From Bacillota bacterium (GTDB lineage: Bacteria > Bacillota_I > Bacilli_A > RF39 > UBA660), in assembly GCA_015059405.1 (NCBI GenBank), contig SVAL01000002.1:62001-126000 (forward strand): 64,000 nt of DNA. The letters run 5' to 3'. Each line of letters begins with the position of its first letter. Position 1 is the first letter of the stretch. The notes under the pieces were generated by a model, which worked only from the letters and a program-made list of their open reading frames with translations, did no database searches and was not told where the DNA came from. Position numbers and translations under genes: made by a program. Shown one piece after another: positions 1 to 64,000 of this stretch.

Positions 1-326
1 CCAATAACACAATATTTATGTTGATTAATTATTTTATTATCATAACTATACTTCATATAATAGTCTAACATCGAAAGTTTTAAAATAATATCGTTTATAT
101 TTTTTTCTTTAATTCTTTTATTAGTATTTATTCGATAACTATGAATACATTCTATAATTTGAAACATAGTTAATTCTATCTGATTTCTTAATACCACATA
201 AAATTTTGGATAATTTATTAGTTCATTACTTATATATAGATTTGTTTGTTCAACCTTAGAAAGAAGAATAAATCCTTTATTATAATTAGTAAAAGTCTTA
301 TCAGAATTTTCAATTGAATTTTCCAT
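1..326 (-). CDS. avd: Avd-like DGR accessory protein (cut by window edge)
   Basis: Starts at the ATG at 326 with a GGAGG site five bases upstream; 108 codons are visible before the window ends. The protein is all-helical and resembles the four-helix-bundle Avd/S23-like family: it reads NELINYPKFYVVLRNQIELT, then FQIIECIHSY, then LSMLDYYMKYSYDNK. In known DGRs Avd forms a pentameric barrel that binds the reverse transcriptase and the template RNA and is required for mutagenic retrohoming. It lies directly downstream, on the same strand, of a template repeat and a variable-region gene, which strongly supports the call. The family is assigned by pattern, not by a search. The reverse transcriptase is expected beyond the left edge. 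Confidence 0.75.
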   Translation of the reverse strand, partial: MENSIENSDKTFTNYNKGFILLSKVEQTNLYISNELINYPKFYVVLRNQIELTMFQIIECIHSYRINTNKRIKEKNINDIILKLSMLDYYMKYSYDNKIINQHKYCVI

Positions 327-337
327 TTTTACCTCCA

Positions 338-360
338 CAAAAAAACTCCATTTAAGGAGT
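338..360 (-). terminator. Short hairpin with T-run between template repeat and avd
   Basis: Minus-strand stem ACTCC/GGAGT with loop TTAAAT, followed by seven T residues and then the GGAGG site of avd. It could end the template-repeat RNA or attenuate read-through into avd. The stem has only 5 bp, so the call is weak. Confidence 0.4.
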
Positions 361-560
361 AAAAAATCATAACTTTCCTAATATTATCATTTTTTATATA
401 CAAAACATGTATATATATTTAGGAACCTAAGTTCACAAGGTATAAAACTTGTTTCTCTACTTTGAAGTATAGGAATAACCTTCATAAGCAATATAACATT
501 ATATTATATGCCACCATTCATAGTAAGCCATAACCAACTACACTAAGTTAAAGCGAGAAT

Positions 561-662
561 CTGGACGCAGGCTGTTAGTATTATTAACATTGTTGTTGTT
601 CACATTACCTGTATTGTTAACGTTCCATTCGTTAGCATTTGTTGAATTGAAGCCGGCCGGGC
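561..662 (-). repeat. DGR template repeat (TR)
   Basis: 102-bp non-coding template matching 880-981 without gaps (offset 319). The coding strand is rich in AAC/AAT codons, which can mutate to about 15 amino acids but never to a stop. Of 38 adenines, 17 differ in the variable region, and no other base differs. The first 23 bases (561-583) and the last 15 (648-662) are identical in both copies; these are the candidate IMH end and 5' anchor. The flank at 663-700 is GC-richer than its surroundings and is not shared with the VR; it probably belongs to the folded template RNA. A possible promoter upstream on the minus strand (TTGGTA, 17 bp, TTATAG) is weak. The 327-560 stretch holds no other gene I can support. 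Confidence 0.95.
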
Positions 663-763
663 GAGGACGAAAGCCCGAGACCAGGAAGAAGCAACCTGCA
701 ATTAACAGTTTTAACCTATAACTATATATTAAAATAGTTACCAAAATTAATTAAATTTGAGAT

Positions 764-791
764 AAGTTAAAGACGAGGGCGTCTTTAACTT
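764..791. other. 12-bp perfect hairpin downstream of the VR gene
   Basis: Perfect inverted repeat AAGTTAAAGACG / CGTCTTTAACTT with a four-base loop (AGGG on +, CCCT on -), 11 bp past the stop of the target gene and about 90 bp past the end of the VR. DGRs commonly need a hairpin or cruciform with a four-base loop downstream of the VR for retrohoming. No strong T-run follows on the minus strand, so it is a poor terminator. Confidence 0.55.
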
Positions 792-802
792 CGTACTCAT
801 TT

Positions 803-2263
803 CTAGCTAGTTTTAACTACATAAGGATCAGCACTTGTTCCTGACCCTGTTGCCAGTGCGCCAGTTGACAGGTTAATAACTGGACGCAGGCTGTTAGTAT
901 TAGTAACATAGTAGTTGTACACACGACCCGGATAGTCAACGTACCATACGCGAGCATATGTAGAAGTGAAGCCGGCCGGGCTCATTGTCCATATTGAATA
1001 ACTTCCATTATATAAATAATAATTTGAGTTAGGTTTTCCATAATATCCACCTGCATGTATTACTTCATCATATGTTATTAATCCTACTTTACTATTTAAA
1101 ACACCTTTTCCATTTCCATCTGTTGTACATTTAAAATCAGGTGTATAAGCAGTATATACTGCCATTGTTGCATCACCACTTGTATAACTTGTTGAATATT
1201 TTACTTTTGCTTGTTCACAAAATTTTCCTGTTGCTACATATGAATCGTACCCTTTATCTTCAATATTAGTTTTGTACCAACTCTCTACTTGTGTTTTTGC
1301 ATTACTTCCATTTGAATAATACATCTTATCAAATGTATTATAAGTACTATTAAATGCATATCCACCAGTACCTACTCTACCATCTAATATTAATCTTACT
1401 GTTCCATCTTCATTTATTCTTATTATTTTCCATTTTAATCCAGCAAATTCAACATTATTATTTGCAACATTTCCTCTAAAATAATATGTTGTTCCACCAT
1501 TTGTATTATTTGATGAATATAATCCACTTGCATCAGTTGTATTATTACTTGATGTTGTTAATGTTGGTGTTGCTGTAATTGTTGGATTATTTTTCTTTAT
1601 TAGATTAACTAAACTACTTCCACTTTGTGCCTTTTCTTCTTCTACAGTTGCATAGTTATCTCCTTTTTGTTGAAGTGTACATGTACTTTCTCCATCTCCA
1701 ACATTTCCTTCACTTTCTGATACTAATACAACTAAATCAGTATCTGCATCAACATTAAATCCATTCCAATTATTTACTGCTGTTATAGTTGTAACTTTAC
1801 CACTTGTTGGTTTTGATAATTCTAGTCCTGTTTCTATTTGTTTTCCTTGCTCATTTAGTTTTGCTTGGCTTGTTGGATATAATCCATATCCAGCACTATC
1901 TTTAAATGTATATCCATAAGTATATGAAGATGTCTCATCATCATATTGAATTAATACATATGCCCAGTAAGCATTACTTGCTTGATGCCATGCTCCAAAT
2001 GGATTTGTTCCTCCTCTTTCTAAGGCAATACATTCTACTGGTACTGCATAAATTGTATTTTCTCCAGTAAACGTATATGTTAAATCATTTACTTCATTTA
2101 CCATTGCTGTTATATAGTTTCCTATTGTTGATACAACAGTCTTCTTTCTTGACTGTGTAATATACTTTGTTACACTTGGTATAGCTATTGCCATAAGTAA
2201 ACCTAGTATTACTATTACAGCTAGTAACTCTATTAACGTAAACCCTTTTCTTTTTTTCTTCAT
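803..2263 (-). CDS. DGR target: prepilin-like protein with C-terminal variable region
   Basis: 486 residues from the ATG at 2263 (GAGGAG site upstream; an in-frame GTG three codons earlier is less likely). Residues 6-30 carry a class III prepilin signature (KGFTLIELLAVIVILGLLMA): basic leader, G before F, E five residues into the hydrophobic helix. This is the form processed by a prepilin peptidase and assembled into pseudopili. The middle is Thr/Asn-rich. The C-terminal third begins near YYFRGNVANNNVEFAGLKWK and ends SLRPVINLSTG, a layout typical of C-type-lectin-like DGR target domains. The variable stretch runs from PAGF to SLRP (encoded by 880-981); 13 of its residues differ from the template, mostly template Asn changed to Tyr, Arg, Thr or Asp. 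The likely role is a surface-displayed, hypervariable ligand-binding fibre subunit. The pilin and VR parts are clear; the fold of the C-terminal domain is inferred. Confidence 0.9.
   Translation of the reverse strand: MKKKRKGFTLIELLAVIVILGLLMAIAIPSVTKYITQSRKKTVVSTIGNYITAMVNEVNDLTYTFTGENTIYAVPVECIALERGGTNPFGAWHQASNAYWAYVLIQYDDETSSYTYGYTFKDSAGYGLYPTSQAKLNEQGKQIETGLELSKPTSGKVTTITAVNNWNGFNVDADTDLVVLVSESEGNVGDGESTCTLQQKGDNYATVEEEKAQSGSSLVNLIKKNNPTITATPTLTTSSNNTTDASGLYSSNNTNGGTTYYFRGNVANNNVEFAGLKWKIIRINEDGTVRLILDGRVGTGGYAFNSTYNTFDKMYYSNGSNAKTQVESWYKTNIEDKGYDSYVATGKFCEQAKVKYSTSYTSGDATMAVYTAYTPDFKCTTDGNGKGVLNSKVGLITYDEVIHAGGYYGKPNSNYYLYNGSYSIWTMSPAGFTSTYARVWYVDYPGRVYNYYVTNTNSLRPVINLSTGALATGSGTSADPYVVKTS
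880..981 (-). repeat. DGR variable region (VR)
   Basis: 102-bp copy of the template repeat at 561-662, inside the 3' part of the prepilin-like gene. It differs at 17 positions, every one a template adenine on the coding strand (T on the + strand: template positions 584, 591, 594, 600, 605, 606, 610, 612, 615, 618, 624, 629, 632, 633, 639, 643, 647). Replacements include T, C and G. Both ends are identical to the template. This is the pattern left by Avd/RT adenine mutagenesis followed by one-way transfer. Confidence 0.96.
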
Positions 2264-2368
2264 TTTACACACTCCTCTATTCTATATTTAAATAATACTA
2301 TAATTCGACTTGTTTTTTATTTTGTGCAATCATACGATTGCTCAAAAAATAATAATATTCTTTTTACA

Positions 2369-2397
2369 TTTACACTAATGTTTTTATATGTTATTAT
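2369..2397 (+). promoter_or_regulatory. Promoter of antisense RNA
   Basis: TTTACA (-35, 2369-2374), 17-bp spacer, TATTAT (-10, 2392-2397) preceded by TG in the extended -10 position. Predicted start near 2404, pointing into the 3' end of the small toxin gene on the other strand. Confidence 0.7.
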
Positions 2398-2403
2398 GTA
2401 TGT

Positions 2404-2512
2404 AGATGAAGGTAACTTCATAAAATAAAAAGGATACATTTGATTTGGGCATCAAATGCATTCCCTTTCTGGTTCTGCATCTGAAATCACGTTAGTGACT
2501 CAGATGCTTTTT
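2404..2512 (+). ncRNA. Putative type I antitoxin RNA
   Basis: About 110 nt, bounded by a strong sigma-A-type promoter (2369-2397) and an intrinsic terminator (2477-2513). It contains no convincing ORF with a ribosome site. It runs opposite the small hydrophobic peptide gene (2512-2589) and reaches its stop codon, the tail-to-tail overlap seen in TxpA/RatA- and BsrG/SR4-type pairs. Role inferred from layout. Confidence 0.6.
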
Positions 2513-2513
2513 T
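2477..2513 (+). terminator. Terminator of antisense RNA
   Basis: Stem GCATCTGA/TCAGATGC with an inner TCAC/GTGA helix and GTTA loop, followed by seven T residues. The 3' edge overlaps the stop codon of the toxin gene on the minus strand. Confidence 0.8.
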
Positions 2514-2589
2514 ATTTCAGTAATAAAAGTATTACCACTATAAATAGTAGTATGATTATAATAAATAGAGATTTTTCTCTTTTTGTCAT
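2512..2589 (-). CDS. Small hydrophobic toxin-like peptide (type I TA)
   Basis: 25-residue ORF beginning MTKREKSLFIIIILLFIVV and ending with four Leu and a Lys: a charged start, then one membrane helix. It is preceded by a G-rich ribosome site (GGGTGGTGGTAG) about five bases before the ATG. A TATAAT box at 2656-2661 gives a likely start near 2649; no good -35 is visible. Size, single helix, antisense RNA on the other strand and complementary mRNA ends all match type I membrane toxins of Firmicutes (Fst, TxpA, holin-like toxins), although the sequence is not one I can assign to a named family. The rest of 2264-2705 holds no other gene. Confidence 0.6.
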   Translation of the reverse strand: MTKREKSLFIIIILLFIVVILLLLK

Positions 2590-2705
2590 ATCTACCACCA
2601 CCCTTCTTTTACCCCTGAATTTAGAAGGGAAAGCATCTGATTATCAAATGTATCAATTATATTGTTATTCTTTTGTTTTATTTTTCCTATAAAAAAAAGG
2701 TATTT

Positions 2706-3752
2706 CTACCTTTCATTAATTAATATAAATAATAAACTATTACTTCTTTTTAAATCATTATCATTTATTAAGATTGAATCTTTGATACAAATCTTATTTT
2801 TATTTAATACATTTAAAATTGTATCATTACCTCTAATATATAATACATTCTTTTCATTTATTCCTAACTTATCAAAGAAACAGTTAAAAAATGTTTCATT
2901 TACTTTCGTAAGTATATATTTTTTATAATCTATATGACTTAATAATCCCATTGTTAACAACAACTGATTTTTATCAAAGATTAAATCCCCTAAATATTCT
3001 TCTACTAATGGTTTGATTTTTGAATCAACAAATGAGTTTTTCTTATATTCTCCCCATTTAACATTACTACCACATACTTTAGATATTTTATCTTTATATT
3101 CTTTATAAAAATCTTTTTCGTACTTTAATAATTCTTGATCTAAATCTAAACACAAATTATTTTTTGTTTTATTTCCTACCATCTTCTTATAAAGATTTTT
3201 AGCAACTACATCTCGATAGATACTATCAAATTCTTTTATTTTTAATCCACCAAAACGATCAACAAATTTATTTAATTCAATCTTTACTTCACTCTTTTGA
3301 ACTCTACTTAATCCTGCATCAATTTCAAACATGATAAAACTTCCAACTTCAGGTATAATATCTATTCTAATAATATATTTATATTTTCTATCATTCATTT
3401 CATATACTATTTTTGTTTTATCACAAACTACATAACTATAATATCCCAAAGAGAAAAATAAATTTACATAATTTTCATACTCTGAAATACTTGCATTTAT
3501 ATTATTTTCAAACTTATGTAATTTACCTAGTAAAGCATCAGACTTTCCCTTGTAAGTAATATACATATTAGTATTATTAATTTTCCGAATCCTCAGACAA
3601 TTTAAGTTTTTTATAAACTTACTATCATAATCAATAAAATATTCATCTACAACGTTGTTTTCACTCATCTTTGTAAATCCTAGAAATTCCGCAAACTTAA
3701 TAAAGTTTTCTGGTTCCAAACAATAAAATTTCTTATCAGTTACAATCTTCAT
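2706..3752 (-). CDS. CYTH-like domain protein
   Basis: 348 residues from the ATG at 3752, which has GAGGG upstream; the ORF opens seven codons earlier without a ribosome site. Residues about 1-155 show the alternating strand pattern of CYTH/triphosphate-tunnel proteins: EYFIDYDS, then NCLRIRKI, then MYITYKGK, and later RIDIIPEVGSFIMFEIDAG. CYTH enzymes act on triphosphates such as ThTP, PPP or ATP. The N-terminal ExExK metal/phosphate motif normally seen is absent (MKIVTDKKF here), so activity is uncertain. The C-terminal half (about 190 residues) is not recognised. The gene stands alone between the toxin locus and the LysR gene. Confidence 0.5.
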   Translation of the reverse strand: MKIVTDKKFYCLEPENFIKFAEFLGFTKMSENNVVDEYFIDYDSKFIKNLNCLRIRKINNTNMYITYKGKSDALLGKLHKFENNINASISEYENYVNLFFSLGYYSYVVCDKTKIVYEMNDRKYKYIIRIDIIPEVGSFIMFEIDAGLSRVQKSEVKIELNKFVDRFGGLKIKEFDSIYRDVVAKNLYKKMVGNKTKNNLCLDLDQELLKYEKDFYKEYKDKISKVCGSNVKWGEYKKNSFVDSKIKPLVEEYLGDLIFDKNQLLLTMGLLSHIDYKKYILTKVNETFFNCFFDKLGINEKNVLYIRGNDTILNVLNKNKICIKDSILINDNDLKRSNSLLFILINER

Positions 3753-3806
3753 ACTAATATCCCTCACTTCCATATTTAAATAAATCTTTTTTTATATAAA
3801 ATAGTC

Positions 3807-4697
3807 TTAAATAATATCACTACTTATTTCTTCTTCAATAAATATTTTCGCAATATTAGTTAAATAACTATTAATATAAACTAAATTAATTTCCATTCCT
3901 GGTAAATCTTCCTTTATATCTATATATTCCAATATATTGGCATCTACTAAATATTGAACAGCTGGTTTTACTACATATCCAATTCCTAAGTTTCTTCTTG
4001 CTGCATCTATTATTAATTCTTCTGTTTCAAATTCTAAAACAGAGTTTATTTTTATATCACCTTCAAATAAATAATTTTCTAAATTCTTTCTGAGTGAACT
4101 TCTCGAAAGAGGTAAAATTAAGTTTTCATTTTCTAAATCACTTAAATATTTAAATTTCTTTTCATTATCTTTTGATTTAACAAAACAAGTGCTTAACGAA
4201 CAAATCGGTTTTATTTCAATATTATTATAGAGGCTCTCTACAGGTGATGAGTCTATCACAAAATCTACTTTTCTTTCTTCCAATTTATCTATTAAAGCAC
4301 TTGTTGATAAGTCTATTAATTCTATTACGATTTTAGGGTGTTTTTTTCTAAATCGATCTATTTTATTCATTAAATAATTTCTAACGATATGCGATCTAAC
4401 CCCAATGATAATACGTCCTTCTTCTGTATCGTTCATCGACATTAAAACACGATTACAAGACATTAAAAGATCTTTAATATCTTTTAAATATTTATACAAA
4501 ATTTCTCCAGATGGTGTTAATTCAATTCCTTTATTATCTCTATAAAACAAAAGCACACCCAAATCTTCCTCTAATTTGGACATGCTTTTACTTACGGCTG
4601 GTTGTGACACAAAGAGTTTGTTTGCGGCGTCCAAAAAACTTTTGGAATTAGCTACTTCATAAAAAATTTTTAAAGAATTCAAATTTATATTTTCCAT
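3807..4697 (-). CDS. LysR family transcriptional regulator
   Basis: 296 residues, the usual family length. Residues 1-62 form the winged helix-turn-helix (LNSLKIFYEVANSKSFLDAA, SQPAVSKSMSKLEEDLGVLL, ELTPSG). Residues 90-290 are the two-lobed effector-binding domain (IIIGVRSHIVRNYL, VDFVIDSS, LGIGYVVKP). It is encoded upstream of the CYTH-like gene on the same strand with a 54-bp gap, so they may be co-transcribed. The ligand and target genes cannot be told from sequence. Confidence 0.9.
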   Translation of the reverse strand: MENINLNSLKIFYEVANSKSFLDAANKLFVSQPAVSKSMSKLEEDLGVLLFYRDNKGIELTPSGEILYKYLKDIKDLLMSCNRVLMSMNDTEEGRIIIGVRSHIVRNYLMNKIDRFRKKHPKIVIELIDLSTSALIDKLEERKVDFVIDSSPVESLYNNIEIKPICSLSTCFVKSKDNEKKFKYLSDLENENLILPLSRSSLRKNLENYLFEGDIKINSVLEFETEELIIDAARRNLGIGYVVKPAVQYLVDANILEYIDIKEDLPGMEINLVYINSYLTNIAKIFIEEEISSDII

Positions 4698-4807
4698 CCT
4701 ACATCACTTAAACTAAGTATAGTACAAATAAAATAAAAATCAAGTAATAATAAATAAAAATATCATAACAAAAAGTTATGACCTACATAAATGAAATTTA
4801 TGTAATA

Positions 4808-4834
4808 AAAAAACTATAAAATTAATTATAGTTT
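4808..4834 (-). terminator. Terminator after the prolyl-tRNA editing gene
   Basis: Inverted repeat AAACTATAA/TTATAGTTT with seven T residues on the minus strand, 9 bp past the stop of the gene ending at 4843. Confidence 0.7.
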
Positions 4835-4842
4835 CTTCTATT

Positions 4843-5304
4843 TTAAAAATTAATATATTTATGATTTTGATCTTCTATAAATTTAATTAAATCATCATAA
4901 CTAACAGAAATAGTTTTAGTATTAGTATTAGGATGAAATAATAATTTATTATTTTTTAAATCTTTATCTATCAATAACATTACTTTATTATCTTTATCAT
5001 TAATAATACCAAAAGGAGTTACACTACCTTCTTCTAAATCTAATATTTCTTTTAACCTATTACTACTTGCAAAAGATAGTCTACTACAACCAATAATATT
5101 CATTAATTCTTTTATATCCGCTCTTTTATTTTCTTCTAATATAACTAAATAATAATTCTTTTTATCTGTTAAAAATAGGTTTTTACTACCTATTCCTTCT
5201 ATCATATTTTCTATATTTTTAGCTTCTTCTACAGTCATAACTTTTTCATGACTAACTTCTTCATAAACAATATTTAATTTATCTAATACTTCATATAAAT
5301 TCAT
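4843..5304 (-). CDS. YbaK/ProX-type aminoacyl-tRNA deacylase
   Basis: 153 residues spanning a whole YbaK/ProRS-INS editing domain: EEVSHEKVMTVEEAKNIEN at the start, GIGSKNLFLTDKKNYYLVIL, the conserved GSVTPFGIIND turn and LLFHPNTNTKTISVSYDDL near the end. Free-standing members remove alanine or cysteine mischarged on tRNA-Pro. It follows alr with a 9-bp gap, so the two form an operon; both touch D/L-alanine metabolism, which may or may not be meaningful. The K in GSKNLFL matches the catalytic lysine position of the family. Confidence 0.88.
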   Translation of the reverse strand: MNLYEVLDKLNIVYEEVSHEKVMTVEEAKNIENMIEGIGSKNLFLTDKKNYYLVILEENKRADIKELMNIIGCSRLSFASSNRLKEILDLEEGSVTPFGIINDKDNKVMLLIDKDLKNNKLLFHPNTNTKTISVSYDDLIKFIEDQNHKYINF

Positions 5305-5313
5305 AACTTACTC

Positions 5314-6393
5314 CTATCTTATAAATAATCTAGGAACTCTATCTGAAATAGTACTAATAACTTCATAATTAATTTGATCAGTTTTTAAAGCAATTTCTTC
5401 AATAGTAATAATATCATTATCCCAAATATAGACATCTTCTCCTACATTAACATCATCTAAATCAGTTACATCAATCATTAAACTATCCATACAGATATTC
5501 CCAACTATTGGACATCTTTTATTTCTTACAATAATACTACCATTATAACGCCGTTTAACTCCATCCGCATACCCTATTGGTATAGTTGCAATTTTACTTT
5601 TTCTACTAGTTATAAATTTTCTAGAATAACCAATTGAAGTACCTTCTTCTACTTCTTTCAAAAAAGTTATTTTTGATTTTAAAGTACATACTGGTTTTAA
5701 ATCTATTTTTTCAAAAGTTTTATCAAAAGATTCATATCCATACATAATTATACCTGCTCTAACTAAATTGTAATAACTATTTGGATAATTTAAAATTCCA
5801 TTAGATGCAGAACAATGAACATATTTTACTTTACCAATTAAATTTTCGATTTTTGATACTGAAGATGAAAAAACATCTAATTGTTTTTTGGTATATTCAT
5901 CATCATAATCAGCACTTGATAAATGGGTATAAACCCCTTCAACAATAATATTTGAATTATTTTTTAATAAAGAAATAAAACTTTCTATTTCTAAAGGATT
6001 AATCCCTGTTCTACCCATTCCTGTTTCTATTTCTATATGAATTCTTACTTTTTTATTAGTCTTAATTAATTCCTCTAAAAAAGATTTATCACTCAAACCA
6101 ATTACTATATCATTTTCTATAATACTATTTATTTCATCAACATAAGGTTGATTTAAAACAAAGATATCATTTTTATATCCATTCTTTCTTAAAACAACAC
6201 CTTCATCTACTAATGCAACACCTACTATATTAAAACTATTAATTATATCAGTACAAAAATTAATATGAGTACCATAACCATTAGCTTTTATAATAGGCAT
6301 AACATCTACACCATTTGTATATTTTTTAATTTGTTCAATATTATATAAAAAATTATTTAAATTAACTTCCATTCTAGTTGGCCTAGTTACCAT
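5314..6393 (-). CDS. alr: Alanine racemase
   Basis: 359 residues, full length. It interconverts L- and D-alanine with pyridoxal phosphate to supply D-Ala for peptidoglycan. The PLP lysine is in PIIKANGYGTHI (about residue 36). The second catalytic residue is the Tyr of TSIGYSRKF, followed by IATIPIGYADGVKRRY and GNICMDSLMIDVT, all standard Alr landmarks. It is the first gene of a pair with the tRNA editing gene; an intrinsic terminator separates it from the acetyltransferase gene upstream. Confidence 0.96.
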   Translation of the reverse strand: MVTRPTRMEVNLNNFLYNIEQIKKYTNGVDVMPIIKANGYGTHINFCTDIINSFNIVGVALVDEGVVLRKNGYKNDIFVLNQPYVDEINSIIENDIVIGLSDKSFLEELIKTNKKVRIHIEIETGMGRTGINPLEIESFISLLKNNSNIIVEGVYTHLSSADYDDEYTKKQLDVFSSSVSKIENLIGKVKYVHCSASNGILNYPNSYYNLVRAGIIMYGYESFDKTFEKIDLKPVCTLKSKITFLKEVEEGTSIGYSRKFITSRKSKIATIPIGYADGVKRRYNGSIIVRNKRCPIVGNICMDSLMIDVTDLDDVNVGEDVYIWDNDIITIEEIALKTDQINYEVISTISDRVPRLFIR

Positions 6394-6422
6394 ATAATCA
6401 CCACCAATATAAGTATATAAAT

Positions 6423-6449
6423 AAAACCTACATAATATCAGTAGGTTTT
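6423..6449 (-). terminator. Terminator after the acetyltransferase gene
   Basis: Nine-bp stem AAAACCTAC/GTAGGTTTT with a T-rich tail on the minus strand, between the maa-like gene and alr. Confidence 0.65.
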
Positions 6450-6463
6450 AAAATTTTACCTAT

Positions 6464-7018
6464 TTAAATATTTTTAATTACTTTACAAGGATTACCAACT
6501 GCAACTACATTAGAAGGAATATCCTTTGTAACAACACTACCAGCACCTATTACAACATTACTACCAATTGTAACTCCTGGAACAACTACAACATTTCCAC
6601 CAAACCAAACATTGTCTCCTACAACTATTGGTTTAACATATTCAAGTCCTTTATTTCTTTCTTCATAATCAAAAGGATGACCTGCTGTGTAAAAACCACA
6701 ATTAGGACCTATAAATACATTATCACCAAACTTAACCATCCCACCATCTAAAATAGTTAAATTATGATTAGAATAAAAATTATCACCAAATTCTATATTA
6801 TATCCATAATCACAAAAGAAAGGTTGTTCAACTAAAAAATTACCATTTACTTTACCAATAATTTTTTTCATTAATTCATTTCTTTTTTCATAATCAGATG
6901 GTCTTAAATTATTATATTCGAAACATAAATCTTGAGTCAGAGTTCTTTCTTTAATTAACTCCTCATCATAATTAGGATTATATATTTCATAATTAAGCAT
7001 TTTTTCTTTTTCTGTCAT
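6464..7018 (-). CDS. Maltose/galactoside O-acetyltransferase family protein
   Basis: 184 residues, left-handed beta-helix acetyltransferase. An N-terminal Mac domain (residues 1-60, MTEKEKMLNYEIYNP, DLCFEYNNLRPSD) is followed by hexapeptide repeats (IEFGDNFYSNHNLTILDGG, VKFGDNVFIGPNCGFYTAGH, IVVGDNVWFGGNVVVVPGV, IGAGSVVTKDIPSNVVAVGN). The His in TAGHPF is the catalytic base of the family. It transfers acetyl from acetyl-CoA to a sugar 6-hydroxyl; the substrate is not predictable. Monocistronic, with its own terminator. Confidence 0.92.
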   Translation of the reverse strand: MTEKEKMLNYEIYNPNYDEELIKERTLTQDLCFEYNNLRPSDYEKRNELMKKIIGKVNGNFLVEQPFFCDYGYNIEFGDNFYSNHNLTILDGGMVKFGDNVFIGPNCGFYTAGHPFDYEERNKGLEYVKPIVVGDNVWFGGNVVVVPGVTIGSNVVIGAGSVVTKDIPSNVVAVGNPCKVIKNI

Positions 7019-7055
7019 ATTATCACCATATCAAGTATAACATAAAAAACAAAAC

Positions 7056-7078
7056 AAAAAAACTTGGAAATCCAAGTT
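7056..7078 (-). terminator. Terminator after tRNA-Ser
   Basis: Stem AACTTGGA/TCCAAGTT, two-base loop, then a long T-run on the minus strand, 12 bp after the tRNA 3' end. Confidence 0.75.
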
Positions 7079-7089
7079 TAATTCATATA

Positions 7090-7180
7090 TGGCGGAGATA
7101 GAGAGATTTGAACTCTCGCGCCAGTTTCCCGACCTACACCCTTAGCAGGGGCGCCTCTTCAGCCTCTTGAGTATATCTCC
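7090..7180 (-). tRNA. tRNA-Ser (anticodon GCU)
   Basis: 91 nt with encoded CCA. Acceptor stem GGAGATA/TATCTCC, discriminator G, anticodon loop CTGCTAA giving GCT, long class II variable arm, and T-loop TTCAAAT. Reads AGC/AGU codons. Confidence 0.97.
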
Positions 7181-7240
7181 ATAACGCTTACATGATTAAT
7201 TATAACCTAAATAAAACTAAATAGTCAACAAAAAAAGAAC

Positions 7241-7984
7241 TTATTTAATAATAAATTCTTTTTTATTCATATATATTTTTAAATCTCTATTTAAACTCTT
7301 TTTATTATTCTTACCATCTAATACATAATACTTAGAACTAATTTTAAATAAATTACTATTTTCTGATACCAATAAAGTACTTTTATTAATAGAACTTAAT
7401 CTCTTATCAGAACTATTACTAGTTAAATAAATAGAATTATCTCCTAATATCATTTCGATAATTAAAGTCTTATCTTCTAAAGAAAACTCATCCTCCATAT
7501 AAGGATAAATATTAATAGTTAAATCATCTAAAGTAATAATTTCATTACTAGTAAGAATTACCTCTTCAGTATATGAACCAACTAAACTAGAATTAACTTT
7601 ATCCATTAATTTAGATGAATACTCATAATCATTCATATATATATAATCAACTAAATAATTATCAAGTAAATAAGTAACATTACCTATATATTTATCATCT
7701 TTATTAGTAATAATTAAATAATCTATTTCATATATTTCTAACTTATTTAATTCATCTATTAAATCATCTAAATCATCAACAACACCAGTATTAACTAGTA
7801 TAACAGTATCATTACTTTTTATTATTTCAATATTAGAACTACCTAAATTATATAAATATACTTGTGTATAATTATCTATATTTATTTCTTTTTCTTTAGA
7901 TAAATTTTTAATAATTAAAAAAGAAAAGATAACTATAAAAATAATAATTATGCTTATACTTATATATTTAATCTTTTTATCCAT
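7241..7984 (-). CDS. Membrane-anchored metallo-beta-lactamase-like protein without metal ligands
   Basis: 247 residues. Residues 6-28 form a single membrane helix after MDKK, so the rest is probably outside the cell. The body follows the plan of the ComEC/Rec2 C-terminal beta-lactamase domain: VYLYNLGSSNIEIIKSN, then VILVNTGVVDD, then EIDYLIITNKDDKYIGNV. Active relatives have the zinc motif THxHxDH at the position of TNKDDKY, so all visible histidine ligands are lost. It is likely a non-catalytic or retuned domain. It stands between tRNA-Ser and the HAD gene and probably shares a transcript with the latter (7-bp gap). Confidence 0.6.
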   Translation of the reverse strand: MDKKIKYISISIIIIFIVIFSFLIIKNLSKEKEINIDNYTQVYLYNLGSSNIEIIKSNDTVILVNTGVVDDLDDLIDELNKLEIYEIDYLIITNKDDKYIGNVTYLLDNYLVDYIYMNDYEYSSKLMDKVNSSLVGSYTEEVILTSNEIITLDDLTINIYPYMEDEFSLEDKTLIIEMILGDNSIYLTSNSSDKRLSSINKSTLLVSENSNLFKISSKYYVLDGKNNKKSLNRDLKIYMNKKEFIIK

Positions 7985-7991
7985 AATTCAC

Positions 7992-8522
7992 CTACTTTAT
8001 TTTATGTAAGATTTCTTCATATATATTTGTATTTTTATCAACTTTAATAGTATTAATACCTAATTTGTAAGCACCATCTATATTTTCAATATTATCATCT
8101 AGAAATAATAATTCAGATGCTTCTATTTTGTATTTATCAAGTAAATAATTATAAAAGTTAGAATTAGGTTTAATCATATTAATCTCTGCAGAAATAATAA
8201 TATCATCTACTATTAATTCTTTTTCAATAAAATCTCTAATAAAAGAAACATGATTAGTCGCAATAACTATTTTAATATTAGGAAAATTCTTTTTTATCTT
8301 ATTTATAAGATTTTTATCTTTAACTTCATATAATTTATTCACTAAATCTTTAGTAATAGAAATAATATCTCCTGAAAAAATAAGTCTAGCTTTTTCAAAA
8401 TATTCTAAATCACTTATATTAGGACCAAATAATCTTTCTATTTTTGATTCTATTTCATTAAGTTCAATATCTTTTTCCCTTACTAATACCCCTACTAAAT
8501 CAAAAGCAATAACTTTAATCAT
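7992..8522 (-). CDS. HAD-superfamily hydrolase
   Basis: 176 residues from the ATG at 8522, which has GAGGAT just upstream; the ORF is open 17 codons further but without a ribosome site. Motif I is VIAFDLVGVLV, motif II IVIATNHV, motif III Lys in NMIKPNSNFY, motif IV LLFLDDNIENIDGA. This is a Rossmann phosphatase of the YihX/epoxide-hydrolase-N type. The usual second Asp of motif I (DxD) is Val, as in variants where it is Gly, so phosphatase activity may be weak or altered. Substrate unknown. Confidence 0.8.
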   Translation of the reverse strand: MIKVIAFDLVGVLVREKDIELNEIESKIERLFGPNISDLEYFEKARLIFSGDIISITKDLVNKLYEVKDKNLINKIKKNFPNIKIVIATNHVSFIRDFIEKELIVDDIIISAEINMIKPNSNFYNYLLDKYKIEASELLFLDDNIENIDGAYKLGINTIKVDKNTNIYEEILHKIK

Positions 8523-8576
8523 AAAATCATCCTCTCTAATATAAATATATAATTTAAAATAATTTAAAGTCAATCA

Positions 8577-8602
8577 AAAAGACTAACAAAAGTTAGTCTT
8601 TT
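8577..8602. terminator. Terminator after lysK
   Basis: Perfect AAAAGACTAAC/GTTAGTCTTTT stem with AAAA loop, T-runs in both directions. It lies 2 bp past the lysK stop. Confidence 0.75.
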
Positions 8603-8603
8603 A

Positions 8604-10154
8604 CTATAATAGTTCCCTAATTTTATCTTTATCTATTGCCATTAAAAATAATCCTAATTTTGGACCTTGATCTAATCCTAAAAGCATATTATATAAAATT
8701 TGGAAATATCTTTTTTGACGAGTTTTCAATTCATTTCCTTCCAGTACCCCATCTTTAACTACATCATATAAAACAGTTTGAAGTTCATTTGTAGTTGAAA
8801 AATCTATATCAAGTAAAGCAATCGTTTTATTAAGCCATGATCTTTCTAAATCATTTAACGAATTATAATAATCATTATTTCTACTTTCTAATAATCTAAC
8901 TTGATAATCAGTACCATAATTATCCACCCAATATTTAGCTCTTTCTAATCTTTCTAAAAACTCATTACTTTCTACATTTATTTCTTCTTTTATAAGTAAT
9001 TCTTTTAATAAATTAATATCATTATTAACTATAGGTAAAAAAGTAGCTAAATAACTAAAATTAGGATTATTTAAATAAGATTTATCTACTCCTGTTAAAT
9101 CTAAAATACTTCTATTTTTATCATCAATATTTCCATTAAAATACAATTTTACCCAACGATCAAATTCACTATAATACCTAATAACGTCATTATCTAGTGC
9201 AATATCAAAAGCGTGCATATTATCAAATCTAGTATAAAACCACCAAATAATATTTTTATCATATACTTTTAATAAATCTGTTATGGTTAAAACATTACCT
9301 GTAGAAGAAGACATTTTAGCTCCTCCTCCTTTAATTCCAATAAAGTTATATGGAATATATAAAGGTGGTTCAAAATTAAATATTTCACGCGCTACTCTTT
9401 CTGATACTGCTTTACTACCATTAGCAGCTGAATGATCTACTCCCCCTGTTTCAAAAGTAACATTTTCAATCATCCATCTCATCGGCCAATCTACTTTCCA
9501 TTGTAATTTAATATTAGTCGCATCATTTATATTTAAAACTCCATTATGTCCACAACTACAACTATAACTAACTTCCCCAGTTTCATTATCATAACTTAGT
9601 ATTGTCGTATTATCTTTTTTACAGTTAGGACAATAAATACTAATTGGGTAATAATTTTCTCTTTCTTCTAAAGTTGAATCTTGCGTCCTAAAAGAATCAA
9701 TTATATCAAATATTCTATCTCTATTATCCATAGCAATTTTAATATATTTATTATATCTTCCTGATTGATATTCTTTAGTTTGATAAATACATTCTACTTC
9801 GACATCCATTAATCTTAATTCATTTAAAAATCTATTTTCCATAAATGATGCATATGATTCATCACTAAATGGACTTGGTATATCAGTATAAGGCATCCCA
9901 ATATATTTTTCATAACTAGAATCGATATTACCTGGTACTTTTCTAAATCTATCAAATTCATCAAAAGATAAAATATATCTTACTTTTTTACCTAATCTTC
10001 TTAATTCTTTCACAACTAAATATGGTGTAGCTATCTCTCTAAAATTTCCAATATGTACAAATCCACTTGGACTAACACCACTCGCAACTGTATAAACTTC
10101 TTCATCTGGTCTTTCATTAATAATTCTAAGTGCAACCTCTCTTGCCCAATTCAT
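8604..10154 (-). CDS. lysK: Class I lysyl-tRNA synthetase
   Basis: 516 residues from the ATG at 10154 (GGAATGAGG upstream; two earlier in-frame starts lie too close to the ribosome site). It charges tRNA-Lys using the class I Rossmann fold: SGVSPSGFVHIGNFREIATP carries the HIGH-like motif, and GGGAKMSSSTGNVLTI carries the KMSKS-like motif. A Cys4 zinc-binding pair (CPNC, CSCGH) lies near residues 175-205. The C-terminal third is the helical anticodon-binding region. Class I LysRS is common in archaea and occurs in some bacteria; this is the only LysRS gene in the window. It is preceded by a Lys-rich leader peptide and a terminator hairpin, suggesting attenuation by charged tRNA-Lys supply. 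Confidence 0.95.
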   Translation of the reverse strand: MNWAREVALRIINERPDEEVYTVASGVSPSGFVHIGNFREIATPYLVVKELRRLGKKVRYILSFDEFDRFRKVPGNIDSSYEKYIGMPYTDIPSPFSDESYASFMENRFLNELRLMDVEVECIYQTKEYQSGRYNKYIKIAMDNRDRIFDIIDSFRTQDSTLEERENYYPISIYCPNCKKDNTTILSYDNETGEVSYSCSCGHNGVLNINDATNIKLQWKVDWPMRWMIENVTFETGGVDHSAANGSKAVSERVAREIFNFEPPLYIPYNFIGIKGGGAKMSSSTGNVLTITDLLKVYDKNIIWWFYTRFDNMHAFDIALDNDVIRYYSEFDRWVKLYFNGNIDDKNRSILDLTGVDKSYLNNPNFSYLATFLPIVNNDINLLKELLIKEEINVESNEFLERLERAKYWVDNYGTDYQVRLLESRNNDYYNSLNDLERSWLNKTIALLDIDFSTTNELQTVLYDVVKDGVLEGNELKTRQKRYFQILYNMLLGLDQGPKLGLFLMAIDKDKIRELL

Positions 10155-10173
10155 TTTCCTCATTCCTTTCAAA

Positions 10174-10212
10174 TAAAAAGTGACTTAAAACAAATTGATT
10201 GTCTTAAGCCAC
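10174..10212 (-). terminator. Attenuator hairpin before lysK
   Basis: Fourteen-bp stem GTGGCTTAAGACAA / TTGTTTTAAGTCAC (two G-U pairs) followed by TTTTT on the minus strand, ending 20 bp before the lysK start codon and after the leader peptide. It would stop transcription unless upstream folding is changed. Confidence 0.8.
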
Positions 10213-10245
10213 TAACTTTTTTAATTATAAATAAATCTTAAAAAT

Positions 10246-10332
10246 CTATTTTGAAGCTATGCAAAAACAACCAATATTATTTATTGATTTCTTGTTCTTC
10301 TTGATAGATTTCTTTATTTGGTTGTTAAACAT
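10246..10332 (-). CDS. Lys-rich leader peptide of lysK
   Basis: 28-codon ORF with AAGGAAG ribosome site, between a consensus promoter and the lysK attenuator. The product begins MFNNQIKKSIKKNKKS and holds 8 Lys codons. The start of the ORF (AACAACCAA, about 10318-10326) is complementary to its end (TTGGTTGTT, about 10267-10275), so ribosome position on the Lys codons would decide whether this stem forms. That is the logic of ribosome-mediated attenuation by lysine starvation. No T-box sequence (GGUGGNACCGCG) is present in this leader. Function inferred. Confidence 0.65.
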   Translation of the reverse strand: MFNNQIKKSIKKNKKSINNIGCFCIASK

Positions 10333-10354
10333 AATAATCTTCCTTTCAAGACGT

Positions 10355-10383
10355 ATTGTAGCATAACACTTTTTATTTGTCAA
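10355..10383 (-). promoter_or_regulatory. Promoter of the lysK leader
   Basis: TTGACA at 10378-10383, 17-bp spacer, TACAAT at 10355-10360, preceded by TGC (extended -10). Start near 10348, about 15 nt before the leader ATG. Confidence 0.85.
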
Positions 10384-10387
10384 AACC

Positions 10388-10409
10388 AAGACTAGCATTG
10401 CTAGTCTTT
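10388..10409. terminator. Hairpin upstream of the lysK leader promoter
   Basis: GACTAGCA/TGCTAGTC-type perfect inverted repeat with short T tracts, about 110 bp past the gene ending at 10522. Probably ends that transcript; the T-run on the minus strand is interrupted. Confidence 0.4.
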
Positions 10410-10521
10410 AATGTTATAAATGGAATGCATTACCCATTTTAATACAATTAAGCACCCTTGACTAGCAATCGTGTAAATCGTGTAAATTTTATATTTTGTT
10501 AGATAAATAGGAATTTAATGG

Positions 10522-10941
10522 TTAATTACTATTCCAAATATCTAAATCTTTTTTGTTTTTAAATATCTCAGGTGCAAATTTATATAACAATTCAAACGCT
10601 CTTCCTAAATCATCTAGAGAATAAGCAAAAAAGTCAGGATTTTCTATCATCCATTTTGGAGCCCATATATTTTTTAATTTTAATTCAAAATGTAAAAGTC
10701 CATTATAAATATATTTACTTGTAAGTTCTTCTACATATTCCCAAGACAATATAGACTTTTCTAGTACTTCTAATACATCTTTTTCTTCAACAAATAAAAT
10801 ATTAGCTTGCGAATAAGGATTATCTTGTTTGAAAACAAGATAATAATTCTTCTTATTCCAAATAAATTTTGATAATACTTCTCCTTTAGAAATAATAAAC
10901 TCTTCAGGTGTATTAAATATTTCTTTAAAACTAACATTCAT
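10522..10941 (-). CDS. Hypothetical protein
   Basis: 139 residues, not recognised. Soluble, no signal peptide, rich in aromatic residues: an N-terminal strand region (SKFIWNKKNYYLVFKQDNPY), a middle helical segment (DVLEVLEKSILSWEYVEELT) and a C-terminal helix (LGRAFELLYKFAPEIFKNKK). It is a single gene on the minus strand between tRNA-Lys and the lysK leader. Length and codon use fit a real gene. Confidence 0.6.
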   Translation of the reverse strand: MNVSFKEIFNTPEEFIISKGEVLSKFIWNKKNYYLVFKQDNPYSQANILFVEEKDVLEVLEKSILSWEYVEELTSKYIYNGLLHFELKLKNIWAPKWMIENPDFFAYSLDDLGRAFELLYKFAPEIFKNKKDLDIWNSN

Positions 10942-11047
10942 TTATATCTACCCACTTTAACAGCCGCAATAACTTCTAATTTATCTTTTACATTAGTATT
11001 ATATCATATTTTTATATATTATTTGCTATTTATTAAACCTAGATAAT

Positions 11048-11076
11048 AAAAAAGGCTTGATAACCTATATCAAACC
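11048..11076 (-). terminator. Terminator after tRNA-Lys
   Basis: GGTTTGATA/TATCAAGCC stem (one G-U) with a T-run on the minus strand, 14 bp after the tRNA. Confidence 0.75.
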
Positions 11077-11089
11077 TATACTTTTAATA

Positions 11090-11165
11090 TGGTGGGGCGT
11101 TAGGGATTCGAACCCTAGACCCACTGATTAAGAGTCAGTTGCTCTACCAACTGAGCTAACGCCCC
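11090..11165 (-). tRNA. tRNA-Lys (anticodon CUU)
   Basis: 76 nt with encoded CCA. Acceptor GGGGCGT/ACGCCCC, D-arm AGCTCAGTTGGTAGAGC, anticodon loop CTCTTAA giving CTT, T-loop TTCGAAT. Reads AAG. Confidence 0.97.
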
Positions 11166-11228
11166 ATATCCAATAACACTGGACACTTATAAATTATAAC
11201 ATAAATTTTTACTTTTTCAAGTAAAAAC

Positions 11229-11252
11229 AAAAAAAAGATGCAAAAAGCATCT
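11229..11252 (-). terminator. Terminator after the Flp pilin gene
   Basis: Stem AGATGC/GCATCT with an eight-T tail on the minus strand, reaching the stop codon of the gene. Confidence 0.75.
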
Positions 11253-11439
11253 ATTTACAATAACCTTCTCCTACTTCTTCGCCTTCAACATATTCTTGAT
11301 CAGCTATGCTACAAGAAGTTTTTGTAATACTATCTTTTAAATATCCACCAAATGTATTAATAATTCCAATAATAATAACTGAAATTAAAGCTATAATTAA
11401 AACGTATTCTACTAATGCTTGACCTTTTTTATTTTTCAC
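11251..11439 (-). CDS. Flp/TadE-type pilin subunit
   Basis: 62 residues. MKNKKGQALVEYVLIIALIS matches the Flp (type IVb) pilin start: basic leader, Gly before the processing site, invariant EY five residues into the hydrophobic helix. The mature peptide would be about 55 residues with a short polar tail containing two Cys (TSCSIAD, EGYCK). No Tad secretion ATPase or prepilin peptidase is encoded nearby, so the assembly genes must lie elsewhere. Divergent from the DUF192 gene. Confidence 0.85.
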   Translation of the reverse strand: MKNKKGQALVEYVLIIALISVIIIGIINTFGGYLKDSITKTSCSIADQEYVEGEEVGEGYCK

Positions 11440-11534
11440 TCAAATCACCATACCCTTTTGATACTTTAATTGTATAATTAATAGTAGTTTTTGTCAATAT
11501 TTTCTAAATGTGTTATAGTATAAATGGTGATTAT

Positions 11535-11840
11535 ATGATAGATAAAATTACTATATATGAAGCTAAAACATTTAAAGAAAGATTATTTGGTTTAATGTTT
11601 AAAAAAAATATTGATTACTGCTTACTATTTAGAAATTGTAATAGTATTCATACCTTCTTTATGAAAGAAAATATAGACGTTGTAATGACTGATAAAAATA
11701 ATAATATATTATTTATAAAAAAGAATATGAAAAAAAATAGAATTATCTTTCCTAAAAAAGGTGTTTATAAAACATATGAATTTCCAGCCAATTTTATTAA
11801 AAATTTAAATGTAAATGATAAATTAAAAATAAGGGATTAA
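11535..11840 (+). CDS. DUF192 family protein
   Basis: 101 residues from the ATG at 11535 (GGTGAT just upstream; the ORF opens nine codons earlier without a ribosome site). It shows the DUF192 pattern: KTFKERLFGLMFKKNIDYCL, SIHTFFMKENIDVVMTDKNN, and KTYEFPANFIKNLNVNDKLK near the end. Function is not established; members are often near pilus or Tad genes, and here it is divergent from a Flp pilin. It is one of the very few + strand genes and ends in a terminator shared with uppP. Confidence 0.85.
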   Translation: MIDKITIYEAKTFKERLFGLMFKKNIDYCLLFRNCNSIHTFFMKENIDVVMTDKNNNILFIKKNMKKNRIIFPKKGVYKTYEFPANFIKNLNVNDKLKIRD

Positions 11841-11854
11841 ATATCCCTTATTTT
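11826..11854. terminator. Bidirectional terminator between DUF192 gene and uppP
   Basis: Twelve-bp perfect stem AAAATAAGGGAT/ATCCCTTATTTT with A and T tracts on both sides, between convergent genes. Confidence 0.85.
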
Positions 11855-11858
11855 ATTT

Positions 11859-12668
11859 TTATAATAATACAAATCCTATAACTATAATACCTATAATTAT
11901 TCTATATATCATAAATAATTTAAAATCATTTTTTCTTAAATATTTAAGTAAAAAATTAATACATAATAATCCAGATATAAATGATACTAATATTCCTACT
12001 ATAAATATCCAAAGATTAGCTGCAATTAGACTAAACATACCATCTTCTAATAATGTTAATATAACTGAACCTAATACTACAGGTGCAGATAAATAAAATG
12101 AAAACTTAGCTGCATCCTCCCTATTTAATTTTAAACCACGAGAAGCCATAATTGTTGTCCCACTTCTTGAAAAACCAGGAATAAGAGCTAAAACTTGACT
12201 ACATCCAACAATTAAAGCATCTTTTAAACTAAATTTATCTAAACTCTTTTTATTAGGCATTTTCTTATCTACTATATAAATTAAAATACCCATAAATATC
12301 AGTGCTAACGCTATTAAAATATATTGTTTTCTAAAAAAAGAATCAATTATATCTTCAAATAATAACCCAGCTATAGCCGCAGGAATTGTTGCTGCTACAA
12401 TATACCAAAGAAGTCTTCCTTCTTTTTCTTTTACTCCTTTAGTAAATCCTGATATAAACATCTTTAAAAAATCTTTAAAGAAATAAACTCCAATCGCACA
12501 TAAAGTACCAAAATGTAATGCAATATCAAAAGCTAAATCAATATTACTACCAATTAACTTACTTCCTATACCAAATACATCTCTAAATATAATTAAATGT
12601 GCAGATGAAGAAATAGGTAAAAATTCAGCTATTCCTTGAATAATACCTAATATAATTACTTCAAACAT
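11859..12668 (-). CDS. uppP: Undecaprenyl-diphosphatase
   Basis: 269 residues, 7-8 membrane helices. It dephosphorylates undecaprenyl pyrophosphate to recycle the peptidoglycan lipid carrier and underlies bacitracin tolerance. Conserved active-site segments are GIAEFLPISSSAHLI (residues 10-24) and LIPGFSRSGTTIMASRG (about 160-176). Follows the lon cluster on the same strand after a 39-bp gap. Confidence 0.96.
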   Translation of the reverse strand: MFEVIILGIIQGIAEFLPISSSAHLIIFRDVFGIGSKLIGSNIDLAFDIALHFGTLCAIGVYFFKDFLKMFISGFTKGVKEKEGRLLWYIVAATIPAAIAGLLFEDIIDSFFRKQYILIALALIFMGILIYIVDKKMPNKKSLDKFSLKDALIVGCSQVLALIPGFSRSGTTIMASRGLKLNREDAAKFSFYLSAPVVLGSVILTLLEDGMFSLIAANLWIFIVGILVSFISGLLCINFLLKYLRKNDFKLFMIYRIIIGIIVIGFVLL

Positions 12669-12707
12669 AAAACACCTCTTTATTCTTAATTAATTTTATT
12701 CTTTTTA

Positions 12708-13400
12708 TTACCATTTATAACCATGTGGTTCTTTGCTCATTACTTTAGCTCTTTCTCTTCCATATTTAGCCAAATTAGAAGATATTGTTGAAGCAACTTT
12801 TTTGAATGCTTTATAATCTTTTTTATCTTCAAAATCATTTTTATTTGGATGATAAATAGTATCATAGATAACCGGAATCATATAACAATTTCTTAAATAT
12901 TCTGGATGATATTTAGAAAGATATGCAACTGTTGCCACATAATACTTATCAGATCTCATTTCTGTTACTTGCCCATCTGTAATAGCTTTAAATCTACTAG
13001 CAGCATTCTTATAAAAATCCTTTAAAGTAATACCTAATTTATCTAATCTTAAATCAGAAACTACTAAAGATTCATATTGAGCATTAAATTCTGACTTATA
13101 ACCAGGATCATGCTTATCATATTGTTCAAAATAAGATAAAACTTTAAACACATGTTGACTTAAATCTTCATTTTCATTTAATCTTGATTTATTTTGATTA
13201 ATCATTTCCCTAACAACACTAAAATATGGATACATATAACATACAAAAGTATTACTCATACTATTTGCAAGTCCTTCCATAAAATAATCGAATTTATTAG
13301 GATCCTTTGATAGTTCAATTAATTCACCAAATCCTAAACTTGCTAACTTTTCTCTTGCATCTAATTTACTTTGAATTTGTTCTTTTTCTTCTACTCTCAT
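12708..13400 (-). CDS. Hypothetical protein overlapping lon
   Basis: 230 residues, not recognised. Its ATG lies inside the end of lon (35-base overlap, different frame), with the lon sequence supplying AGGAGG as ribosome site, so the two are translationally coupled. The protein is soluble and mainly helical, with no signal or membrane segment: KEQIQSKLDAREKLASLGFG, KFDYFMEGLANSMSNTFVCY, then a Lys-rich C-terminal helix. The coupling suggests a role with Lon, for instance as adaptor or regulator, but nothing in the sequence proves it. Confidence 0.7.
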   Translation of the reverse strand: MRVEEKEQIQSKLDAREKLASLGFGELIELSKDPNKFDYFMEGLANSMSNTFVCYMYPYFSVVREMINQNKSRLNENEDLSQHVFKVLSYFEQYDKHDPGYKSEFNAQYESLVVSDLRLDKLGITLKDFYKNAASRFKAITDGQVTEMRSDKYYVATVAYLSKYHPEYLRNCYMIPVIYDTIYHPNKNDFEDKKDYKAFKKVASTISSNLAKYGRERAKVMSKEPHGYKW

Positions 13401-15714
13401 TGTTACCTCCTATTAAATGATTATATATATCAGTATAATCTTTTACAAATACAAAATCTATATCTTTTTTTACTTCTTCAGGAATTTCTGTCAAATCCCT
13501 TTCATTTTCTTGTGGAATAAATATTTTTCTAACTGAAGCACGATGTGCACCAATAACCTTTTCTTTTAATCCACCTATTGGTAAAACATTACCTCTTAAA
13601 GTCATTTCCCCCGTCATAGCTATATTAGAAGGAATTTCCTTATTTGTAAATAAACTAACCAAAGCTGTTGTTAAACTAACTCCTGCACTAGGTCCATCTT
13701 TAGGTACAGCTCCTTCCGGTACATGAATATGAATATTATTATCACTTAATAACTTATCATCTATACCAAACATCTTACTATTAGCCTTAATATAACTAAA
13801 CGCAAGCTTAGCTGATTCTCTCATTACTTCACCTAAACTACCAGTAAGTAAAAGTTCTCCTTTTCCTTTATACATAGTAGTTTCAATCGGTAATATATCT
13901 CCACCAAACTTAGTATAAGCAAGACCATTAACAACTCCCACTCTACCTATATTTTCACTATTGTGATAGAAATACTTTTCATTACCTAAATACTTAGAAA
14001 TATTACTAACAGTAATCTTATAATTATCTTTAGATTTATCTAAAACTATATCTTTAACTATTTTTCTAATAATAGTTGCAAGTAATCTATCAAGTTCACG
14101 TACTCCACTTTCTTTAGTATAACTTCTAATAATACTAAGAATTGCTTCATCACTAAAACTAACTCTATCTTGTTTTAATCCATGTTCTTCTAATAAATTA
14201 GGAATTAAATGGATTTTAGCTATATCTAATTTTTCATATTCAGTATAACTAGATAACTCAACTATTTCTAATCTATCTTTTAATTCTGTAGGAATTTGTT
14301 CTATGTAATTAGCTGTTGCTATAAACATAACATTACCTAAATCAAATTCTTCTTCTATATAATGGTCAACAAAATGTTTATTTTGTTCTTTATCTAATAC
14401 TTCAAGAAGCGCACTAGCTGGATCTCCCTTAATATCTTTAGTCATCTTATCAATTTCATCTATGATAAAGACAGGATTACTAGTACCTGCTTTTTTCATA
14501 CCTTGAATAATTAAACCAGGTGCAGCACCAACATAAGTTCTTCTATGTCCAACAATTTCAGCCTCATCATTAACTCCACCAACACTAATCTTTGTTGATT
14601 GACGATTTAAACTCTTCGCAATACTTTGAGCAAGAGTTGTTTTCCCAACACCAGGTGGACCAACTAAACATATAATTGGACTTCTTAAACTATTTTTATT
14701 TTGTTTAACTGCTAAATATTCAATTATTCTATCTTTTACTGTATCTAAAGCATAATGTGATTTATCTAAAGAATCTTTAACTTTATTTAAATCAGATACA
14801 TCTTTAGTATTCTTCTTCCATGGTAAATTTAATAACCAATCTATATAAGTACTTAAAATACCTAATTCTGGAGAATTTGGACTACAGTTTTCATATTTAT
14901 TTATTTCATTATTCAGACGAATTTTAACCTTACTAGGACAATCAAGTGAATTAGCTTTTAATCTTAATTCATCAACTTCAGTTTCTTTATCATGAACATC
15001 TCCTAGTTCTTCTTTAATAACTCTAATCTTTTCTCTTAAAATAAATTCTTTTTGACTTTCTTCAATTCCTTTATTAACTTCAAGTTCAATTTGTTTTTCT
15101 AACTTTAATACTTCAATATCACGATTAATATCATCAAGTATCATCTTAACTCTCTTAGTTGCTGAAAACTCTTCTATATATTCCTGTTTTCTTTCCATCG
15201 TAATCGGTAAAAATAATGCAACTATATCAGTTAATTGACTAATATCACTAATACCAGATATTTGCGATAAAACAGTATTAGACATATAAGGTACTTCTCT
15301 TACATACATCTCAACATGTTTAACTAAACTTCTTACATAAGCTAACTCTTCATTTAATTCAAGTCCATCTTCTTCTACACTACTTATAACCGCATCATAA
15401 ATATTTTCATCTTTAGTGTATGTATGAACCTTAACACGACTCAAACCAGAAATAATAATTCTAGTTTTTTGATTAGGCATATCAATCTTCATCTTAACAC
15501 TACCAACAATTCCAACCTTTGGAAGTTCAGTAATATCAGGATTTTGTTCTAAAACATCTTTTGGATTAACAATTAATACTTGATTATCGTAATAATCTTC
15601 AGCTAAAGATATTACTTTTTTATCAATATCACTATCAATCTCAATACGTACTTCACTATTAGGGAATAAGACCATGTTTCTAATCAAAAGTACTGGTAAA
15701 TTTGTTTTAATCAT
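13366..15714 (-). CDS. lon: ATP-dependent protease Lon
   Basis: 782 residues, full-length LonA. Residues 1-190 form the substrate-binding N-domain, 190-300 the coiled region, and 300-560 the AAA+ module (Walker A GPPGVGKTT, Walker B VFIIDEIDKM, sensor region ATANYIEQIP). The C-terminal peptidase has the catalytic Ser in PKDGPSAGVS and the Lys in GGLKEKVIGAHRA. It degrades misfolded and regulatory proteins in the cytoplasm. The last 12 codons overlap the next gene. Confidence 0.98.
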   Translation of the reverse strand: MIKTNLPVLLIRNMVLFPNSEVRIEIDSDIDKKVISLAEDYYDNQVLIVNPKDVLEQNPDITELPKVGIVGSVKMKIDMPNQKTRIIISGLSRVKVHTYTKDENIYDAVISSVEEDGLELNEELAYVRSLVKHVEMYVREVPYMSNTVLSQISGISDISQLTDIVALFLPITMERKQEYIEEFSATKRVKMILDDINRDIEVLKLEKQIELEVNKGIEESQKEFILREKIRVIKEELGDVHDKETEVDELRLKANSLDCPSKVKIRLNNEINKYENCSPNSPELGILSTYIDWLLNLPWKKNTKDVSDLNKVKDSLDKSHYALDTVKDRIIEYLAVKQNKNSLRSPIICLVGPPGVGKTTLAQSIAKSLNRQSTKISVGGVNDEAEIVGHRRTYVGAAPGLIIQGMKKAGTSNPVFIIDEIDKMTKDIKGDPASALLEVLDKEQNKHFVDHYIEEEFDLGNVMFIATANYIEQIPTELKDRLEIVELSSYTEYEKLDIAKIHLIPNLLEEHGLKQDRVSFSDEAILSIIRSYTKESGVRELDRLLATIIRKIVKDIVLDKSKDNYKITVSNISKYLGNEKYFYHNSENIGRVGVVNGLAYTKFGGDILPIETTMYKGKGELLLTGSLGEVMRESAKLAFSYIKANSKMFGIDDKLLSDNNIHIHVPEGAVPKDGPSAGVSLTTALVSLFTNKEIPSNIAMTGEMTLRGNVLPIGGLKEKVIGAHRASVRKIFIPQENERDLTEIPEEVKKDIDFVFVKDYTDIYNHLIGGNNESRRKRTNSK

Positions 15715-15821
15715 AGCCCATCACCTCATCAAATATGGTTTCTATTATAACTACATAAACATAAAAATGCAAGGAAAAAGGCCATATAATTTTAAAAAGA
15801 ATTTTTTATAAAAATAAAATT

Positions 15822-15847
15822 AAAAAAGGAAGAAATTTTTTTCTTCC
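15822..15847 (-). terminator. Terminator after pnp
   Basis: Stem GGAAGAAA/TTTCTTCC followed by TTTTTT on the minus strand, about 10 bp past the pnp stop. Confidence 0.8.
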
Positions 15848-15856
15848 TTTTATCTA

Positions 15857-17986
15857 TTACATAGCATCTTTTCTAGAGAAATTTAATCTTCCTTTTTTAT
15901 CAGTACCGATTGCTTTAACTAAGATTTCATCTCCAACTTTAACTACATCTTCAGTTTTTTCTACTCTTTCTTTAGCAAGTTTAGAAATATGTACTAATCC
16001 TTCACATCCAGGCCAAACTTGAACAAAACATCCAAATTCTTCAACAGATACTACTTTAGCACTATATACTTTTCCTTCTTCTACTTCTTTAACGATATTT
16101 TGAATCATTTCAGCAGTCTTTTCAATAACTTCTTTATCACTATGATAAATAACTACTTTACCATCATCTTCAATATCTACTTTAACAGCACGAACATCAC
16201 TTACTAAGCTAACTCCACTAGCATCACAAATAATTTTAGTGATCATTTCTCCACCACGACCAATAACATCTTTAATCTTTTCTGGTTTAATCATGAATGT
16301 CATCATCTTAGGAGCATATTTACTAACTTCTTTTCTTGGTTCAGCAATTTGTTCTTGCATAACATCAAGTACTTCCATACGAGCATCTTTAGCTTGAGCA
16401 AGTGCTTCTTTTAAGATTTGTTCAGTAATTCCTTTAATTTTGATATCCATTTGAAGTGCACAAATACCACTTCTTGTTCCAGCAACTTTAAAGTCCATAT
16501 CACCTAAATGGTCTTCCATACCTTGAATATCAGTAAGAATTGTATAATCATCACCATCAGTAATTAATCCCATTGCAATACCAGCAACTGGAGCTTTAAT
16601 AGGTACACCTGCAGCCATTAAACTCATACATCCAGCACAAATAGATGCTTGGCTACTACTACCATTACTTTCAAGGATTTCACTAACTACACGAATTGTA
16701 TATGGGAATTCTTCTTCACTAGGAATAACTTGAGCAAGTGCTTTTTCTCCAAGTGCTCCATGTCCAATTTCACGTCTACCAGGAGATCCATATTTACCAG
16801 TTTCTCCTACTGAGAATTGTGGGAAGTTATAATGAAGCATAAATCTCTTTTCATCTTCTAAACTTAATCCATCTAATACTTGACTTTCTCCTAAAGCTCC
16901 TAAAGTAGTAATACTTAAACTTTGAGTTTGTCCACGAGTAAATAACGCAGAACCATGAGTTCTAGGTAGAATATCTATATCAGTAGATAATGGACGAATT
17001 TCAGTCATTTTTCTTCCGTCAGCACGAGTATGTTCTTTAACAACTATTTTTCTAAATATTTCATATTCTAATTCTTCTAATACTAATTTAACTTTAGTTG
17101 TTAATTCTTCTAATTCATCATCTTTTAAATCACTATTACTTTCAACATATGATTCAACAACAGCTTCTTTAACAGCATCAATTGTTTCATATTTTAAGAT
17201 TTTATCTTCAATTCTCATAGCAGAATCTAATTTTTCTTTACACATTTCTGCTATTTCATCTTTTAATGAATCCTCTATTTCTAGACATTCATATTCCATT
17301 TTTTCTACACCGACTTCAGAAATAATTTCTTCTTGGAATGAAATTAATTCTTTTATTGCTTCATGTCCAAACATTAAAGCTTCTAACATATCATCTTCTG
17401 ATACTTCTTTTGCACTAGATTCAACCATGTTAATAGCATTCTTTGTACCTGCAACAGTTAAATCAATATCAGAATTTTCTAATTGTTCAGGTGTAGGATT
17501 AATAACTAACTTTCCATCAACTCTACCTACTTTAACACCAGCAATAGGTCCATCAAATGGAATCTTACTAATACTAGTAGCTAAACTTGATCCAAATAAA
17601 GCTGTAATTTCAGGAGAATTATCTTGTTCTACTGATAAAACAGTATTAACTATTTGAACTTCATTTCTAAACCCTTCTGGGAATAATGGACGCATAGGTC
17701 TATCAATCATTCTAGCAGCAAGTGTTGCATTTTCTGTAGGACGTCCTTCCCTTTTAATAAATCCACCAGGGATTTTACCAACTGAATATAATTTTTCTTG
17801 ATACAAAACCATTAAAGGAAAGAAGTCTGATAAAATATTAGCATTTTTACTAACAACAGCTGTTGATAAAACAACAGTATCACCATATCTAACTAAAACA
17901 GCACCATGAGCTTGTTTAGCCATTTCACCATGTTCAACAACGATTTTTCTTCCTCTAAAATCAAATTCGAAAACTTTCTTTTCCAT
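15857..17986 (-). CDS. pnp: Polyribonucleotide nucleotidyltransferase
   Basis: 709 residues from the ATG at 17986 with GGAGG seven bases before it; an in-frame start four codons earlier lacks a site. Two RNase PH domains (about 10-210 and 310-540; [53 protein letters not shown]), then a KH domain ([15 protein letters not shown], about 560-615) and an S1 domain ([17 protein letters not shown], to the end). It degrades RNA 3' to 5' with phosphate. The order rpsO-pnp is classical in bacteria and is kept here. Confidence 0.98.
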
Positions 17987-18029
17987 ATTTACCTCCAATA
18001 AATCAATTATAAACTATATTTTGCAAAAA

Positions 18030-18054
18030 TAAAAGACACCAAAAAATAGTGTCT
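18030..18054 (-). terminator. Terminator between rpsO and pnp
   Basis: AGACAC/GTGTCT stem and T-rich tail on the minus strand. Probably allows partial read-through into pnp. Confidence 0.6.
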
Positions 18055-18071
18055 ACTTTTATTTAATATAA

Positions 18072-18341
18072 TTACTTTCTTAAACCTAATTCTTTAATTA
18101 ATGCACGATATCTATTAACATCATGTTTAACTAAGTAGTTTAATAAGTTCTTTCTTTGCCCAACTTTCTTTAAAAGTCCTCTTTGTGAATGATAATCATG
18201 AGTATGATCTTTCATATGTTCAGTTAAAGCGTTGATTTCTTCAGTTAAAATTGCAACTTGAACTTCAACAGAACCACAATCTCCTTCACTTCTAGCAAAT
18301 TTCTTAATAATTTCTTGTTTTCTTTCTTTAGTCATTGCCAT
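18072..18341 (-). CDS. rpsO: 30S ribosomal protein S15
   Basis: 89 residues, exact family length. Four-helix protein binding 16S r[65 protein letters not shown]. Strong AAGGAGGA site. A hairpin leader precedes it (18367-18410). Confidence 0.99.
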
Positions 18342-18366
18342 AATTAATTCCTCCTTATAATATTCG

Positions 18367-18410
18367 CTTAATCTGGGTACCAGTCGGAATAATCAAGTAC
18401 TAAGATTAAG
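18367..18410 (-). promoter_or_regulatory. rpsO leader hairpin (S15 autoregulatory element)
   Basis: Outer stem CTTAATCT/AGATTAAG encloses a GTAC...GGTACC segment, placed 25-70 nt before the rpsO start. Position and shape suit the S15-binding leader found in Gram-positive bacteria, by which S15 represses its own mRNA. Assigned from position and pairing only. Confidence 0.55.
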
Positions 18411-18455
18411 TAGCAAAGATAATATAACCTATTTTTACAAATAAATCAAGTGTTT

Positions 18456-19289
18456 TTATTTTTTTTCTTCTCTACTTACATAAATATAATTACCAGTTTC
18501 TTTTTCATATTTAAATGTATATATAATAGAACTCTTATCAGTTGAATCATATTCATTTACTAATGTTGTATTTAATTTTAAAGTTATACCTTCTTGTTCA
18601 ATTGAATCTAAAGTATGTATATTATTAACAGTTTCGTCTCCGAAAGGAGCTGTATATTCTGCAAAAACATCATTTTTCTTATCATAATGATAAATTGTAC
18701 TAATTATTCTAAAATCTGTATTAGTATAATTTGAATTAATACCAAACATTTCTTGATATTTTTCTTTTAAATATTTTGAATCAATCGCATTAGTACTATC
18801 TATCGTCTCATCATAATCGGGAACACAAGTAAACTCTGACTTACCCCATCCCATTTCATAATAAACACTTTTATCTTCTAAATTACTACATTTAACTACT
18901 TTTTTAATACTATCTAAATCTAGATTTAGATATGCAATAGCCATATTATTTTCTTTACTACCACGACTTAAAAGTTCATGTCTAATCCAATCAGATTCAT
19001 TAAAATTTTTAAAAAGCGTTTTAACAACTGGACTGTCTTTAGTTAAAGTTTCTAATTGAAGATTTTCATCTTCTTTTTCTTCTTTATCTTCCACAATTTC
19101 TTTATCTTTATCTTCTTTTTCTTCTATCTTTTCATTATCTTTATTATTACTATTACCAAGGACATATCCCACTCCTACACATAATCCCATAAAAAAGATT
19201 CCAATTAAAGATAATAAAATACCTTTCATCCATCTATTAGACTTTTCTAACTCTTTAACTTGTTTTTCTAAATTTTCTTCTTTTTTCAT
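18456..19289 (-). CDS. Membrane-anchored protein with acidic linker
   Basis: 277 residues, not recognised. A short coiled N-terminus (EENLEKQVKELEKSNRWMKG) precedes one membrane helix (residues 22-46, ILLSLIGIFFMGLCVGVGYV). It then has a Lys/Glu/Asp linker of about 35 residues and an extracellular beta-rich domain of about 180 residues (TLTKDSPVVKTLFKNFNESD, GWGKSEFTCVPDY, YTAPFGDETVNNIHTLDSI). Monocistronic between glyQS and rpsO. Confidence 0.6.
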   Translation of the reverse strand: MKKEENLEKQVKELEKSNRWMKGILLSLIGIFFMGLCVGVGYVLGNSNNKDNEKIEEKEDKDKEIVEDKEEKEDENLQLETLTKDSPVVKTLFKNFNESDWIRHELLSRGSKENNMAIAYLNLDLDSIKKVVKCSNLEDKSVYYEMGWGKSEFTCVPDYDETIDSTNAIDSKYLKEKYQEMFGINSNYTNTDFRIISTIYHYDKKNDVFAEYTAPFGDETVNNIHTLDSIEQEGITLKLNTTLVNEYDSTDKSSIIYTFKYEKETGNYIYVSREEKK

Positions 19290-19325
19290 AACGCACCTCT
19301 ATTATTATAATAACATAAGCAAAAG

Positions 19326-19347
19326 AAAAAAAGACAATAAATTGTCT
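19326..19347 (-). terminator. Terminator after glyQS
   Basis: AGACAAT/ATTGTCT stem and seven T residues on the minus strand, just past the stop. Confidence 0.75.
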
Positions 19348-19352
19348 CTTTC

Positions 19353-20726
19353 TTAAAATTTGATTCTTTCATTTACATAATTTGCTACTTCTTCAAGTTT
19401 TAATGTAACTTGTTCCATAGTATCTCTATCTCTTACTGTTACTGTACCATTATTTAAAGTATTATCATCAATTGTAATCGCAAATGGAGTACCAATTACA
19501 TCACTTCTTCTATATCTCTTACCAATGTTACCACTATCATCATATCCACACATAAATTCTTTAGAAAGCATTCTATATACTTCTTCAGCTTTTTCACTAT
19601 GATATTTTTTAATTAAAGGTAATACTGTTACTTTATATGGTGCTAAGAAAGGATGAAATTTCATAACTTCTCTTATTTCTCCACCTTCTAATTCTTCTTC
19701 ATGATAACTATTACATAATACTGTTAAAACTAATCTTTCTACCCCTAAAGATGGTTCTACAACATATGGAATATATCTTTCATTAGTTTCAGGATCTAAA
19801 TAACTCATACTTTGACCAGAGAATTTTTCATGTTGAGTTAAGTCATAATTAGTACGACTTGCGATTCCCCATAATTCTCCCCAACCAAATGGGAATAAAT
19901 ATTCTATATCAGTAGTAGCATTACTATAGAAACTTAATTCTTCTTGAGAATGATCTCTCATTCTTAAATTTTCTTCTTTAATACCTAAAGATATTAAGAA
20001 ATTTTTACAATAGTCTTTATAATGTTTAAACCAATCAAGTTCAGTACCTGGTTTACAGAAGAATTCTAATTCCATTTGTTCAAATTCACGAACACGGAAA
20101 ATAAAGTTACCAGGAGTAATTTCATTTCTAAAACTTTTTCCTACTTGTCCTACCCCAAATGGTACTTTTAATCTCATACTTCTTTGAATATTTAAGAAAT
20201 CTGCAAAAATACCTTGAGCAGTTTCTGGTCTTAAATAAATAGTATTTTTAGAATCTTCAGTAACACCTTGGAAAGTCTTAAACATTAAGTTAAATTGTCT
20301 TATATCAGTAAAGTTCTTTTTTCCACAATCAGGACAAACAATATTATGTTCGTTAATATAATTAATTAATTCTTCATTACTCATACCACCAGCATCTTCA
20401 ACACCATCATCTTCAACTAATTTATCAGCTCTGTGTCTAGTATTACATTCTTTACAATCAATAAGCGGATCAGAGAAAGTTGCTAAATGACCTGATGCTT
20501 CCCAGGTCTTAGGATTCATTAAAATAGCACTATCAAGACCTACATTATTAGGATCTTCTTGTACAAACTTCTTTAACCAAGCCTTCTTAACATTACTTTT
20601 AAGTTCCGCACCTAATGGACCATAATCCCAAGTATTCGCAAGTCCTCCATATATTTCACTACCTTGAAAAATAAACCCATATTGTTTACAAAAACTAACT
20701 AATTTTTCCATATTTAATTCACTCAT
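19353..20726 (-). CDS. glyS: Glycyl-tRNA synthetase (dimeric type)
   Basis: 457 residues. Class II synthetase of the alpha2 (GlyQS/eukaryotic-like) type: motif 1 region [20 protein letters not shown], zinc-type Cys pairs ([15 protein letters not shown]), motif 2 [20 protein letters not shown] with [12 protein letters not shown], and motif 3 [14 protein letters not shown]. The C-terminal anticodon domain starts near [10 protein letters not shown]. It charges tRNA-Gly and is controlled by the T-box leader just upstream. Confidence 0.97.
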
Positions 20727-20744
20727 ATATTCATCTCCTTATAA

Positions 20745-20859
20745 ATAAAAAACTTCTAGAATTTTGTAAGGACGATTTATCGCGGTTCCACCTTACTTAT
20801 TCTAGAAGAATCTCTCTTAATATATAGCTGATAGTTTTCCACACCGTCATCGCTTCATG
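20745..20859 (-). promoter_or_regulatory. T-box leader of glyS (unusually short)
   Basis: The T-box AAGGTGGAACCGCG lies at 20781-20794 (minus strand), followed by the terminator 3' half and a T-run. The terminator pairs 20791-20808 (CTTCTAGAATAAGTAAGG) with 20753-20771 (CCTTACAAAATTCTAGA). Uncharged tRNA-Gly binding should favour the antiterminator and glyS transcription. With the start near 20859, only about 60 nt remain for Stem I, well below the usual size; I could not place the specifier codon with certainty. Confidence 0.88.
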
Positions 20860-20865
20860 AAAGTA

Positions 20866-20894
20866 ATTATAATACAAAAACACTACTAAATCAA
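20866..20894 (-). promoter_or_regulatory. Promoter of the glyS T-box transcript
   Basis: TTGATT (20889-20894), 17-bp spacer, TATAAT (20866-20871). Confidence 0.8.
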
Positions 20895-21442
20895 TCTTTT
20901 TTTAATAGATACTCCTCTAAAGTTAGACTTTCTTTATAAATATAATCTGCAACATCTCCCACATATCTAATATGCCATGGTTCATAAGGATAACCAGTAA
21001 TACTTTCTTTACCCTTCATGTATCTAAGAATAAATCCAAACTTACTTAAATGTTTATGAATTTCTAAATAAATATCTTCATGTTTCATAAGTTCATGATT
21101 ACCAATTAAGAAGTTTCCATCCACCATGATATCTATATCAATCGCAAGAGCAGTATGATGTTCACTACATCCAACAGATGCTACTGTTTTATCAGCATAT
21201 TCTTTTCCATAACGTACTACAAATTCATCATATATTTCTTGTTGTCTTTCTATACTCCTATATGCAGAACTAATACATATAGTAATTCCCTTATTTAAAA
21301 GATACTCTTTTAATTTTAAATATGCTAAAGCAGCTTCTTTCTCTACTAAAAACGTTTCTTCTTCTACTTCTACCAAAGAAATAGTATCTAAATAAGAATC
21401 ATCTATTTTATTTTCTTTATTAACTAAAACTATACTATTCAT
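20891..21442 (-). CDS. VanY-type D-Ala-D-Ala carboxypeptidase
   Basis: 183 residues, M15B peptidase fold. Landmarks: ISSAYRSIERQQEIYDEFV, the zinc ligand pair of SEHHTALAIDIDI (H and D), and EPWHIRYVG with the third ligand and catalytic Glu. It trims the terminal D-Ala from peptidoglycan stem peptides. No signal peptide or membrane anchor is seen in this ORF, so it may act in the cytoplasm or leave the cell by another route. The stop overlaps the -35 of the glyS T-box promoter. Confidence 0.88.
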   Translation of the reverse strand: MNSIVLVNKENKIDDSYLDTISLVEVEEETFLVEKEAALAYLKLKEYLLNKGITICISSAYRSIERQQEIYDEFVVRYGKEYADKTVASVGCSEHHTALAIDIDIMVDGNFLIGNHELMKHEDIYLEIHKHLSKFGFILRYMKGKESITGYPYEPWHIRYVGDVADYIYKESLTLEEYLLKKD

Positions 21443-21454
21443 AAAAACTCCTAA

Positions 21455-21480
21455 AAAAAATGATATAAAAATTATATCAT
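21455..21480 (-). terminator. Terminator after the pseudopilin gene
   Basis: ATGATATAA-type stem with TATATCAT and an eight-T tail on the minus strand, 4 bp past the stop at 21484. Confidence 0.65.
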
Positions 21481-21483
21481 ATT

Positions 21484-21987
21484 TTATTTTGTATTTCTTT
21501 TTCCATCTTTATCATATATAACTATTTTTTCACGTTCACCAATTAATTGATTAGTATCTATAGTTAAATTATCTGAATGATGAACATCTTTAATATCTAA
21601 ATCAGATTCACGCACTAAGTCTACTCTAAATCCCTTTTCATCTACACTAGTCCAGTAAAAAGTAACATTATTATCCTTACTATCTACTGTAACAACTACA
21701 TAAGCATCAATCCATTTACCATAAGGACTTTTAGATAACTTCTTTTCTGTATCTAAATTATTAACATGAATATAATAAACCGTATTAGAATCTCTAACAA
21801 CGATCTTTTGTTGTGCAATCATATTTGAAGCTATTGTCATATATTCATGAGCAGTCGATACATAAGTATCCTTTTTACTCTTTTCAATATAAGAATTTAC
21901 ACTAACAACTGCAATTGCCATTACAATTCCTAAAATTACTATAACTGCAAGCATTTCTACAAGCGTAAAACCATTTTTATTTTTCAT
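21484..21987 (-). CDS. Type IV pilin-like (ComGC-type) protein
   Basis: 167 residues from the ATG at 21987 (AAGGTG site; the ORF extends 18 codons upstream as a shadow). KNKNGFTLVEMLAVIVILGI is a class III prepilin start with Gly before Phe and Glu five residues in. The remainder is a small soluble domain (AHEYMTIASNMIAQQKIVVR, YGKWIDAYVVVTVDSKDNN). It shares the N-terminal helix type with the DGR target at 803-2263 but has no variable region. Monocistronic. Confidence 0.85.
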   Translation of the reverse strand: MKNKNGFTLVEMLAVIVILGIVMAIAVVSVNSYIEKSKKDTYVSTAHEYMTIASNMIAQQKIVVRDSNTVYYIHVNNLDTEKKLSKSPYGKWIDAYVVVTVDSKDNNVTFYWTSVDEKGFRVDLVRESDLDIKDVHHSDNLTIDTNQLIGEREKIVIYDKDGKRNTK

Positions 21988-22093
21988 ATAAATCACCTTA
22001 TTTTCAATTATGATTATAATAAAAATCAAAATAAAAAGCAATAATCAACAACTATAAATAGTTATTAATTATTACTTATAAATTTATTACTAA

Positions 22094-22561
22094 TTATTTC
22101 TTAGAACCTTTTACTTCATCAAGTTCTTCTTTAGCACCAGTAACTGCATCATATATATTTTTTAAACCTGGAGTATTTCTCATAGTTGTACCTAAAGTTG
22201 CTTTAGTTAATTTATATCCAGCACCAGTCATTAATGCCCAAGTAATAGTTTCAAAACTAATAAGATTAAATTGAGGAAGTGCAGCAATTGCTATAATATT
22301 AGCAGCACCAAATCCAGTTAATCCTAATCCTACAGTAGTACCAACTACAGCTGCTCCATAAATAATCTTTTTAAAAGCATCTCTTAATTTGATATTACCT
22401 TTACTTGTTTTTATAGTAGTAGAACCACTATCTTTAAGTTTAATTCCTGATACATCTACTTTTTTAGGTGTAGATGTAGTTGTAGTTTTAGGTGTTGTTG
22501 TAGTTGTCTTTGGAGTACTTCCACCTTTAATATATTTATCAAAATCTGAACTATAAGCCAT
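22094..22561 (-). CDS. Small membrane protein with Thr-rich N-terminus
   Basis: 155 residues, not recognised. Residues 14-35 are a low-complexity Pro/Thr/Lys tract (TPKTTTTTPKTTTTSTPKK). Two hydrophobic Gly/Ala-rich segments follow (YGAAVVGTTVGLGLTGFGAA, then ANIIAIAALPQF to WALMTGAGYKL). The C-terminus is charged. It neighbours another Gly/Ala-rich membrane protein (22605-22949) on the same strand; the pair may act together, but no function can be named. Confidence 0.55.
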   Translation of the reverse strand: MAYSSDFDKYIKGGSTPKTTTTTPKTTTTSTPKKVDVSGIKLKDSGSTTIKTSKGNIKLRDAFKKIIYGAAVVGTTVGLGLTGFGAANIIAIAALPQFNLISFETITWALMTGAGYKLTKATLGTTMRNTPGLKNIYDAVTGAKEELDEVKGSKK

Positions 22562-22604
22562 TATAAATTCCCCACTTCTATTTTATATTATCTCTATTAC
22601 AATA

Positions 22605-22949
22605 TTATCTAATTTTTTTAGATTTTGCAATTATTTTGTCTTGAGTATCTACGTTTTTATTCCAAACTTCATTAGTTTCTGCTTCATAATCTGCTTGCTT
22701 TTTAATTTGAATAGCACTATAAGCAGTACCTATAATACCAAATCCAGTTGCAATAGCAGGAGCAACAGCTAAACCACCAGCTATTAATAATCCTGTACCA
22801 ATTACACCAGATACTAAACTTACTCCAGCACATACACCAAAGAAAACTTTATTAACTCTAATAGCACCATACATACTATTAAGAGTTTCAAAATTATCCT
22901 CTACTCTTTCTAATGCTTCTTCTTTTGTTACTTTAACTTCTTTTTCCAT
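22605..22949 (-). CDS. Small membrane protein with two helices
   Basis: 114 residues from the ATG at 22949, which has AGGGGGA upstream; the longer ORF lacks a site. An N-terminal acidic helix (EEALERVEDNFETLNSMYGA) is followed by two hydrophobic segments (FFGVCAGVSLVSGVIGTGLL, AVAPAIATGFGIIGTAYSAI) and a charged tail. Function unknown. 43 bp upstream of the Thr-rich protein gene, so probably co-transcribed. Confidence 0.55.
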   Translation of the reverse strand: MEKEVKVTKEEALERVEDNFETLNSMYGAIRVNKVFFGVCAGVSLVSGVIGTGLLIAGGLAVAPAIATGFGIIGTAYSAIQIKKQADYEAETNEVWNKNVDTQDKIIAKSKKIR

Positions 22950-23163
22950 AATTATTATCCCCCTTACAAATGTGTACATATTATAACACAAATATATAAA
23001 AAAGTCAATTTTATCAAGATCTTATACACTTTAGATAAATATTTACCTTCTTATCCAAATGTGTCACCATAATACCACAAAACTTAAAAAAAATCAATTT
23101 TTATACAAAAATCTATTATAAAACAGTATCTTTATCACAAAAAAAGGAATTAAACATATGTTT

Positions 23164-24123
23164 TTATGCTAATCCCTCACTAATACCTAAAATAACTATA
23201 CCTAAAAGTACTATAAATATTGAAATATATTCCCATATATTTAACTTTTCTTTTAAAAATACTCTAGATAACAATACAGAAACCATACTATAAGATGCAA
23301 TTATTGGACAAGCAAGCGTTGAATTACCACTAATCGCAAATACATAAAAGAATTGTCCTAAAGTCTCAAATACAGCCGCAAATAACCTAGATTTAACTTT
23401 TAATACACCAATTTCTTCTTTTTTAAAGAACTTTAAATATATAAATACAACAAGTCCATATATAAAGAAAGTATATTCATATGCTATTAATGCTGGATCT
23501 TCTCCAATTAATTCTAACTTATCTAAATAAATAGAATCTAAAAAAGTACCTGCTCCATCTAAAATACAATATAAAAGTGGAAATATTAAAGCTGTAAAAG
23601 TTGCTATCTTTTTAATTTTTTCTTTTTTCTTAAACTTTAAAAACTTATCTTTTTCTCTTTCTTTTTTTAATTTTTTCTTTAAAAGCGCAAGTTCCTTCTT
23701 TTGACTATTTCTTTCAAAAATACTTAAACAACTAACACCTATTCCTATAATAATTATCCCAATAATATCCAAAATACCAAGAGTTTCTCTAAATATTAAA
23801 AATAATAATATTGATGTAATAACTCCACTACAATTTTGAATAGGAGATGAAATAGATAATTCCAAATACTTTAATCCCTTATAACCAATAATCATAGAAG
23901 TTATATAAAAGAATGATACCGGTAAATATTTAATTAAATCCATTAATGAAAAATTAATCCCATTAACTACTAAATAAATGGATGCATGAATACCCATTAC
24001 TAAACCAACCATTATCCCAGTTTTTAAATGACTATTATTATCTTCATCTTTATTACCTATCTTATAAAACAAATCCGCGACTGCCCAAAACAAAAGTGTT
24101 ACAATCGCATAAATAAACCACAT
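23164..24123 (-). CDS. EamA/DMT-family transporter
   Basis: 319 residues, ten membrane helices in two homologous EamA halves (MWFIYAIVTLLFWAVADLFY at the start; IIASYSMVSVLLSRVFLKEK in the second half). A very basic cytoplasmic loop of about 35 residues (SQKKELALLKKKLKKEREKD, KFKKKEKIKK) joins the halves and is longer than usual. Likely exporter or importer of a small metabolite, substrate unknown. 7 bp downstream of the flippase gene, so likely co-transcribed with it. Confidence 0.8.
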   Translation of the reverse strand: MWFIYAIVTLLFWAVADLFYKIGNKDEDNNSHLKTGIMVGLVMGIHASIYLVVNGINFSLMDLIKYLPVSFFYITSMIIGYKGLKYLELSISSPIQNCSGVITSILLFLIFRETLGILDIIGIIIIGIGVSCLSIFERNSQKKELALLKKKLKKEREKDKFLKFKKKEKIKKIATFTALIFPLLYCILDGAGTFLDSIYLDKLELIGEDPALIAYEYTFFIYGLVVFIYLKFFKKEEIGVLKVKSRLFAAVFETLGQFFYVFAISGNSTLACPIIASYSMVSVLLSRVFLKEKLNIWEYISIFIVLLGIVILGISEGLA

Positions 24124-24130
24124 AAAACCA

Positions 24131-25669
24131 CTACTTTCTAATTAACTTTCTCTTTACTTTAGAAATAATATCTATACTTAAATTCTTAAAATAATTAAAT
24201 TCAGGACTATTTCTATATATTAAAATAAATACTATATTAGGAACAATCAAACAAATAAAACATTTTAATATAAAACTTAATAAAATATTACCTGTTATAA
24301 AACTACATAAATAATATAAAACAAATCCTACTATTAAAGTTAAAATCATCTTACTAAAATAATCTAAATAATATTTACTAACTTTACTTTTTAATCCATC
24401 TTTAAATAAAACATATACTTCTATCCAAAAAGATAAAGAAAAATAACTAATTGCTGTACCTAAAAATACTCCAAACACTCCTAAATACTTAGCTAAAATA
24501 ATAGATATAATTAAATTAGAAACAACTTCAAAAACAGTACGATATCTATCTTTATAAAATAATCCTGCTGCTTCTCTAAATGAAATAACTACTTTTCTCA
24601 TCACAGTAAAATAAAAATTAAATACTATTATAAATACTACACTTAAACTAAATATATATTCTTTACCCGCAAACATATATATAAAATCATTAAATAAAAC
24701 AATTAAACATATAGAACAAAAATAAGAAAGCCAGAAAGTTATAAAATTACTTTTCTTAAACAACTCTATTCTTCTGGATTCATCCTGATCAATAAAGAAA
24801 TTACCGATTCCTGGAGTTAAATTAGTATATAACTGATTTATTACTATAGAAAGAGCATAAGTTACTAAACGATAATTAGAATATAACCCTACACTAGCCA
24901 AATTAACAAACTTAGAAATAATAATATTATCAGTAGAATTAACTACTACATTACCTACTTTTTGAATCATTAATCCCTTTGTATTTTGAACTATTTCTTT
25001 CTTTTCTTTTTTACTTAATTTCTTAATCTTTTTTTCTTTTAAGAAAGGATACATTATATCTGCCTTACGACTTAAAGCCCAATTAGATAAAATAGTCATA
25101 ATAACTTGAATAATTAAATATCCAAAATAATCATGAGAAATAAGTAAATATATAATTTGAATAATATTCATACCTATATAAAAACCATATCTATAAATAG
25201 TTTCTATATGACGATTTTGATCTGCTAAAATTAAATTTCTTTTATAAGAAAAGAAATAAGATACCGCAGTATTAGTAACATATAAAGCATATATTAACTC
25301 AAGGCCCCATATATCAGGCATATCATTAATAAAAAAACTTAAAAAAGGTGTAAGTAAAAAACCAAGACCAAAGATAATAATTCCTATAATTGTATATACC
25401 TTTTTAAATACCGCCATTAAACTCTTTAACTTTTCAGTATCTTTAGTAGCCAGTGGTTTATATAAAGAATAAGTAATAGCTGTACCTACTCCTAATTCAG
25501 TTAAAGATAAAACTGTTAAAATATTAGAAAATAGTCCATCTAAACCTAGATAAGTACTACCTAGTATTCTAATAAAAACAAGTCTAACTATAAAACTTGC
25601 AAGTATTCCAAGACCTTGTCCTAAAAAAGAAAAAGATATATTTCTAATCATATTATTAGTTCTAGACAT
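24131..25669 (-). CDS. Polysaccharide/lipid flippase (MATE/MVF-like, Wzx type)
   Basis: 512 residues with about 12-14 membrane helices. The start (ISFSFLGQGLGILASFIVRL, LGSTYLGLDGLFSNILTVLS) is typical of the oligosaccharide flippase (PST) family that moves lipid-linked sugars across the membrane. No glycosyltransferases are adjacent, so its substrate is unknown. Ends in a basic tail (ISKVKRKLIRK). Confidence 0.85.
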   Translation of the reverse strand: MSRTNNMIRNISFSFLGQGLGILASFIVRLVFIRILGSTYLGLDGLFSNILTVLSLTELGVGTAITYSLYKPLATKDTEKLKSLMAVFKKVYTIIGIIIFGLGFLLTPFLSFFINDMPDIWGLELIYALYVTNTAVSYFFSYKRNLILADQNRHIETIYRYGFYIGMNIIQIIYLLISHDYFGYLIIQVIMTILSNWALSRKADIMYPFLKEKKIKKLSKKEKKEIVQNTKGLMIQKVGNVVVNSTDNIIISKFVNLASVGLYSNYRLVTYALSIVINQLYTNLTPGIGNFFIDQDESRRIELFKKSNFITFWLSYFCSICLIVLFNDFIYMFAGKEYIFSLSVVFIIVFNFYFTVMRKVVISFREAAGLFYKDRYRTVFEVVSNLIISIILAKYLGVFGVFLGTAISYFSLSFWIEVYVLFKDGLKSKVSKYYLDYFSKMILTLIVGFVLYYLCSFITGNILLSFILKCFICLIVPNIVFILIYRNSPEFNYFKNLSIDIISKVKRKLIRK

Positions 25670-25694
25670 ATTATCACCAGAAAAATTATATCAC

Positions 25695-25718
25695 AAAAAA
25701 AGTCTTCAAAGAAGACTT
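25695..25718 (-). terminator. Terminator after the ABC exporter operon
   Basis: AAGTCTTC/GAAGACTT stem, AAA loop and seven T residues on the minus strand, 6 bp past the stop at 25724. Confidence 0.8.
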
Positions 25719-25723
25719 ATAAA

Positions 25724-27430
25724 CTATATATCTAAAAATTGACTATTATAAATAGAATAATAATATCCCTTTTTAGAAAGTAATTCATCATGTTTACCTA
25801 CTTCAACAATATTTCCCTTATCCATAACAATAATCTTATCTGCTTTTTTAATCGTTGACAGACGATGCGCAATCACAATTGAACTACGATTTTTCATCAA
25901 ATTATCAAGTGCTTTTTGTACCTTTACTTCCGTTAAAGTATCTATATCACTAGTTGCTTCATCTAAAATTAATATAGATGGATTATTTAAAATAACACGT
26001 GCTATACAAATGAGTTGTTTTTGACCACTAGATAAAGAAATATTATCTAAAAGTGTATTATATCCATCCGGAAGATTTTCAATAAAATCATGACAATTAG
26101 CCGCTTTACACGATGCTATAACTTCATCCATTGTCGCATTACTACAACCATATTTAATATTATCTAAAATACTACCACTAAATAAATAATTTTCTTGAAG
26201 TACAACTCCAATTCTTTCACGATAAGAGTATAATGATAAATCTTTTATATCAAGATTATCCACTTTAATACTACCATTATCTAAATCATAAAACCTAAGA
26301 AGTAAATTAATTAAAGTAGTCTTACCACTTCCAGTTGATCCAACAATCGCAATTTTCTTTTTAGATTCAAAACAACAAGATAAATCTTCTATTAATTTAC
26401 TATTCTTAGAATAAGAAAAATCTACATTACAAAAATCTATCTTCCCACTAGTTCTTTCTAAATGAATACCACTTATATCTTCACTATCTAAATTTAATAC
26501 TTCTAAAATTCTATCAATAGATGCTAAACAATTAGCTAACTCTCCACTAACATTAGACAACTCATTAAAAGGCTTAATAAACTGCGTAGCATAACTGATA
26601 AATACTTGAAACGTACCAACAGTAAGCACACCATTAATCGCATATTTACCCCCAATTAAACATACAATAACAAGCACTATTCCATTTAAAAATCTAGATG
26701 TAGGATTAGCAATAGATGAATAAAATACTGCCTTACGATTATTAGAAGAATACTCTAAAGAATTCTTAAAAAATTTAGAAATAATCTTATCTTCAATAAA
26801 ATTAACTTTTATATAAGAATAATTATAAATCTTCTCTTTAACATAACTTCCCATCTTACCTTCAGATACCTGTTGTTTTTTATATAAATTTTTAGTCTTT
26901 TTAGTAACATAATAAGGAATAAAACAAGCAATAGGAGTAAATAATAATATAACTAATGCTAAAGTAATATTTAAACTAAACATAATTATAAAAATAATTA
27001 TAATAGTAAGAATAGAAGTAATTAACTGATTAATAAACTCTACTCCACCATCATTAATAAAATCTATATCATTAACAATACGACTAGTTATATCTCCACT
27101 TTTATATTTATCTAGATTAGATATCTTTAAAGAATTAATCTTCTTTATAAAATCATTTCTTATTTCATTAGTTATTCTTAACATAGTTCTTTTTAAAATA
27201 ATATTAGATAAATAATTAAATATAAAATATAAAAGTATTAATATTAATAAAATTATAAAATAAATATATATATTATTACTACCAAAATTATCTATTAATT
27301 TACCAATAATTATCGGACTAAGTACATAACTAAGAACTGATAAAAAGATAAATAAAATTACTAAAATAAATTTATTTTTATATAAATTAAAATAATATTT
27401 AATAAATTTCTTACTATTCATATTCTTCAC
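25724..27430 (-). CDS. ABC exporter, half-transporter with intact ATPase
   Basis: 568 residues: six-helix membrane domain (1-320) fused to an ATPase domain (330-568). Walker A GSTGSGKTT, signature LSSGQKQ, Walker B SILILDEATSD with the catalytic Glu, and H-loop IVIAHRLS are all present. It starts inside the end of the upstream half-transporter (17-bp overlap), so they form a heterodimer of the LmrCD/BmrCD/TM287-288 type in which only this half hydrolyses ATP well. Substrate unknown; its operon also encodes a secreted and a membrane-anchored protein. Confidence 0.9.
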   Translation of the reverse strand: MKNMNSKKFIKYYFNLYKNKFILVILFIFLSVLSYVLSPIIIGKLIDNFGSNNIYIYFIILLILILLYFIFNYLSNIILKRTMLRITNEIRNDFIKKINSLKISNLDKYKSGDITSRIVNDIDFINDGGVEFINQLITSILTIIIIFIIMFSLNITLALVILLFTPIACFIPYYVTKKTKNLYKKQQVSEGKMGSYVKEKIYNYSYIKVNFIEDKIISKFFKNSLEYSSNNRKAVFYSSIANPTSRFLNGIVLVIVCLIGGKYAINGVLTVGTFQVFISYATQFIKPFNELSNVSGELANCLASIDRILEVLNLDSEDISGIHLERTSGKIDFCNVDFSYSKNSKLIEDLSCCFESKKKIAIVGSTGSGKTTLINLLLRFYDLDNGSIKVDNLDIKDLSLYSYRERIGVVLQENYLFSGSILDNIKYGCSNATMDEVIASCKAANCHDFIENLPDGYNTLLDNISLSSGQKQLICIARVILNNPSILILDEATSDIDTLTEVKVQKALDNLMKNRSSIVIAHRLSTIKKADKIIVMDKGNIVEVGKHDELLSKKGYYYSIYNSQFLDI

Positions 27431-29129
27431 CTACTTCCTGAGATGAAACAATTTCTTTAAATATCTTATTCTTTTTAAGTAAAGATGAATAAGTACCAAA
27501 TCCACTAACTTTACCTTTATCAATAACTAAGATTTTATCACACATCTTCATCGTAGATATTCTTTGACTAATAATTATCTTAATATTACCAATATCATTC
27601 TTTTTTAAATTAGAATACAAATCATATTCTGTCTTTAAATCAAATGCACAACTAGAATCATCTAAAACTAATAAAGAAGGATTTTTAGAAAGTGCAAGTG
27701 CAATCGCAAGTCTTTGTTTTTGACCACCACTTAAATTTTTACCATTCTCTAACAAAATAGTATCAAGTCCCTTATCAAAAGAATAAACAAAATCATATGC
27801 TAGACTAATCTTTAAACACTTATTAATTTCTTCTTCAGATATCTTAGGATTACATATTAAAAAATTATTACGAATCGATCCACTAAACAAATTAGGTTTT
27901 TGCATAACTAAAGCAACATTTTCTTTTAAACTATCAATAGATATAGAATTAATATCAGTATTATTTAAAAGAATAGATCCACTTTTTACTTTATATAAAT
28001 TTAATAATAACTTAGCTAAAGTACTCTTACCACTCCCAGTTAAACCAATAATACCTAAAGTAGTACCATCCTTAACACCAAAACTTACATCTGTTAAAAC
28101 ATTCTTATTACGATAAGAAAAAGATACATCTTTAAATTCTAAACTAGATATTGAACTAATAGAAACATCTCTAATTAATTCATCTGATACTTCATATTCA
28201 AATAAAGATTTAATACGCGAAAAAGATGATAAAAATCTAGATAAAATAAAGACTAAATTAACCAAAGCTGATATTGCTACAAAAGTTTGAGTTAAATAAT
28301 TTATAAGCGCAACAACATCTCCATTAGGAAGAATAGAACTATTAACAAGCCCATTACTAATATATAAAATAATTAATAAAGAAACATTAATAATTAAATA
28401 AGTAACTGGATTAAATAAAGATTGTAAATATTCAACAAATAAACTATCACTAAATATCTTACTACTTACTTTTATTCCTTTATCATTTTCTTTTTCTTGT
28501 TCATTAAAACCACGAATTACACGACTACCATCAACCATCTCAGATACAACCAAATTTAATTTATCTTTATGAGTTTGAATCTTAACATAACACTTAGATA
28601 AATAAGATAAAAAGAAATATAAAAATAAAAAGATAATAACTGTACTAACTACAAAAATTAAAGATAATTTAAAACTAATAGTAAAAGCCATAATAATAGA
28701 CCCTATCGCTACAATTGGCGCTCTTAAACCTATTCTCATAAGCATATTAATACCATTTTCTATTTGTTTAACATCATTAGTAACAGCTGTATTAATAAAT
28801 TTAGAATCAAAACCATCCATATCACTTTGTTTAAAATTAATTACTTTACTAAATATCTTATTACGAATATTCATACCAACATTAGATGCAACAAGTGATG
28901 AAAAATACTGACTAATAATTGAACACACATATCCTAAAAAATAAAATAATATCATAATAAATATTGATTTATATAAAACATCTACATTAGAAAAAACTAT
29001 TCCATCATTAATAATATTAGCTATATATAAAGGTATTAATAATTCAAAAAAAGCTTCAACAGTTTTTAATAAACTCCCAAAAACTAATTTTAACTTATTC
29101 CCATTAAAAGAATCATAAAAGTCTTTCAT
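27414..29129 (-). CDS. ABC exporter, half-transporter with degenerate ATPase site
   Basis: 571 residues: membrane domain (1-320) and ATPase domain. Walker A GLTGSGKST and signature LSGGQKQRLAIA are good. The Walker B Glu is Asp (LLVLDDSSCAFD) and the switch His is Gln (IIISQRIS). Such a pair of changes is the known mark of the non-catalytic partner in heterodimeric exporters. Upstream of, and overlapping, its partner. Confidence 0.9.
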   Translation of the reverse strand: MKDFYDSFNGNKLKLVFGSLLKTVEAFFELLIPLYIANIINDGIVFSNVDVLYKSIFIMILFYFLGYVCSIISQYFSSLVASNVGMNIRNKIFSKVINFKQSDMDGFDSKFINTAVTNDVKQIENGINMLMRIGLRAPIVAIGSIIMAFTISFKLSLIFVVSTVIIFLFLYFFLSYLSKCYVKIQTHKDKLNLVVSEMVDGSRVIRGFNEQEKENDKGIKVSSKIFSDSLFVEYLQSLFNPVTYLIINVSLLIILYISNGLVNSSILPNGDVVALINYLTQTFVAISALVNLVFILSRFLSSFSRIKSLFEYEVSDELIRDVSISSISSLEFKDVSFSYRNKNVLTDVSFGVKDGTTLGIIGLTGSGKSTLAKLLLNLYKVKSGSILLNNTDINSISIDSLKENVALVMQKPNLFSGSIRNNFLICNPKISEEEINKCLKISLAYDFVYSFDKGLDTILLENGKNLSGGQKQRLAIALALSKNPSLLVLDDSSCAFDLKTEYDLYSNLKKNDIGNIKIIISQRISTMKMCDKILVIDKGKVSGFGTYSSLLKKNKIFKEIVSSQEVGEEYE

Positions 29130-29177
29130 ACTATCACCAAAAATATTATATCATAAAAAAAGAGTAACAAAATCACT

Positions 29178-29846
29178 CTATACATAAAATAATATAAATA
29201 CAAAACTAAAAAAGAACAAAAATATTAAAATCAAACTTAAACCACTATCATAATTACTCATATGCATAAACCTCTTACTAAGTTTAATAGATACATCATA
29301 ATCATAAGAACTTAATATATCTAAACTAGCATTTAAAGAATGATAATCACTAACCACAAAATCATAAATATAATAGTCAAAATCAAATTCATTAGAATAT
29401 ATTTCTTTCATAGTCAAAGTATTAGTATAAATAAACATATCATTATATTCACCATCATAAACATCTACAACAAAAAAAGTATAAAGATGATCACCTATAT
29501 AAAAACTAATATGTTTATTAAGTAAAAAAGAATATTCATCAGGTACTATTATCTCAAAAAGATTATCTATTTCATCACAAATAGAAAAAGACATATTCAT
29601 ATAAATGTCTTTACCATGAAAATTAACTTTTATATCATCATAATATAAGTAATAATCATTACCTAAATCATAATTATCAATAAGTTTATCACTAGTAACC
29701 AATATATTATAATCATATGTCTTAAATCTAACACTTACATAAAAATATAAAATTATTAAAGCAAGAATTATTATACTAAACCCAATAGGAATAATAAACT
29801 TTCTATACTTATAATAATTATATACAATTACCAAGTTCCAGACCAT
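29178..29846 (-). CDS. Membrane protein with extracellular domain
   Basis: 222 residues, not recognised. Membrane helix at about residues 16-36 (FIIPIGFSIIILALIILYFY), a Tyr/Asp-rich extracellular region of about 150 residues (YDLGNDYYLYYDDIKVNFHG, DHLYTFFVVDVYDGEY), and a second helix at the very end (LSLILIFLFFFSFVFILFYV). The shape resembles HlyD-like or accessory subunits in topology only. It overlaps the secreted-protein gene (19 bp) upstream and lies 48 bp before the exporter genes. Confidence 0.6.
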   Translation of the reverse strand: MVWNLVIVYNYYKYRKFIIPIGFSIIILALIILYFYVSVRFKTYDYNILVTSDKLIDNYDLGNDYYLYYDDIKVNFHGKDIYMNMSFSICDEIDNLFEIIVPDEYSFLLNKHISFYIGDHLYTFFVVDVYDGEYNDMFIYTNTLTMKEIYSNEFDFDYYIYDFVVSDYHSLNASLDILSSYDYDVSIKLSKRFMHMSNYDSGLSLILIFLFFFSFVFILFYV

Positions 29847-30682
29847 TCTGCCTCTGCAGATGAAATAGCATCATAGTAACCTGAAATATTATCGTATAAA
29901 ACAATACCAGTTTGATTAACATAATACCATTCAGATAAACTCGCAGTTATAGTAGAAGTAGCATGAGAATAATCACCATCCGCATATTGATAATTTAAAG
30001 TTTGATTAGAATTCTTTTTAGACACATCATAATAAAAATAAGACCTTAGACCTGTAATTCCAGAATTAGATGCTAATTTAAAACTAACACCAGCACCAGT
30101 AGTATGATAAGAATCCGTATAATATGAATTAGTATTTGTACAACTATTAGAAATACAATATGTTTGATTAAAAACAACATCTGAAGTAATAGAAACTAGA
30201 CTCGGTTCAATACCAATTCCAATAATGTCATAACTTCTTACTTTTGGAAGTTGTTTCCAAGTAAGAGTTACTTTATAACGATACTTTGTTCCTGCTTGAG
30301 CAATTGTCGTAACCATCTTTTTATAAGTAGTTTCAGTAGTTGCAGTTGATCTCATATTTAAAATCATATCATCGTTATATTCTTCTTCTGTTACTTCGCT
30401 AGTATTACTATGCACAACTCGACCAGTAGAATCATATCTTACAGTCTCTACATAATATTTAGTTGTTGTAGCTTCTAATGAACTTTCGATATTTTTATTT
30501 GCGTTAAATTCCTCTTCCTCCATGTGATAAATTTCTTCTTCTGTAAAACCTAAACCTAATAAGTTAGAATATTCTGTTTCATTCATTTCAATTCCATAAT
30601 AATTAACATAACTATCATTTGCATATACAAAAACTGGAATAAAAATAAATGTTAACAATAATAATTTTAATTTTTTATTCAT
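29828..30682 (-). CDS. Secreted protein of the ABC exporter operon
   Basis: 284 residues. Signal peptide MNKKLKLLLLTFIFIPVFVYA with cleavage after YA. The mature protein has a short conserved-looking start (YYGIEMNETEYSNLLGLGFT), an acidic stretch, and a beta-rich C-terminal region (YRYKVTLTWKQLPKVRSYDI, TTGAGVSFKLASNSGITGLR). Proteins of this layout are often encoded next to exporters in gut Firmicutes, but I cannot name a function. First gene of the four-gene operon ending at 25724. Confidence 0.6.
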   Translation of the reverse strand: MNKKLKLLLLTFIFIPVFVYANDSYVNYYGIEMNETEYSNLLGLGFTEEEIYHMEEEEFNANKNIESSLEATTTKYYVETVRYDSTGRVVHSNTSEVTEEEYNDDMILNMRSTATTETTYKKMVTTIAQAGTKYRYKVTLTWKQLPKVRSYDIIGIGIEPSLVSITSDVVFNQTYCISNSCTNTNSYYTDSYHTTGAGVSFKLASNSGITGLRSYFYYDVSKKNSNQTLNYQYADGDYSHATSTITASLSEWYYVNQTGIVLYDNISGYYDAISSAEAEWSGTW

Positions 30683-30716
30683 ATTTTTTTACTCCTTCCA
30701 AATGCACTTTAACAAA

Positions 30717-30748
30717 ATAAAAAAGAATAGCAAACTTATTGCTATTCG
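30717..30748 (-). terminator. Terminator after the XRE-membrane regulator
   Basis: GAATAGCAA/TTGCTATTC stem with T-run on the minus strand, 20 bp past the gene. It isolates the regulator from the exporter operon. Confidence 0.75.
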
Positions 30749-30767
30749 AACACGGTAGAATTTAATT

Positions 30768-31475
30768 CTACTCATCTACTATCTTAAATTGTAAATCTAT
30801 TTTATTAATTTCTTTTTCTTTTGAATAATAATTCAATTTTAAATGTAAAAGTTTTTGAACATCAAAATTCATTTTTTTGTTTATATTGTAATTAAGTGTA
30901 ACAATATAATTAAAATAATGTTTTAAATGCACTAGTTCATCACCTTTAGTGACATTACTTGCATAAACAATATTTCCATCATATTCTATTTTATGCTCAA
31001 GACCGCTTACTTCTTCAAACAAATCTATATCATTTCCTAAATAATCCACTTTAGTAATAGATAAGTAACTTTTATCTCCTACATTAGTTAAACTACCTTC
31101 TACATAAAAATCTTTATTAGCACTCTCTAATTTATAAACTTCTACTTTTTTATAATTACTTTTAAAATAAATAATAGTTGTTATTAAAAGTACTGTTACT
31201 AAAGAAAGTATTATAGATAAAGCAATAATAATATTTCTCTTTTTCTTTTCTGGTGGAATTACTATATTATCTTCACCTTGTAATAATTCTTCCATTGTTA
31301 TATTTAGTATTTTAGTAAGTTCTGGAAATAAAGAAACATCAGGTATAGCAACACCAGTTTCCCATTTCGAAACTGCTTTACTAGTTATACCTAACATATC
31401 ACCTAATTGAGTTTGTGTTAATCCAGCACTTTTTCTTTTTAATTGAATATATGCACCTATTTTACCGCTATCCAT
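30768..31475 (-). CDS. XRE-family regulator with membrane domain
   Basis: 235 residues. Residues 1-60 are a Cro/C1 helix-turn-helix (MDSGKIGAYIQLKRKSAGLT, MLGITSKAVSKWETGVAIPD). A linker (NIVIPPEKKKRN) leads to one membrane helix (about 82-105) and an extracellular C-terminal domain (about 125 residues). This layout suggests a DNA-binding protein that senses an external signal. Lies just upstream of the exporter operon in the same orientation and may control it. Confidence 0.85.
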   Translation of the reverse strand: MDSGKIGAYIQLKRKSAGLTQTQLGDMLGITSKAVSKWETGVAIPDVSLFPELTKILNITMEELLQGEDNIVIPPEKKKRNIIIALSIILSLVTVLLITTIIYFKSNYKKVEVYKLESANKDFYVEGSLTNVGDKSYLSITKVDYLGNDIDLFEEVSGLEHKIEYDGNIVYASNVTKGDELVHLKHYFNYIVTLNYNINKKMNFDVQKLLHLKLNYYSKEKEINKIDLQFKIVDE

Positions 31476-31551
31476 AATAATACTCCCCTAACAAATTGCA
31501 TTTTAGCATAAATAAATTTTTATAATTATCGTAGTAAATAATTTTATTTAA

Positions 31552-31579
31552 AAAAGTATGATTTTTTTATCATACTTTT
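31552..31579. terminator. Bidirectional terminator after the 387-residue protein gene
   Basis: Eleven-bp AAAAGTATGAT/ATCATACTTTT stem with T tracts; overlaps the stop codon region at 31578. Confidence 0.75.
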
Positions 31580-32741
31580 ATGCAGCCATTTGACTAGTTT
31601 TATTTTGAATTAAATTACTATTAAAATCATTAATATCTTGTGTTAAAAATTGAACTCTTGGATCGTTTGATATTCCTTTTTCCCTATTTTGAATATAACT
31701 TCTACATACACTAAATAATACAACAGAATTATCAAGTAAATTATAACATTCTTCTATTTTTCCATTACATATATTGGTGTATATTACATCACTAATATCT
31801 TTATCACTCATCCCAGGTGTTATAACAGTATTACTATTAACCATAACACCTTCATTTAAACTTGATACTACATTACTAACAACACTTTTCAATAATTCCG
31901 CTTTAACATCATTTTTATCGTATAAAATTTGTTCTCCAAGTTTATAACTATTATTATTTTCATCTATTATACTACTATACAAATTAATTGCTTGTTCTTC
32001 TTGATTTATTTCTACCACTGGTATTTCATCTGTATGTTCAAATAAATCACTATTTTCTTCTACATAGTCTTTTCTTGTTTTAGGTAGCCTAATACCACTA
32101 GCCTCATCATTAATTAATTCATGAAATTTACCACCTATATTTTCTTTAAATAAATCAAACTCTCTTCTCATCCCACTAATATAACTTCTAAGTTTAAAAG
32201 CTAATTTATTACTTATTAGACTTTCTTTTTCACTAGATACATTTAATTTATAATTTTGATATTCTTCTTCACTAATAGGAGCATAATATAACTCCCCATC
32301 TCTTTCTTTTAAACCAAGTCGCACTTTTTCTACTTTTGCACCTTCTAAGCTTAAATCACCCTTATAAGTAATTGCTCCATCATTCATTCCTCTTCTATCA
32401 AATTCAGCTAATTTTTCATATGGAAACATTACTCTTACCGCTGTTAATGTAACTCCTGGTGTAACATTTAAACAAACATTTTCAAAATCAGGAACTCCAC
32501 CAAAGAAAAAACATCTTTTATGAATACCATAAGATGCAAATCTACTTGATGCATGTACCTCTTGTGACTCAATTATTTTATCCGCAGTTTCATCTGTTGT
32601 TATATGATATAAACCTTCACTATAACTTCTTAATACTGTATTTCTTGATTCAAATAAAGGATATTGAATAGATTTAGTAAGTGACGCAAAAACTGAAATC
32701 GCAGTAGATGGTAATACATATAATAAATCATCATCTTTCAT
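31578..32741 (-). CDS. Hypothetical protein, possible ADP-ribosyltransferase-like N-terminus
   Basis: 387 residues. Residues 40-75 read GLYHITTDETADKIIESQEV then HASSRFASYG and RCFFFGGVPDFENVCLNV, similar in layout to the Y-H...I...G core of KptA/DarT/PARP-like domains. The key residues are only suggestive. The C-terminal 200 residues are helical with no recognised domain. It is divergent from 32851-33321, whose start has the same pattern (LYHETSRGTGKQIVEEGLL), so the two may be paralogues or an effector pair. No signal peptide. Confidence 0.45.
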   Translation of the reverse strand: MKDDDLLYVLPSTAISVFASLTKSIQYPLFESRNTVLRSYSEGLYHITTDETADKIIESQEVHASSRFASYGIHKRCFFFGGVPDFENVCLNVTPGVTLTAVRVMFPYEKLAEFDRRGMNDGAITYKGDLSLEGAKVEKVRLGLKERDGELYYAPISEEEYQNYKLNVSSEKESLISNKLAFKLRSYISGMRREFDLFKENIGGKFHELINDEASGIRLPKTRKDYVEENSDLFEHTDEIPVVEINQEEQAINLYSSIIDENNNSYKLGEQILYDKNDVKAELLKSVVSNVVSSLNEGVMVNSNTVITPGMSDKDISDVIYTNICNGKIEECYNLLDNSVVLFSVCRSYIQNREKGISNDPRVQFLTQDINDFNSNLIQNKTSQMAA

Positions 32742-32850
32742 AAATACACTTCCTATCCTAATAATAGTTTAAACTTTAATTTAAAAAGTATCAAGATTTA
32801 TTATATAACTTTACATTTATGATATAATTATTTTAGAAAGGAATCTTATT

Positions 32851-33321
32851 ATGGAATTAACTGAATTTATTAAAACATTAGATTTTGATAGTTATAATTA
32901 TTTGTATCATGAAACTTCACGTGGTACAGGAAAACAAATAGTAGAAGAAGGTTTACTTGTAAATGGAAATAATATTTTAAATGTTGATAATATTCTTTTT
33001 ACTACTACTCTTCCTCTTACTAAAGATATGGTTAATGATCCTGAAGAATTTTCATCATTTTTAAAACAAGAAAAAAGTACTAGTTCTTTATTTAGAGATG
33101 TATCAGAAATGGTTATTATCGTATCTCCAAAAGATTATGATAATAACATAGTATCACCTTTTAATGCCTATGCTGACGATGAAAATTATTATCAAGGTAT
33201 AGTTGAACCAAACTTTATTTTAGGGGTAATAAACCTTGAAGATTTAACTTTTACTCCTAATTTAGAATGTGAATACTATGATGATTTTTATGATATAGAA
33301 AGTTATAATATACACAAATAA
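32851..33321 (+). CDS. Hypothetical protein, possible ADP-ribosyltransferase-like fold
   Basis: 156 residues with AAAGGA site nine bases before the ATG. Residues 18-35 (YLYHETSRGTGKQIVEEGLL) resemble the first strand and helix of KptA/PARP-like proteins; NILFTTTLPLTKD could be the second strand. The C-terminus is acidic (CEYYDDFYDIESYN). Divergently transcribed from the gene at 31578-32741. Its terminator has been split by an IS3-family insertion. Confidence 0.45.
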   Translation: MELTEFIKTLDFDSYNYLYHETSRGTGKQIVEEGLLVNGNNILNVDNILFTTTLPLTKDMVNDPEEFSSFLKQEKSTSSLFRDVSEMVIIVSPKDYDNNIVSPFNAYADDENYYQGIVEPNFILGVINLEDLTFTPNLECEYYDDFYDIESYNIHK

Positions 33322-33333
33322 AAGATGCATTAC
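33320..33333. terminator. Left half of a terminator split by the IS element
   Basis: AAAAGATGCA plus TTAC (33320-33333); the other half, TTAC plus TGCATCTTTT, lies at 34550-34563. Without the insertion these give a 10-bp stem with a TTAC loop and T-run, placed between convergent genes. Confidence 0.8.
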
Positions 33334-33370
33334 TGAAGTGAACCCCAAATCGTTCACTCAAAATTAAAAG

Positions 33371-33399
33371 ACGTTAGATAAAAAATCTAACGTTTTTTT
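33371..33399 (+). terminator. Terminator at the left end of the IS
   Basis: ACGTTAGAT/ATCTAACGT stem followed by seven T residues on the + strand. It would stop transcription entering the IS from the left. Confidence 0.7.
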
Positions 33400-34142
33400 G
33401 ATTTTAATCGAGTTGTGTTATAAAATAATAACCAATCTTCTACAAGTTGTTGGTATTCTTGTAAAGATGATATATTATTATTATACAAAGTTTCTTTTTT
33501 CAAAATTGAGCGAAATGATTCCATAGGTGCATCATCTATAGGAGTTCCTTTTCTACTCATTGAAATTTGAATATTATTTGACTCACAAATAGCTTTGTAC
33601 TCATAAGACGTATACTGGAATCCTTGGTCGGAATGAATAATTAATCCAGATACGTTTTTTGTTTGTGATAAAGCATCATTTAAAGTGTCTATAACTAATT
33701 TTACATTATTAAACTTTGAAATTTTATAACTTACAATTTTTCTATCATATAAATCTAATATAGTTGATAAATATAATTTCTTTTCTTTATAAGACAAGTA
33801 TGTTATATCAGTCGTCCATACTTTGTTTTTCTCATTAATATTAAAATTTCTTTTTATCAAATTTGGTTTAACATTTTCTTCAATTCTTCTAAAACCATTC
33901 TTTTTCTTCTTTTTATGATATTTTGGTACCAAATAATACTTTTTCATTATTCTAAATACCTTTTTATGATTAAATATTACACCATATTCAATCTTTAAAC
34001 CTTCTGTTATCCTTCGATATCCATATGTGCCTTTTGACTTGTCAAACACATTTTTAATCATTAAATAATCAATATAATCTGGATCATCTTTGTTTTTATA
34101 TTTGTAATATGTTCTTTTACTAATTTCTAAAACAGCACACAT
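33387..34142 (-). CDS. IS3-family transposase OrfB (DDE)
   Basis: 251 residues from an internal ATG at 34142; the frame stays open upstream to orfA. DDE integrase core: Asp in VWTTDITYLSYKEKKLYLST, Asp in LIIHSDQGFQYTS, Glu in RKGTPIDDAPMESFRSILKK, with the HTH_21-like part at the start (GTYGYRRITEGLKIEYG). The working enzyme is expected to be the OrfAB fusion made by -1 frameshifting on seven A residues (34223-34229): the -1 frame runs without a stop from there into OrfB. Confidence 0.95.
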   Translation of the reverse strand: MCAVLEISKRTYYKYKNKDDPDYIDYLMIKNVFDKSKGTYGYRRITEGLKIEYGVIFNHKKVFRIMKKYYLVPKYHKKKKKNGFRRIEENVKPNLIKRNFNINEKNKVWTTDITYLSYKEKKLYLSTILDLYDRKIVSYKISKFNNVKLVIDTLNDALSQTKNVSGLIIHSDQGFQYTSYEYKAICESNNIQISMSRKGTPIDDAPMESFRSILKKETLYNNNISSLQEYQQLVEDWLLFYNTTRLKSKKR

Positions 34143-34183
34143 GTTTGAAAGTTTAAACTTATTTATGTATAAGTTTATAAATA

Positions 34184-34468
34184 TTACTTTCTCTCGCGTT
34201 GTGCCTTTAGGAAGGCTTGGTATTTTTTTAATATTTCATAACGTTCTTTATAATCGATTGATTCTTCATTTTTAGGTCTTCCTTTTTTTCCTGATTTTAT
34301 AATTTCAGGATGCTTATATCTATAAATCATATTATCTATAGTTTTGTAAGAAATACCATACTCTTTAGCTAAGGATCGAGAAGAATAATCACCTGAAATA
34401 TATCTATTGATTATCTCTTCCTTTAGTTCTAAAGAATATTTATTATACTTTTGTCCTTTTGAACCCAT
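34184..34468 (-). CDS. IS3-family transposase OrfA (helix-turn-helix)
   Basis: 94 residues. HTH_Tnp_1-like domain (YSLELKEEIINRYISGDYSS, YGISYKTIDNMIYRYK) and a C-terminal coiled stretch (YKERYEILKKYQAFLKAQRE). Binds the inverted repeats. The A_AAA_AAA slippery run is at codons for LKK, 13 codons before the stop. Confidence 0.93.
   Translation of the reverse strand: MGSKGQKYNKYSLELKEEIINRYISGDYSSRSLAKEYGISYKTIDNMIYRYKHPEIIKSGKKGRPKNEESIDYKERYEILKKYQAFLKAQRERK
34223..34229 (-). promoter_or_regulatory. Programmed -1 frameshift site
   Basis: Seven A residues read TTA AAA AAA TAC in the orfA frame. After a -1 slip the reading continues ATA CCA AGC CTT ... into orfB without a stop codon. Confidence 0.75.
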
Positions 34469-34501
34469 AAAATAACATCTCCTTTCTTGAGATGTTATTT
34501 T
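34469..34501 (-). promoter_or_regulatory. Hairpin covering the orfA ribosome site
   Basis: Thirteen-bp perfect stem AAAATAACATCTC/GAGATGTTATTTT with loop AAGAAAG, directly before the orfA ATG (34468). The AAAGGAG site spans loop and stem. Transcripts entering from outside would fold and hide the site, a known way for IS elements to avoid impinging expression. Confidence 0.7.
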
Positions 34502-34565
34502 ATCTAAAAAGCCTTTTTATTTAAAGTGTCCAAAATGGGGTTCACTTCATTACTGCATCTTTTTA

Positions 34566-36296
34566 TTATGAATTTAAAGTTTCTGTTTTATATAAATTTT
34601 TATAAGTTTTATTAGTTTTTAATAAATCATCATGAGAACCAGACGCTACTATTTTACCTTTATCTACTACATGAATAATATCTGCATCCATAATAGTAGA
34701 TAATCTATGAGCAACTATTACAACTGTATGATCTTTAACTAAATTATCTATAGCTTTTTTAATATACTCTTGAGATTCATTATCTAAAGCACTAGTTGCT
34801 TCATCAAATAAAATTATTTTACTTTTCTTAGATAATGTTCTAGCTATTGATAATCTTTGTTTTTGACCACCAGACAAGTTAACTCCACCTTCACCAAGTA
34901 CTGTATCATACTTATTTGGTAAAGACATAATATAATCATCTATATAAGCAAGCTTACAATATTTTCTTATATCTTTTAAAGTTATATTATTATCAAGTAA
35001 TAAGAAATTTTCTTTAATTGTCTTATTAAATATAAATGGTTCTTGTCTAATAATAGATATATTTTTTCTTAACTCTTCCTCACTTAAATCTTTAATATTA
35101 ATATCATCTATTAATATTTCCCCTGAATTAACATCAAATATTCTAGTAATTAAATTAAATAAAGTTGATTTACCTTGACCAGATTTACCTACTATCGCAA
35201 TCTTTTTATTAGGTTCAATCTCTAAATTAAAATTATTTAAAGTATTATCTTCATCTGGATAAGCAAATACTACATCTTTAAAAGTAATATTTCCACTTAC
35301 TTTAGTTAATTTCTTTTCTCCAAACTTTTCATCTTCATATAATTTATTTTCTAATATTTCATTAACCCTAGTAATAGATACCATAACTTTTTGATAAGTT
35401 TGAGTTAAATCATTTAAATTCTCTATTAACCACATATATCTATATACATAATAAGTCATCGCTATAAAGAAAGTTAAAGATATTTCATTATAATATAACA
35501 AGAATACACATGTAACAAATACCCCAACTTCTAATATAGATTTTATAAATCTAACTATTATATTAAATTCCTTTTGAATATCAATTTCTTTTTCTGATTT
35601 TTTGTAAATAAGTTTTATGATATCTCTCATATTACCTATTAAATTATTTTTAATCCCTAATGTTTTTATTTCTCTTATTCCTCTAATTGATTCATTTACT
35701 AAAGATGTAAATTTATCTTGTTCTGTTTTCCTTTCTTTATGTATATCTTTTAATTTAGGACTATAAATCTTTATTATTAAAAATAATAATCCAACTAAGA
35801 AAACTATTTCTAAACCTATAATCCAAGAATTAATAAATACATATACTATAATTATTAAAGACGCTACTATTGAAGACACCATATTAAGAAGTCTTCCAAA
35901 TGCAAAACTTAAAGAATCAGCATCATTAGTAATTCTATTAATAATTTCTCCAGATGAATGTTTTTCAAATGCTACAGCTGGTAAATTAAGTGCTTTCTTG
36001 TAAGTAAAATAACCTAATTTACGAGTTAAAGAACTTTCTATCTTATATAAAATAGAATTAGCAAAATGAAGTATTGATCCATCCAAAGTTAATTCTATCA
36101 AGAAATATATACCTAAATATACAAGTGCTAATTTAATTTCTAAATTAGTAATAGCTTCAACTGCAGCACCATTTAAATATCCAGTAAATATTTCAGCAAC
36201 TCCTGATATAAATATTAAACTACTAGCAAAAACAAGTTTTTTCTTATCTTCACCAATCAATCTAATTAGAGGTTTAAATTCTTTTAAATTCTTCAT
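34566..36296 (-). CDS. ABC exporter with fused membrane and ATPase domains
   Basis: 576 residues. Membrane domain 1-325, ATPase 335-576: Walker A GKSGQGKST, signature LSGGQKQRLSIA, Walker B KIILFDEATSALD, H-loop VIVAHRLST. All catalytic residues intact, so it can work as a homodimer. Family members export drugs, lipids or peptides. It is preceded by a short leader ORF and a terminator whose T-run ends 11 bp before the start codon, suggesting drug- or stress-induced attenuation. Its own terminator is the one split by the IS. Confidence 0.92.
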   Translation of the reverse strand: MKNLKEFKPLIRLIGEDKKKLVFASSLIFISGVAEIFTGYLNGAAVEAITNLEIKLALVYLGIYFLIELTLDGSILHFANSILYKIESSLTRKLGYFTYKKALNLPAVAFEKHSSGEIINRITNDADSLSFAFGRLLNMVSSIVASLIIIVYVFINSWIIGLEIVFLVGLLFLIIKIYSPKLKDIHKERKTEQDKFTSLVNESIRGIREIKTLGIKNNLIGNMRDIIKLIYKKSEKEIDIQKEFNIIVRFIKSILEVGVFVTCVFLLYYNEISLTFFIAMTYYVYRYMWLIENLNDLTQTYQKVMVSITRVNEILENKLYEDEKFGEKKLTKVSGNITFKDVVFAYPDEDNTLNNFNLEIEPNKKIAIVGKSGQGKSTLFNLITRIFDVNSGEILIDDINIKDLSEEELRKNISIIRQEPFIFNKTIKENFLLLDNNITLKDIRKYCKLAYIDDYIMSLPNKYDTVLGEGGVNLSGGQKQRLSIARTLSKKSKIILFDEATSALDNESQEYIKKAIDNLVKDHTVVIVAHRLSTIMDADIIHVVDKGKIVASGSHDDLLKTNKTYKNLYKTETLNS

Positions 36297-36309
36297 ACTA
36301 AACCTCCAT

Positions 36310-36334
36310 AAAAAAAGACTACTTAAATGTAGCC
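36310..36334 (-). terminator. Attenuator before the ABC exporter
   Basis: GGCTAC/GTAGTC stem (one G-U) with ATTTAA loop and seven T residues on the minus strand, between leader peptide and the GGAGG site of the exporter gene. Confidence 0.75.
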
Positions 36335-36341
36335 AGTTACG

Positions 36342-36428
36342 TTATAAAGTGAAAAAACAAAGAAGTTTCCCCACTCTTCCGCATCTAGCATTCATTTGAT
36401 TATTAAAAACATTATAAAACTTCTTCAT
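36342..36428 (-). CDS. Leader peptide of the ABC exporter
   Basis: 28 codons with a perfect AAAGGAG site seven bases upstream of the ATG. Product begins MKKFYNVFNNQMNARCGRVG and ends LLCFFTL. The start of the ORF (AAGAAGTTT) is complementary to its end (AAACTTCTT), so a stalled or slow ribosome would change the folding and the downstream attenuator. Same length and plan as the lysK leader at 10246-10332, and both contain FNNQ. Similar in principle to bmrB upstream of bmrCD in Bacillus. Function inferred. Confidence 0.65.
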   Translation of the reverse strand: MKKFYNVFNNQMNARCGRVGKLLCFFTL

Positions 36429-36460
36429 ATTTTCACTCCTTTCTCTTTAAATTCAAAAAA

Positions 36461-36489
36461 AGGATAACATTAAAAGCAATTAATGTCAA
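36461..36489 (-). promoter_or_regulatory. Promoter with palindrome between -35 and -10
   Basis: TTGACA (36484-36489), 17-bp spacer, TATCCT (36461-36466). An inverted repeat (ACATTAA/TTAATGT) fills the space between the boxes and overlaps both, so a dimeric regulator may bind there. AAAAAAGG/CCTTTTTT flanks make it look like a terminator as well. Confidence 0.7.
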
Positions 36490-36527
36490 CCTTTTTTGTT
36501 AACAGTCATATAAAATAATAATTGTTA

Positions 36528-37247
36528 TTACTTTTTCTTTGTTTTATTTATATTTTTTCTTTTGTTCTTCTTCTTATCTTTTACAAAATATTCAATATAT
36601 ATACAAATCGCAGCTACTACAATAATTAATAATGAAAAAATAATTGTTAATATAATAGTTTCTATACTATTATTATCATTTGCATCAACTGGTTTTATAT
36701 ATTTAATATCTAAATCTCTACTTTCTACAATTTCTGCATAAAAAGCATTATACCCATTTTTAATTCCATTATCCCATTCATCATCTTTAAAATATGTACT
36801 AATATATTTATTTTTTACCTCATCTATTTTACTACTTGTTAATACATCAGTTAAACCAGTTCCAACTTTAATATTAAACTTTCCTTCTTTAAGAGATAAA
36901 ACCATTAATAATAAATTATTATTTTCATCATTATTACTAATTTGCCAAAGATTAAAAAAACTATTTGTAAAATCTTCTATATTAGAATCATCTAAACCAG
37001 ATACAGTAACTACTAATATTTTAATACCTGCTTCTTTTTCTAATTCATCACTTTTTTTAATAATATATTCTTCTGTTTTCGTAGATAATATTTTAGCACC
37101 ATCTAATACATCTGCATTTTTCAAATTATCAGTATTTAGTGGAAAATAAGATATTATAGGATCTACTACTGGATTAGAAAAAGCAAAAACTCCCACTGGT
37201 AATAATAATAAAACAAATAATATTAAATAATTAAAATTCCTCTTCAT
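36528..37247 (-). CDS. TPM-domain secreted/membrane protein
   Basis: 239 residues. Signal peptide (MKRNFNYLILFVLLLLPVGV FAF), then a TPM (DUF477) domain at about 50-185: EEYIIKKSDELEKEAGIKIL, VVTVSGLDDSNIEDFTNSFF, GKFNIKVGTGLTDVLTSSKI. A membrane helix (IETIILTIIFSLLIIVVAAI) and a basic tail end it. TPM proteins are thought to help assemble or repair membrane complexes; a phosphatase role was proposed for some. Single gene. Confidence 0.85.
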   Translation of the reverse strand: MKRNFNYLILFVLLLLPVGVFAFSNPVVDPIISYFPLNTDNLKNADVLDGAKILSTKTEEYIIKKSDELEKEAGIKILVVTVSGLDDSNIEDFTNSFFNLWQISNNDENNNLLLMVLSLKEGKFNIKVGTGLTDVLTSSKIDEVKNKYISTYFKDDEWDNGIKNGYNAFYAEIVESRDLDIKYIKPVDANDNNSIETIILTIIFSLLIIVVAAICIYIEYFVKDKKKNKRKNINKTKKK

Positions 37248-37353
37248 AAAAACACCTTCTCTATTTTAATATTATTATATTTATTATTTGTTGTCTATAT
37301 CTATCAAAAGTATTTAATTTTGTTAACCATTATTTACTATAGTTTTACATATT

Positions 37354-38034
37354 TTATTTTAAACCAATACTAGAAAAATCCTCTCTATCCGATCTTAAAC
37401 TTTTCTTTGGATATAAATTAGAATATAAACTCTTAAAATCTAAACCTCTTTTTATTAATCTTTCTTCATCATTACTTAAAGTATCTTGATTAACATATTT
37501 AGAAACAACACCATATATCTTAGAAATAACCTCTTCTTCTACTTCTAAAAAAGGATCTGTAGTAGATGAACTTCTTTTAGTAAACTCACCAATTAAAGGA
37601 TAATAAGCACCTACTTTTACTACTCCTTTAAATATATAAATTCTAAACCACATTGGATAATTATTATTATCATCACATAAATAATCTATCCACTTATCTA
37701 AACTTATCTTTTGTTCATTTCTAATCGCACCAAGTACCAAAGATTTATCTTCATCAGTTAAATCTTCTTTTTCATCTAAACCTAATTCTCTAAAATATCC
37801 TTTTCTATATTCTATATAACTTTCAGGTAAAAATTTAATAACATATTTATCATGATAAAACCCTTTTAATAAATCCATTTTATATTTAGTATCTGCCTTA
37901 CTATGTACTCTTTCTAATTTATCTAAATATTCATTAATTCTATCAATAGGATTATTAGAAATAGAATTAATACTATCTCTCATATCTTTATACATTAAAT
38001 TTAAAAATTCAGCACCACTATTAACTTGTTTCAT
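37354..38034 (-). CDS. Hypothetical protein
   Basis: 226 residues, not recognised. Soluble and mainly helical: EFLNLMYKDMRDSINSISNN, DKLERVHSKADTKYKMDLLK, then a central region with aromatic residues (YPMWFRIYIFKGVVKVGAYY) and a Lys/Arg-rich C-terminus. No signal peptide. Between the TPM and lipoprotein genes, same strand, separate spacing. Confidence 0.6.
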   Translation of the reverse strand: MKQVNSGAEFLNLMYKDMRDSINSISNNPIDRINEYLDKLERVHSKADTKYKMDLLKGFYHDKYVIKFLPESYIEYRKGYFRELGLDEKEDLTDEDKSLVLGAIRNEQKISLDKWIDYLCDDNNNYPMWFRIYIFKGVVKVGAYYPLIGEFTKRSSSTTDPFLEVEEEVISKIYGVVSKYVNQDTLSNDEERLIKRGLDFKSLYSNLYPKKSLRSDREDFSSIGLK

Positions 38035-38082
38035 ATTATCACCTATCTTAAAACAATTATAACATAAAATATAGATTGAGAA

Positions 38083-38484
38083 CTAATCCCAATCTACATA
38101 TTCTTCATCAATATAATTAAGACATTTTAAATGAATATCATAAACAAGTTTTCCATCACTACAATCAGTATCTGCATATACCTTACAATAAGACTCTTTA
38201 TCTACATCTAATAAGATATCTTTCTTTATATAACCTTGTTGAAGTAAATCACTAGAAGTAATTATCATTTTATAAGAAGCATTAGAATCCAAACAACAAT
38301 TAGGACAACTAACAGTTAATTTCCATTTTAAACCTTCTTCAAAATCTTTCTTTATTTCTTCGTACCTTTCTAAATACATATTATTATCCTTATTTTCTTC
38401 TTTATTTTTTTCCTTCTTAGCACAACCAGTAATTACAAACATACTAAAACAAACAATAATTAATCCAAATACAATTTTTTTCAT
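38083..38484 (-). CDS. Small lipoprotein
   Basis: 133 residues. Lipobox VITGC after a hydrophobic start (MKKIVFGLIIVCFSMF), so Cys20 or nearby is lipid-modified. The rest is a short soluble domain with a Cys cluster (LTVSCPNCCLDSNASYKM, SYCKVYADTDCSD) that may be disulphide-bonded. Function unknown. Confidence 0.75.
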   Translation of the reverse strand: MKKIVFGLIIVCFSMFVITGCAKKEKNKEENKDNNMYLERYEEIKKDFEEGLKWKLTVSCPNCCLDSNASYKMIITSSDLLQQGYIKKDILLDVDKESYCKVYADTDCSDGKLVYDIHLKCLNYIDEEYVDWD

Positions 38485-38524
38485 AAGTATACCTCCTATT
38501 CAAATTAATTATATACTAATTAAT

Positions 38525-39367
38525 TTATAATTTCATTAATCTACTATCAACTTTATTACTATCTAGTATTTCATATTGTTTTCTAGCAATGTTATTTAAC
38601 CTAATTAATCTTTCAGTTTGAGGAATATTATTTTCTATTAATTCAGCATTTATATTTTCTAAATTACTAAGAATTATTAATGAAATTAAATCAGCATAAT
38701 CTCTAATATTTCCAATTTTAGCAAGTTCAGGATTTTCTTCTCTCCATTCTTTTGCAGTCATTCCAAAAAGCGCTACATTCAAAACATCTGCTTCTTCTGC
38801 ATATATATATTTCTTTTGTTTGTCAGTAAGTACTGGTACAATATTTTTCTTAATTGAACTTGTTTGTATAAAATAATTAGTCTTAGCCAAAATTCTACTT
38901 ACATTCCACTCGATAGACTTTTCTAATGATTCTTTTTTCTTTAATCTCTCAAACTCCTTTATCAAATAAAGTTTAAATACAGGAGAAATAGATGACGCAA
39001 ATTCTAATGCAATATCCTTATGAGCATATGTACCGCCATATTTTCCTCTTATGGAAAAAATCCCAATCGCATTTGTTTTTTCACACCATTCATTAACACT
39101 AGGAGTAAAAGTTAATAATCCTACTTGATTTTTAAAGTGTTCAGATTCGAACACTTTAAAATTGGGATTATACATTTTTTCCCATACAATTAAGAATTCT
39201 AATACACTTCTCGTTCTTAACCAGTTTCTAATAACATCAGCTGCTCTAAAGTTATTCCCTTTCCCTTTAGCTATATCCGTTATACAAATATAATCTTTCC
39301 CATCAAGTTTAGTTATTCCTACTTTAACACCATTTATATTTAAAAAATTATGTTTCAATTTAATCAC
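38525..39367 (-). CDS. KilA-N domain protein
   Basis: 280 residues. KilA-N DNA-binding fold at about 1-130: GKDYICITDIAKGKGNNFRA, VIRNWLRTRSVLEFLIVWEK, GIFSIRGKYGGTYAHKDIAL, EFASSISPVFKLYLIKEFER. The C-terminal half is helical. KilA-N proteins are common in phages and mobile DNA but also sit in chromosomes. It ends up 35 bp downstream of the SEDS remnant, outside the conjugative element. Confidence 0.88.
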   Translation of the reverse strand: MIKLKHNFLNINGVKVGITKLDGKDYICITDIAKGKGNNFRAADVIRNWLRTRSVLEFLIVWEKMYNPNFKVFESEHFKNQVGLLTFTPSVNEWCEKTNAIGIFSIRGKYGGTYAHKDIALEFASSISPVFKLYLIKEFERLKKKESLEKSIEWNVSRILAKTNYFIQTSSIKKNIVPVLTDKQKKYIYAEEADVLNVALFGMTAKEWREENPELAKIGNIRDYADLISLIILSNLENINAELIENNIPQTERLIRLNNIARKQYEILDSNKVDSRLMKL

Positions 39368-39402
39368 CTCTATATTATGATTAAATTTAAAATTATAATT
39401 TC

Positions 39403-39498
39403 CTATATATCCTTACTTATATTTAATAAAATACCTATACTACACAAAGTAATTAATAAACTAGAACCACCATAAGAAAGAAAAGGAAGTGTAACCCC
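39403..39498 (-). pseudogene. 3' remnant of an ftsW/rodA (SEDS) gene
   Basis: 32 codons with stop. Reads [15 protein letters not shown] then [14 protein letters not shown], the invariant C-terminal signature of FtsW/RodA glycosyltransferases. Directly upstream the frame meets TAG and the similarity ends, so the rest of the gene was separated by insertion of the conjugative element, whose left boundary is therefore near 39498. The N-terminal part is not in the window and should flank the other end of the element. Confidence 0.88.
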
Positions 39499-39571
39499 CT
39501 ACATCTAAAAGTGCCTCTCCAAAAATAAAGTAAACACTTCCTAAATAACTTAAAATTAAAGGGTACACTTC
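39485..39571. other. Left attachment region of the conjugative element
   Basis: GGAAGTGTAACCC (39485-39497, inside the SEDS remnant) is repeated inverted as GGGTACACTTCC (39560-39571), with another ACACTTCC at about 39533. These repeats bracket the junction and lie 22 bp from the recombinase stop. They are candidate recombinase binding sites; the crossover bases cannot be fixed without the other end. Confidence 0.5.
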
Positions 39572-39592
39572 CAAATAACTTATTTTTTTATA

Positions 39593-41176
39593 TTATTTAA
39601 CTACTTGAAATTCTTTAAATCTAAAAACAACATAAATATTCTTTTCTTTATCTATTTCTATTCTTTCAATTAATCTAGTTATTAAATCCCTGTCAGGATT
39701 TTTAAGCGACATATAATCTAATACTGCTTTCTTACATCTATGAAAAGATGAAGTAACTGTTGTTTTAGTTTGTTCTTCATTAAGTCTTTTTTTCTTTGTT
39801 AAATCATGTAAATCCATTTCTAAATTCAAAATTATATTCTTTGTTTTTTCATAAATTCTTTTATACATATCTTCATCTACTAAACCTTTAACTTTATCAA
39901 CGTATAATTCATCTATTGTATTTTTATGATTAGATATTTCTAGATTTAATTTATCTATTTTTTCATTAACTTCTTTTAAATTTTTTTCTACTATATTTTT
40001 CGAATTATCTCCAACTTCATCAAATTCATAATATTTAGAAAGTTTTTCACACATTTGTTGCAAATATTCTATTACATCTTCTTCTAACCAATCATAATTA
40101 AGTCTATGTGAATAACATGCATTAAACTTTCCCTTTCTTGAATATAAATTACATTGAGTATAATGCGTAACTTTCTTTTTACCAACATCAGTACTAATAC
40201 GAATTGATCTACCACACTCATGACAATACAATAAACCACCAAATAAAAAATCAAATTGATGATTTTGTCTTCTTTCTGTACTTCTACTTTTTAAAATATC
40301 TTGTACTTTCAAGAAATCCTCTTCCGATACAATTCCTTCGTGTGTATTCTTAACAATAATTAATTCTTCATCTCTAGTCTTTCTTAGTTTCTTAGAATTA
40401 TAACTTATTTTATTATGAGTATTTTGAACCATATTACCTATGTACATCTGATTAGTTAAAATTCCTTTAACGGTTTGTCTTTTCCATATACCTAAACCTC
40501 CATTTTCAACTACATCCTTACTACGATATTCTTTTTTATGAACAATTGGAATTGGTATCTTTCTTAACGTTAAAACATCCGCAATTTTTTTAGGAGATAT
40601 CCCATCTAATGCCATATCATATATTAATTCAATAACGTTTCTAACTTCTTCATCAACAATCAGCTTATGTTTATCATCAGGATTTTTCTTATAGCCATAA
40701 AGTGCAAAAGAACCTATGTAATCTCCCCTATTTTGTTTAGCACGAAGTGATGTTTTAACCTTTTTAGATACATCTCTTAAATATAAATCATTTACACCTA
40801 ATCTAATTCCAAGCATTGAATCTCCAATATTAGAATCAAAAGAATCATTAATTGCTATATATCTAACTCCTTTTTCTAAAAAATATTCTTCTATATATCT
40901 TCCTGTTTTATATATTTCCCTACCAAGTCTTGATAAATCTTTAGTAATAACACAATTAATTTTACCAGCTTCTATATCACGAATCATTTCTTGAAATCCC
41001 GGTCTATCAAAATTACCACCAGAATAACCATCATCAACATAATGTTTATATATAATTAAATTATTGTATTTAGCAAACGATTCAATAATCATTTTTTGAC
41101 TTTGAATAGAAGAACTTTCATCACAATTACTATCTGCATCAGATAATCGATTATATGCACCACATATATATTGCAT
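39593..41176 (-). CDS. Large serine recombinase (element integrase)
   Basis: 527 residues. Resolvase catalytic domain 1-150: catalytic Ser in AYNRLSDADS, then DDGYSGGNFDRPGFQEMIRD, CVITKDLSRLGREIYKTGRY. Recombinase domain about 165-290 (GDYIGSFALYGYKKNPDD, ILTNQMYIGNMVQNTHN), zinc ribbon with CHECGRSIR and CNLYSR, and a coiled-coil near 390-450. The TndX/TnpX type inserts and excises conjugative elements. At the left end of the element next to the attachment site. Its start codon overlaps the stop of a small upstream ORF. Confidence 0.95.
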   Translation of the reverse strand: MQYICGAYNRLSDADSNCDESSSIQSQKMIIESFAKYNNLIIYKHYVDDGYSGGNFDRPGFQEMIRDIEAGKINCVITKDLSRLGREIYKTGRYIEEYFLEKGVRYIAINDSFDSNIGDSMLGIRLGVNDLYLRDVSKKVKTSLRAKQNRGDYIGSFALYGYKKNPDDKHKLIVDEEVRNVIELIYDMALDGISPKKIADVLTLRKIPIPIVHKKEYRSKDVVENGGLGIWKRQTVKGILTNQMYIGNMVQNTHNKISYNSKKLRKTRDEELIIVKNTHEGIVSEEDFLKVQDILKSRSTERRQNHQFDFLFGGLLYCHECGRSIRISTDVGKKKVTHYTQCNLYSRKGKFNACYSHRLNYDWLEEDVIEYLQQMCEKLSKYYEFDEVGDNSKNIVEKNLKEVNEKIDKLNLEISNHKNTIDELYVDKVKGLVDEDMYKRIYEKTKNIILNLEMDLHDLTKKKRLNEEQTKTTVTSSFHRCKKAVLDYMSLKNPDRDLITRLIERIEIDKEKNIYVVFRFKEFQVVK

Positions 41177-41304
41177 TAAATCATCACCCTTCTATTCCAA
41201 AAATGATAAAATTTATTTGTAAATAAATGACCTCCTATAACGCATATTACCATAGCACCACCAAAAACACAAATCATCACTGTTTCAAATTGCGAACATA
41301 ACAC
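41176..41304 (-). CDS. Small membrane protein upstream of the recombinase
   Basis: 42 residues from a GTG at 41304 with GGAGGGG ribosome site. One hydrophobic segment (VMICVFGGAMVICVIGGHLF). Stop TAA overlaps the ATG of the recombinase (TAATG), so translation is coupled. Too short for usual ORF listing. Unknown role, possibly affecting recombinase expression. Confidence 0.5.
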   Translation of the reverse strand: MLCSQFETVMICVFGGAMVICVIGGHLFTNKFYHFWNRRVMI

Positions 41305-41414
41305 AAATACCCCTCCTTCAAGATTTCATACAAAGTCAAACTATTATTATCGGTTTTATATATATACTTAATATTTAATTTCCTTCTTTTTCCATTCTTG
41401 TCTATTTTTTTCAT
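41277..41414 (-). CDS. Small basic protein, excisionase-sized
   Basis: 45 residues with GGAGGAAA site before the ATG at 41414. Very basic start (MKKIDKNGKRRKLNIKYIYK), ending LKEGYLCYVRNLKQ. It overlaps the next small ORF by 28 bases in another frame, giving a chain of coupled genes into the recombinase. Size, charge and place would suit a recombination directionality factor, but no family motif is visible. Confidence 0.45.
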   Translation of the reverse strand: MKKIDKNGKRRKLNIKYIYKTDNNSLTLYEILKEGYLCYVRNLKQ

Positions 41415-41481
41415 AAAGGATTTCCTCCTCTAAAAATATTTATTCTAAAAATAGAATAATAATTACATCCAAAACTAGACA

Positions 41482-43482
41482 TTATTTTTCATTACCTTTC
41501 ATGATTTCAAGTGGATTATCAATACTGTTCTTTAAATGTACTTCTATATTATTATTAAACGCTATATGATAAAGTTTATTATTTAACTTGCCATTAATTA
41601 AAGTAATTTCAATAGTACTAAGTTTTCTTTCTAAATCAATAATTGCATAGGTACGATTATTAATACTTTTATACTCATAATTAAGTTCATCTTGTTTTAC
41701 TATTTGTTGAATCTTTTTTATTGCTTCAAACAAGATTTTTTCATCATATTCTCTTTGTTCTTTAAAAAATTCATTTACCTCATTATCATTTTCTTCTTCT
41801 AAATTATTTCTAAATTTATCTCCTAAAGTTGTTTTAATTTGCTCTACAGTAAAATAAGTATTATCTAAATTCTTTAAAGAACTAATTTCCCGTTTCACTT
41901 CACCAGCTTGATAACAAGAAAACTTAGAATAAAGAACTGTATCTCTAAATATTGGATAACCAATTATCGGAAAAATTATAGTCTTATAGTGAAGTTGTTT
42001 GACCTCATCAGGTGTTAATAAATCTCTAGCTATTAACGAAGTTGATTGATTACCTTTATAATCCATAACACTTAACGATTGACTTATTGAATTAGTTTCA
42101 ATTGTTTTTTTTCCCAATCGTTTCGAGATAGCTTCAGCTGTATCTTGTGTATTAGTCTTTAAATAAATCAAACCACAGTTATCCAAAATTATCTGAGATA
42201 CATCTTTTCCATAAACATTATCAAGTTGTGAAAAAGATTGAATAAAAAAATGAAATCTCATACCTCTACTTCTAGCAACTGACACTATTGCTTCAATATC
42301 TGACAATGGAGGACAATTAGCAAACTCATCTAAAATCCAATCAATTTGAACAGGTAATTTCTTGTTATCTTGAAAATTAGCTAACTTAACTAATTCTTTA
42401 TATAAAAGACCAACTATTATTGTTACCAAAGTATAGTAAGTCTTATCTTCATCAGGAACTATTACGTATAAAGCAGTTGCTTCTTTTCCTAACACGTCAA
42501 AATCAAAATCATTACTACTTGTTACATTAGCTACATTAATATCATCAAATAAAGATAATTTTTCGCCAAATACAGCTGTAATACTCTTATAAGTATTTTC
42601 ACTAGCACTTAATATTGAAGTTAAAGCATCTTTACTTTTCATTCCATAATCTTTTTTATCAATATATAATTTTAATTTGTTAAAATTCTTTTCTTGCATT
42701 GAACTGTTCTGAAACTTACGAATACTAGTCATAGTTATTTGTTCTCGTTTAATAGTTCCTTTTTTATACTCTTCTAGAAATAATCCAATTATTCCTTCTA
42801 GCAAATTTCTAGCACTATTATTCCAAAAAGGATCCTTTTGTTGTGTCTTCTCCTGCATTACCATTGTAGCAAGTGAAGTAATAAGTCTATTAGTTTCAGC
42901 ATAACTACTCACAGCCATATTGTTATATATTATTCTTTCATTATCATCAGTACACTCCTTACTTTTCTTTTCATACTCTATGTACTTTTCATATTCTTTT
43001 ATTATCGATTCTAATATATTGAAATGATTTGATAACTCTGGATGTCTAAAATCTAAACTAATAACTTTATACCCATTATTCTTAAACATCTTTGAAGTTG
43101 TATTAAATATCTCACCTTTAGGATCAGTTATAAATACACTCCTTTTCACTTTAGCATTAGCTATAAAAGAACATTTTGGTATAACTGCAGTTACTGACTT
43201 ACCACTACCAGTAGAACCTAAATAAACATAATGTGGAGTTTCTTTATCGAACCACACATATTTAAAATCTTTACTAAAATAAATAGGAACACCTGATTCT
43301 TTTATATTAGATATCTTCTCTCTTTTAAAATTCTTCTTTATTTCTTCAACACTTGAAAATCGTGCTGAACCATATTCATTTTTATTTTTTATCTTATGTT
43401 TTGAAAAAGCTGGTTCTATAAAAATAAAACCAACTATTAACAAAACTAATAGAACTAATACAAGTATTAGCTCTATCGACAT
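41482..43482 (-). CDS. VirD4/TraG-type coupling protein
   Basis: 666 residues. One or two N-terminal membrane helices (ELILVLVLLVLLIVGFIFIE), Walker A LGSTGSGKSVTAVIPK, Walker B-like QIDWILDEFANCPP, and the conserved ITDPKGEIF and ARSRGMRFHFFIQS segments. Hexameric ATPase that delivers the relaxase-DNA complex to the type IV secretion channel. Its start overlaps the XRE gene end by 10 bp. Confidence 0.93.
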   Translation of the reverse strand: MSIELILVLVLLVLLIVGFIFIEPAFSKHKIKNKNEYGSARFSSVEEIKKNFKREKISNIKESGVPIYFSKDFKYVWFDKETPHYVYLGSTGSGKSVTAVIPKCSFIANAKVKRSVFITDPKGEIFNTTSKMFKNNGYKVISLDFRHPELSNHFNILESIIKEYEKYIEYEKKSKECTDDNERIIYNNMAVSSYAETNRLITSLATMVMQEKTQQKDPFWNNSARNLLEGIIGLFLEEYKKGTIKREQITMTSIRKFQNSSMQEKNFNKLKLYIDKKDYGMKSKDALTSILSASENTYKSITAVFGEKLSLFDDINVANVTSSNDFDFDVLGKEATALYVIVPDEDKTYYTLVTIIVGLLYKELVKLANFQDNKKLPVQIDWILDEFANCPPLSDIEAIVSVARSRGMRFHFFIQSFSQLDNVYGKDVSQIILDNCGLIYLKTNTQDTAEAISKRLGKKTIETNSISQSLSVMDYKGNQSTSLIARDLLTPDEVKQLHYKTIIFPIIGYPIFRDTVLYSKFSCYQAGEVKREISSLKNLDNTYFTVEQIKTTLGDKFRNNLEEENDNEVNEFFKEQREYDEKILFEAIKKIQQIVKQDELNYEYKSINNRTYAIIDLERKLSTIEITLINGKLNNKLYHIAFNNNIEVHLKNSIDNPLEIMKGNEK

Positions 43483-43745
43483 ATCTCAACCTCTAATATA
43501 TTCATTTTTTTCATCAACTCCTTCTTTCTAAAATAACTAGCATATCTATATATAATTAACTCATTATAATCAATATCTAAAACTTTACTTAATCTAAATA
43601 AAAAAACACTACTAGGTCGCTTCAATTTTCCATTCTCCAACTTTGATAAAGTAGAAACGGAAATATGAGTCAACTTAGATAGTGTATCTAATGTTAATTT
43701 TTTATCCATTCTTTTTTCTTTTAATATAATTCCTAATCCCTTAAT
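43473..43745 (-). CDS. XRE-family regulator of the element (AUU start)
   Basis: 90 residues if started at ATT (43743-43745), which has AAAGGAG seven bases upstream. The in-frame ATG at 43763 lies right after a terminator T-run and before the ribosome site, so it is unlikely. Helix-turn-helix at about 12-60: LTLDTLSKLTHISVSTLSKL, ENGKLKRPSSVFLFRLSKVL. The ATT start gives a normal XRE N-terminus (KGLGIILKEKRM). Overlaps virD4 by 10 bp; likely controls it. Confidence 0.75.
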   Translation of the reverse strand: MKGLGIILKEKRMDKKLTLDTLSKLTHISVSTLSKLENGKLKRPSSVFLFRLSKVLDIDYNELIIYRYASYFRKKELMKKMNILEVEICR

Positions 43746-43762
43746 ATTATTACTCCTTTCCA

Positions 43763-43790
43763 TAAAAAAAGAATTAGCACAAACTAATTC
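43763..43790 (-). terminator. Terminator between the NTPase gene and the XRE gene
   Basis: GAATTAG/CTAATTC stem and seven T residues on the minus strand, 20 bp past the NTPase stop. Confidence 0.8.
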
Positions 43791-43810
43791 TCTACTTAAA
43801 TACACTTTTA

Positions 43811-46774
43811 TTAACAATTGACAAGTTCTTTCTTTTTTCGTCCATCTAAATAATTTAAATATTTCTTATTTTTAGTTAATTGTTTTAAATTTATTATTCC
43901 TCTTCTACCTACATCTTTATTACTGTTTTTATAATCACCAATCAACTTGTAAATATTTTCTTTATCAGTATCTGAAATATTAGATATTTTAGATAAATAT
44001 TTATTTATAAAAATTCTATCTTTAGTAGATAATACTGCAGATATTAAAGTTTCTGTTTGCGGCATATCAGCAAATAATAATAATTTATCAGAAGATATTT
44101 TATAAAAATCAACTTTTTTATATAAGAACTCAAGCATAGTATTTGTAATCTTATACTTCCAACTAGACATATTCTCGAAACATCTTATATAGTATTCTGA
44201 TAGAACATCAATTCTATTCATTTCTATTTCAAAAACTTTGTTTGCGAATAAAGTGGAAACCACATAATAATAATAATACTCATTAGAATAAAAATTCTCT
44301 CTAATATTCTTATTAAAAGCAAAACAGATAGATTCTTTAATTAAGTAATCATCAAAATACTTTAATCCACTTAATGAAATAACGCCAAACTTATTAATAA
44401 TAAAAGCATAATTTTTAACATTAACAATTACATTACCATTTTCAATAATAGATAAATAATGCTTATCATAATTTAAACCATAATAATTTAAATGATTAAC
44501 AAATTTATAAAATTCGTTGGGATTTTTTAAATCCATTTTTTCAATTGAGGCTTTTAATAACTGCAAATATTGAATTTCAGAAAAAGTATATTTTCTTAAA
44601 TGTAAGGAATAAATAAAATCCTTGTACTCCTCAGCATTCACATACTTAGATAAGCTCATATTATTAATAAGTTGTATGATACTAGCTTTAGATACATTAT
44701 CATTATTAATCTTTTTCTTAATAGTATCAATAATCGAACTATCTAATTTATCATAGTTAATTAATTGAACGGTTTTACTAAATGTTTGTATAGAATTGAT
44801 TTCATCTACTTTTATCGGTTCATTATCATCAAGAAAAACACTTGAAAATAATAATACATCGTCACCTAAAACTTTAGTTAACTCTAATCGAATTTTTGCT
44901 CGCTCATCAACTGGTAATTTTATTATATCGGGAAAAACAGTTTCTTTATATTTAGATAACAAAAACTTAATACTATCCCTATTCAATCTCTTGGTATTAA
45001 TTAAAAACTCCTTTGCTTTTTCTAAATTAGTAACTATGTTATAATTAACTTTAATTGTATTTTCCAAAATTTCTAATTTCTCATCTATCATCAAATAATA
45101 CAACTTAGGATATTTAAATACAACATCAGGAAGCAAATTGGGAATAGCTCTTTTATCTATAATTTTCAAAATTTGATTATCATCTAACTTTTCCAAACCT
45201 TTAATTATATTATCATTATCCTCATCAAAAAATACAGCACTATATAATACATATTCATAAATATTAAATGGAGACTTATGCTTAGGAAACTTGTAAAAAT
45301 AATAATTATAATCAACTGAAATGTATTTTGATGATAGTCCTTCAAAAAGCACTTCTTTTTCTTCAATTGTTAACACTGTTAATTCTGGAACTGTCTTTGT
45401 ACTAATTTCTTTCTTGGTCGCAAATTTTACAAGAATGTCGTTTAAAAGATTGTTTTTCGATATCAACAATTCATATAAACGACTAAATTCATCTTCTAAA
45501 TAAGCCATAAATAAACATTTTTCAATACTTGGCTCAATAGAAGTTTCTTTCAAAGATAAAAATAATGAAATAGCAAAATTATACCTGTGTTTTATATCTC
45601 TTATTTTAACATTTTCTCCTTTATATAAATATTTCCATTCTTTTAAATCCTTGCTAGAAGGAAATTTTATCTCATTTTCTAACAAACTATTAGACTTTGT
45701 TTTTAATAATTCTAAAACTATCACATCATAATCATGAATATTTACAGGACGTAAATTTAATATATAGTCAAAAAGTTTTTCATAAGTACTCTTAACTCGT
45801 GATATCTCTTCTAATTTTTTTACCTTTTTTTCTTCATCGTTATCATTATTATCTACTACACTACCATCAACACTTATTTTATCAACAACAATTACTTCTT
45901 CACCTGAATTCATATTAGAAAGCTGTACGGCAGACTTAATAGAAATGATAAAAATAACATTAAATTTACTATAGGTTTCCTTATAAAATTTATAAAATTC
46001 TTTTAAATATTCTAATACTTTATCTTTGTTATTATATCTATCCAATTCTTCAAGGCAAATGATTAAAGTCTTCCCCTTTAATCTATCGAAATATGCGTCT
46101 AATATATCAATATATAAATCTTTAGTATCATTTTCATCTATTTCTCTTGGAGATGAATCTGATTTTTTATATGCAATTACTGGTTTGTATATAATAACAA
46201 TTAATACACACAAGAAAGCTAAACCAAAATAATAAGCAATATTTAATAATTCTATATCAAACAAAGTAACTAATCCAATTTTTTCTAAAAAAGATAAAAT
46301 AAATAAAAAACCTAACGCTAAAAAATAAAATTGACAACTAATTCTACCTTTAATATCAAAAAGACTATAATTTTTATTAATCTTTTTTTTATAATAATCT
46401 TTACTTTTTATATTACTTTTACCTACCAATTGATGCAAAAAAATCCTATGTATATCAACTACATTGTTCTTGTTATCGCGTTCATCACAATTCCACAAGT
46501 TAATAGAAACCAATTCATATTCTTTTCCTTTTTCAGAATTTTTTAACATATTTAATAAAGTTGATTTCCCATTACCATAATCTGAAATCAAACCAATAAA
46601 CTTCGCTCCGTGATCTATTGCATCATTCAAAGACTGTACATAAGAATCATAGCCAATCAAATCAACATCAGCAGCGCCTTCAATAAAATATAAATCATCA
46701 GCACTAGGATCATCTTCTTCTGACTTATAAAAATAATCTTTTATTCTTTGAAATATATTAATTTTTTTTACCAT
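43811..46774 (-). CDS. Large membrane KAP-type P-loop NTPase
   Basis: 987 residues. Walker A in LISDYGNGKSTLLNML (about residues 60-75), two membrane helices inserted at about 150-195 (ISCQFYFLALGFLFILSFLE; LLNIAYYFGLAFLCVLIVII), Walker B in TLIICLEELDRYNNKDKVLE (about 230), which together define the KAP family (YobI-like). About 650 further residues are helical and unassigned. KAP NTPases are frequent accessory genes on mobile elements and some have anti-phage roles. It splits the relaxase genes from virD4 and is not a transfer gene I know, so it is probably cargo. Separate terminator. Confidence 0.85.
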   Translation of the reverse strand: MVKKINIFQRIKDYFYKSEEDDPSADDLYFIEGAADVDLIGYDSYVQSLNDAIDHGAKFIGLISDYGNGKSTLLNMLKNSEKGKEYELVSINLWNCDERDNKNNVVDIHRIFLHQLVGKSNIKSKDYYKKKINKNYSLFDIKGRISCQFYFLALGFLFILSFLEKIGLVTLFDIELLNIAYYFGLAFLCVLIVIIYKPVIAYKKSDSSPREIDENDTKDLYIDILDAYFDRLKGKTLIICLEELDRYNNKDKVLEYLKEFYKFYKETYSKFNVIFIISIKSAVQLSNMNSGEEVIVVDKISVDGSVVDNNDNDEEKKVKKLEEISRVKSTYEKLFDYILNLRPVNIHDYDVIVLELLKTKSNSLLENEIKFPSSKDLKEWKYLYKGENVKIRDIKHRYNFAISLFLSLKETSIEPSIEKCLFMAYLEDEFSRLYELLISKNNLLNDILVKFATKKEISTKTVPELTVLTIEEKEVLFEGLSSKYISVDYNYYFYKFPKHKSPFNIYEYVLYSAVFFDEDNDNIIKGLEKLDDNQILKIIDKRAIPNLLPDVVFKYPKLYYLMIDEKLEILENTIKVNYNIVTNLEKAKEFLINTKRLNRDSIKFLLSKYKETVFPDIIKLPVDERAKIRLELTKVLGDDVLLFSSVFLDDNEPIKVDEINSIQTFSKTVQLINYDKLDSSIIDTIKKKINNDNVSKASIIQLINNMSLSKYVNAEEYKDFIYSLHLRKYTFSEIQYLQLLKASIEKMDLKNPNEFYKFVNHLNYYGLNYDKHYLSIIENGNVIVNVKNYAFIINKFGVISLSGLKYFDDYLIKESICFAFNKNIRENFYSNEYYYYYVVSTLFANKVFEIEMNRIDVLSEYYIRCFENMSSWKYKITNTMLEFLYKKVDFYKISSDKLLLFADMPQTETLISAVLSTKDRIFINKYLSKISNISDTDKENIYKLIGDYKNSNKDVGRRGIINLKQLTKNKKYLNYLDGRKKKELVNC

Positions 46775-46871
46775 GAATGCACCTCATATTTTTTCTAAGA
46801 AAACTTAAATATTTGCTGTTTATTCTAACATTATTGGTATAAAAAGTAAAGAAATAAGCCATATTACAATG

Positions 46872-48173
46872 TTAATATGTAAAATTAGATTCAAACAACT
46901 TATTAAATTCTTTACTAGCCACCTCCATCTCGTTATTAATGTTCTTTATAGCCAATACAACATATTGTTTATTTTTATATTTATTAACTATACTAGTACT
47001 AGATAAATAATTAGTTAAAATATTATATCTAGTTTGATTTTTATCTTTCTTAAACTCCTTTAATATAATTTCGCTTAGAAGATCATCTTCATTCAAAATA
47101 TTATATTTCTTAGATTTAGTCTTATAAAAATAGTTAGCATGATTAACAATAGCATTCAATACATAGTTATCTAAATAGTTATTTTTATTATCAGTCAATT
47201 CTGTATTTATCTTTACACTAGATATATTATTACTTTTATTTACATTATACAAATAATCATTGATAGCATTTAAGCTATTTTTAAAATTAACATAATCATT
47301 ATGAAGTTCACCACTTGAATTAAATAAATACATCTTAATATCTTTAGTTAATTCTTTTATTTCTTTATTTCGAATTGAATTATATTTAATCCTTTTTGAT
47401 GATAGTTTTCTACTTCCATATAATAACCTACCCAATCTTAGTATTTTTTCTTCCATTAACAAATCTTTCTTATCATATAAAATGAAATTTTTATCTTTAG
47501 GAGTAAAATATTCTTTTAATTTATCTATTTCATTATTAGTAACCGTAATCATTGGCAAAAGATAATTCTCTCTTTCAACAGCTAAAACAACTTCATTCTT
47601 CATAAATTCAATTTCCTCTTGAGATAATTCACCTTTTCTTCTATATCTTATTTTTTTATCAGCACCTAAATAATTAGGTCTTTTCTCAATAAAACTAAAA
47701 TGCATATGTAAATTATCAGTATCTGTATGAAAAGATAAATTATAAGCCATCTTGTCTTTACTTTTAAATCCCATCTTTTTAAACAATCGAGGAAGAATAG
47801 TTTTCATCATTTCTTTTTCCAATTTTCTCAAAGAAATGTTCTGTGTTAAATAATCATTATTAAAACTAATTACTCCTTGCCACAAATTGGACTTTTCAGC
47901 ATATTTAACAAACTGTTTCTTTCTCTTTTCTATCTCTTCTTTAGTTGCATAGCTTCCATCTTCTACCACTAGATTCATTGTATGTCGCTTATTAATATTA
48001 CCAGTATAATAATCAAATAAATTCATTACTCTTTTTTCTTCATTTGAAAAATAATCAAATTTTCTTGATATCTTCTTTTTTAATCCTTCTATCTGTTTTG
48101 CAGTATAATTTGCTTCTCTTCTATTAAAAGCATGAGTAAATTTACAATTAAATATAACTTTAGGACTAGTCAT
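46872..48173 (-). CDS. MobL/MobP-type relaxase
   Basis: 433 residues. The three-His metal motif is SFHTDTDNLHMHFSFIEKRP (about residue 145). The start CKFTHAFNRREANYTAKQIE and a conserved Tyr nearby (FDYYTG, about 50) fit the MobL (PF18555-like) relaxases of Gram-positive elements, which nick oriT and lead the strand into the recipient. Overlaps the upstream accessory gene by 8 bp. Confidence 0.85.
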   Translation of the reverse strand: MTSPKVIFNCKFTHAFNRREANYTAKQIEGLKKKISRKFDYFSNEEKRVMNLFDYYTGNINKRHTMNLVVEDGSYATKEEIEKRKKQFVKYAEKSNLWQGVISFNNDYLTQNISLRKLEKEMMKTILPRLFKKMGFKSKDKMAYNLSFHTDTDNLHMHFSFIEKRPNYLGADKKIRYRRKGELSQEEIEFMKNEVVLAVERENYLLPMITVTNNEIDKLKEYFTPKDKNFILYDKKDLLMEEKILRLGRLLYGSRKLSSKRIKYNSIRNKEIKELTKDIKMYLFNSSGELHNDYVNFKNSLNAINDYLYNVNKSNNISSVKINTELTDNKNNYLDNYVLNAIVNHANYFYKTKSKKYNILNEDDLLSEIILKEFKKDKNQTRYNILTNYLSSTSIVNKYKNKQYVVLAIKNINNEMEVASKEFNKLFESNFTY

Positions 48174-48486
48174 CTAATTTAGAAATCTTAACTTTCCTTA
48201 AAAATTCATTTACTGCATAACTCTTTTTAGGATTAGTTATATTAGTAAAATCCAAATCAGAATATAATTGTTTTATTAATTCATAACTCAAATTAACTTT
48301 CTTTAAAATATATTTAATATCATTATTCATACTATTTAATTGTTCTTGTTTTAATCGATTGGAGATAGCTTCCTCAATCATTAAACATATTTCTTCAGAA
48401 TAATTGTTTTTATTTTCATCCATGTATAAAAGAACTTTCTTATGAAGTTCTTCAGGTATAGAGATATGTCTATTAACTTTTATCAT
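48166..48486 (-). CDS. Relaxosome accessory protein (ribbon-helix-helix-like)
   Basis: 106 residues. Start VNRHISIPEELHKKVLLYMD, then NYSEEICLMIEEAISNRLK, the strand-helix-helix order of MetJ/Arc DNA-binding proteins. Overlaps the relaxase gene (8 bp) and the upstream gene (14 bp), so part of the same tightly packed operon and likely binds oriT. Confidence 0.65.
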   Translation of the reverse strand: MIKVNRHISIPEELHKKVLLYMDENKNNYSEEICLMIEEAISNRLKQEQLNSMNNDIKYILKKVNLSYELIKQLYSDLDFTNITNPKKSYAVNEFLRKVKISKLDD

Positions 48487-48868
48487 TATTATCTAACTCC
48501 TTCAATCGAATTAAAATAAAACTTAATAATCTAGTTTTAAACAAATCAGCTTTTTTAATAGTTTTAACCTCTAAAGAATGATATGGTTTCAAATCCGGTA
48601 AAAAATAATTTAAACCAAACTTATTATAGTTTTTCATCCAATCAGCAATCCTTCGATATGGTAAGTTATCATGTAACATATCTACATCAAATCCTGCTTT
48701 TAAAAATATATCCTTACCAGTTAATTCTGGAAATTCTAGTCGCATCATAATACACCAAAGTTTAAAAACAACATCATACTCGATTGACCTTTTTAAATGT
48801 ACTTTCTTTACAAACATATTCCTATTTAATAATTCTAATTCTTTATCGGTATAATATCTTATTTTCAT
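48473..48868 (-). CDS. Helix-turn-helix-like protein of the relaxase operon
   Basis: 131 residues. Middle part KLWCIMMRLEFPELTGKDIF LKAG, then NLPYRRIADWMKNYNKFGLN suggests a helix-turn-helix. Found in a fixed place upstream of mobilisation genes here. Overlaps both neighbours. Function not known. Confidence 0.55.
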   Translation of the reverse strand: MKIRYYTDKELELLNRNMFVKKVHLKRSIEYDVVFKLWCIMMRLEFPELTGKDIFLKAGFDVDMLHDNLPYRRIADWMKNYNKFGLNYFLPDLKPYHSLEVKTIKKADLFKTRLLSFILIRLKELDNNDKS

Positions 48869-49287
48869 AATTCATAATCCTTTGATTTAACATTTCTAAT
48901 TTTTTCTATTGCTAAATTTTTGGTTTGCTCATCAGATAACAAAGAAACAGCTATATTTTTAATATCATATAACTCAAAATCATCTTTAACACCATTAACT
49001 TTAATAATATTACAAATAAACTTTTCAATATTATTTAATAAACCATCCCAATAAAAAACCATATCAAACTCTTTAGTTTCATCTTTGAAATTAAAGTATG
49101 ATATGTTTTCATTAACTCTTATATCTTCACATATAGTACCTAGATTATCTAAAATATACTTTTTTGAATCTTCATCAAAATCATCAATATAACTATCTAA
49201 AAAAACAGAATAGTTAAAATTAGATGTCTGATTCATTCCATAATTAATAATATCATTAGCAATCAACTTGCTTAATGTCATCTTCAT
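48865..49287 (-). CDS. Hypothetical protein of the relaxase operon
   Basis: 140 residues, not recognised. Acidic, mixed helix and strand (SKLIANDIINYGMNQTSNFN, FDMVFYWDGLLNNIEKFICN). AGGGG site lies inside the end of the previous gene, with a 32-bp overlap, so it is translationally coupled. Confidence 0.6.
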   Translation of the reverse strand: MKMTLSKLIANDIINYGMNQTSNFNYSVFLDSYIDDFDEDSKKYILDNLGTICEDIRVNENISYFNFKDETKEFDMVFYWDGLLNNIEKFICNIIKVNGVKDDFELYDIKNIAVSLLSDEQTKNLAIEKIRNVKSKDYEL

Positions 49288-49435
49288 ATAAATTAACCCC
49301 TCTTCTAATATAAGTAATAATACCTATTTCAATAAGCTTAATTATCATCTTATTTATACTTGTTTTTTCTTCTTTAGAAAATAACTTAATTCTTTCAAAT
49401 AATTCTATTCTTAATCTCAATAAATAGTGTTTCAT
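49256..49435 (-). CDS. Small Arc-like protein
   Basis: 59 residues from the ATG at 49435 (GGAGC site). MKHYLLRLRIELFERIKLFS then KEEKTSINKMIIKLIEIGII fits a ribbon-helix-helix protein. First gene of the relaxase operon, next to the candidate oriT; the best guess is a regulator or relaxosome protein. Confidence 0.65.
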   Translation of the reverse strand: MKHYLLRLRIELFERIKLFSKEEKTSINKMIIKLIEIGIITYIRRGVNLYEDDIKQVDC

Positions 49436-49499
49436 ATTGCTCCTTCCATAACCAAACACACCCCTAAAAACAACACCAATAATAAAGCAGGATAAGGAA

Positions 49500-49694
49500 A
49501 ATGATATCATCAGTTTAACTTTTTCTTATAAAATAAGAAAAACCAATGATATCATTTCACATTTTGCACTTGCAAAATAAACCATATATATATGATTATC
49601 AAACCATAAAATCTAAGTTTATCCTTTATTTATAAGAGTTTTAGTTGCCATAATCCAAACCATAACTTGTTTTTATTGGTTTTATTTATGGTTT
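49500..49694. other. Candidate oriT / relaxosome binding region
   Basis: Between the relaxase operon and the transfer operon. Contains two copies of the palindrome AATGATATCAT (49500-49510; 49545-49556), a perfect 10-bp inverted repeat TTTTTCTTAT/ATAAGAAAAA between them (49520-49542), and four copies of AAACCATA (49579, 49601, 49657 direct; 49687-49694 inverted). Structures like these mark oriT regions of relaxase elements. The nick site is not identified. Confidence 0.5.
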
Positions 49695-50549
49695 ATTATT
49701 GATATTAGTAAAATCTATTAAACTAAACCCATCTACATAAACATCATCTCTAGTAACTTGAAAATGTAAATGTGGGCCTGTTGAATAACCGGTAGTACCA
49801 ACGGTCGCAATTAATTGACCAGCGGTTACTTTATTTCCTTTTTTTAACATTGATGACTTTGGATAAAGATGACCATATAAAACTTTATATATTATTTCTT
49901 CTACTTCACATTTTAAAGTTATATAATTACCAGCACCACCAGACTTATCAATCACATTTTTTTCATATGAAAAACTTATTTCATCAACCACACCATCACA
50001 TACTGCATAAACTGGAGTTTGATTAGGTGAAGCTATATCCCAAGCTCTATGAACTCTGTATTCACCATAAATAGTTCTTTCCTGCATAAAAAAACTTGTT
50101 ATACTCATTTTCGATAACTCTAAAGGTAAAACAAATGGTTTATTTTGAACTTCATCAATTTGACCAGAAGACTCTATTTCTTCAGCATCACAAACTGAAT
50201 AAATTTTATATCTATTCATTTTACAAACTTCTGATATTGGTTTTATTTGTTTTAATTCAACATCTAAATTATCAGTATATATTTGGTCAAACGTTAATTG
50301 ATCATTCTCTAAATAAAAATACAATATTCTATCTAAAGAAACATATCCATTCCCTGCTATAATATTTTTTCTAACAACCTTCAAATACTCTTGAGCATAG
50401 TCAGCATTATTCTCAACATAATTATCTGTTATATTAGCACCAAAAAAATCTAATAACATTAAAATAGGAATTATAATAATTAATGATATTACTATAATTC
50501 CTGTTGAACTAGAAAGAATATATTTTAATATTCTTTTCTTTTTATTCAT
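49686..50549 (-). CDS. M23-family peptidoglycan hydrolase of the transfer system
   Basis: 287 residues. One N-terminal membrane helix (IIVISLIIIIPILMLLDFFG), then a spacer of about 130 residues and an M23 domain: first zinc ligand His in EYRVHRAWDIASPNQTP, catalytic HLHF in STGPHLHFQVTRDDVYVDG, plus LYGHLYPKSSMLKKG. Opens peptidoglycan for the secretion channel, as VirB1-like enzymes do. Touches virB4 (stop and start overlap by one base). Confidence 0.9.
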   Translation of the reverse strand: MNKKKRILKYILSSSTGIIVISLIIIIPILMLLDFFGANITDNYVENNADYAQEYLKVVRKNIIAGNGYVSLDRILYFYLENDQLTFDQIYTDNLDVELKQIKPISEVCKMNRYKIYSVCDAEEIESSGQIDEVQNKPFVLPLELSKMSITSFFMQERTIYGEYRVHRAWDIASPNQTPVYAVCDGVVDEISFSYEKNVIDKSGGAGNYITLKCEVEEIIYKVLYGHLYPKSSMLKKGNKVTAGQLIATVGTTGYSTGPHLHFQVTRDDVYVDGFSLIDFTNINNKP

Positions 50550-53020
50550 TATTCAACTTCACCCATCATTTTTCTTTCCGTTTCAGTTGCTCTAATCCAA
50601 ATTTTAAGTTTAGTTTTATTATCTATATTTAATAAAAATTCTCCTCGTTTAGCTTCAAATAAAAACTTCTTTTGGGTATCCGTAAGAGGATTATTTTTGA
50701 ACAATTCCAAATACGCTTTTAAATCATCTTCTTTCAACATTCCTATCATTGTATACTGACAATTATTAAATATTGCTGATGCATGTCTAAGTATAGTAGC
50801 ATTACCCAAAAAGTCAGATATACATTGACTACTTAAAATAAGATTCGTATTATACTTTCTACATCTTCTAGCTAGCTGTCCAAAATTCTTTAATACTTCA
50901 TTATTATTCTCGTCAATATATAAATGGAATTCATCTATAATAATGCTAATATGTTGTTTATCAAATACATCTTTACTTTCATTTATTATTTTATTAGCAA
51001 CTATACTATTATTTAAATAAGTTAAAAGATTTAATATTTGCGTATTTATAATTCTTTGATTACCACTATATAATAATTCTTGAAGATTAAAAGCAATCAA
51101 ATCATTATTTAAATCAATTGATGTGTGTGAATTGAACAAATATGAATCAGTACCAGTTAAAAATCGAGATAATAACACTTCTAATTGATCTATTATCTTT
51201 GTTTTCTCTAAACTATCTACACTACTTCTATATTCTGGCAAATAATCATATAGATCGCTAAAAATAGGATAATCACTATAACTAATAGTTTTTAATGTAT
51301 TAATAGATGTATTTTTATATATTCCTTTTTTATTATATAGAGATTCTACAATAGCCAACAACATTACTAATTCTTTTTCATTAATGTCTTCAAATGCACT
51401 CTTAAAAAATGCTTCTAAAAAACCTAAATGTTTAGCTAAAGGACAATCAGTTTCTTTTGCTTCCTTATCTTCTTCACTAGGTATAAATCTAATTTGAAGT
51501 GGATTAATAAGTCCGCCTTTTTTAGAATACAAATCTATATATTCACCATTATTCGCTTTTACTAATTTTTCATATTCATTCTCAGCATCAAATATAAACA
51601 ACTTGGTACCTCTTGCATATTCATTAACTATTATTTTCTTCATCGTAAAACTTTTACCACCACCAGTTGAAGATATAATAGAAAGATTATGAGATGTTCT
51701 TTTATTATTTAAAACAAATGGATCAAAAAAAATAGGTAACGAAGTATGGAGATCAACACCCAACATATACCCACTAGAATCGTTGAAATTTGACTTAGTA
51801 AATGGAAATCCTACGCTTAAAGTTAAAGTAGGAAGATAAAATGAATAATCTTTTAACGTTTTAGTTGTTAAATCATAACTTTGATATGTTTCCATTTGTC
51901 TTAATCTAGGAACATCTAACTTTATTTGATACCTTTCAACTATTTTCTTTAAATCCCTAATAATTTCGTCTCTTTCTTTTTTGTCTCCAATAACAACTAA
52001 TATTAATGACACTTCTTTTATCTTTTCATCACCAGTTTTAATGTCACTCATTAATAATTGATAATTTTCTTTTTGTACATCTAACTCAGTAGCATCACTT
52101 AATTTTTTTGTTGTATTCCTATCTGATAGTAAAAACTGATACTGAGAATTTATCCATCTTATTAAATCATCTTGAGCAATTGCATCCTTAATATTTAAAC
52201 AAGCTCGAATATTCGGATAATTAAATACTTGTTCAAAAAATAAATCATCTATAAATGGAGGAACATTTTTAATTGTTACTAATTGAATTTCTTTATCGTC
52301 TACTTTAATCATATTGTTTTTTTCAGATATATTAAGAGGAACTGTTAATTCGGGTAAATCAGCCCACATCAACAAATCCAAAGGATTAGAAGTAAAATAT
52401 AAATTAGATAAAAATTTATATATTTCTAATCTATTATTTATAATTTCGTAATTCATTTTAGGTTGAAAATTAGACAACATATCTTCTATTTCATCTAATT
52501 GTCTTTCTAACACATTTAAATCTTTAGCAATTACTACCCAATAATAAACACTAGATACGGTAAACTTATTTTCTTCTAGTTCCTCTATTAAACTTTTACT
52601 TTCTTTTAATAATATTAACCTATTTAAAAAAGATTTAAATTTGTTTATCAACCTATCTAAATTTAATTTATTACTATTCAAGTTGATTGGCTCGTCTAAC
52701 TTATAACACTTTAACTTTAAATCTTTAATTTGATATAAAAACTTTACAGCATTAAAGAATATGTTTCTTTCTTGTGTTCCAGACAGTGATAAATCAACAG
52801 CCTTAATTTCAATCAAAGAAGCATATTCTCCGCTTTTTAGTTCTATTAAGCCATCTTCAGTTACTCTTTTAACATTTGAAAAAAATTTAGAATTTTTTAT
52901 TTTCTTTTTTAATTTATTTTTATTTAAGTATTTATTTATACTTTTATTTTTTAACTTATTTGCTTTAATTAAAAACTTTTCTTCTTTTGTTTTTCTTTTT
53001 ATCTTAGTAAAAAATCTAAT
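50549..53020 (-). CDS. VirB4-type secretion ATPase (AUU start)
   Basis: 823 residues when started at ATT (53018-53020); the shorter TTG form would lose conserved residues. The region before the TTG (EDGLIELKSGEYASLIEIKA) belongs to the family N-terminus, and no ATG, GTG or TTG occurs upstream in frame. AAGGAG inside the end of the VirB3-like gene is nine bases before the ATT. Walker A SSTGGGKSFTMKKIIV, Walker B ISIIIDEFHLYID, and ARRCRKYNTNLILSSQCI follow. Powers assembly and DNA transfer of the type IV system. Confidence 0.88.
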   Translation of the reverse strand: MRFFTKIKRKTKEEKFLIKANKLKNKSINKYLNKNKLKKKIKNSKFFSNVKRVTEDGLIELKSGEYASLIEIKAVDLSLSGTQERNIFFNAVKFLYQIKDLKLKCYKLDEPINLNSNKLNLDRLINKFKSFLNRLILLKESKSLIEELEENKFTVSSVYYWVVIAKDLNVLERQLDEIEDMLSNFQPKMNYEIINNRLEIYKFLSNLYFTSNPLDLLMWADLPELTVPLNISEKNNMIKVDDKEIQLVTIKNVPPFIDDLFFEQVFNYPNIRACLNIKDAIAQDDLIRWINSQYQFLLSDRNTTKKLSDATELDVQKENYQLLMSDIKTGDEKIKEVSLILVVIGDKKERDEIIRDLKKIVERYQIKLDVPRLRQMETYQSYDLTTKTLKDYSFYLPTLTLSVGFPFTKSNFNDSSGYMLGVDLHTSLPIFFDPFVLNNKRTSHNLSIISSTGGGKSFTMKKIIVNEYARGTKLFIFDAENEYEKLVKANNGEYIDLYSKKGGLINPLQIRFIPSEEDKEAKETDCPLAKHLGFLEAFFKSAFEDINEKELVMLLAIVESLYNKKGIYKNTSINTLKTISYSDYPIFSDLYDYLPEYRSSVDSLEKTKIIDQLEVLLSRFLTGTDSYLFNSHTSIDLNNDLIAFNLQELLYSGNQRIINTQILNLLTYLNNSIVANKIINESKDVFDKQHISIIIDEFHLYIDENNNEVLKNFGQLARRCRKYNTNLILSSQCISDFLGNATILRHASAIFNNCQYTMIGMLKEDDLKAYLELFKNNPLTDTQKKFLFEAKRGEFLLNIDNKTKLKIWIRATETERKMMGEVE

Positions 53021-53026
53021 ATCTTA

Positions 53027-53299
53027 TCACTCCTTATCACCAAAATACACATATCTCTTACATCTAAAAATATAAGATATAAATAACCATAACACTTTAT
53101 ACATTCTATTCTTCTTAGACACTTGAATTGGTAACATTAAAAATATACATATAGTTAGAAATATTAAAGAAAACAATTTACTTGTGGAAAAAGAAAATAA
53201 AGTTAAAAAACTTAATAACATAGGAATGCCTATATATAAATCATTGACCTCAACATATTTACCTAAAGTCTTTTTCATACTACTAATTGTTATATACAT
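53027..53299 (-). CDS. VirB3-like membrane protein
   Basis: 90 residues. Two close membrane helices (IGIPMLLSFLTLFSFSTSKL; FSLIFLTICIFLMLPIQV) after a short polar start, then basic tail (FRCKRYVYFGDKE). Size, topology and place between VirB6-like and VirB4 genes match VirB3/PrgI-type proteins. Its TGA overlaps the ribosome site of virB4. Confidence 0.75.
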   Translation of the reverse strand: MYITISSMKKTLGKYVEVNDLYIGIPMLLSFLTLFSFSTSKLFSLIFLTICIFLMLPIQVSKKNRMYKVLWLFISYIFRCKRYVYFGDKE

Positions 53300-53301
53300 A
53301 T

Positions 53302-54666
53302 CTATCCCCTTTCTCTATATCGATTTCTGTACACTGCTCTTTGAGGCATTAAACTATCAATAGAACCTTTTATATTATCCATACCATATCTTCTTAAATT
53401 ATGACCAATATTAGATGGTGTTGTTCTTCCTATTCTACCTCCAGTTTGTGAAATAAAATTACCTATTTTTCCCATAGTGCTATTTGGATTATCAGCTTTA
53501 CATGATATTCGTCCACCAAAATTAGAAATAACTCCTCCAACTTTTTTAATGGCATTATTTCCACCTAATTTTCCAACCAAACTAGAAACCGCACCAACGC
53601 CCAACATACCAGTACCTATTCCAGTTCCACCAACAATACTAGTAGCAGTATTCATTGTTTGACCAAATCCAATCAAAGACATTAATTGTTCTCTTCCAGA
53701 ATTAGCCGAAACATTACCACCAATAAATCTATTAACCACTTGTGAACCTGTTAATAAAAAAGTTCCCGCACCAATATACATAATAGATTTTAAAACAATA
53801 TCTTTAAAATCATTATTAGCAAAGAAAGTAGTATTATCTACAGCTTGAGCAACAATTGCTGTTAAATTAATAATCAACATTACAACTGCGCCCTGCAACA
53901 ACAATGATACCAACTGTTCAATTACAGCACTTCTTCTTTGTTTGTTTCCTATCGAAGTCGCAAATACAACAGGACTAATTACAAATAAAAATAGAAATTC
54001 CAATTGTCTTCTAGCTAACATCATTCCACTAAAGAATAATGCATATAAGAAGAATCCACCAACTATTATTGATAGAATCCAATTAATTTGATATTTATAA
54101 TCTTTTTCATCAGATAATATCCATTTTTCATTAGTAACAAATTTATCATTATATTTTTTAGCATTAGTGAAACTTTCATTCTTAATATCATTAGAATAAT
54201 CTTCTGCTTTAAATTCATCACTAACTTTATATTGATCAGTATAATCTACATACATAGTAAGCATACTTTTTGAAATAGTAATATCATTACTATTAAATAT
54301 ATTTGCAGTAAAACTACTTAATTTAATTGAGAAAGTTGACACTTCAGCAAATAAAAATACTGATAATATCACAAACAAACTGGATTTTATTATCTCCATT
54401 ACTAGTTGCTGAATTGATAATCCTTCATCCGGTTCTATTATTTTCATTACAAATTTAAATAAAACAAATAATCCTAACAAAGTAACAGCAATAGCTATTA
54501 TTCCTTTATGAAAATTTGAAAACATTGAATTCTCAGCAACACTATCAATTATGTTATAAGCATTTAGTTCTTTTAAAATATCAAATAAAGTATCAATAAG
54601 TTTATAAATAAAATCTATTAAATACCAACCTATTGTTCTAAGAAAATCTAAAGCTTTTAATAACAT
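53302..54666 (-). CDS. VirB6/TrbL-like membrane channel protein
   Basis: 454 residues. Hydrophobic helices near 60-80, 90-115, 195-235, 255-280 and 290-310 (GIIAIAVTLLGLFVLFKFVM, ILSIIVGGFFLYALFFSGMM, FLFLFVISPVVFATSIGN), then a Gly-rich C-terminal tail (IVGGTGIGTGMLGVGAV) typical of TrbL/VirB6-like proteins of Gram-positive elements. Forms the inner part of the DNA channel. 2 bp before the VirB3-like gene. Confidence 0.82.
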   Translation of the reverse strand: MLLKALDFLRTIGWYLIDFIYKLIDTLFDILKELNAYNIIDSVAENSMFSNFHKGIIAIAVTLLGLFVLFKFVMKIIEPDEGLSIQQLVMEIIKSSLFVILSVFLFAEVSTFSIKLSSFTANIFNSNDITISKSMLTMYVDYTDQYKVSDEFKAEDYSNDIKNESFTNAKKYNDKFVTNEKWILSDEKDYKYQINWILSIIVGGFFLYALFFSGMMLARRQLEFLFLFVISPVVFATSIGNKQRRSAVIEQLVSLLLQGAVVMLIINLTAIVAQAVDNTTFFANNDFKDIVLKSIMYIGAGTFLLTGSQVVNRFIGGNVSANSGREQLMSLIGFGQTMNTATSIVGGTGIGTGMLGVGAVSSLVGKLGGNNAIKKVGGVISNFGGRISCKADNPNSTMGKIGNFISQTGGRIGRTTPSNIGHNLRRYGMDNIKGSIDSLMPQRAVYRNRYRERG

Positions 54667-54674
54667 TCAATCAC

Positions 54675-54941
54675 CTAAAATAAATCAATTATTAAATTAA
54701 CAATTGATATTGCTAAAATAATTCCAACAATTCCAAACATAGTTTGTATTATTCTTTGTTTAACTCTTTGTTTTTGTTCAACATCAACAACAGCATATAG
54801 CACAAATCCAATAATAAGAGAAACTCCAGCTAATGCGATTCCTACCCTTAGCGCCCAATTAGAAAATGTCTGTATAGCTTGTATGATTGAATCAATGTTA
54901 TAATTTCCACCTTCCAATTTTTCTATAGCCATTATATTCAT
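54675..54941 (-). CDS. VirB2-like small membrane subunit
   Basis: 88 residues from the ATG at 54941 (GAGGTG site; the ORF opens four codons earlier). Two membrane helices (ALRVGIALAGVSLIIGFVLY, QTMFGIVGIILAISIVNLII) joined by a basic loop (DVEQKQRVKQR), the pattern of VirB2/TrbC-type pilins and of small transfer proteins in Gram-positive elements. 8 bp before the VirB6-like gene. Confidence 0.7.
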   Translation of the reverse strand: MNIMAIEKLEGGNYNIDSIIQAIQTFSNWALRVGIALAGVSLIIGFVLYAVVDVEQKQRVKQRIIQTMFGIVGIILAISIVNLIIDLF

Positions 54942-54964
54942 ATTACACCTCACTTTTATAACAA

Positions 54965-54992
54965 ATAAAAGACAGATAAATTATTATCTGTC
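54965..54992 (-). terminator. Terminator after ssb
   Basis: GACAGATAA/TTATCTGTC stem with T-rich tail on the minus strand, between ssb and the VirB2-like gene. Confidence 0.75.
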
Positions 54993-55005
54993 TTCAATCT
55001 TGAAA

Positions 55006-55359
55006 TTATATTTCATTGTCTTTTTCTTCTTTTTCTTTTGATGCAGAAGATAAAAATGTAACCTTTTCTGCAATCAATCTTGTTTCTTTTTTATTTTTAC
55101 CTTCATCATTTTCATAAGTATGCGATTCAATTCTACCCTTAACTCCTATAATATCGCCTTTTTTACAATATTCAGTAGTAGCTTTAGCTGTATTTTCCCA
55201 TAAAACACAATCGATAAAATCTGTCTCATACTCTCCGTTTACGTTCTTATAACTTCTAGGAATTGCTAATGTAATATTTGTTACATTTTTACCACTTTCT
55301 AATTCTTTCAACTCTGGATCTTTTACTAGCCTTCCCACTAAAACAACTTGATTCAACAT
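55006..55359 (-). CDS. ssb: Single-stranded DNA-binding protein
   Basis: 117 residues. Typical SSB OB-fold: MLNQVVLVGRLVKDPELKEL, TNITLAIPRSYKNVNGEYET, DFIDCVLWENTAKATTEYCK, KGDIIGVKGRIESHTYEN. Short C-terminal tail (KEEKDNEI) is acidic but lacks the usual DDDIPF. Protects transferred single-stranded DNA. In the element's SSB operon. Confidence 0.95.
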   Translation of the reverse strand: MLNQVVLVGRLVKDPELKELESGKNVTNITLAIPRSYKNVNGEYETDFIDCVLWENTAKATTEYCKKGDIIGVKGRIESHTYENDEGKNKKETRLIAEKVTFLSSASKEKEEKDNEI

Positions 55360-55378
55360 TAAATCACCTTAACCTTTC

Positions 55379-55759
55379 TTATAATTCATAATTATTTGCT
55401 TTAAATTTTATTGACTCATATTTAGCAATCGTTCTTTTAATTGATTCTTTACCAAAATACTTCATATATTTAGAAATCTGTTCATCGGTAAGTGAACGAT
55501 CTTCACCATCTTCAGAATTCTCAGCAACAATTAAAAAAGGACCAAATATAATATCATAATCAATATCACGATTTGGACCCATTCCATTTATTTTTCCTTC
55601 ATCATTACAAATTAAAATTACATCATCATCTTCATTTAATCGAACATACTCAATGTAACCACCAACTTTTTCTTGTTTTGCTTTTAAAGTATTATCAATT
55701 TCAATTACTTCTGGTAAAGAATTCTCTTTTATATACAGACATCTAAGTTTTCTCTGCAT
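55379..55759 (-). CDS. DUF3846-type protein
   Basis: 126 residues from the ATG at 55759 (AAAGGAG site; the ORF opens six codons earlier). Pattern KVGGYIEYVRLNEDDDVILI, CNDEGKINGMGPNRDIDYDI, IFGPFLIVAENSEDGEDRSL matches the DUF3846 family of mobile elements. Function unknown. Sits between the two OB-fold protein genes. Confidence 0.75.
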   Translation of the reverse strand: MQRKLRCLYIKENSLPEVIEIDNTLKAKQEKVGGYIEYVRLNEDDDVILICNDEGKINGMGPNRDIDYDIIFGPFLIVAENSEDGEDRSLTDEQISKYMKYFGKESIKRTIAKYESIKFKANNYEL

Positions 55760-55784
55760 ATATACCACTCCTTTCAACTTTTAT

Positions 55785-56174
55785 TTACAATAAATATTCA
55801 TCACGATCACTTTCTTCAAGCCAATCATAATCAAATATCTCTATCTTTTCTTTAGGTTTCATCTCCTTAATGGAATCAACCGAAATATAAAACTTTTTAA
55901 CCATATCTTTAGTTAAATAATTTCTCAACTTACCCATTATATGAACCAAATTACCACTTTTAATAATTGAATTATATTTCGATACTTGACTACCAACTAA
56001 TCTAATTGAAAAAAACAATTTATTATCTTTTTCATTCCCATTATTATCTATATATTTTGAATTTTGACATATATCAAAATATCTATATTCTTTTCCACTC
56101 GGCAAAGTTTTTATTTCTGAAATACTAGAGATATTCCCAATTAAAGAAACACCATTAAAATCTAATCTATTCAC
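55785..56174 (-). CDS. SSB-like OB-fold protein
   Basis: 129 residues. FNGVSLIGNISSISEIKTLP then KEYRYFDICQNSKYI, KLFFSIRLVGSQVSKYNSII, KSGNLVHIMGKLRNYLTKDM follow the SSB strand order but are divergent. First gene after the promoter/operator region at 56238-56285. Probably a plasmid-type single-strand-binding protein. Confidence 0.75.
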   Translation of the reverse strand: MNRLDFNGVSLIGNISSISEIKTLPSGKEYRYFDICQNSKYIDNNGNEKDNKLFFSIRLVGSQVSKYNSIIKSGNLVHIMGKLRNYLTKDMVKKFYISVDSIKEMKPKEKIEIFDYDWLEESDRDEYLL

Positions 56175-56237
56175 TCCAACCTCCTTTATGAAGAATGATA
56201 ATAAAACAGAAGAATTATATCTTTATAATACTTTCAT

Positions 56238-56285
56238 ATTATATTACTAGACAAAATTGTCTTAACAATAAGGACAAATATGTCT
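56238..56285 (-). promoter_or_regulatory. Promoter with two operator palindromes
   Basis: TATAAT (56238-56243), 16-bp spacer, TTAAGA (56260-56265) on the minus strand. AGACAAAATTGTCT (56249-56262) fills the spacer; a related GACA/TGTC palindrome lies at 56272-56285. They share the ACA...TGT form and are 10 bp apart, as expected of a repressor that occludes the promoter of the SSB operon. Confidence 0.6.
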
Positions 56286-56547
56286 AAAATATTACTATTT
56301 TTCTATCTATTTTATTACCAACTATTTTTATATAATTATTCTCTTTTAATATCTTTAACATTCGACTAACAGTTTTGGTACTACAATGATTATTTTCAGC
56401 AAATACTTTATTTGTCATTTTACATTCTCCTGTTTTATAACTTAATACTTTTATTTGACCATATATAATTTTAGCCAAAGCTGGTACATTTGAATCAAAT
56501 AAAAGATTACTAGGAATGTTAATGTATTTAATATTTAACTTTATCAA
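56284..56547 (-). CDS. Helix-turn-helix protein
   Basis: 87 residues from TTG at 56547 (AGGG upstream). YINIPSNLLFDSNVPALAKI, then KVFAENNHCSTKTVSRMLKI, LKENNYIKIVGNKIDRK form a winged helix, similar to the start of replication-initiator and DnaD-like proteins. It overlaps the sortase gene by 20 bp and its end reaches the operator region, so it is a candidate for the regulator that binds there. Confidence 0.65.
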   Translation of the reverse strand: MIKLNIKYINIPSNLLFDSNVPALAKIIYGQIKVLSYKTGECKMTNKVFAENNHCSTKTVSRMLKILKENNYIKIVGNKIDRKIVIF

Positions 56548-57193
56548 TCAAATACCCTATATACACAACTTGTTTTTTCTTATCATTAGTCTTACAAGTT
56601 ATTAGTGTAATCGTACTTTTATTTACATCTCGAATTATTTCTATTTTTCCTGTTTTATCTACATCATAAGAATGACTATATTCATAAATATATTTGTAAC
56701 CATTATAATAAACATAAATTAATGACTCATCTTTTAACTTAGATAAATTACGAAAAAAAGAAACCTTACTTGTTCCATTATGACTGGCTAATATTAAATT
56801 ACCATTAATCACATCTGGCATAGTTGATTTTTTAATAGTTTGAACATTATATTTAACATCATTATATTTACTATTATAATCAACCAAACCTCTTTTTAAA
56901 TTAATACTAGGAATTTCTAAAATAGCAACATATTCTATTTTAGGAATCTTTTTTTCAACTATTATTTCTTCTTTTATTTCATTATTAGAAAGCACAACAT
57001 TTTTTTCTGTTTCATCAACAACCTTTTCAACAATAGAAGTACTATTTATAAAATTATCTATTTCTATATTTTCTTTTTTAGATTCACTATTCCAATATAA
57101 ATAATCATTAATTAATAAAATAATTGATAAAAGAATCAATAACATCCCAAAAATCAAAAATAGTAAACGTTTACTTTTTTCTATTTTGACCAT
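56528..57193 (-). CDS. Sortase (unusual active site)
   Basis: 221 residues. N-terminal membrane helix (LLFLIFGMLLILLSIILLIN), then a sortase barrel: the catalytic His in LILASHNGTSKVSFFRNL and the Cys in STITLITCKTNDKKKQVV. The Arg that normally follows the Cys by about 10-15 residues is not seen (KKKQ instead). Neighbouring gene encodes a substrate with VPDTN rather than LPxTG. It starts inside the end of the adhesin gene (23-bp overlap). Confidence 0.85.
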   Translation of the reverse strand: MVKIEKSKRLLFLIFGMLLILLSIILLINDYLYWNSESKKENIEIDNFINSTSIVEKVVDETEKNVVLSNNEIKEEIIVEKKIPKIEYVAILEIPSINLKRGLVDYNSKYNDVKYNVQTIKKSTMPDVINGNLILASHNGTSKVSFFRNLSKLKDESLIYVYYNGYKYIYEYSHSYDVDKTGKIEIIRDVNKSTITLITCKTNDKKKQVVYIGYLIDKVKY

Positions 57194-59678
57194 ATATTAT
57201 TATCCCTATTCCACTAATAGTTAAAAATGCAATCACAAAATACAAATTATAATTTTTATTTAAATTTGTATCTGGCACTTCAACTACAAGTTTTTCATTT
57301 GTCATTTCAGCCTTTACTATTTCACCATTTTCTCTTATTTCAAAAAACATCTTATCAGTACTTAAAACATACCCATCAGGAGCTTCGCTTTCTACTAAAT
57401 AAAACTTTCCAACAAACAAATTATTAATTACAATTTTTCCTTCACTATCGGTAACACCTTCATAAATTAATTTACTATCTTCTATATTATCCACATAACT
57501 AAATATTTGAATCTTAGTATTAGGTAATGTCTCACTAGAGATTAAATCCTTTTTAGTAAACTCAAACTTAGACTTTTCCAAACAATTATAAAATGTTAAA
57601 TTAAGCGAAACTACTGAAGTATACTGGTCCTTATATTCTAATGAAAAAAAATGTTTAGTATTATCCAAAACGTGACCTTTTATTGTTTCTTTTTCTACAA
57701 GATAATAATCACCCAAATTCATATTTTCTATTTTAAAATATCCTTCATTTGTTATGTGTGATGAAATTAATTGATCCTTTTTATAAACCAAACTACCATC
57801 AGCAGAATAAATATCTTCATTAGCATAAAGTTCATAAATAACATTACTTAATTTAATTTTCTCATATCTAAAACTATTATTTTCAATAATTAATTCTTCA
57901 CCATATTTAGTAACTTCTACTTCTCCTTTTACTGATTTATTTCCAAACTTAACTTCTAATATTAAACCATAGTTAGAATCTTCAATCAGTTCAGAGTTTT
58001 CTCCTATTTCAAATTCTAATGGATCACCATTCCAAATATATCCATCTATTTTTCGATCAACTTCCTCTAAAAGATACTTACCACTACTTAAAGGATAAGG
58101 AGTGACTAATATTCCGTTAGAGTTCGTAGAATATTCTTCTACCACTTCAACTTGTGGATAAGTAATAGTTTGTTTAACATATTCATTTTTTTCTATATCA
58201 AAAATTTTAAATTTAATATTAGCTCTTTTAATAACGTTACCTGTATCCTTATCTACTTTGATAACTTTTAATCTTGCAGTTATCTCAGCATCAGAAAACA
58301 CTTGATTAACAACATGACCTTCTTCTTTTACTTCAAAATGATAATCGTCTATTTTTTCATAATTTAAAGGTGAAGTAATTTGTTTTAAAATATATTCCCC
58401 GTACGGTAACGTTATATACATTTTTCCTTCTTCATCAGTAACTAGTTTTGAAACAAGTTCATTTTTATGATTATAAACTTCAAATTCAATTCCAGCTTCC
58501 GGTTTCATTATTCCAGTTTTACTACTAGCAAAAACCTTAGTAAATTCGAAATCACGAGTTATAACTTCTTCATAAACATCAACACTTACTAATAAATTAT
58601 CTTCGTCTACAGTAAAATAATATTTATCATTATCCAACTTATATCCTAAACTAGGAGTAATTTCTTTTAAATAATAATCTCCTAAATTGGGCAAATAATT
58701 GCTAACAGACTTAGCATCTTTATCAGTTTTTATCACTTCTATTAATTGATCTGTTGTAGCATCATAAATTCCATATTCAGCATTTTCTAAAGATGCCATC
58801 CCCTGTGGGATATTTTTACCAGTATCTTTATCTTTTTTTATTATTTCTACTTTTGCTCCAACAACATTAAAATTAAGTGATGTATATATAGGATCAAAAG
58901 AACCTACCTTTAATACATCTTGTGACTTATCACTAAAATAAACTATTGGTGGAGATTCATATAAAGAATCCTCTTTTGCTAATTTAATAGATGCATCACC
59001 TACTCCTATTGCTTTAATTGTAATTGAATTACCATTTATTAAAACATCTACATTCTCTTTATTCTTCACTTTAAACTCGTTCAAAATCTTATTAGAATCA
59101 TTTAAAGTAATTGATTGTCCTATAGACAATGGTTTGTTTTCCAAACTAAACTTTGGACTCTTATTGTGATTAGAAACTAGAGTTTCTATTTCATTAATTT
59201 CATCATCATATTCAGTACTCTTCTCACCATTAAGAGACTTAGTAAAAAAATAATCTCCACTTGGATCCGCTACTCGCCATATCATAACTTGTGTAATTGC
59301 CCACCACTTCTTTGAAGTATGACTTCCATATCCGTATCCATAATACGCAATTAAACTAACTTGATCCCATTGTTTTGCAGTCATATCTAAATATGTAACA
59401 TAATCACTATGCGTAACATTATATTTATAATTATTATCAATTTCTACAAACGGTTGTAAACAATAAACAAAAGCATTATCAGTACTTTGTCTTAATAATT
59501 TAGCTTGTTTATACTGACTAGAACCATTTGGTCTTACTTTCCTAATATAAACATTAGGAATATATTCATCTGATGCTATTTCACCATTATATATCTCAGC
59601 ATTTACCTTTATTGGTAAAGAAGAAATAAAAAAAGTTGCTACTAGCAACAAAAGAATAAATAGTATTTTATTTTTCAT
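57171..59678 (-). CDS. Thioester-domain adhesin with SpaA-type repeats
   Basis: 835 residues. Signal peptide (to about residue 27, VNA). Thioester domain at about 40-160: Cys in AFVYCLQPFVE and Gln in WWAITQVMIW, which form an internal Cys-Gln bond able to bind host proteins covalently. Then about five SpaA/Cna-B-type domains (for example AEYGIYDATTDQLIEVIKTD, YLPNLGDYYLKEITPSLGYK, GIEFEVYNHKNELVSKLVTD) with Lys/Glu positions for isopeptide bonds. The end is VEVPDTN, a membrane helix and KK: a sortase signal with VPDTN. Surface adhesin that may bring donor and recipient or host together. Confidence 0.88.
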   Translation of the reverse strand: MKNKILFILLLLVATFFISSLPIKVNAEIYNGEIASDEYIPNVYIRKVRPNGSSQYKQAKLLRQSTDNAFVYCLQPFVEIDNNYKYNVTHSDYVTYLDMTAKQWDQVSLIAYYGYGYGSHTSKKWWAITQVMIWRVADPSGDYFFTKSLNGEKSTEYDDEINEIETLVSNHNKSPKFSLENKPLSIGQSITLNDSNKILNEFKVKNKENVDVLINGNSITIKAIGVGDASIKLAKEDSLYESPPIVYFSDKSQDVLKVGSFDPIYTSLNFNVVGAKVEIIKKDKDTGKNIPQGMASLENAEYGIYDATTDQLIEVIKTDKDAKSVSNYLPNLGDYYLKEITPSLGYKLDNDKYYFTVDEDNLLVSVDVYEEVITRDFEFTKVFASSKTGIMKPEAGIEFEVYNHKNELVSKLVTDEEGKMYITLPYGEYILKQITSPLNYEKIDDYHFEVKEEGHVVNQVFSDAEITARLKVIKVDKDTGNVIKRANIKFKIFDIEKNEYVKQTITYPQVEVVEEYSTNSNGILVTPYPLSSGKYLLEEVDRKIDGYIWNGDPLEFEIGENSELIEDSNYGLILEVKFGNKSVKGEVEVTKYGEELIIENNSFRYEKIKLSNVIYELYANEDIYSADGSLVYKKDQLISSHITNEGYFKIENMNLGDYYLVEKETIKGHVLDNTKHFFSLEYKDQYTSVVSLNLTFYNCLEKSKFEFTKKDLISSETLPNTKIQIFSYVDNIEDSKLIYEGVTDSEGKIVINNLFVGKFYLVESEAPDGYVLSTDKMFFEIRENGEIVKAEMTNEKLVVEVPDTNLNKNYNLYFVIAFLTISGIGIIIYGQNRKK

Positions 59679-59694
59679 CTTACCTCCTCAAAAT

Positions 59695-59719
59695 AAAAAA
59701 AGAGTCCTAAGACTCTAAC
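59695..59719 (-). terminator. Terminator after the 59707-60330 gene
   Basis: AGAGTC/GACTCT stem and seven T residues on the minus strand; the stem covers the stop codon. Confidence 0.75.
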
Positions 59720-60330
59720 TCAATGTATTCAATATGATAACCTAAAAAATCACCTGAATAACTATAACTTTCATAACATCTAAAACGATAACTTTCTATT
59801 TCAGTATAAATTGTACCTGCATTATAACAAGCTTCTTTTGTTTTATCAAAAGAACCATATTCTTTAATACTAAAATCAATCGTTTTCCATTTTATTTCTG
59901 GACTATTATAATAATCATATTCACTTATACCTAACTTATCCCATGCCGTTTCTTCTTTTTTTATAACAGTATTTGAACTGTCTTTTTTGGAACTTTTATT
60001 TTTTTTTACTTCCTTATTTGTCGATTCTTGTTCCTTTTTTGGTAAATTATTACTTTTATTATTGTTTTTAGATTCATTTTTTGAAGTATTTGAATTATCT
60101 TTTTTTTCTATTGTTTCACTCGTTTTATCTTCAATAACAATTTCATCTTCCAACTCAATAGAATCAACTTCATCTAATTCATCTCTCTGTTTAGAATCTT
60201 CTGTTTCATACTTATCATTATTATTAAAGTTATCTTCTGCTTTATTATTACTTTGTTTCAACTTTAAAGAAACACAAATAGAACCAAATATTGTAAAAAT
60301 TAACATAATTATCATTAAAGTCTTTCTCAT
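59707..60330 (-). CDS. Membrane-anchored protein with low-complexity linker
   Basis: 207 residues from the ATG at 60330 (GAGGTG site). Signal anchor (MRKTLMIIMLIFTIFGSICV), about 110 residues of Lys/Asn/Ser/Glu-rich linker, and a C-terminal domain of about 75 residues (ETAWDKLGISEYDYYNSPEI, EACYNAGTIYTEIESYRFRC) with two Cys likely disulphide-bonded. Not recognised. Upstream of the adhesin gene. Confidence 0.6.
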   Translation of the reverse strand: MRKTLMIIMLIFTIFGSICVSLKLKQSNNKAEDNFNNNDKYETEDSKQRDELDEVDSIELEDEIVIEDKTSETIEKKDNSNTSKNESKNNNKSNNLPKKEQESTNKEVKKNKSSKKDSSNTVIKKEETAWDKLGISEYDYYNSPEIKWKTIDFSIKEYGSFDKTKEACYNAGTIYTEIESYRFRCYESYSYSGDFLGYHIEYIELES

Positions 60331-60386
60331 ATCAATCACCTCGCTTTGATACTAACACAATCTTTTTGTAAACACAAATCATCATC

Positions 60387-60569
60387 CTATATAATCTTTT
60401 CTATATATAAAGATATGTAATTCTTAGTAATACCATTTATATCTACATCATGTATTCTAGAATTTTTTATAATTTTTTTGACTTTCTTCAATGCTCCTCT
60501 TCTAGAGGTAGCATTCACAGATATAATATTTTCTTTTACATTTTGAATCTTTATATCATATTTTTTCAT
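60387..60569 (-). CDS. Small basic protein
   Basis: 60 residues (MKKYDIKIQNVKENIISVNA, RRGALKKVKKIIKNSRIHDV). Ribosome site GGAAGGAGATA. First gene of the adhesin-side operon. Function unknown. Confidence 0.6.
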   Translation of the reverse strand: MKKYDIKIQNVKENIISVNATSRRGALKKVKKIIKNSRIHDVDINGITKNYISLYIEKII

Positions 60570-60611
60570 AAAAATTATCTCCTTCCAATTAATTCAAAAT
60601 TCATCAAACGA

Positions 60612-60632
60612 CTAATTGCTAATTAGTTCCAT
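60612..60632 (-). CDS. Six-residue mini-ORF with strong ribosome site
   Basis: AAGGAGGAG followed at seven bases by ATG and five more codons (MELISN, stop TAG). A perfect 7-bp inverted repeat (ACTAATT/AATTAGT, 60611-60627) covers the ORF end. It lies 43 bp upstream of the 60-residue gene, whose expression it could control. The remaining 60633-60845 holds nothing I can name apart from short inverted repeats. Confidence 0.35.
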   Translation of the reverse strand: MELISN

Positions 60633-60845
60633 AGGATTTCTCCTCCTTGTGGTTCACACAAAGTCGCACCCATTAATTGAGTTTATGGCTATACGAAAGT
60701 ATCATTATTATCTATTACTTATCATCGCAAAAAGTTAGCAATCTTTTTTATAATCTAATTTTAATCGCAAGCGAATCAATTAACGTGCTCAAAGTAATAG
60801 GAATGTATTTAATGAATTAATATTTAATTTTCAAAGATCAAATTA

Positions 60846-60874
60846 AAATAAGCGAAAGATTTTACCTTTCACTT
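60846..60874 (-). terminator. Terminator after the sigma-like gene
   Basis: AAGTGAAAG/CTTTCGCTT stem (one G-U) with a T-rich tail on the minus strand, about 40 bp past the stop. Confidence 0.65.
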
Positions 60875-60912
60875 ATTTCCTCACTAATATGCAAATTTTA
60901 AGGGTATAAATT

Positions 60913-61383
60913 TTACTTTTTTATTTTTTTTCTTAAATTAATTAAAGCAGAATCTATACTCTCTTTAACAGACGCAATTGAACATTTCTCAATTTTTGCA
61001 ATCTCTCTCAATTTTAAATCATCAAAATAATACATAACAATTCGCCTTTTTTGAATTTTAGAAAGTTTATCAATAGCCTTGTAAAGTTCCTCACTCAAAA
61101 CAGATGCTTCAACTTCTTCTTCCAGACTATATATATTATCAAACTTTCTATATAATAATGTGCTATCAATTAAATTAGAATGTTCTATATGTCTATCATA
61201 CTCATTTAATTCCGACAAATCATGTAATTCTGATTGATTAAAAACATCATAAATTTTTGAATTAACTTCTATTTCCTGTACTCTATTTTTGTTATCTATA
61301 AAACAAATAAAATAAATGTTTCCTTTATTTAATATTTTATATGGATTATCTCTATACTTTCTTCTTTTAATTGTATCTTTCAC
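60913..61383 (-). CDS. Sigma-70-like regulator (Tn916 Orf7-like size)
   Basis: 156 residues from the GTG at 61383 with AGGAGGA upstream; the ORF is open for 63 more codons but without a ribosome site. The C-terminal helix-turn-helix of sigma region 4 is clear: AIDKLSKIQKRRIVMYYFDD, LKLREIAKIEKCSIASVKES, IDSALINLRKK. The N-terminal part is strand-rich (KGNIYFICFIDNKNRVQEIE) and does not look like region 2. Element-encoded proteins of this type switch on transfer genes. Confidence 0.8.
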   Translation of the reverse strand: MKDTIKRRKYRDNPYKILNKGNIYFICFIDNKNRVQEIEVNSKIYDVFNQSELHDLSELNEYDRHIEHSNLIDSTLLYRKFDNIYSLEEEVEASVLSEELYKAIDKLSKIQKRRIVMYYFDDLKLREIAKIEKCSIASVKESIDSALINLRKKIKK

Positions 61384-61460
61384 ACAAATCCTCCTATTAA
61401 TTTTTTTAAAATTAATAAGATTAGTTGGTGATCTACAAAAAAAATTTTGACTAAAACCAA

Positions 61461-61513
61461 ACAAAAAAATACAGCATTTTACCTCAAATTTTAGAAGGTA
61501 AAATACTGTATTT
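61461..61513 (-). terminator. Very strong hairpin upstream of the sigma-like gene
   Basis: Eighteen-bp stem (AAATACAGTATTTTACCT with AGGTAAAATGCTGTATTT, one mismatch), 11-base loop, then seven T residues on the minus strand. 80 bp before the GTG. Ends an upstream transcript or attenuates the sigma-like gene. The stretch 61514-61864 is AT-rich with no supported gene. Confidence 0.8.
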
Positions 61514-61864
61514 ATCCTTATATCAAATATATCAATGTAAATAAGTATGTTTTCATTTATAAACATAAGCAATCCGCAACTATTAATTGCCTATTTTTTA
61601 AATAAATAATAATATTTAAAAACTTATTTCAATAATAATTTAAAAATTATTGTTTATAAACACACTATATTTCAACTTTTATCGAATTAAATTCTACTAC
61701 CTAACTCACAATAAAATCATAGAATAAAAAGATTTTTATAATTTGTTATCACTAAACTTATGGCTCTATTTATATTCATTTTTTACAAACTATTTAAAAT
61801 AATACAATTCATAAAAAGATAATTATCATATAAAAATTTTATCATGTACAATGCTATATAAAAA

Positions 61865-62497
61865 CTATATCTTCTTCACTTTTCCTTCATCAAAAGAAAA
61901 TATAACATCTGCTAATTTTTTCATATCTTCTTTAATATGAGACGCAATTATTATAATCTTTCCTTCTTGCTTTTTCTTCAATAATATTTTTCTTATTTTT
62001 TTTGAGGTTTCTTCTTCTATGCCATTAAACGGCTCATCGAAAATCATAACCTCCGTGTCTTCCATTAAAACTTGAGCAATTCCAAGTTTTTGTTTCATTC
62101 CAAGAGAATATTTTCCAAATTGTTTATCTTTTTCATTAATAAGATTAACATTTTCCAAAGCATCATTTATTTCGCTTTGTCCTATTTTATTTTGAATAGA
62201 TGCTAGCATTTCTAAATTTTCTAAACCAGTCAATTCAGCAATAAAATCAGGTTTCTCTATTAAAGCTCTAGTATTAGGTGCAAACATATTATTCTCAACA
62301 ATATTAATATTATTAAAAAAAACAGTCCCCAAAGAAGGTCTATATAATCCACAAATTATTTTTAATAATACACTTTTTCCTGAACCATTTCTACCAATAA
62401 AACCATAAATTTTACCTCCTTCTAGCCTCATATTAACATTTTTAAGCACAAAATTATTTTCAAATTCTTTGCTTACATTTTTTATATCAATAACCAT
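61865..62497 (-). CDS. ABC transporter ATPase subunit
   Basis: 210 residues, short form. Walker A FIGRNGSGKSVLL, signature KYSLGMKQKLGIAQ, Walker B VMIFDEPFNGIEEET, H-loop IIIASHIKED. Typical of bacteriocin-immunity/antibiotic ABC-2 type systems. Next to two membrane protein genes and one decayed permease gene on the same strand. Confidence 0.9.
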   Translation of the reverse strand: MVIDIKNVSKEFENNFVLKNVNMRLEGGKIYGFIGRNGSGKSVLLKIICGLYRPSLGTVFFNNINIVENNMFAPNTRALIEKPDFIAELTGLENLEMLASIQNKIGQSEINDALENVNLINEKDKQFGKYSLGMKQKLGIAQVLMEDTEVMIFDEPFNGIEEETSKKIRKILLKKKQEGKIIIIASHIKEDMKKLADVIFSFDEGKVKKI

Positions 62498-62519
62498 TTT
62501 ATTTCACTCCTTCAATTTT

Positions 62520-62922
62520 TTACATAATAGTTGGTGGATTCTTTTTAAATATCTCAACTATAACTTTCAACATTAACAAAGCAATAATTACACCAATATA
62601 TGTTTTTTTAATATATAATTTAATAAAATAATAATCACTCACAAATAACCAAAAAGTTTTTTTAAGATATCTTTTATAACTATAATATATAAAACATTAA
62701 AATTATCGTTGTTAAAATAATAGAATTATAAAATATATCTAAAATAATCAACATCACTAAATTATTAGTATAAATGAATAAAGAAAATGCAAAGTAAATA
62801 GTTACTATAATATAAGACATTAATTATATTACTAAAACTGAGAAAGATAAAACAAATTGCTTTTTAAATAAAAAAAGTTTCTTTTTTTCTCGTAAAAGTA
62901 TAAATTCACTATTTATAGACAT
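62520..62922 (-). pseudogene. Decayed ABC permease gene
   Basis: ATG at 62922 begins MSINSEFILLREKKKLFLFK, then an in-frame TAA stops it after about 32 codons; the hydrophobic reading goes on (MSYIIVTIYFAFSLFIYTNN), meets further stops near 62700 and continues in another frame (LKKTFWLFVSDYYFIKLYIK to NPPTIM). All pieces are membrane-like, as in the permease of a lantibiotic-type system. At least one nonsense change and one frameshift. Confidence 0.65.
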
Positions 62923-62941
62923 TTTATAACATAAAAACTTA

Positions 62942-63769
62942 TCAATTTCTTTTCCTTAATAAAAATCTTTTTAATTCTATAAAAATATATCTAATTCTTT
63001 TAATTATTCTATTTTTATCTATATTTAACAAAAATAAACATTTTAAAAGAACAGAAAATGCGCATATATATAATAAACTTATAAGAACCTCAAAAATAAA
63101 AGAACTATAATATGCACTATACAGAAAAACAGATAAATGCATGTTAATATCACTTATATTACTGATACCATAATATATGCTGTTTGGTAAATCTCCAAAA
63201 AACAAATATAAAGAAAATAAAAAAGATAAAAATAATATTATTTTTTTATTAAAATTTTTCAACAACCAATACTGAAAAATTGCTAATAAAACAAACCAAG
63301 TAAAATATCTTAAAACAAATAAAATCAAATATATAATATTATATGTCCCTCTCTCTGATAAATATATAATATCATAAGGATTTTTTGCAAATATATTTAA
63401 AAGTATTAAAATTAGCAAAAGTCCAATAAAAAATGGAATAACAGATTGAAAAGCAATAGAATGTATACACTTTTTATCAACAATTTTGTCATTGACCAAC
63501 CTTAGTTTATACAGTTCATTTTTATACAATAAATTATATAAATAATATGAATATAAAAAAAAGATAATTGAACTTAAAAAAATAACAACTTTTGTATTAA
63601 GAACCGAGACTAACAAATCTAAAAAAGAAATATTGCCATTTTGGCTAATTATAATCATGCCACTATAAAAAAGATAAACAATAATTATAAATATTAATAT
63701 TATTTTATAAAAAAGTGTTTTACATAAAAATTTAAAAAAGTTAAGTTGTTCTTTTAAAACTCTACTCAT
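62942..63769 (-). CDS. Polytopic membrane protein (ABC permease-like)
   Basis: 275 residues with about six membrane helices (LFYKIILIFIIIVYLFYSGM, VVIFLSSIIFFLYSYYLYNL, VIPFFIGLLLILILLNIF, IYLILFVLRYFTWFVLLAIF). Ends in a basic tail. Probably an ABC-2-type permease working with the ATPase at 61865; no motif proves it. Overlaps the upstream gene by 8 bp. Confidence 0.65.
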   Translation of the reverse strand: MSRVLKEQLNFFKFLCKTLFYKIILIFIIIVYLFYSGMIIISQNGNISFLDLLVSVLNTKVVIFLSSIIFFLYSYYLYNLLYKNELYKLRLVNDKIVDKKCIHSIAFQSVIPFFIGLLLILILLNIFAKNPYDIIYLSERGTYNIIYLILFVLRYFTWFVLLAIFQYWLLKNFNKKIILFLSFLFSLYLFFGDLPNSIYYGISNISDINMHLSVFLYSAYYSSFIFEVLISLLYICAFSVLLKCLFLLNIDKNRIIKRIRYIFIELKRFLLRKRN

Positions 63770-64000
63770 TATTCATCACAAACCTTTCTTTTTTTCTATA
63801 AAACAAATAAACTAACATTGAAGATATAATTACATAAATAATTGAATTTATAATCATAAATGAAAAATTAGATATGTCCGCACCAAACTTCATGATAATA
63901 GGATCTTCAAAAGATAAAATAAAATCATTATTCGTAATATTTAATACCCTAGAAAGAATAAATTCCAACGAAAAAACCACTATGGTCTGACTAAAAATAT
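63762..64000 (-). CDS. Membrane protein, start outside window
   Basis: 79 visible codons, open to the right edge. SLEFILSRVLNITNNDFILS, then ADISNFSFMIINSIIYVIIS with a membrane helix and a basic end (YLFYRKKERFVMNNE). Presumably the C-terminus of another permease subunit. The apparent GTG at 63980 has no ribosome site. Confidence 0.55.
   Translation of the reverse strand, partial: IFSQTIVVFSLEFILSRVLNITNNDFILSFEDPIIMKFGADISNFSFMIINSIIYVIISSMLVYLFYRKKERFVMNNE

Follow-up and report, generated by a model that had tools for sequence, protein, structure and literature searches.

A diversity-generating retroelement that likely rewrites the tip of a predicted prepilin-like surface protein in a Bacilli-like lineage

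The window analysed here is a 64,000-nt stretch of DNA (C15:62001-126000) from a 1.54-Mb, 21-contig assembly that is 79% complete. At its left end lies a cassette in which a target gene, a hairpin, a template repeat (TR), a spacer, an avd-like gene and a reverse transcriptase (RT) gene follow one another on one strand, the target gene carrying the variable repeat (VR) near its 3' end. The features are, in this order (window positions unless a contig is named):

803..2272, minus strand: target gene, encoding a prepilin-type N-terminus, a pilin domain of ~200 aa and a VR-bearing tip
880..981, minus strand: VR, encoding residues 429-461 of the 486-aa target, with 17 differences from the TR, all at A
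764..791, minus strand: hairpin with a perfect 12-bp stem and a CCCT loop, shortly after the target stop codon at 88 nt from the VR
561..662, minus strand: TR of 102 nt, with 38 adenines on the coding strand and 14 AAC/AAT codons in the frame of the target
339..560, minus strand: spacer of 222 nt between TR and avd
1..338, minus strand: avd-like gene encoding 131 aa, 3' end outside the window (whole gene C15:61943-62338, equal to L003:11943-12338)
C15:60928-61968, same strand as the TR: RT gene encoding 346 aa, 32 bp outside the left end of the window

The initial annotation had described two repeats that align without gaps over 102 nt, and we recovered the same alignment (561-662 with 880-981, 83% identical). 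All of the 17 differences fall on template adenines (17 of 38) and none on the 64 other bases, the replacements include T, C and G as had been claimed (A to T eight times, A to C five times, A to G four times), and the probability that 17 random positions would all land on the 38 adenines is 3.0e-9 (hypergeometric), which bears out the one-sided pattern first taken as the mark of a diversity-generating retroelement (DGR). On the coding (minus) strand the TR consists of 38 A, 24 C, 21 T and 19 G, the similarity between the repeats stops sharply at both edges, and the GC content is 42% in the TR and 51% in the VR, against 25% in the window. The template adenines are distributed 18, 15 and 5 across codon positions 1, 2 and 3, and 14 of the 33 codons are changed between TR and VR, 13 of them non-synonymously. 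Blastn of the TR region against the whole assembly returned the TR and a single VR, with no third copy. It follows naturally from the adenine-only pattern that the VR has passed through at least one round of mutagenesis, and as every difference lies at a template adenine the cell likely keeps rewriting what the tip would bind. The same differences might instead have come from an ordinary duplication, shaped by selection on surface residues or by gene conversion between paralogues with no retroelement involved; the tip family is hypervariable anyway, and the paralogues described below are possible sequence donors. Against this stand the complete lack of non-adenine changes while two of the five third-position adenines are altered, the absence of any other copy in the assembly, and the RT and Avd genes that adjoin the repeats.

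A missing RT gene beside the window had been named in the initial annotation as grounds for doubting a DGR; instead, a DGR-type RT of 346 aa begins 32 bp past the left end and, like the Avd-like gene, lies downstream of the TR on the same strand, which supports the DGR reading of the repeats. The RT contains YMDD and GNQTSQ motifs, the G and the last Q of the latter being invariant across 15 RTs of the family, and its best match among solved structures is the BPP-1 DGR RT (8ub7, E 3.9e-28; runner-up E 3.1e-10). The avd and RT genes overlap by 26 nt. The Avd-like protein matches NF033474 at E 7e-7, under the curated cut-off, and its AF2 model consists of four helices (mean pLDDT 89.7). The top structural match of this model is 2rld, an S23-family four-helix protein (E 4e-4), with Bordetella Avd chains ranking behind it (TM 0.71-0.78, E 1.3e-3 and above); the 4dwl Avd aligns with TM 0.71-0.76, rmsd 1.3-2.2 and E 3e-3 to 1e-2, and the Avd chains of 8ub7 also align. 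Folding of the DNA after the VR gives z -3.6, and the hairpin at 764..791 is likely a retrohoming hairpin or cruciform. The RNA fold of the TR-avd spacer is weakly better than shuffles (z -2.2), and by analogy with BPP-1 (PMC12875486) the spacer is likely part of the template RNA read by the RT complex. A consensus scan of window positions 1-2600 gave fewer promoter-like sites than shuffled sequences and is hence uninformative, and an Rfam search returned a single sub-threshold match, taken as chance. We excluded a second RT (C8:106779-107420; 398 aa at L004:8396-9592), as no repeat pair of at least 60 nt was found in the surrounding 18 kb; its best-scoring models are of the group II/retron type, with scores that stay under the cut-offs. 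That the cassette at the window's left end belongs to a retroelement is near certain.

We scanned GTDB genomes with the 15 family RTs and kept 80 of 515 loci, whose titles are mostly Bacilli, with some Tenericutes, Erysipelotrichaceae, Candidatus Onthousia and others. The few titles that name a sample give sheep and buffalo rumen and goat rectum, and the window's family has rumen and gut members (L090 from sheep rumen, L109 from goat rectum). An Avd homologue is present in 79 of the 80 (L118 is without one), and, with this locus included, the distance between Avd and RT matches is below 300 nt for 71 of 80 Avd genes and 628-673 nt for nine. In these nine loci (L093, L096, L098, L103, L110, L113, L114, L142 and L158), something lies between the two matches. 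A TR/VR pair was detected in 39 of the 80 related loci, always on the RT strand, a count in which misses by the detector may reflect short contigs or thresholds, and in the 41 VRs including this locus 618 of 635 differences are at A. One locus, L153, has a single TR and two VRs in neighbouring genes (L153:5443 and L153:4354). As a control, we counted in all 81 loci (this one and the 80) the repeat pairs of at least 50 nt that had five or more mismatches and in which a single base type of one copy took 80% or more of these: on the RT strand, 42 pairs were of the A type (related loci and this one), two of the G type and none of the C or T type. Both G cases (L162 and L167) are true A-type pairs read in reverse, and the control's single T case is this locus read from the other strand. 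With the same pattern and orientation recurring in this way, we regard an ordinary duplication as having practically no chance of being correct. An origin in phages was also considered and rejected, the 92 phage records that match the RT all being below 60% identity; in viral contigs, searches by pattern found neither an exact match to a 34-base stretch of the TR nor a gene encoding a target relative.

Hairpins of at least 8 bp occur within 220 nt 3' of the VR in 37 of the 41 cases (this locus counted) and after the TR in 10 of 41. An apex of the form TGA-CTC(A/T/C)-TCA is found in 22 of the 41 VR loci, with 32 occurrences on both strands of all 874 kb; the relatives with this apex are among L090-L167, and it mostly lies 80-130 nt after the VR. 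In phage DGRs, the hairpins have GC-rich stems of 7-10 bp and GRNA loops and lie 4-34 bp from the VR (PMC3240598), whereas the stem here is 12 bp long, the loop is CCCT and the distance is 88 nt, and this hairpin has neither a GRNA loop nor the TGA-CTC(A/T/C)-TCA apex. The greater distance and different loop would suit a relic, a real DGR cassette that has become inactive and left the VR as a frozen product of past editing, as would the lack of a close relative of the RT among the genomes of the same genus examined. Such a relic is improbable, however, in that the reading frames of RT, avd and target are all open and uninterrupted, a dead element should have drifted at some of the 64 non-adenine sites too, and a hairpin after the VR is the rule among these loci.

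Homologues of the target also favour the DGR reading. We found 4017, listed 120 of these and aligned 81 that are near full length; at 90% the target's own protein cluster has two members and 12 contigs. Mean entropy is 3.45 bits at VR residues whose TR codon has A as its first or second base, compared with 1.72 at the other VR residues, 1.40 in the tip before the VR and 0.98 in the pilin domain (P 8e-7 for the contrast by adenine codon). The residues K, M, Q, E and W have no codon of the form NNY. At the 14 AAY columns these five account for 8.0% of the residues (88 of 1096), compared with 23.4% (1096 of 4679) across the remaining variable columns and 18.5% for those variable columns of the tip that lie beyond the VR, a deficit which suggests that a good part of the homologues are DGR products; at least one non-NNY residue at the AAY columns is, however, present in 51 of 80 homologues. 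We rejected the lectin-tipped paralogues in the same assembly as additional targets of the TR, which finds only one VR by blastn: eight paralogues keep the TR third base in only 4-8 of the 14 AAY codons and differ from the TR at 36-62% of the non-adenine sites, so they are not recent products of it. One paralogue (C8:138553) is free of all five non-NNY residues at these 14 codons, which hints that it may carry an old VR.

The target ORF as listed starts at GTG, and a likely ATG start gives a protein of ~486 aa. Its leader, KKKRKG/FTLIEL, is of class III, with a G/F cleavage site, Glu5 and a hydrophobic helix, and the N-terminus matches PF07963 (N_methyl, E 3.1e-9) and TIGR02532, both above the cut-offs; no cysteine occurs within 77 residues of the likely start, so the N-terminus is not of the lipoprotein kind. 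In the AF2 model of the target (mean pLDDT 88), the N-terminus aligns with FimA and PAK pilins, and the tip (residues ~216-486) aligns with the C-terminal domain of Legionella Lcl and many C-type lectin domains, so that, judged from this model, the tip is likely C-type-lectin-like.

The assembly holds 31 N_methyl matches, and such matches occur in 73 of 88 genomes of relatives (this one counted), the top counts being 33, 31 and 31, the last of which is this genome. Counting the target, 26 proteins were found with its pilin domain, and the 25 paralogues share 65-85% identity with it across the pilin domain or more. Their C-termini are diverse: nine proteins (target counted) have the same kind of tip, the others DUF285/PARCEL repeats or unlike sequence. 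Two of these paralogues lie on C15 beyond the RT (L003:8909-10399 and L003:1764-3338), one with a target-like tip that has no VR, the other with DUF285/PARCEL repeats. PilB-, PilC- and PilD-like parts are all present in the assembly, with one prepilin peptidase match adjoining a two-domain T2SSF protein on C8 and a PilB-like ATPase on C5. A separate cluster on C6 (L083:3938-8535), with AAA_31, T2SSE and two T2SSF matches immediately after a prepilin paralogue, is one which we take to be Tad-like.

The prepilin N-terminus might serve only as a membrane anchor, or the protein might be a pseudopilin, in which case the tip would be rewritten on a protein outside the pilus. At 486 aa the target far exceeds its pilin matches in the PDB, which measure 61-208 aa, and 23 of the 28 VR genes with an uncut start have no prepilin motif, many of them with another hydrophobic N-terminus. 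A pilus is favoured, on the other hand, by the canonical class III leader with its G/F site and Glu5, by the PilB-, PilC- and PilD-like parts and by the 26 proteins sharing the pilin domain, of which two smaller ones, close together on C4, could be fibre subunits. We therefore treat a role outside the pilus as a serious possibility which we are somewhat inclined to doubt, and prefer a target built into a type IV pilus-like fibre.

The five VR genes with the prepilin motif, all of them above the PF07963 cut-off, are those of this locus, L102, L137, L151 and L162, so prepilin-fused targets occur in four of the 39 related loci with a TR/VR; another 13 of the 41 VR genes, truncated at their 5' end, were left unclassed. 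For an RT tree we labelled 27 loci and dropped L145 (RT sequence of 26 aa), leaving 26, some on long branches; L109 was labelled as other, with an ORF of 85 aa whose true start is thus uncertain. The five prepilin-target loci do not form one clade on this tree (fewest changes 4; AU p 0.0006), which implies that prepilin and DGR were likely paired on more than one occasion, whether by new origin or by exchange.

G runs at least eight long occur at 17 places in the assembly (31 overlapping hits), all of them after TTGACAAAAG(A/T)CC and before TAAGAT, TATGAT or TAAAAT. This frame corresponds to a -35/-10 promoter with the G run in the spacer, which is 16 nt at nine G and 15 nt at eight G; compared between genes only, three tracts have eight G and 14 have nine. 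Immediately upstream of prepilin genes lie 14 of the 17 tracts, at:

C1:42168, C5:25868, C5:80683, C8:8043, C8:46078, C8:138516, C9:14449 (first seven G tracts)
C11:14167, C12:25738, C13:34246, C15:6910, C15:53340, C15:60401, C19:40051 (remaining seven)

Of the other three, one lies where a contig ends and two stand before genes of other kinds, the first for a likely lipoprotein and the second for a membrane protein whose gene is closely followed by a prepilin gene; the promoters of these two genes are at C5:64907 and C8:160486 (L183, L192). Two further prepilin genes have the same promoter frame with an interrupted G run. The prepilin paralogue at C8:46115 (L069) has one in-frame TGA ~110 codons in, and its poly-G promoter is intact. 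The DGR target has no poly-G tract, and the pattern is absent from the eight other genomes of the genus examined. From their sequence, the 14 prepilin-gene promoters are predicted to be phase-variable, with slippage of the G run switching expression. We tentatively propose two layers of surface variation on one pilin scaffold, in which 26 prepilin-like proteins would share the same stalk and carry exchangeable tips, at least 14 with fixed tips being switched by poly-G slippage and one switch-less member being rewritten by the retroelement. If so, the cell would reshuffle the tips that it has and also create new ones, all on one and the same fibre.

Taken together, the locus is very probably a complete cellular DGR whose VR encodes the C-terminal tip of a predicted prepilin-like surface protein, and which likely keeps rewriting this tip at template adenines whilst sparing the rest of the protein; current activity, display on a pilus and phase switching are what we infer. 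In this scheme the TR would be transcribed, and RT and Avd would copy the TR RNA whilst misincorporating opposite adenines. Replacement of the VR by the cDNA would likely follow, with two guides: the 3' end, which is identical in TR and VR, and the hairpin that lies beyond the stop codon of the target. By the genetic code, randomising the adenines of an AAC or AAT codon gives access to 15 residues and yields no stop codon, which would hold for each such codon here. A prepilin peptidase, of which one was found in the assembly, would cleave the edited protein, whose N-terminal helix would anchor it or build it into a type IV pilus-like fibre, and the likely C-type-lectin-like tip would present the variable residues to a ligand.

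That this is a DGR, and so of a known kind, is beyond reasonable doubt, but target and setting are unusual. DGR editing is known from the tail proteins of phages and from surface proteins held by an anchor. With a type IV prepilin as scaffold, the binding tips subject to hypermutation would sit on a fibre able to polymerise and retract, and this in a lineage that is poorly characterised and includes rumen and gut members. The paralogues of the target offer a built-in comparison of the same stalk with fixed tips and a predicted switch versus one edited tip without a switch, and a single genome thus makes it testable what bacterial DGR proteins bind and when editing beats switching. What is newest is that a single edited pilin tip occurs alongside a family of paralogues with fixed tips, whose promoters are predicted to be phase-variable. 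A full-text search of openly accessible main texts found no paper pairing 'diversity-generating retroelement' with 'prepilin'.

In Neisseria-type phase-variable promoters, a poly-G homopolymer between -35 and -10 would set the spacer length. The promoters here share the homopolymer in this position, and differ in that the tract recurs across one prepilin-like family, of which the DGR-target member has none. With the BPP-1 DGR the locus shares the RT, Avd, adenine-only change from TR to VR, a C-terminal VR and a hairpin after it, whilst the gene order is target-TR-avd-RT rather than mtd-avd-TR-brt. Cellular DGR targets combining N-terminal membrane segments with C-lectin VR domains have been described (PMC8144416) and resemble this target in being modular, with a membrane-linked N-terminus and a C-terminal VR domain; the main text of that paper does not contain 'pilin', 'pili', 'pilus' or 'prepilin'. 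An earlier survey linked 'putative pilin structures' to DUF1566 domains, as related in PMC6642488, which is alike in placing a pilin-like part beside a DGR variable domain; this is a passing mention that gives neither the kind of pilin nor the host, and it means that pilin-like DGR targets had already been noticed in some form. In Bacteroides, the tip pilins of type V pili are diversified by a DGR (Macadangdang et al., as reported in PMC12632263), so that both systems would aim a DGR at a pilus tip protein; the type V pilins, however, start as surface lipoproteins and are cut N-terminally, whereas the target here has a type IV prepilin leader and belongs to a Bacilli-like lineage.
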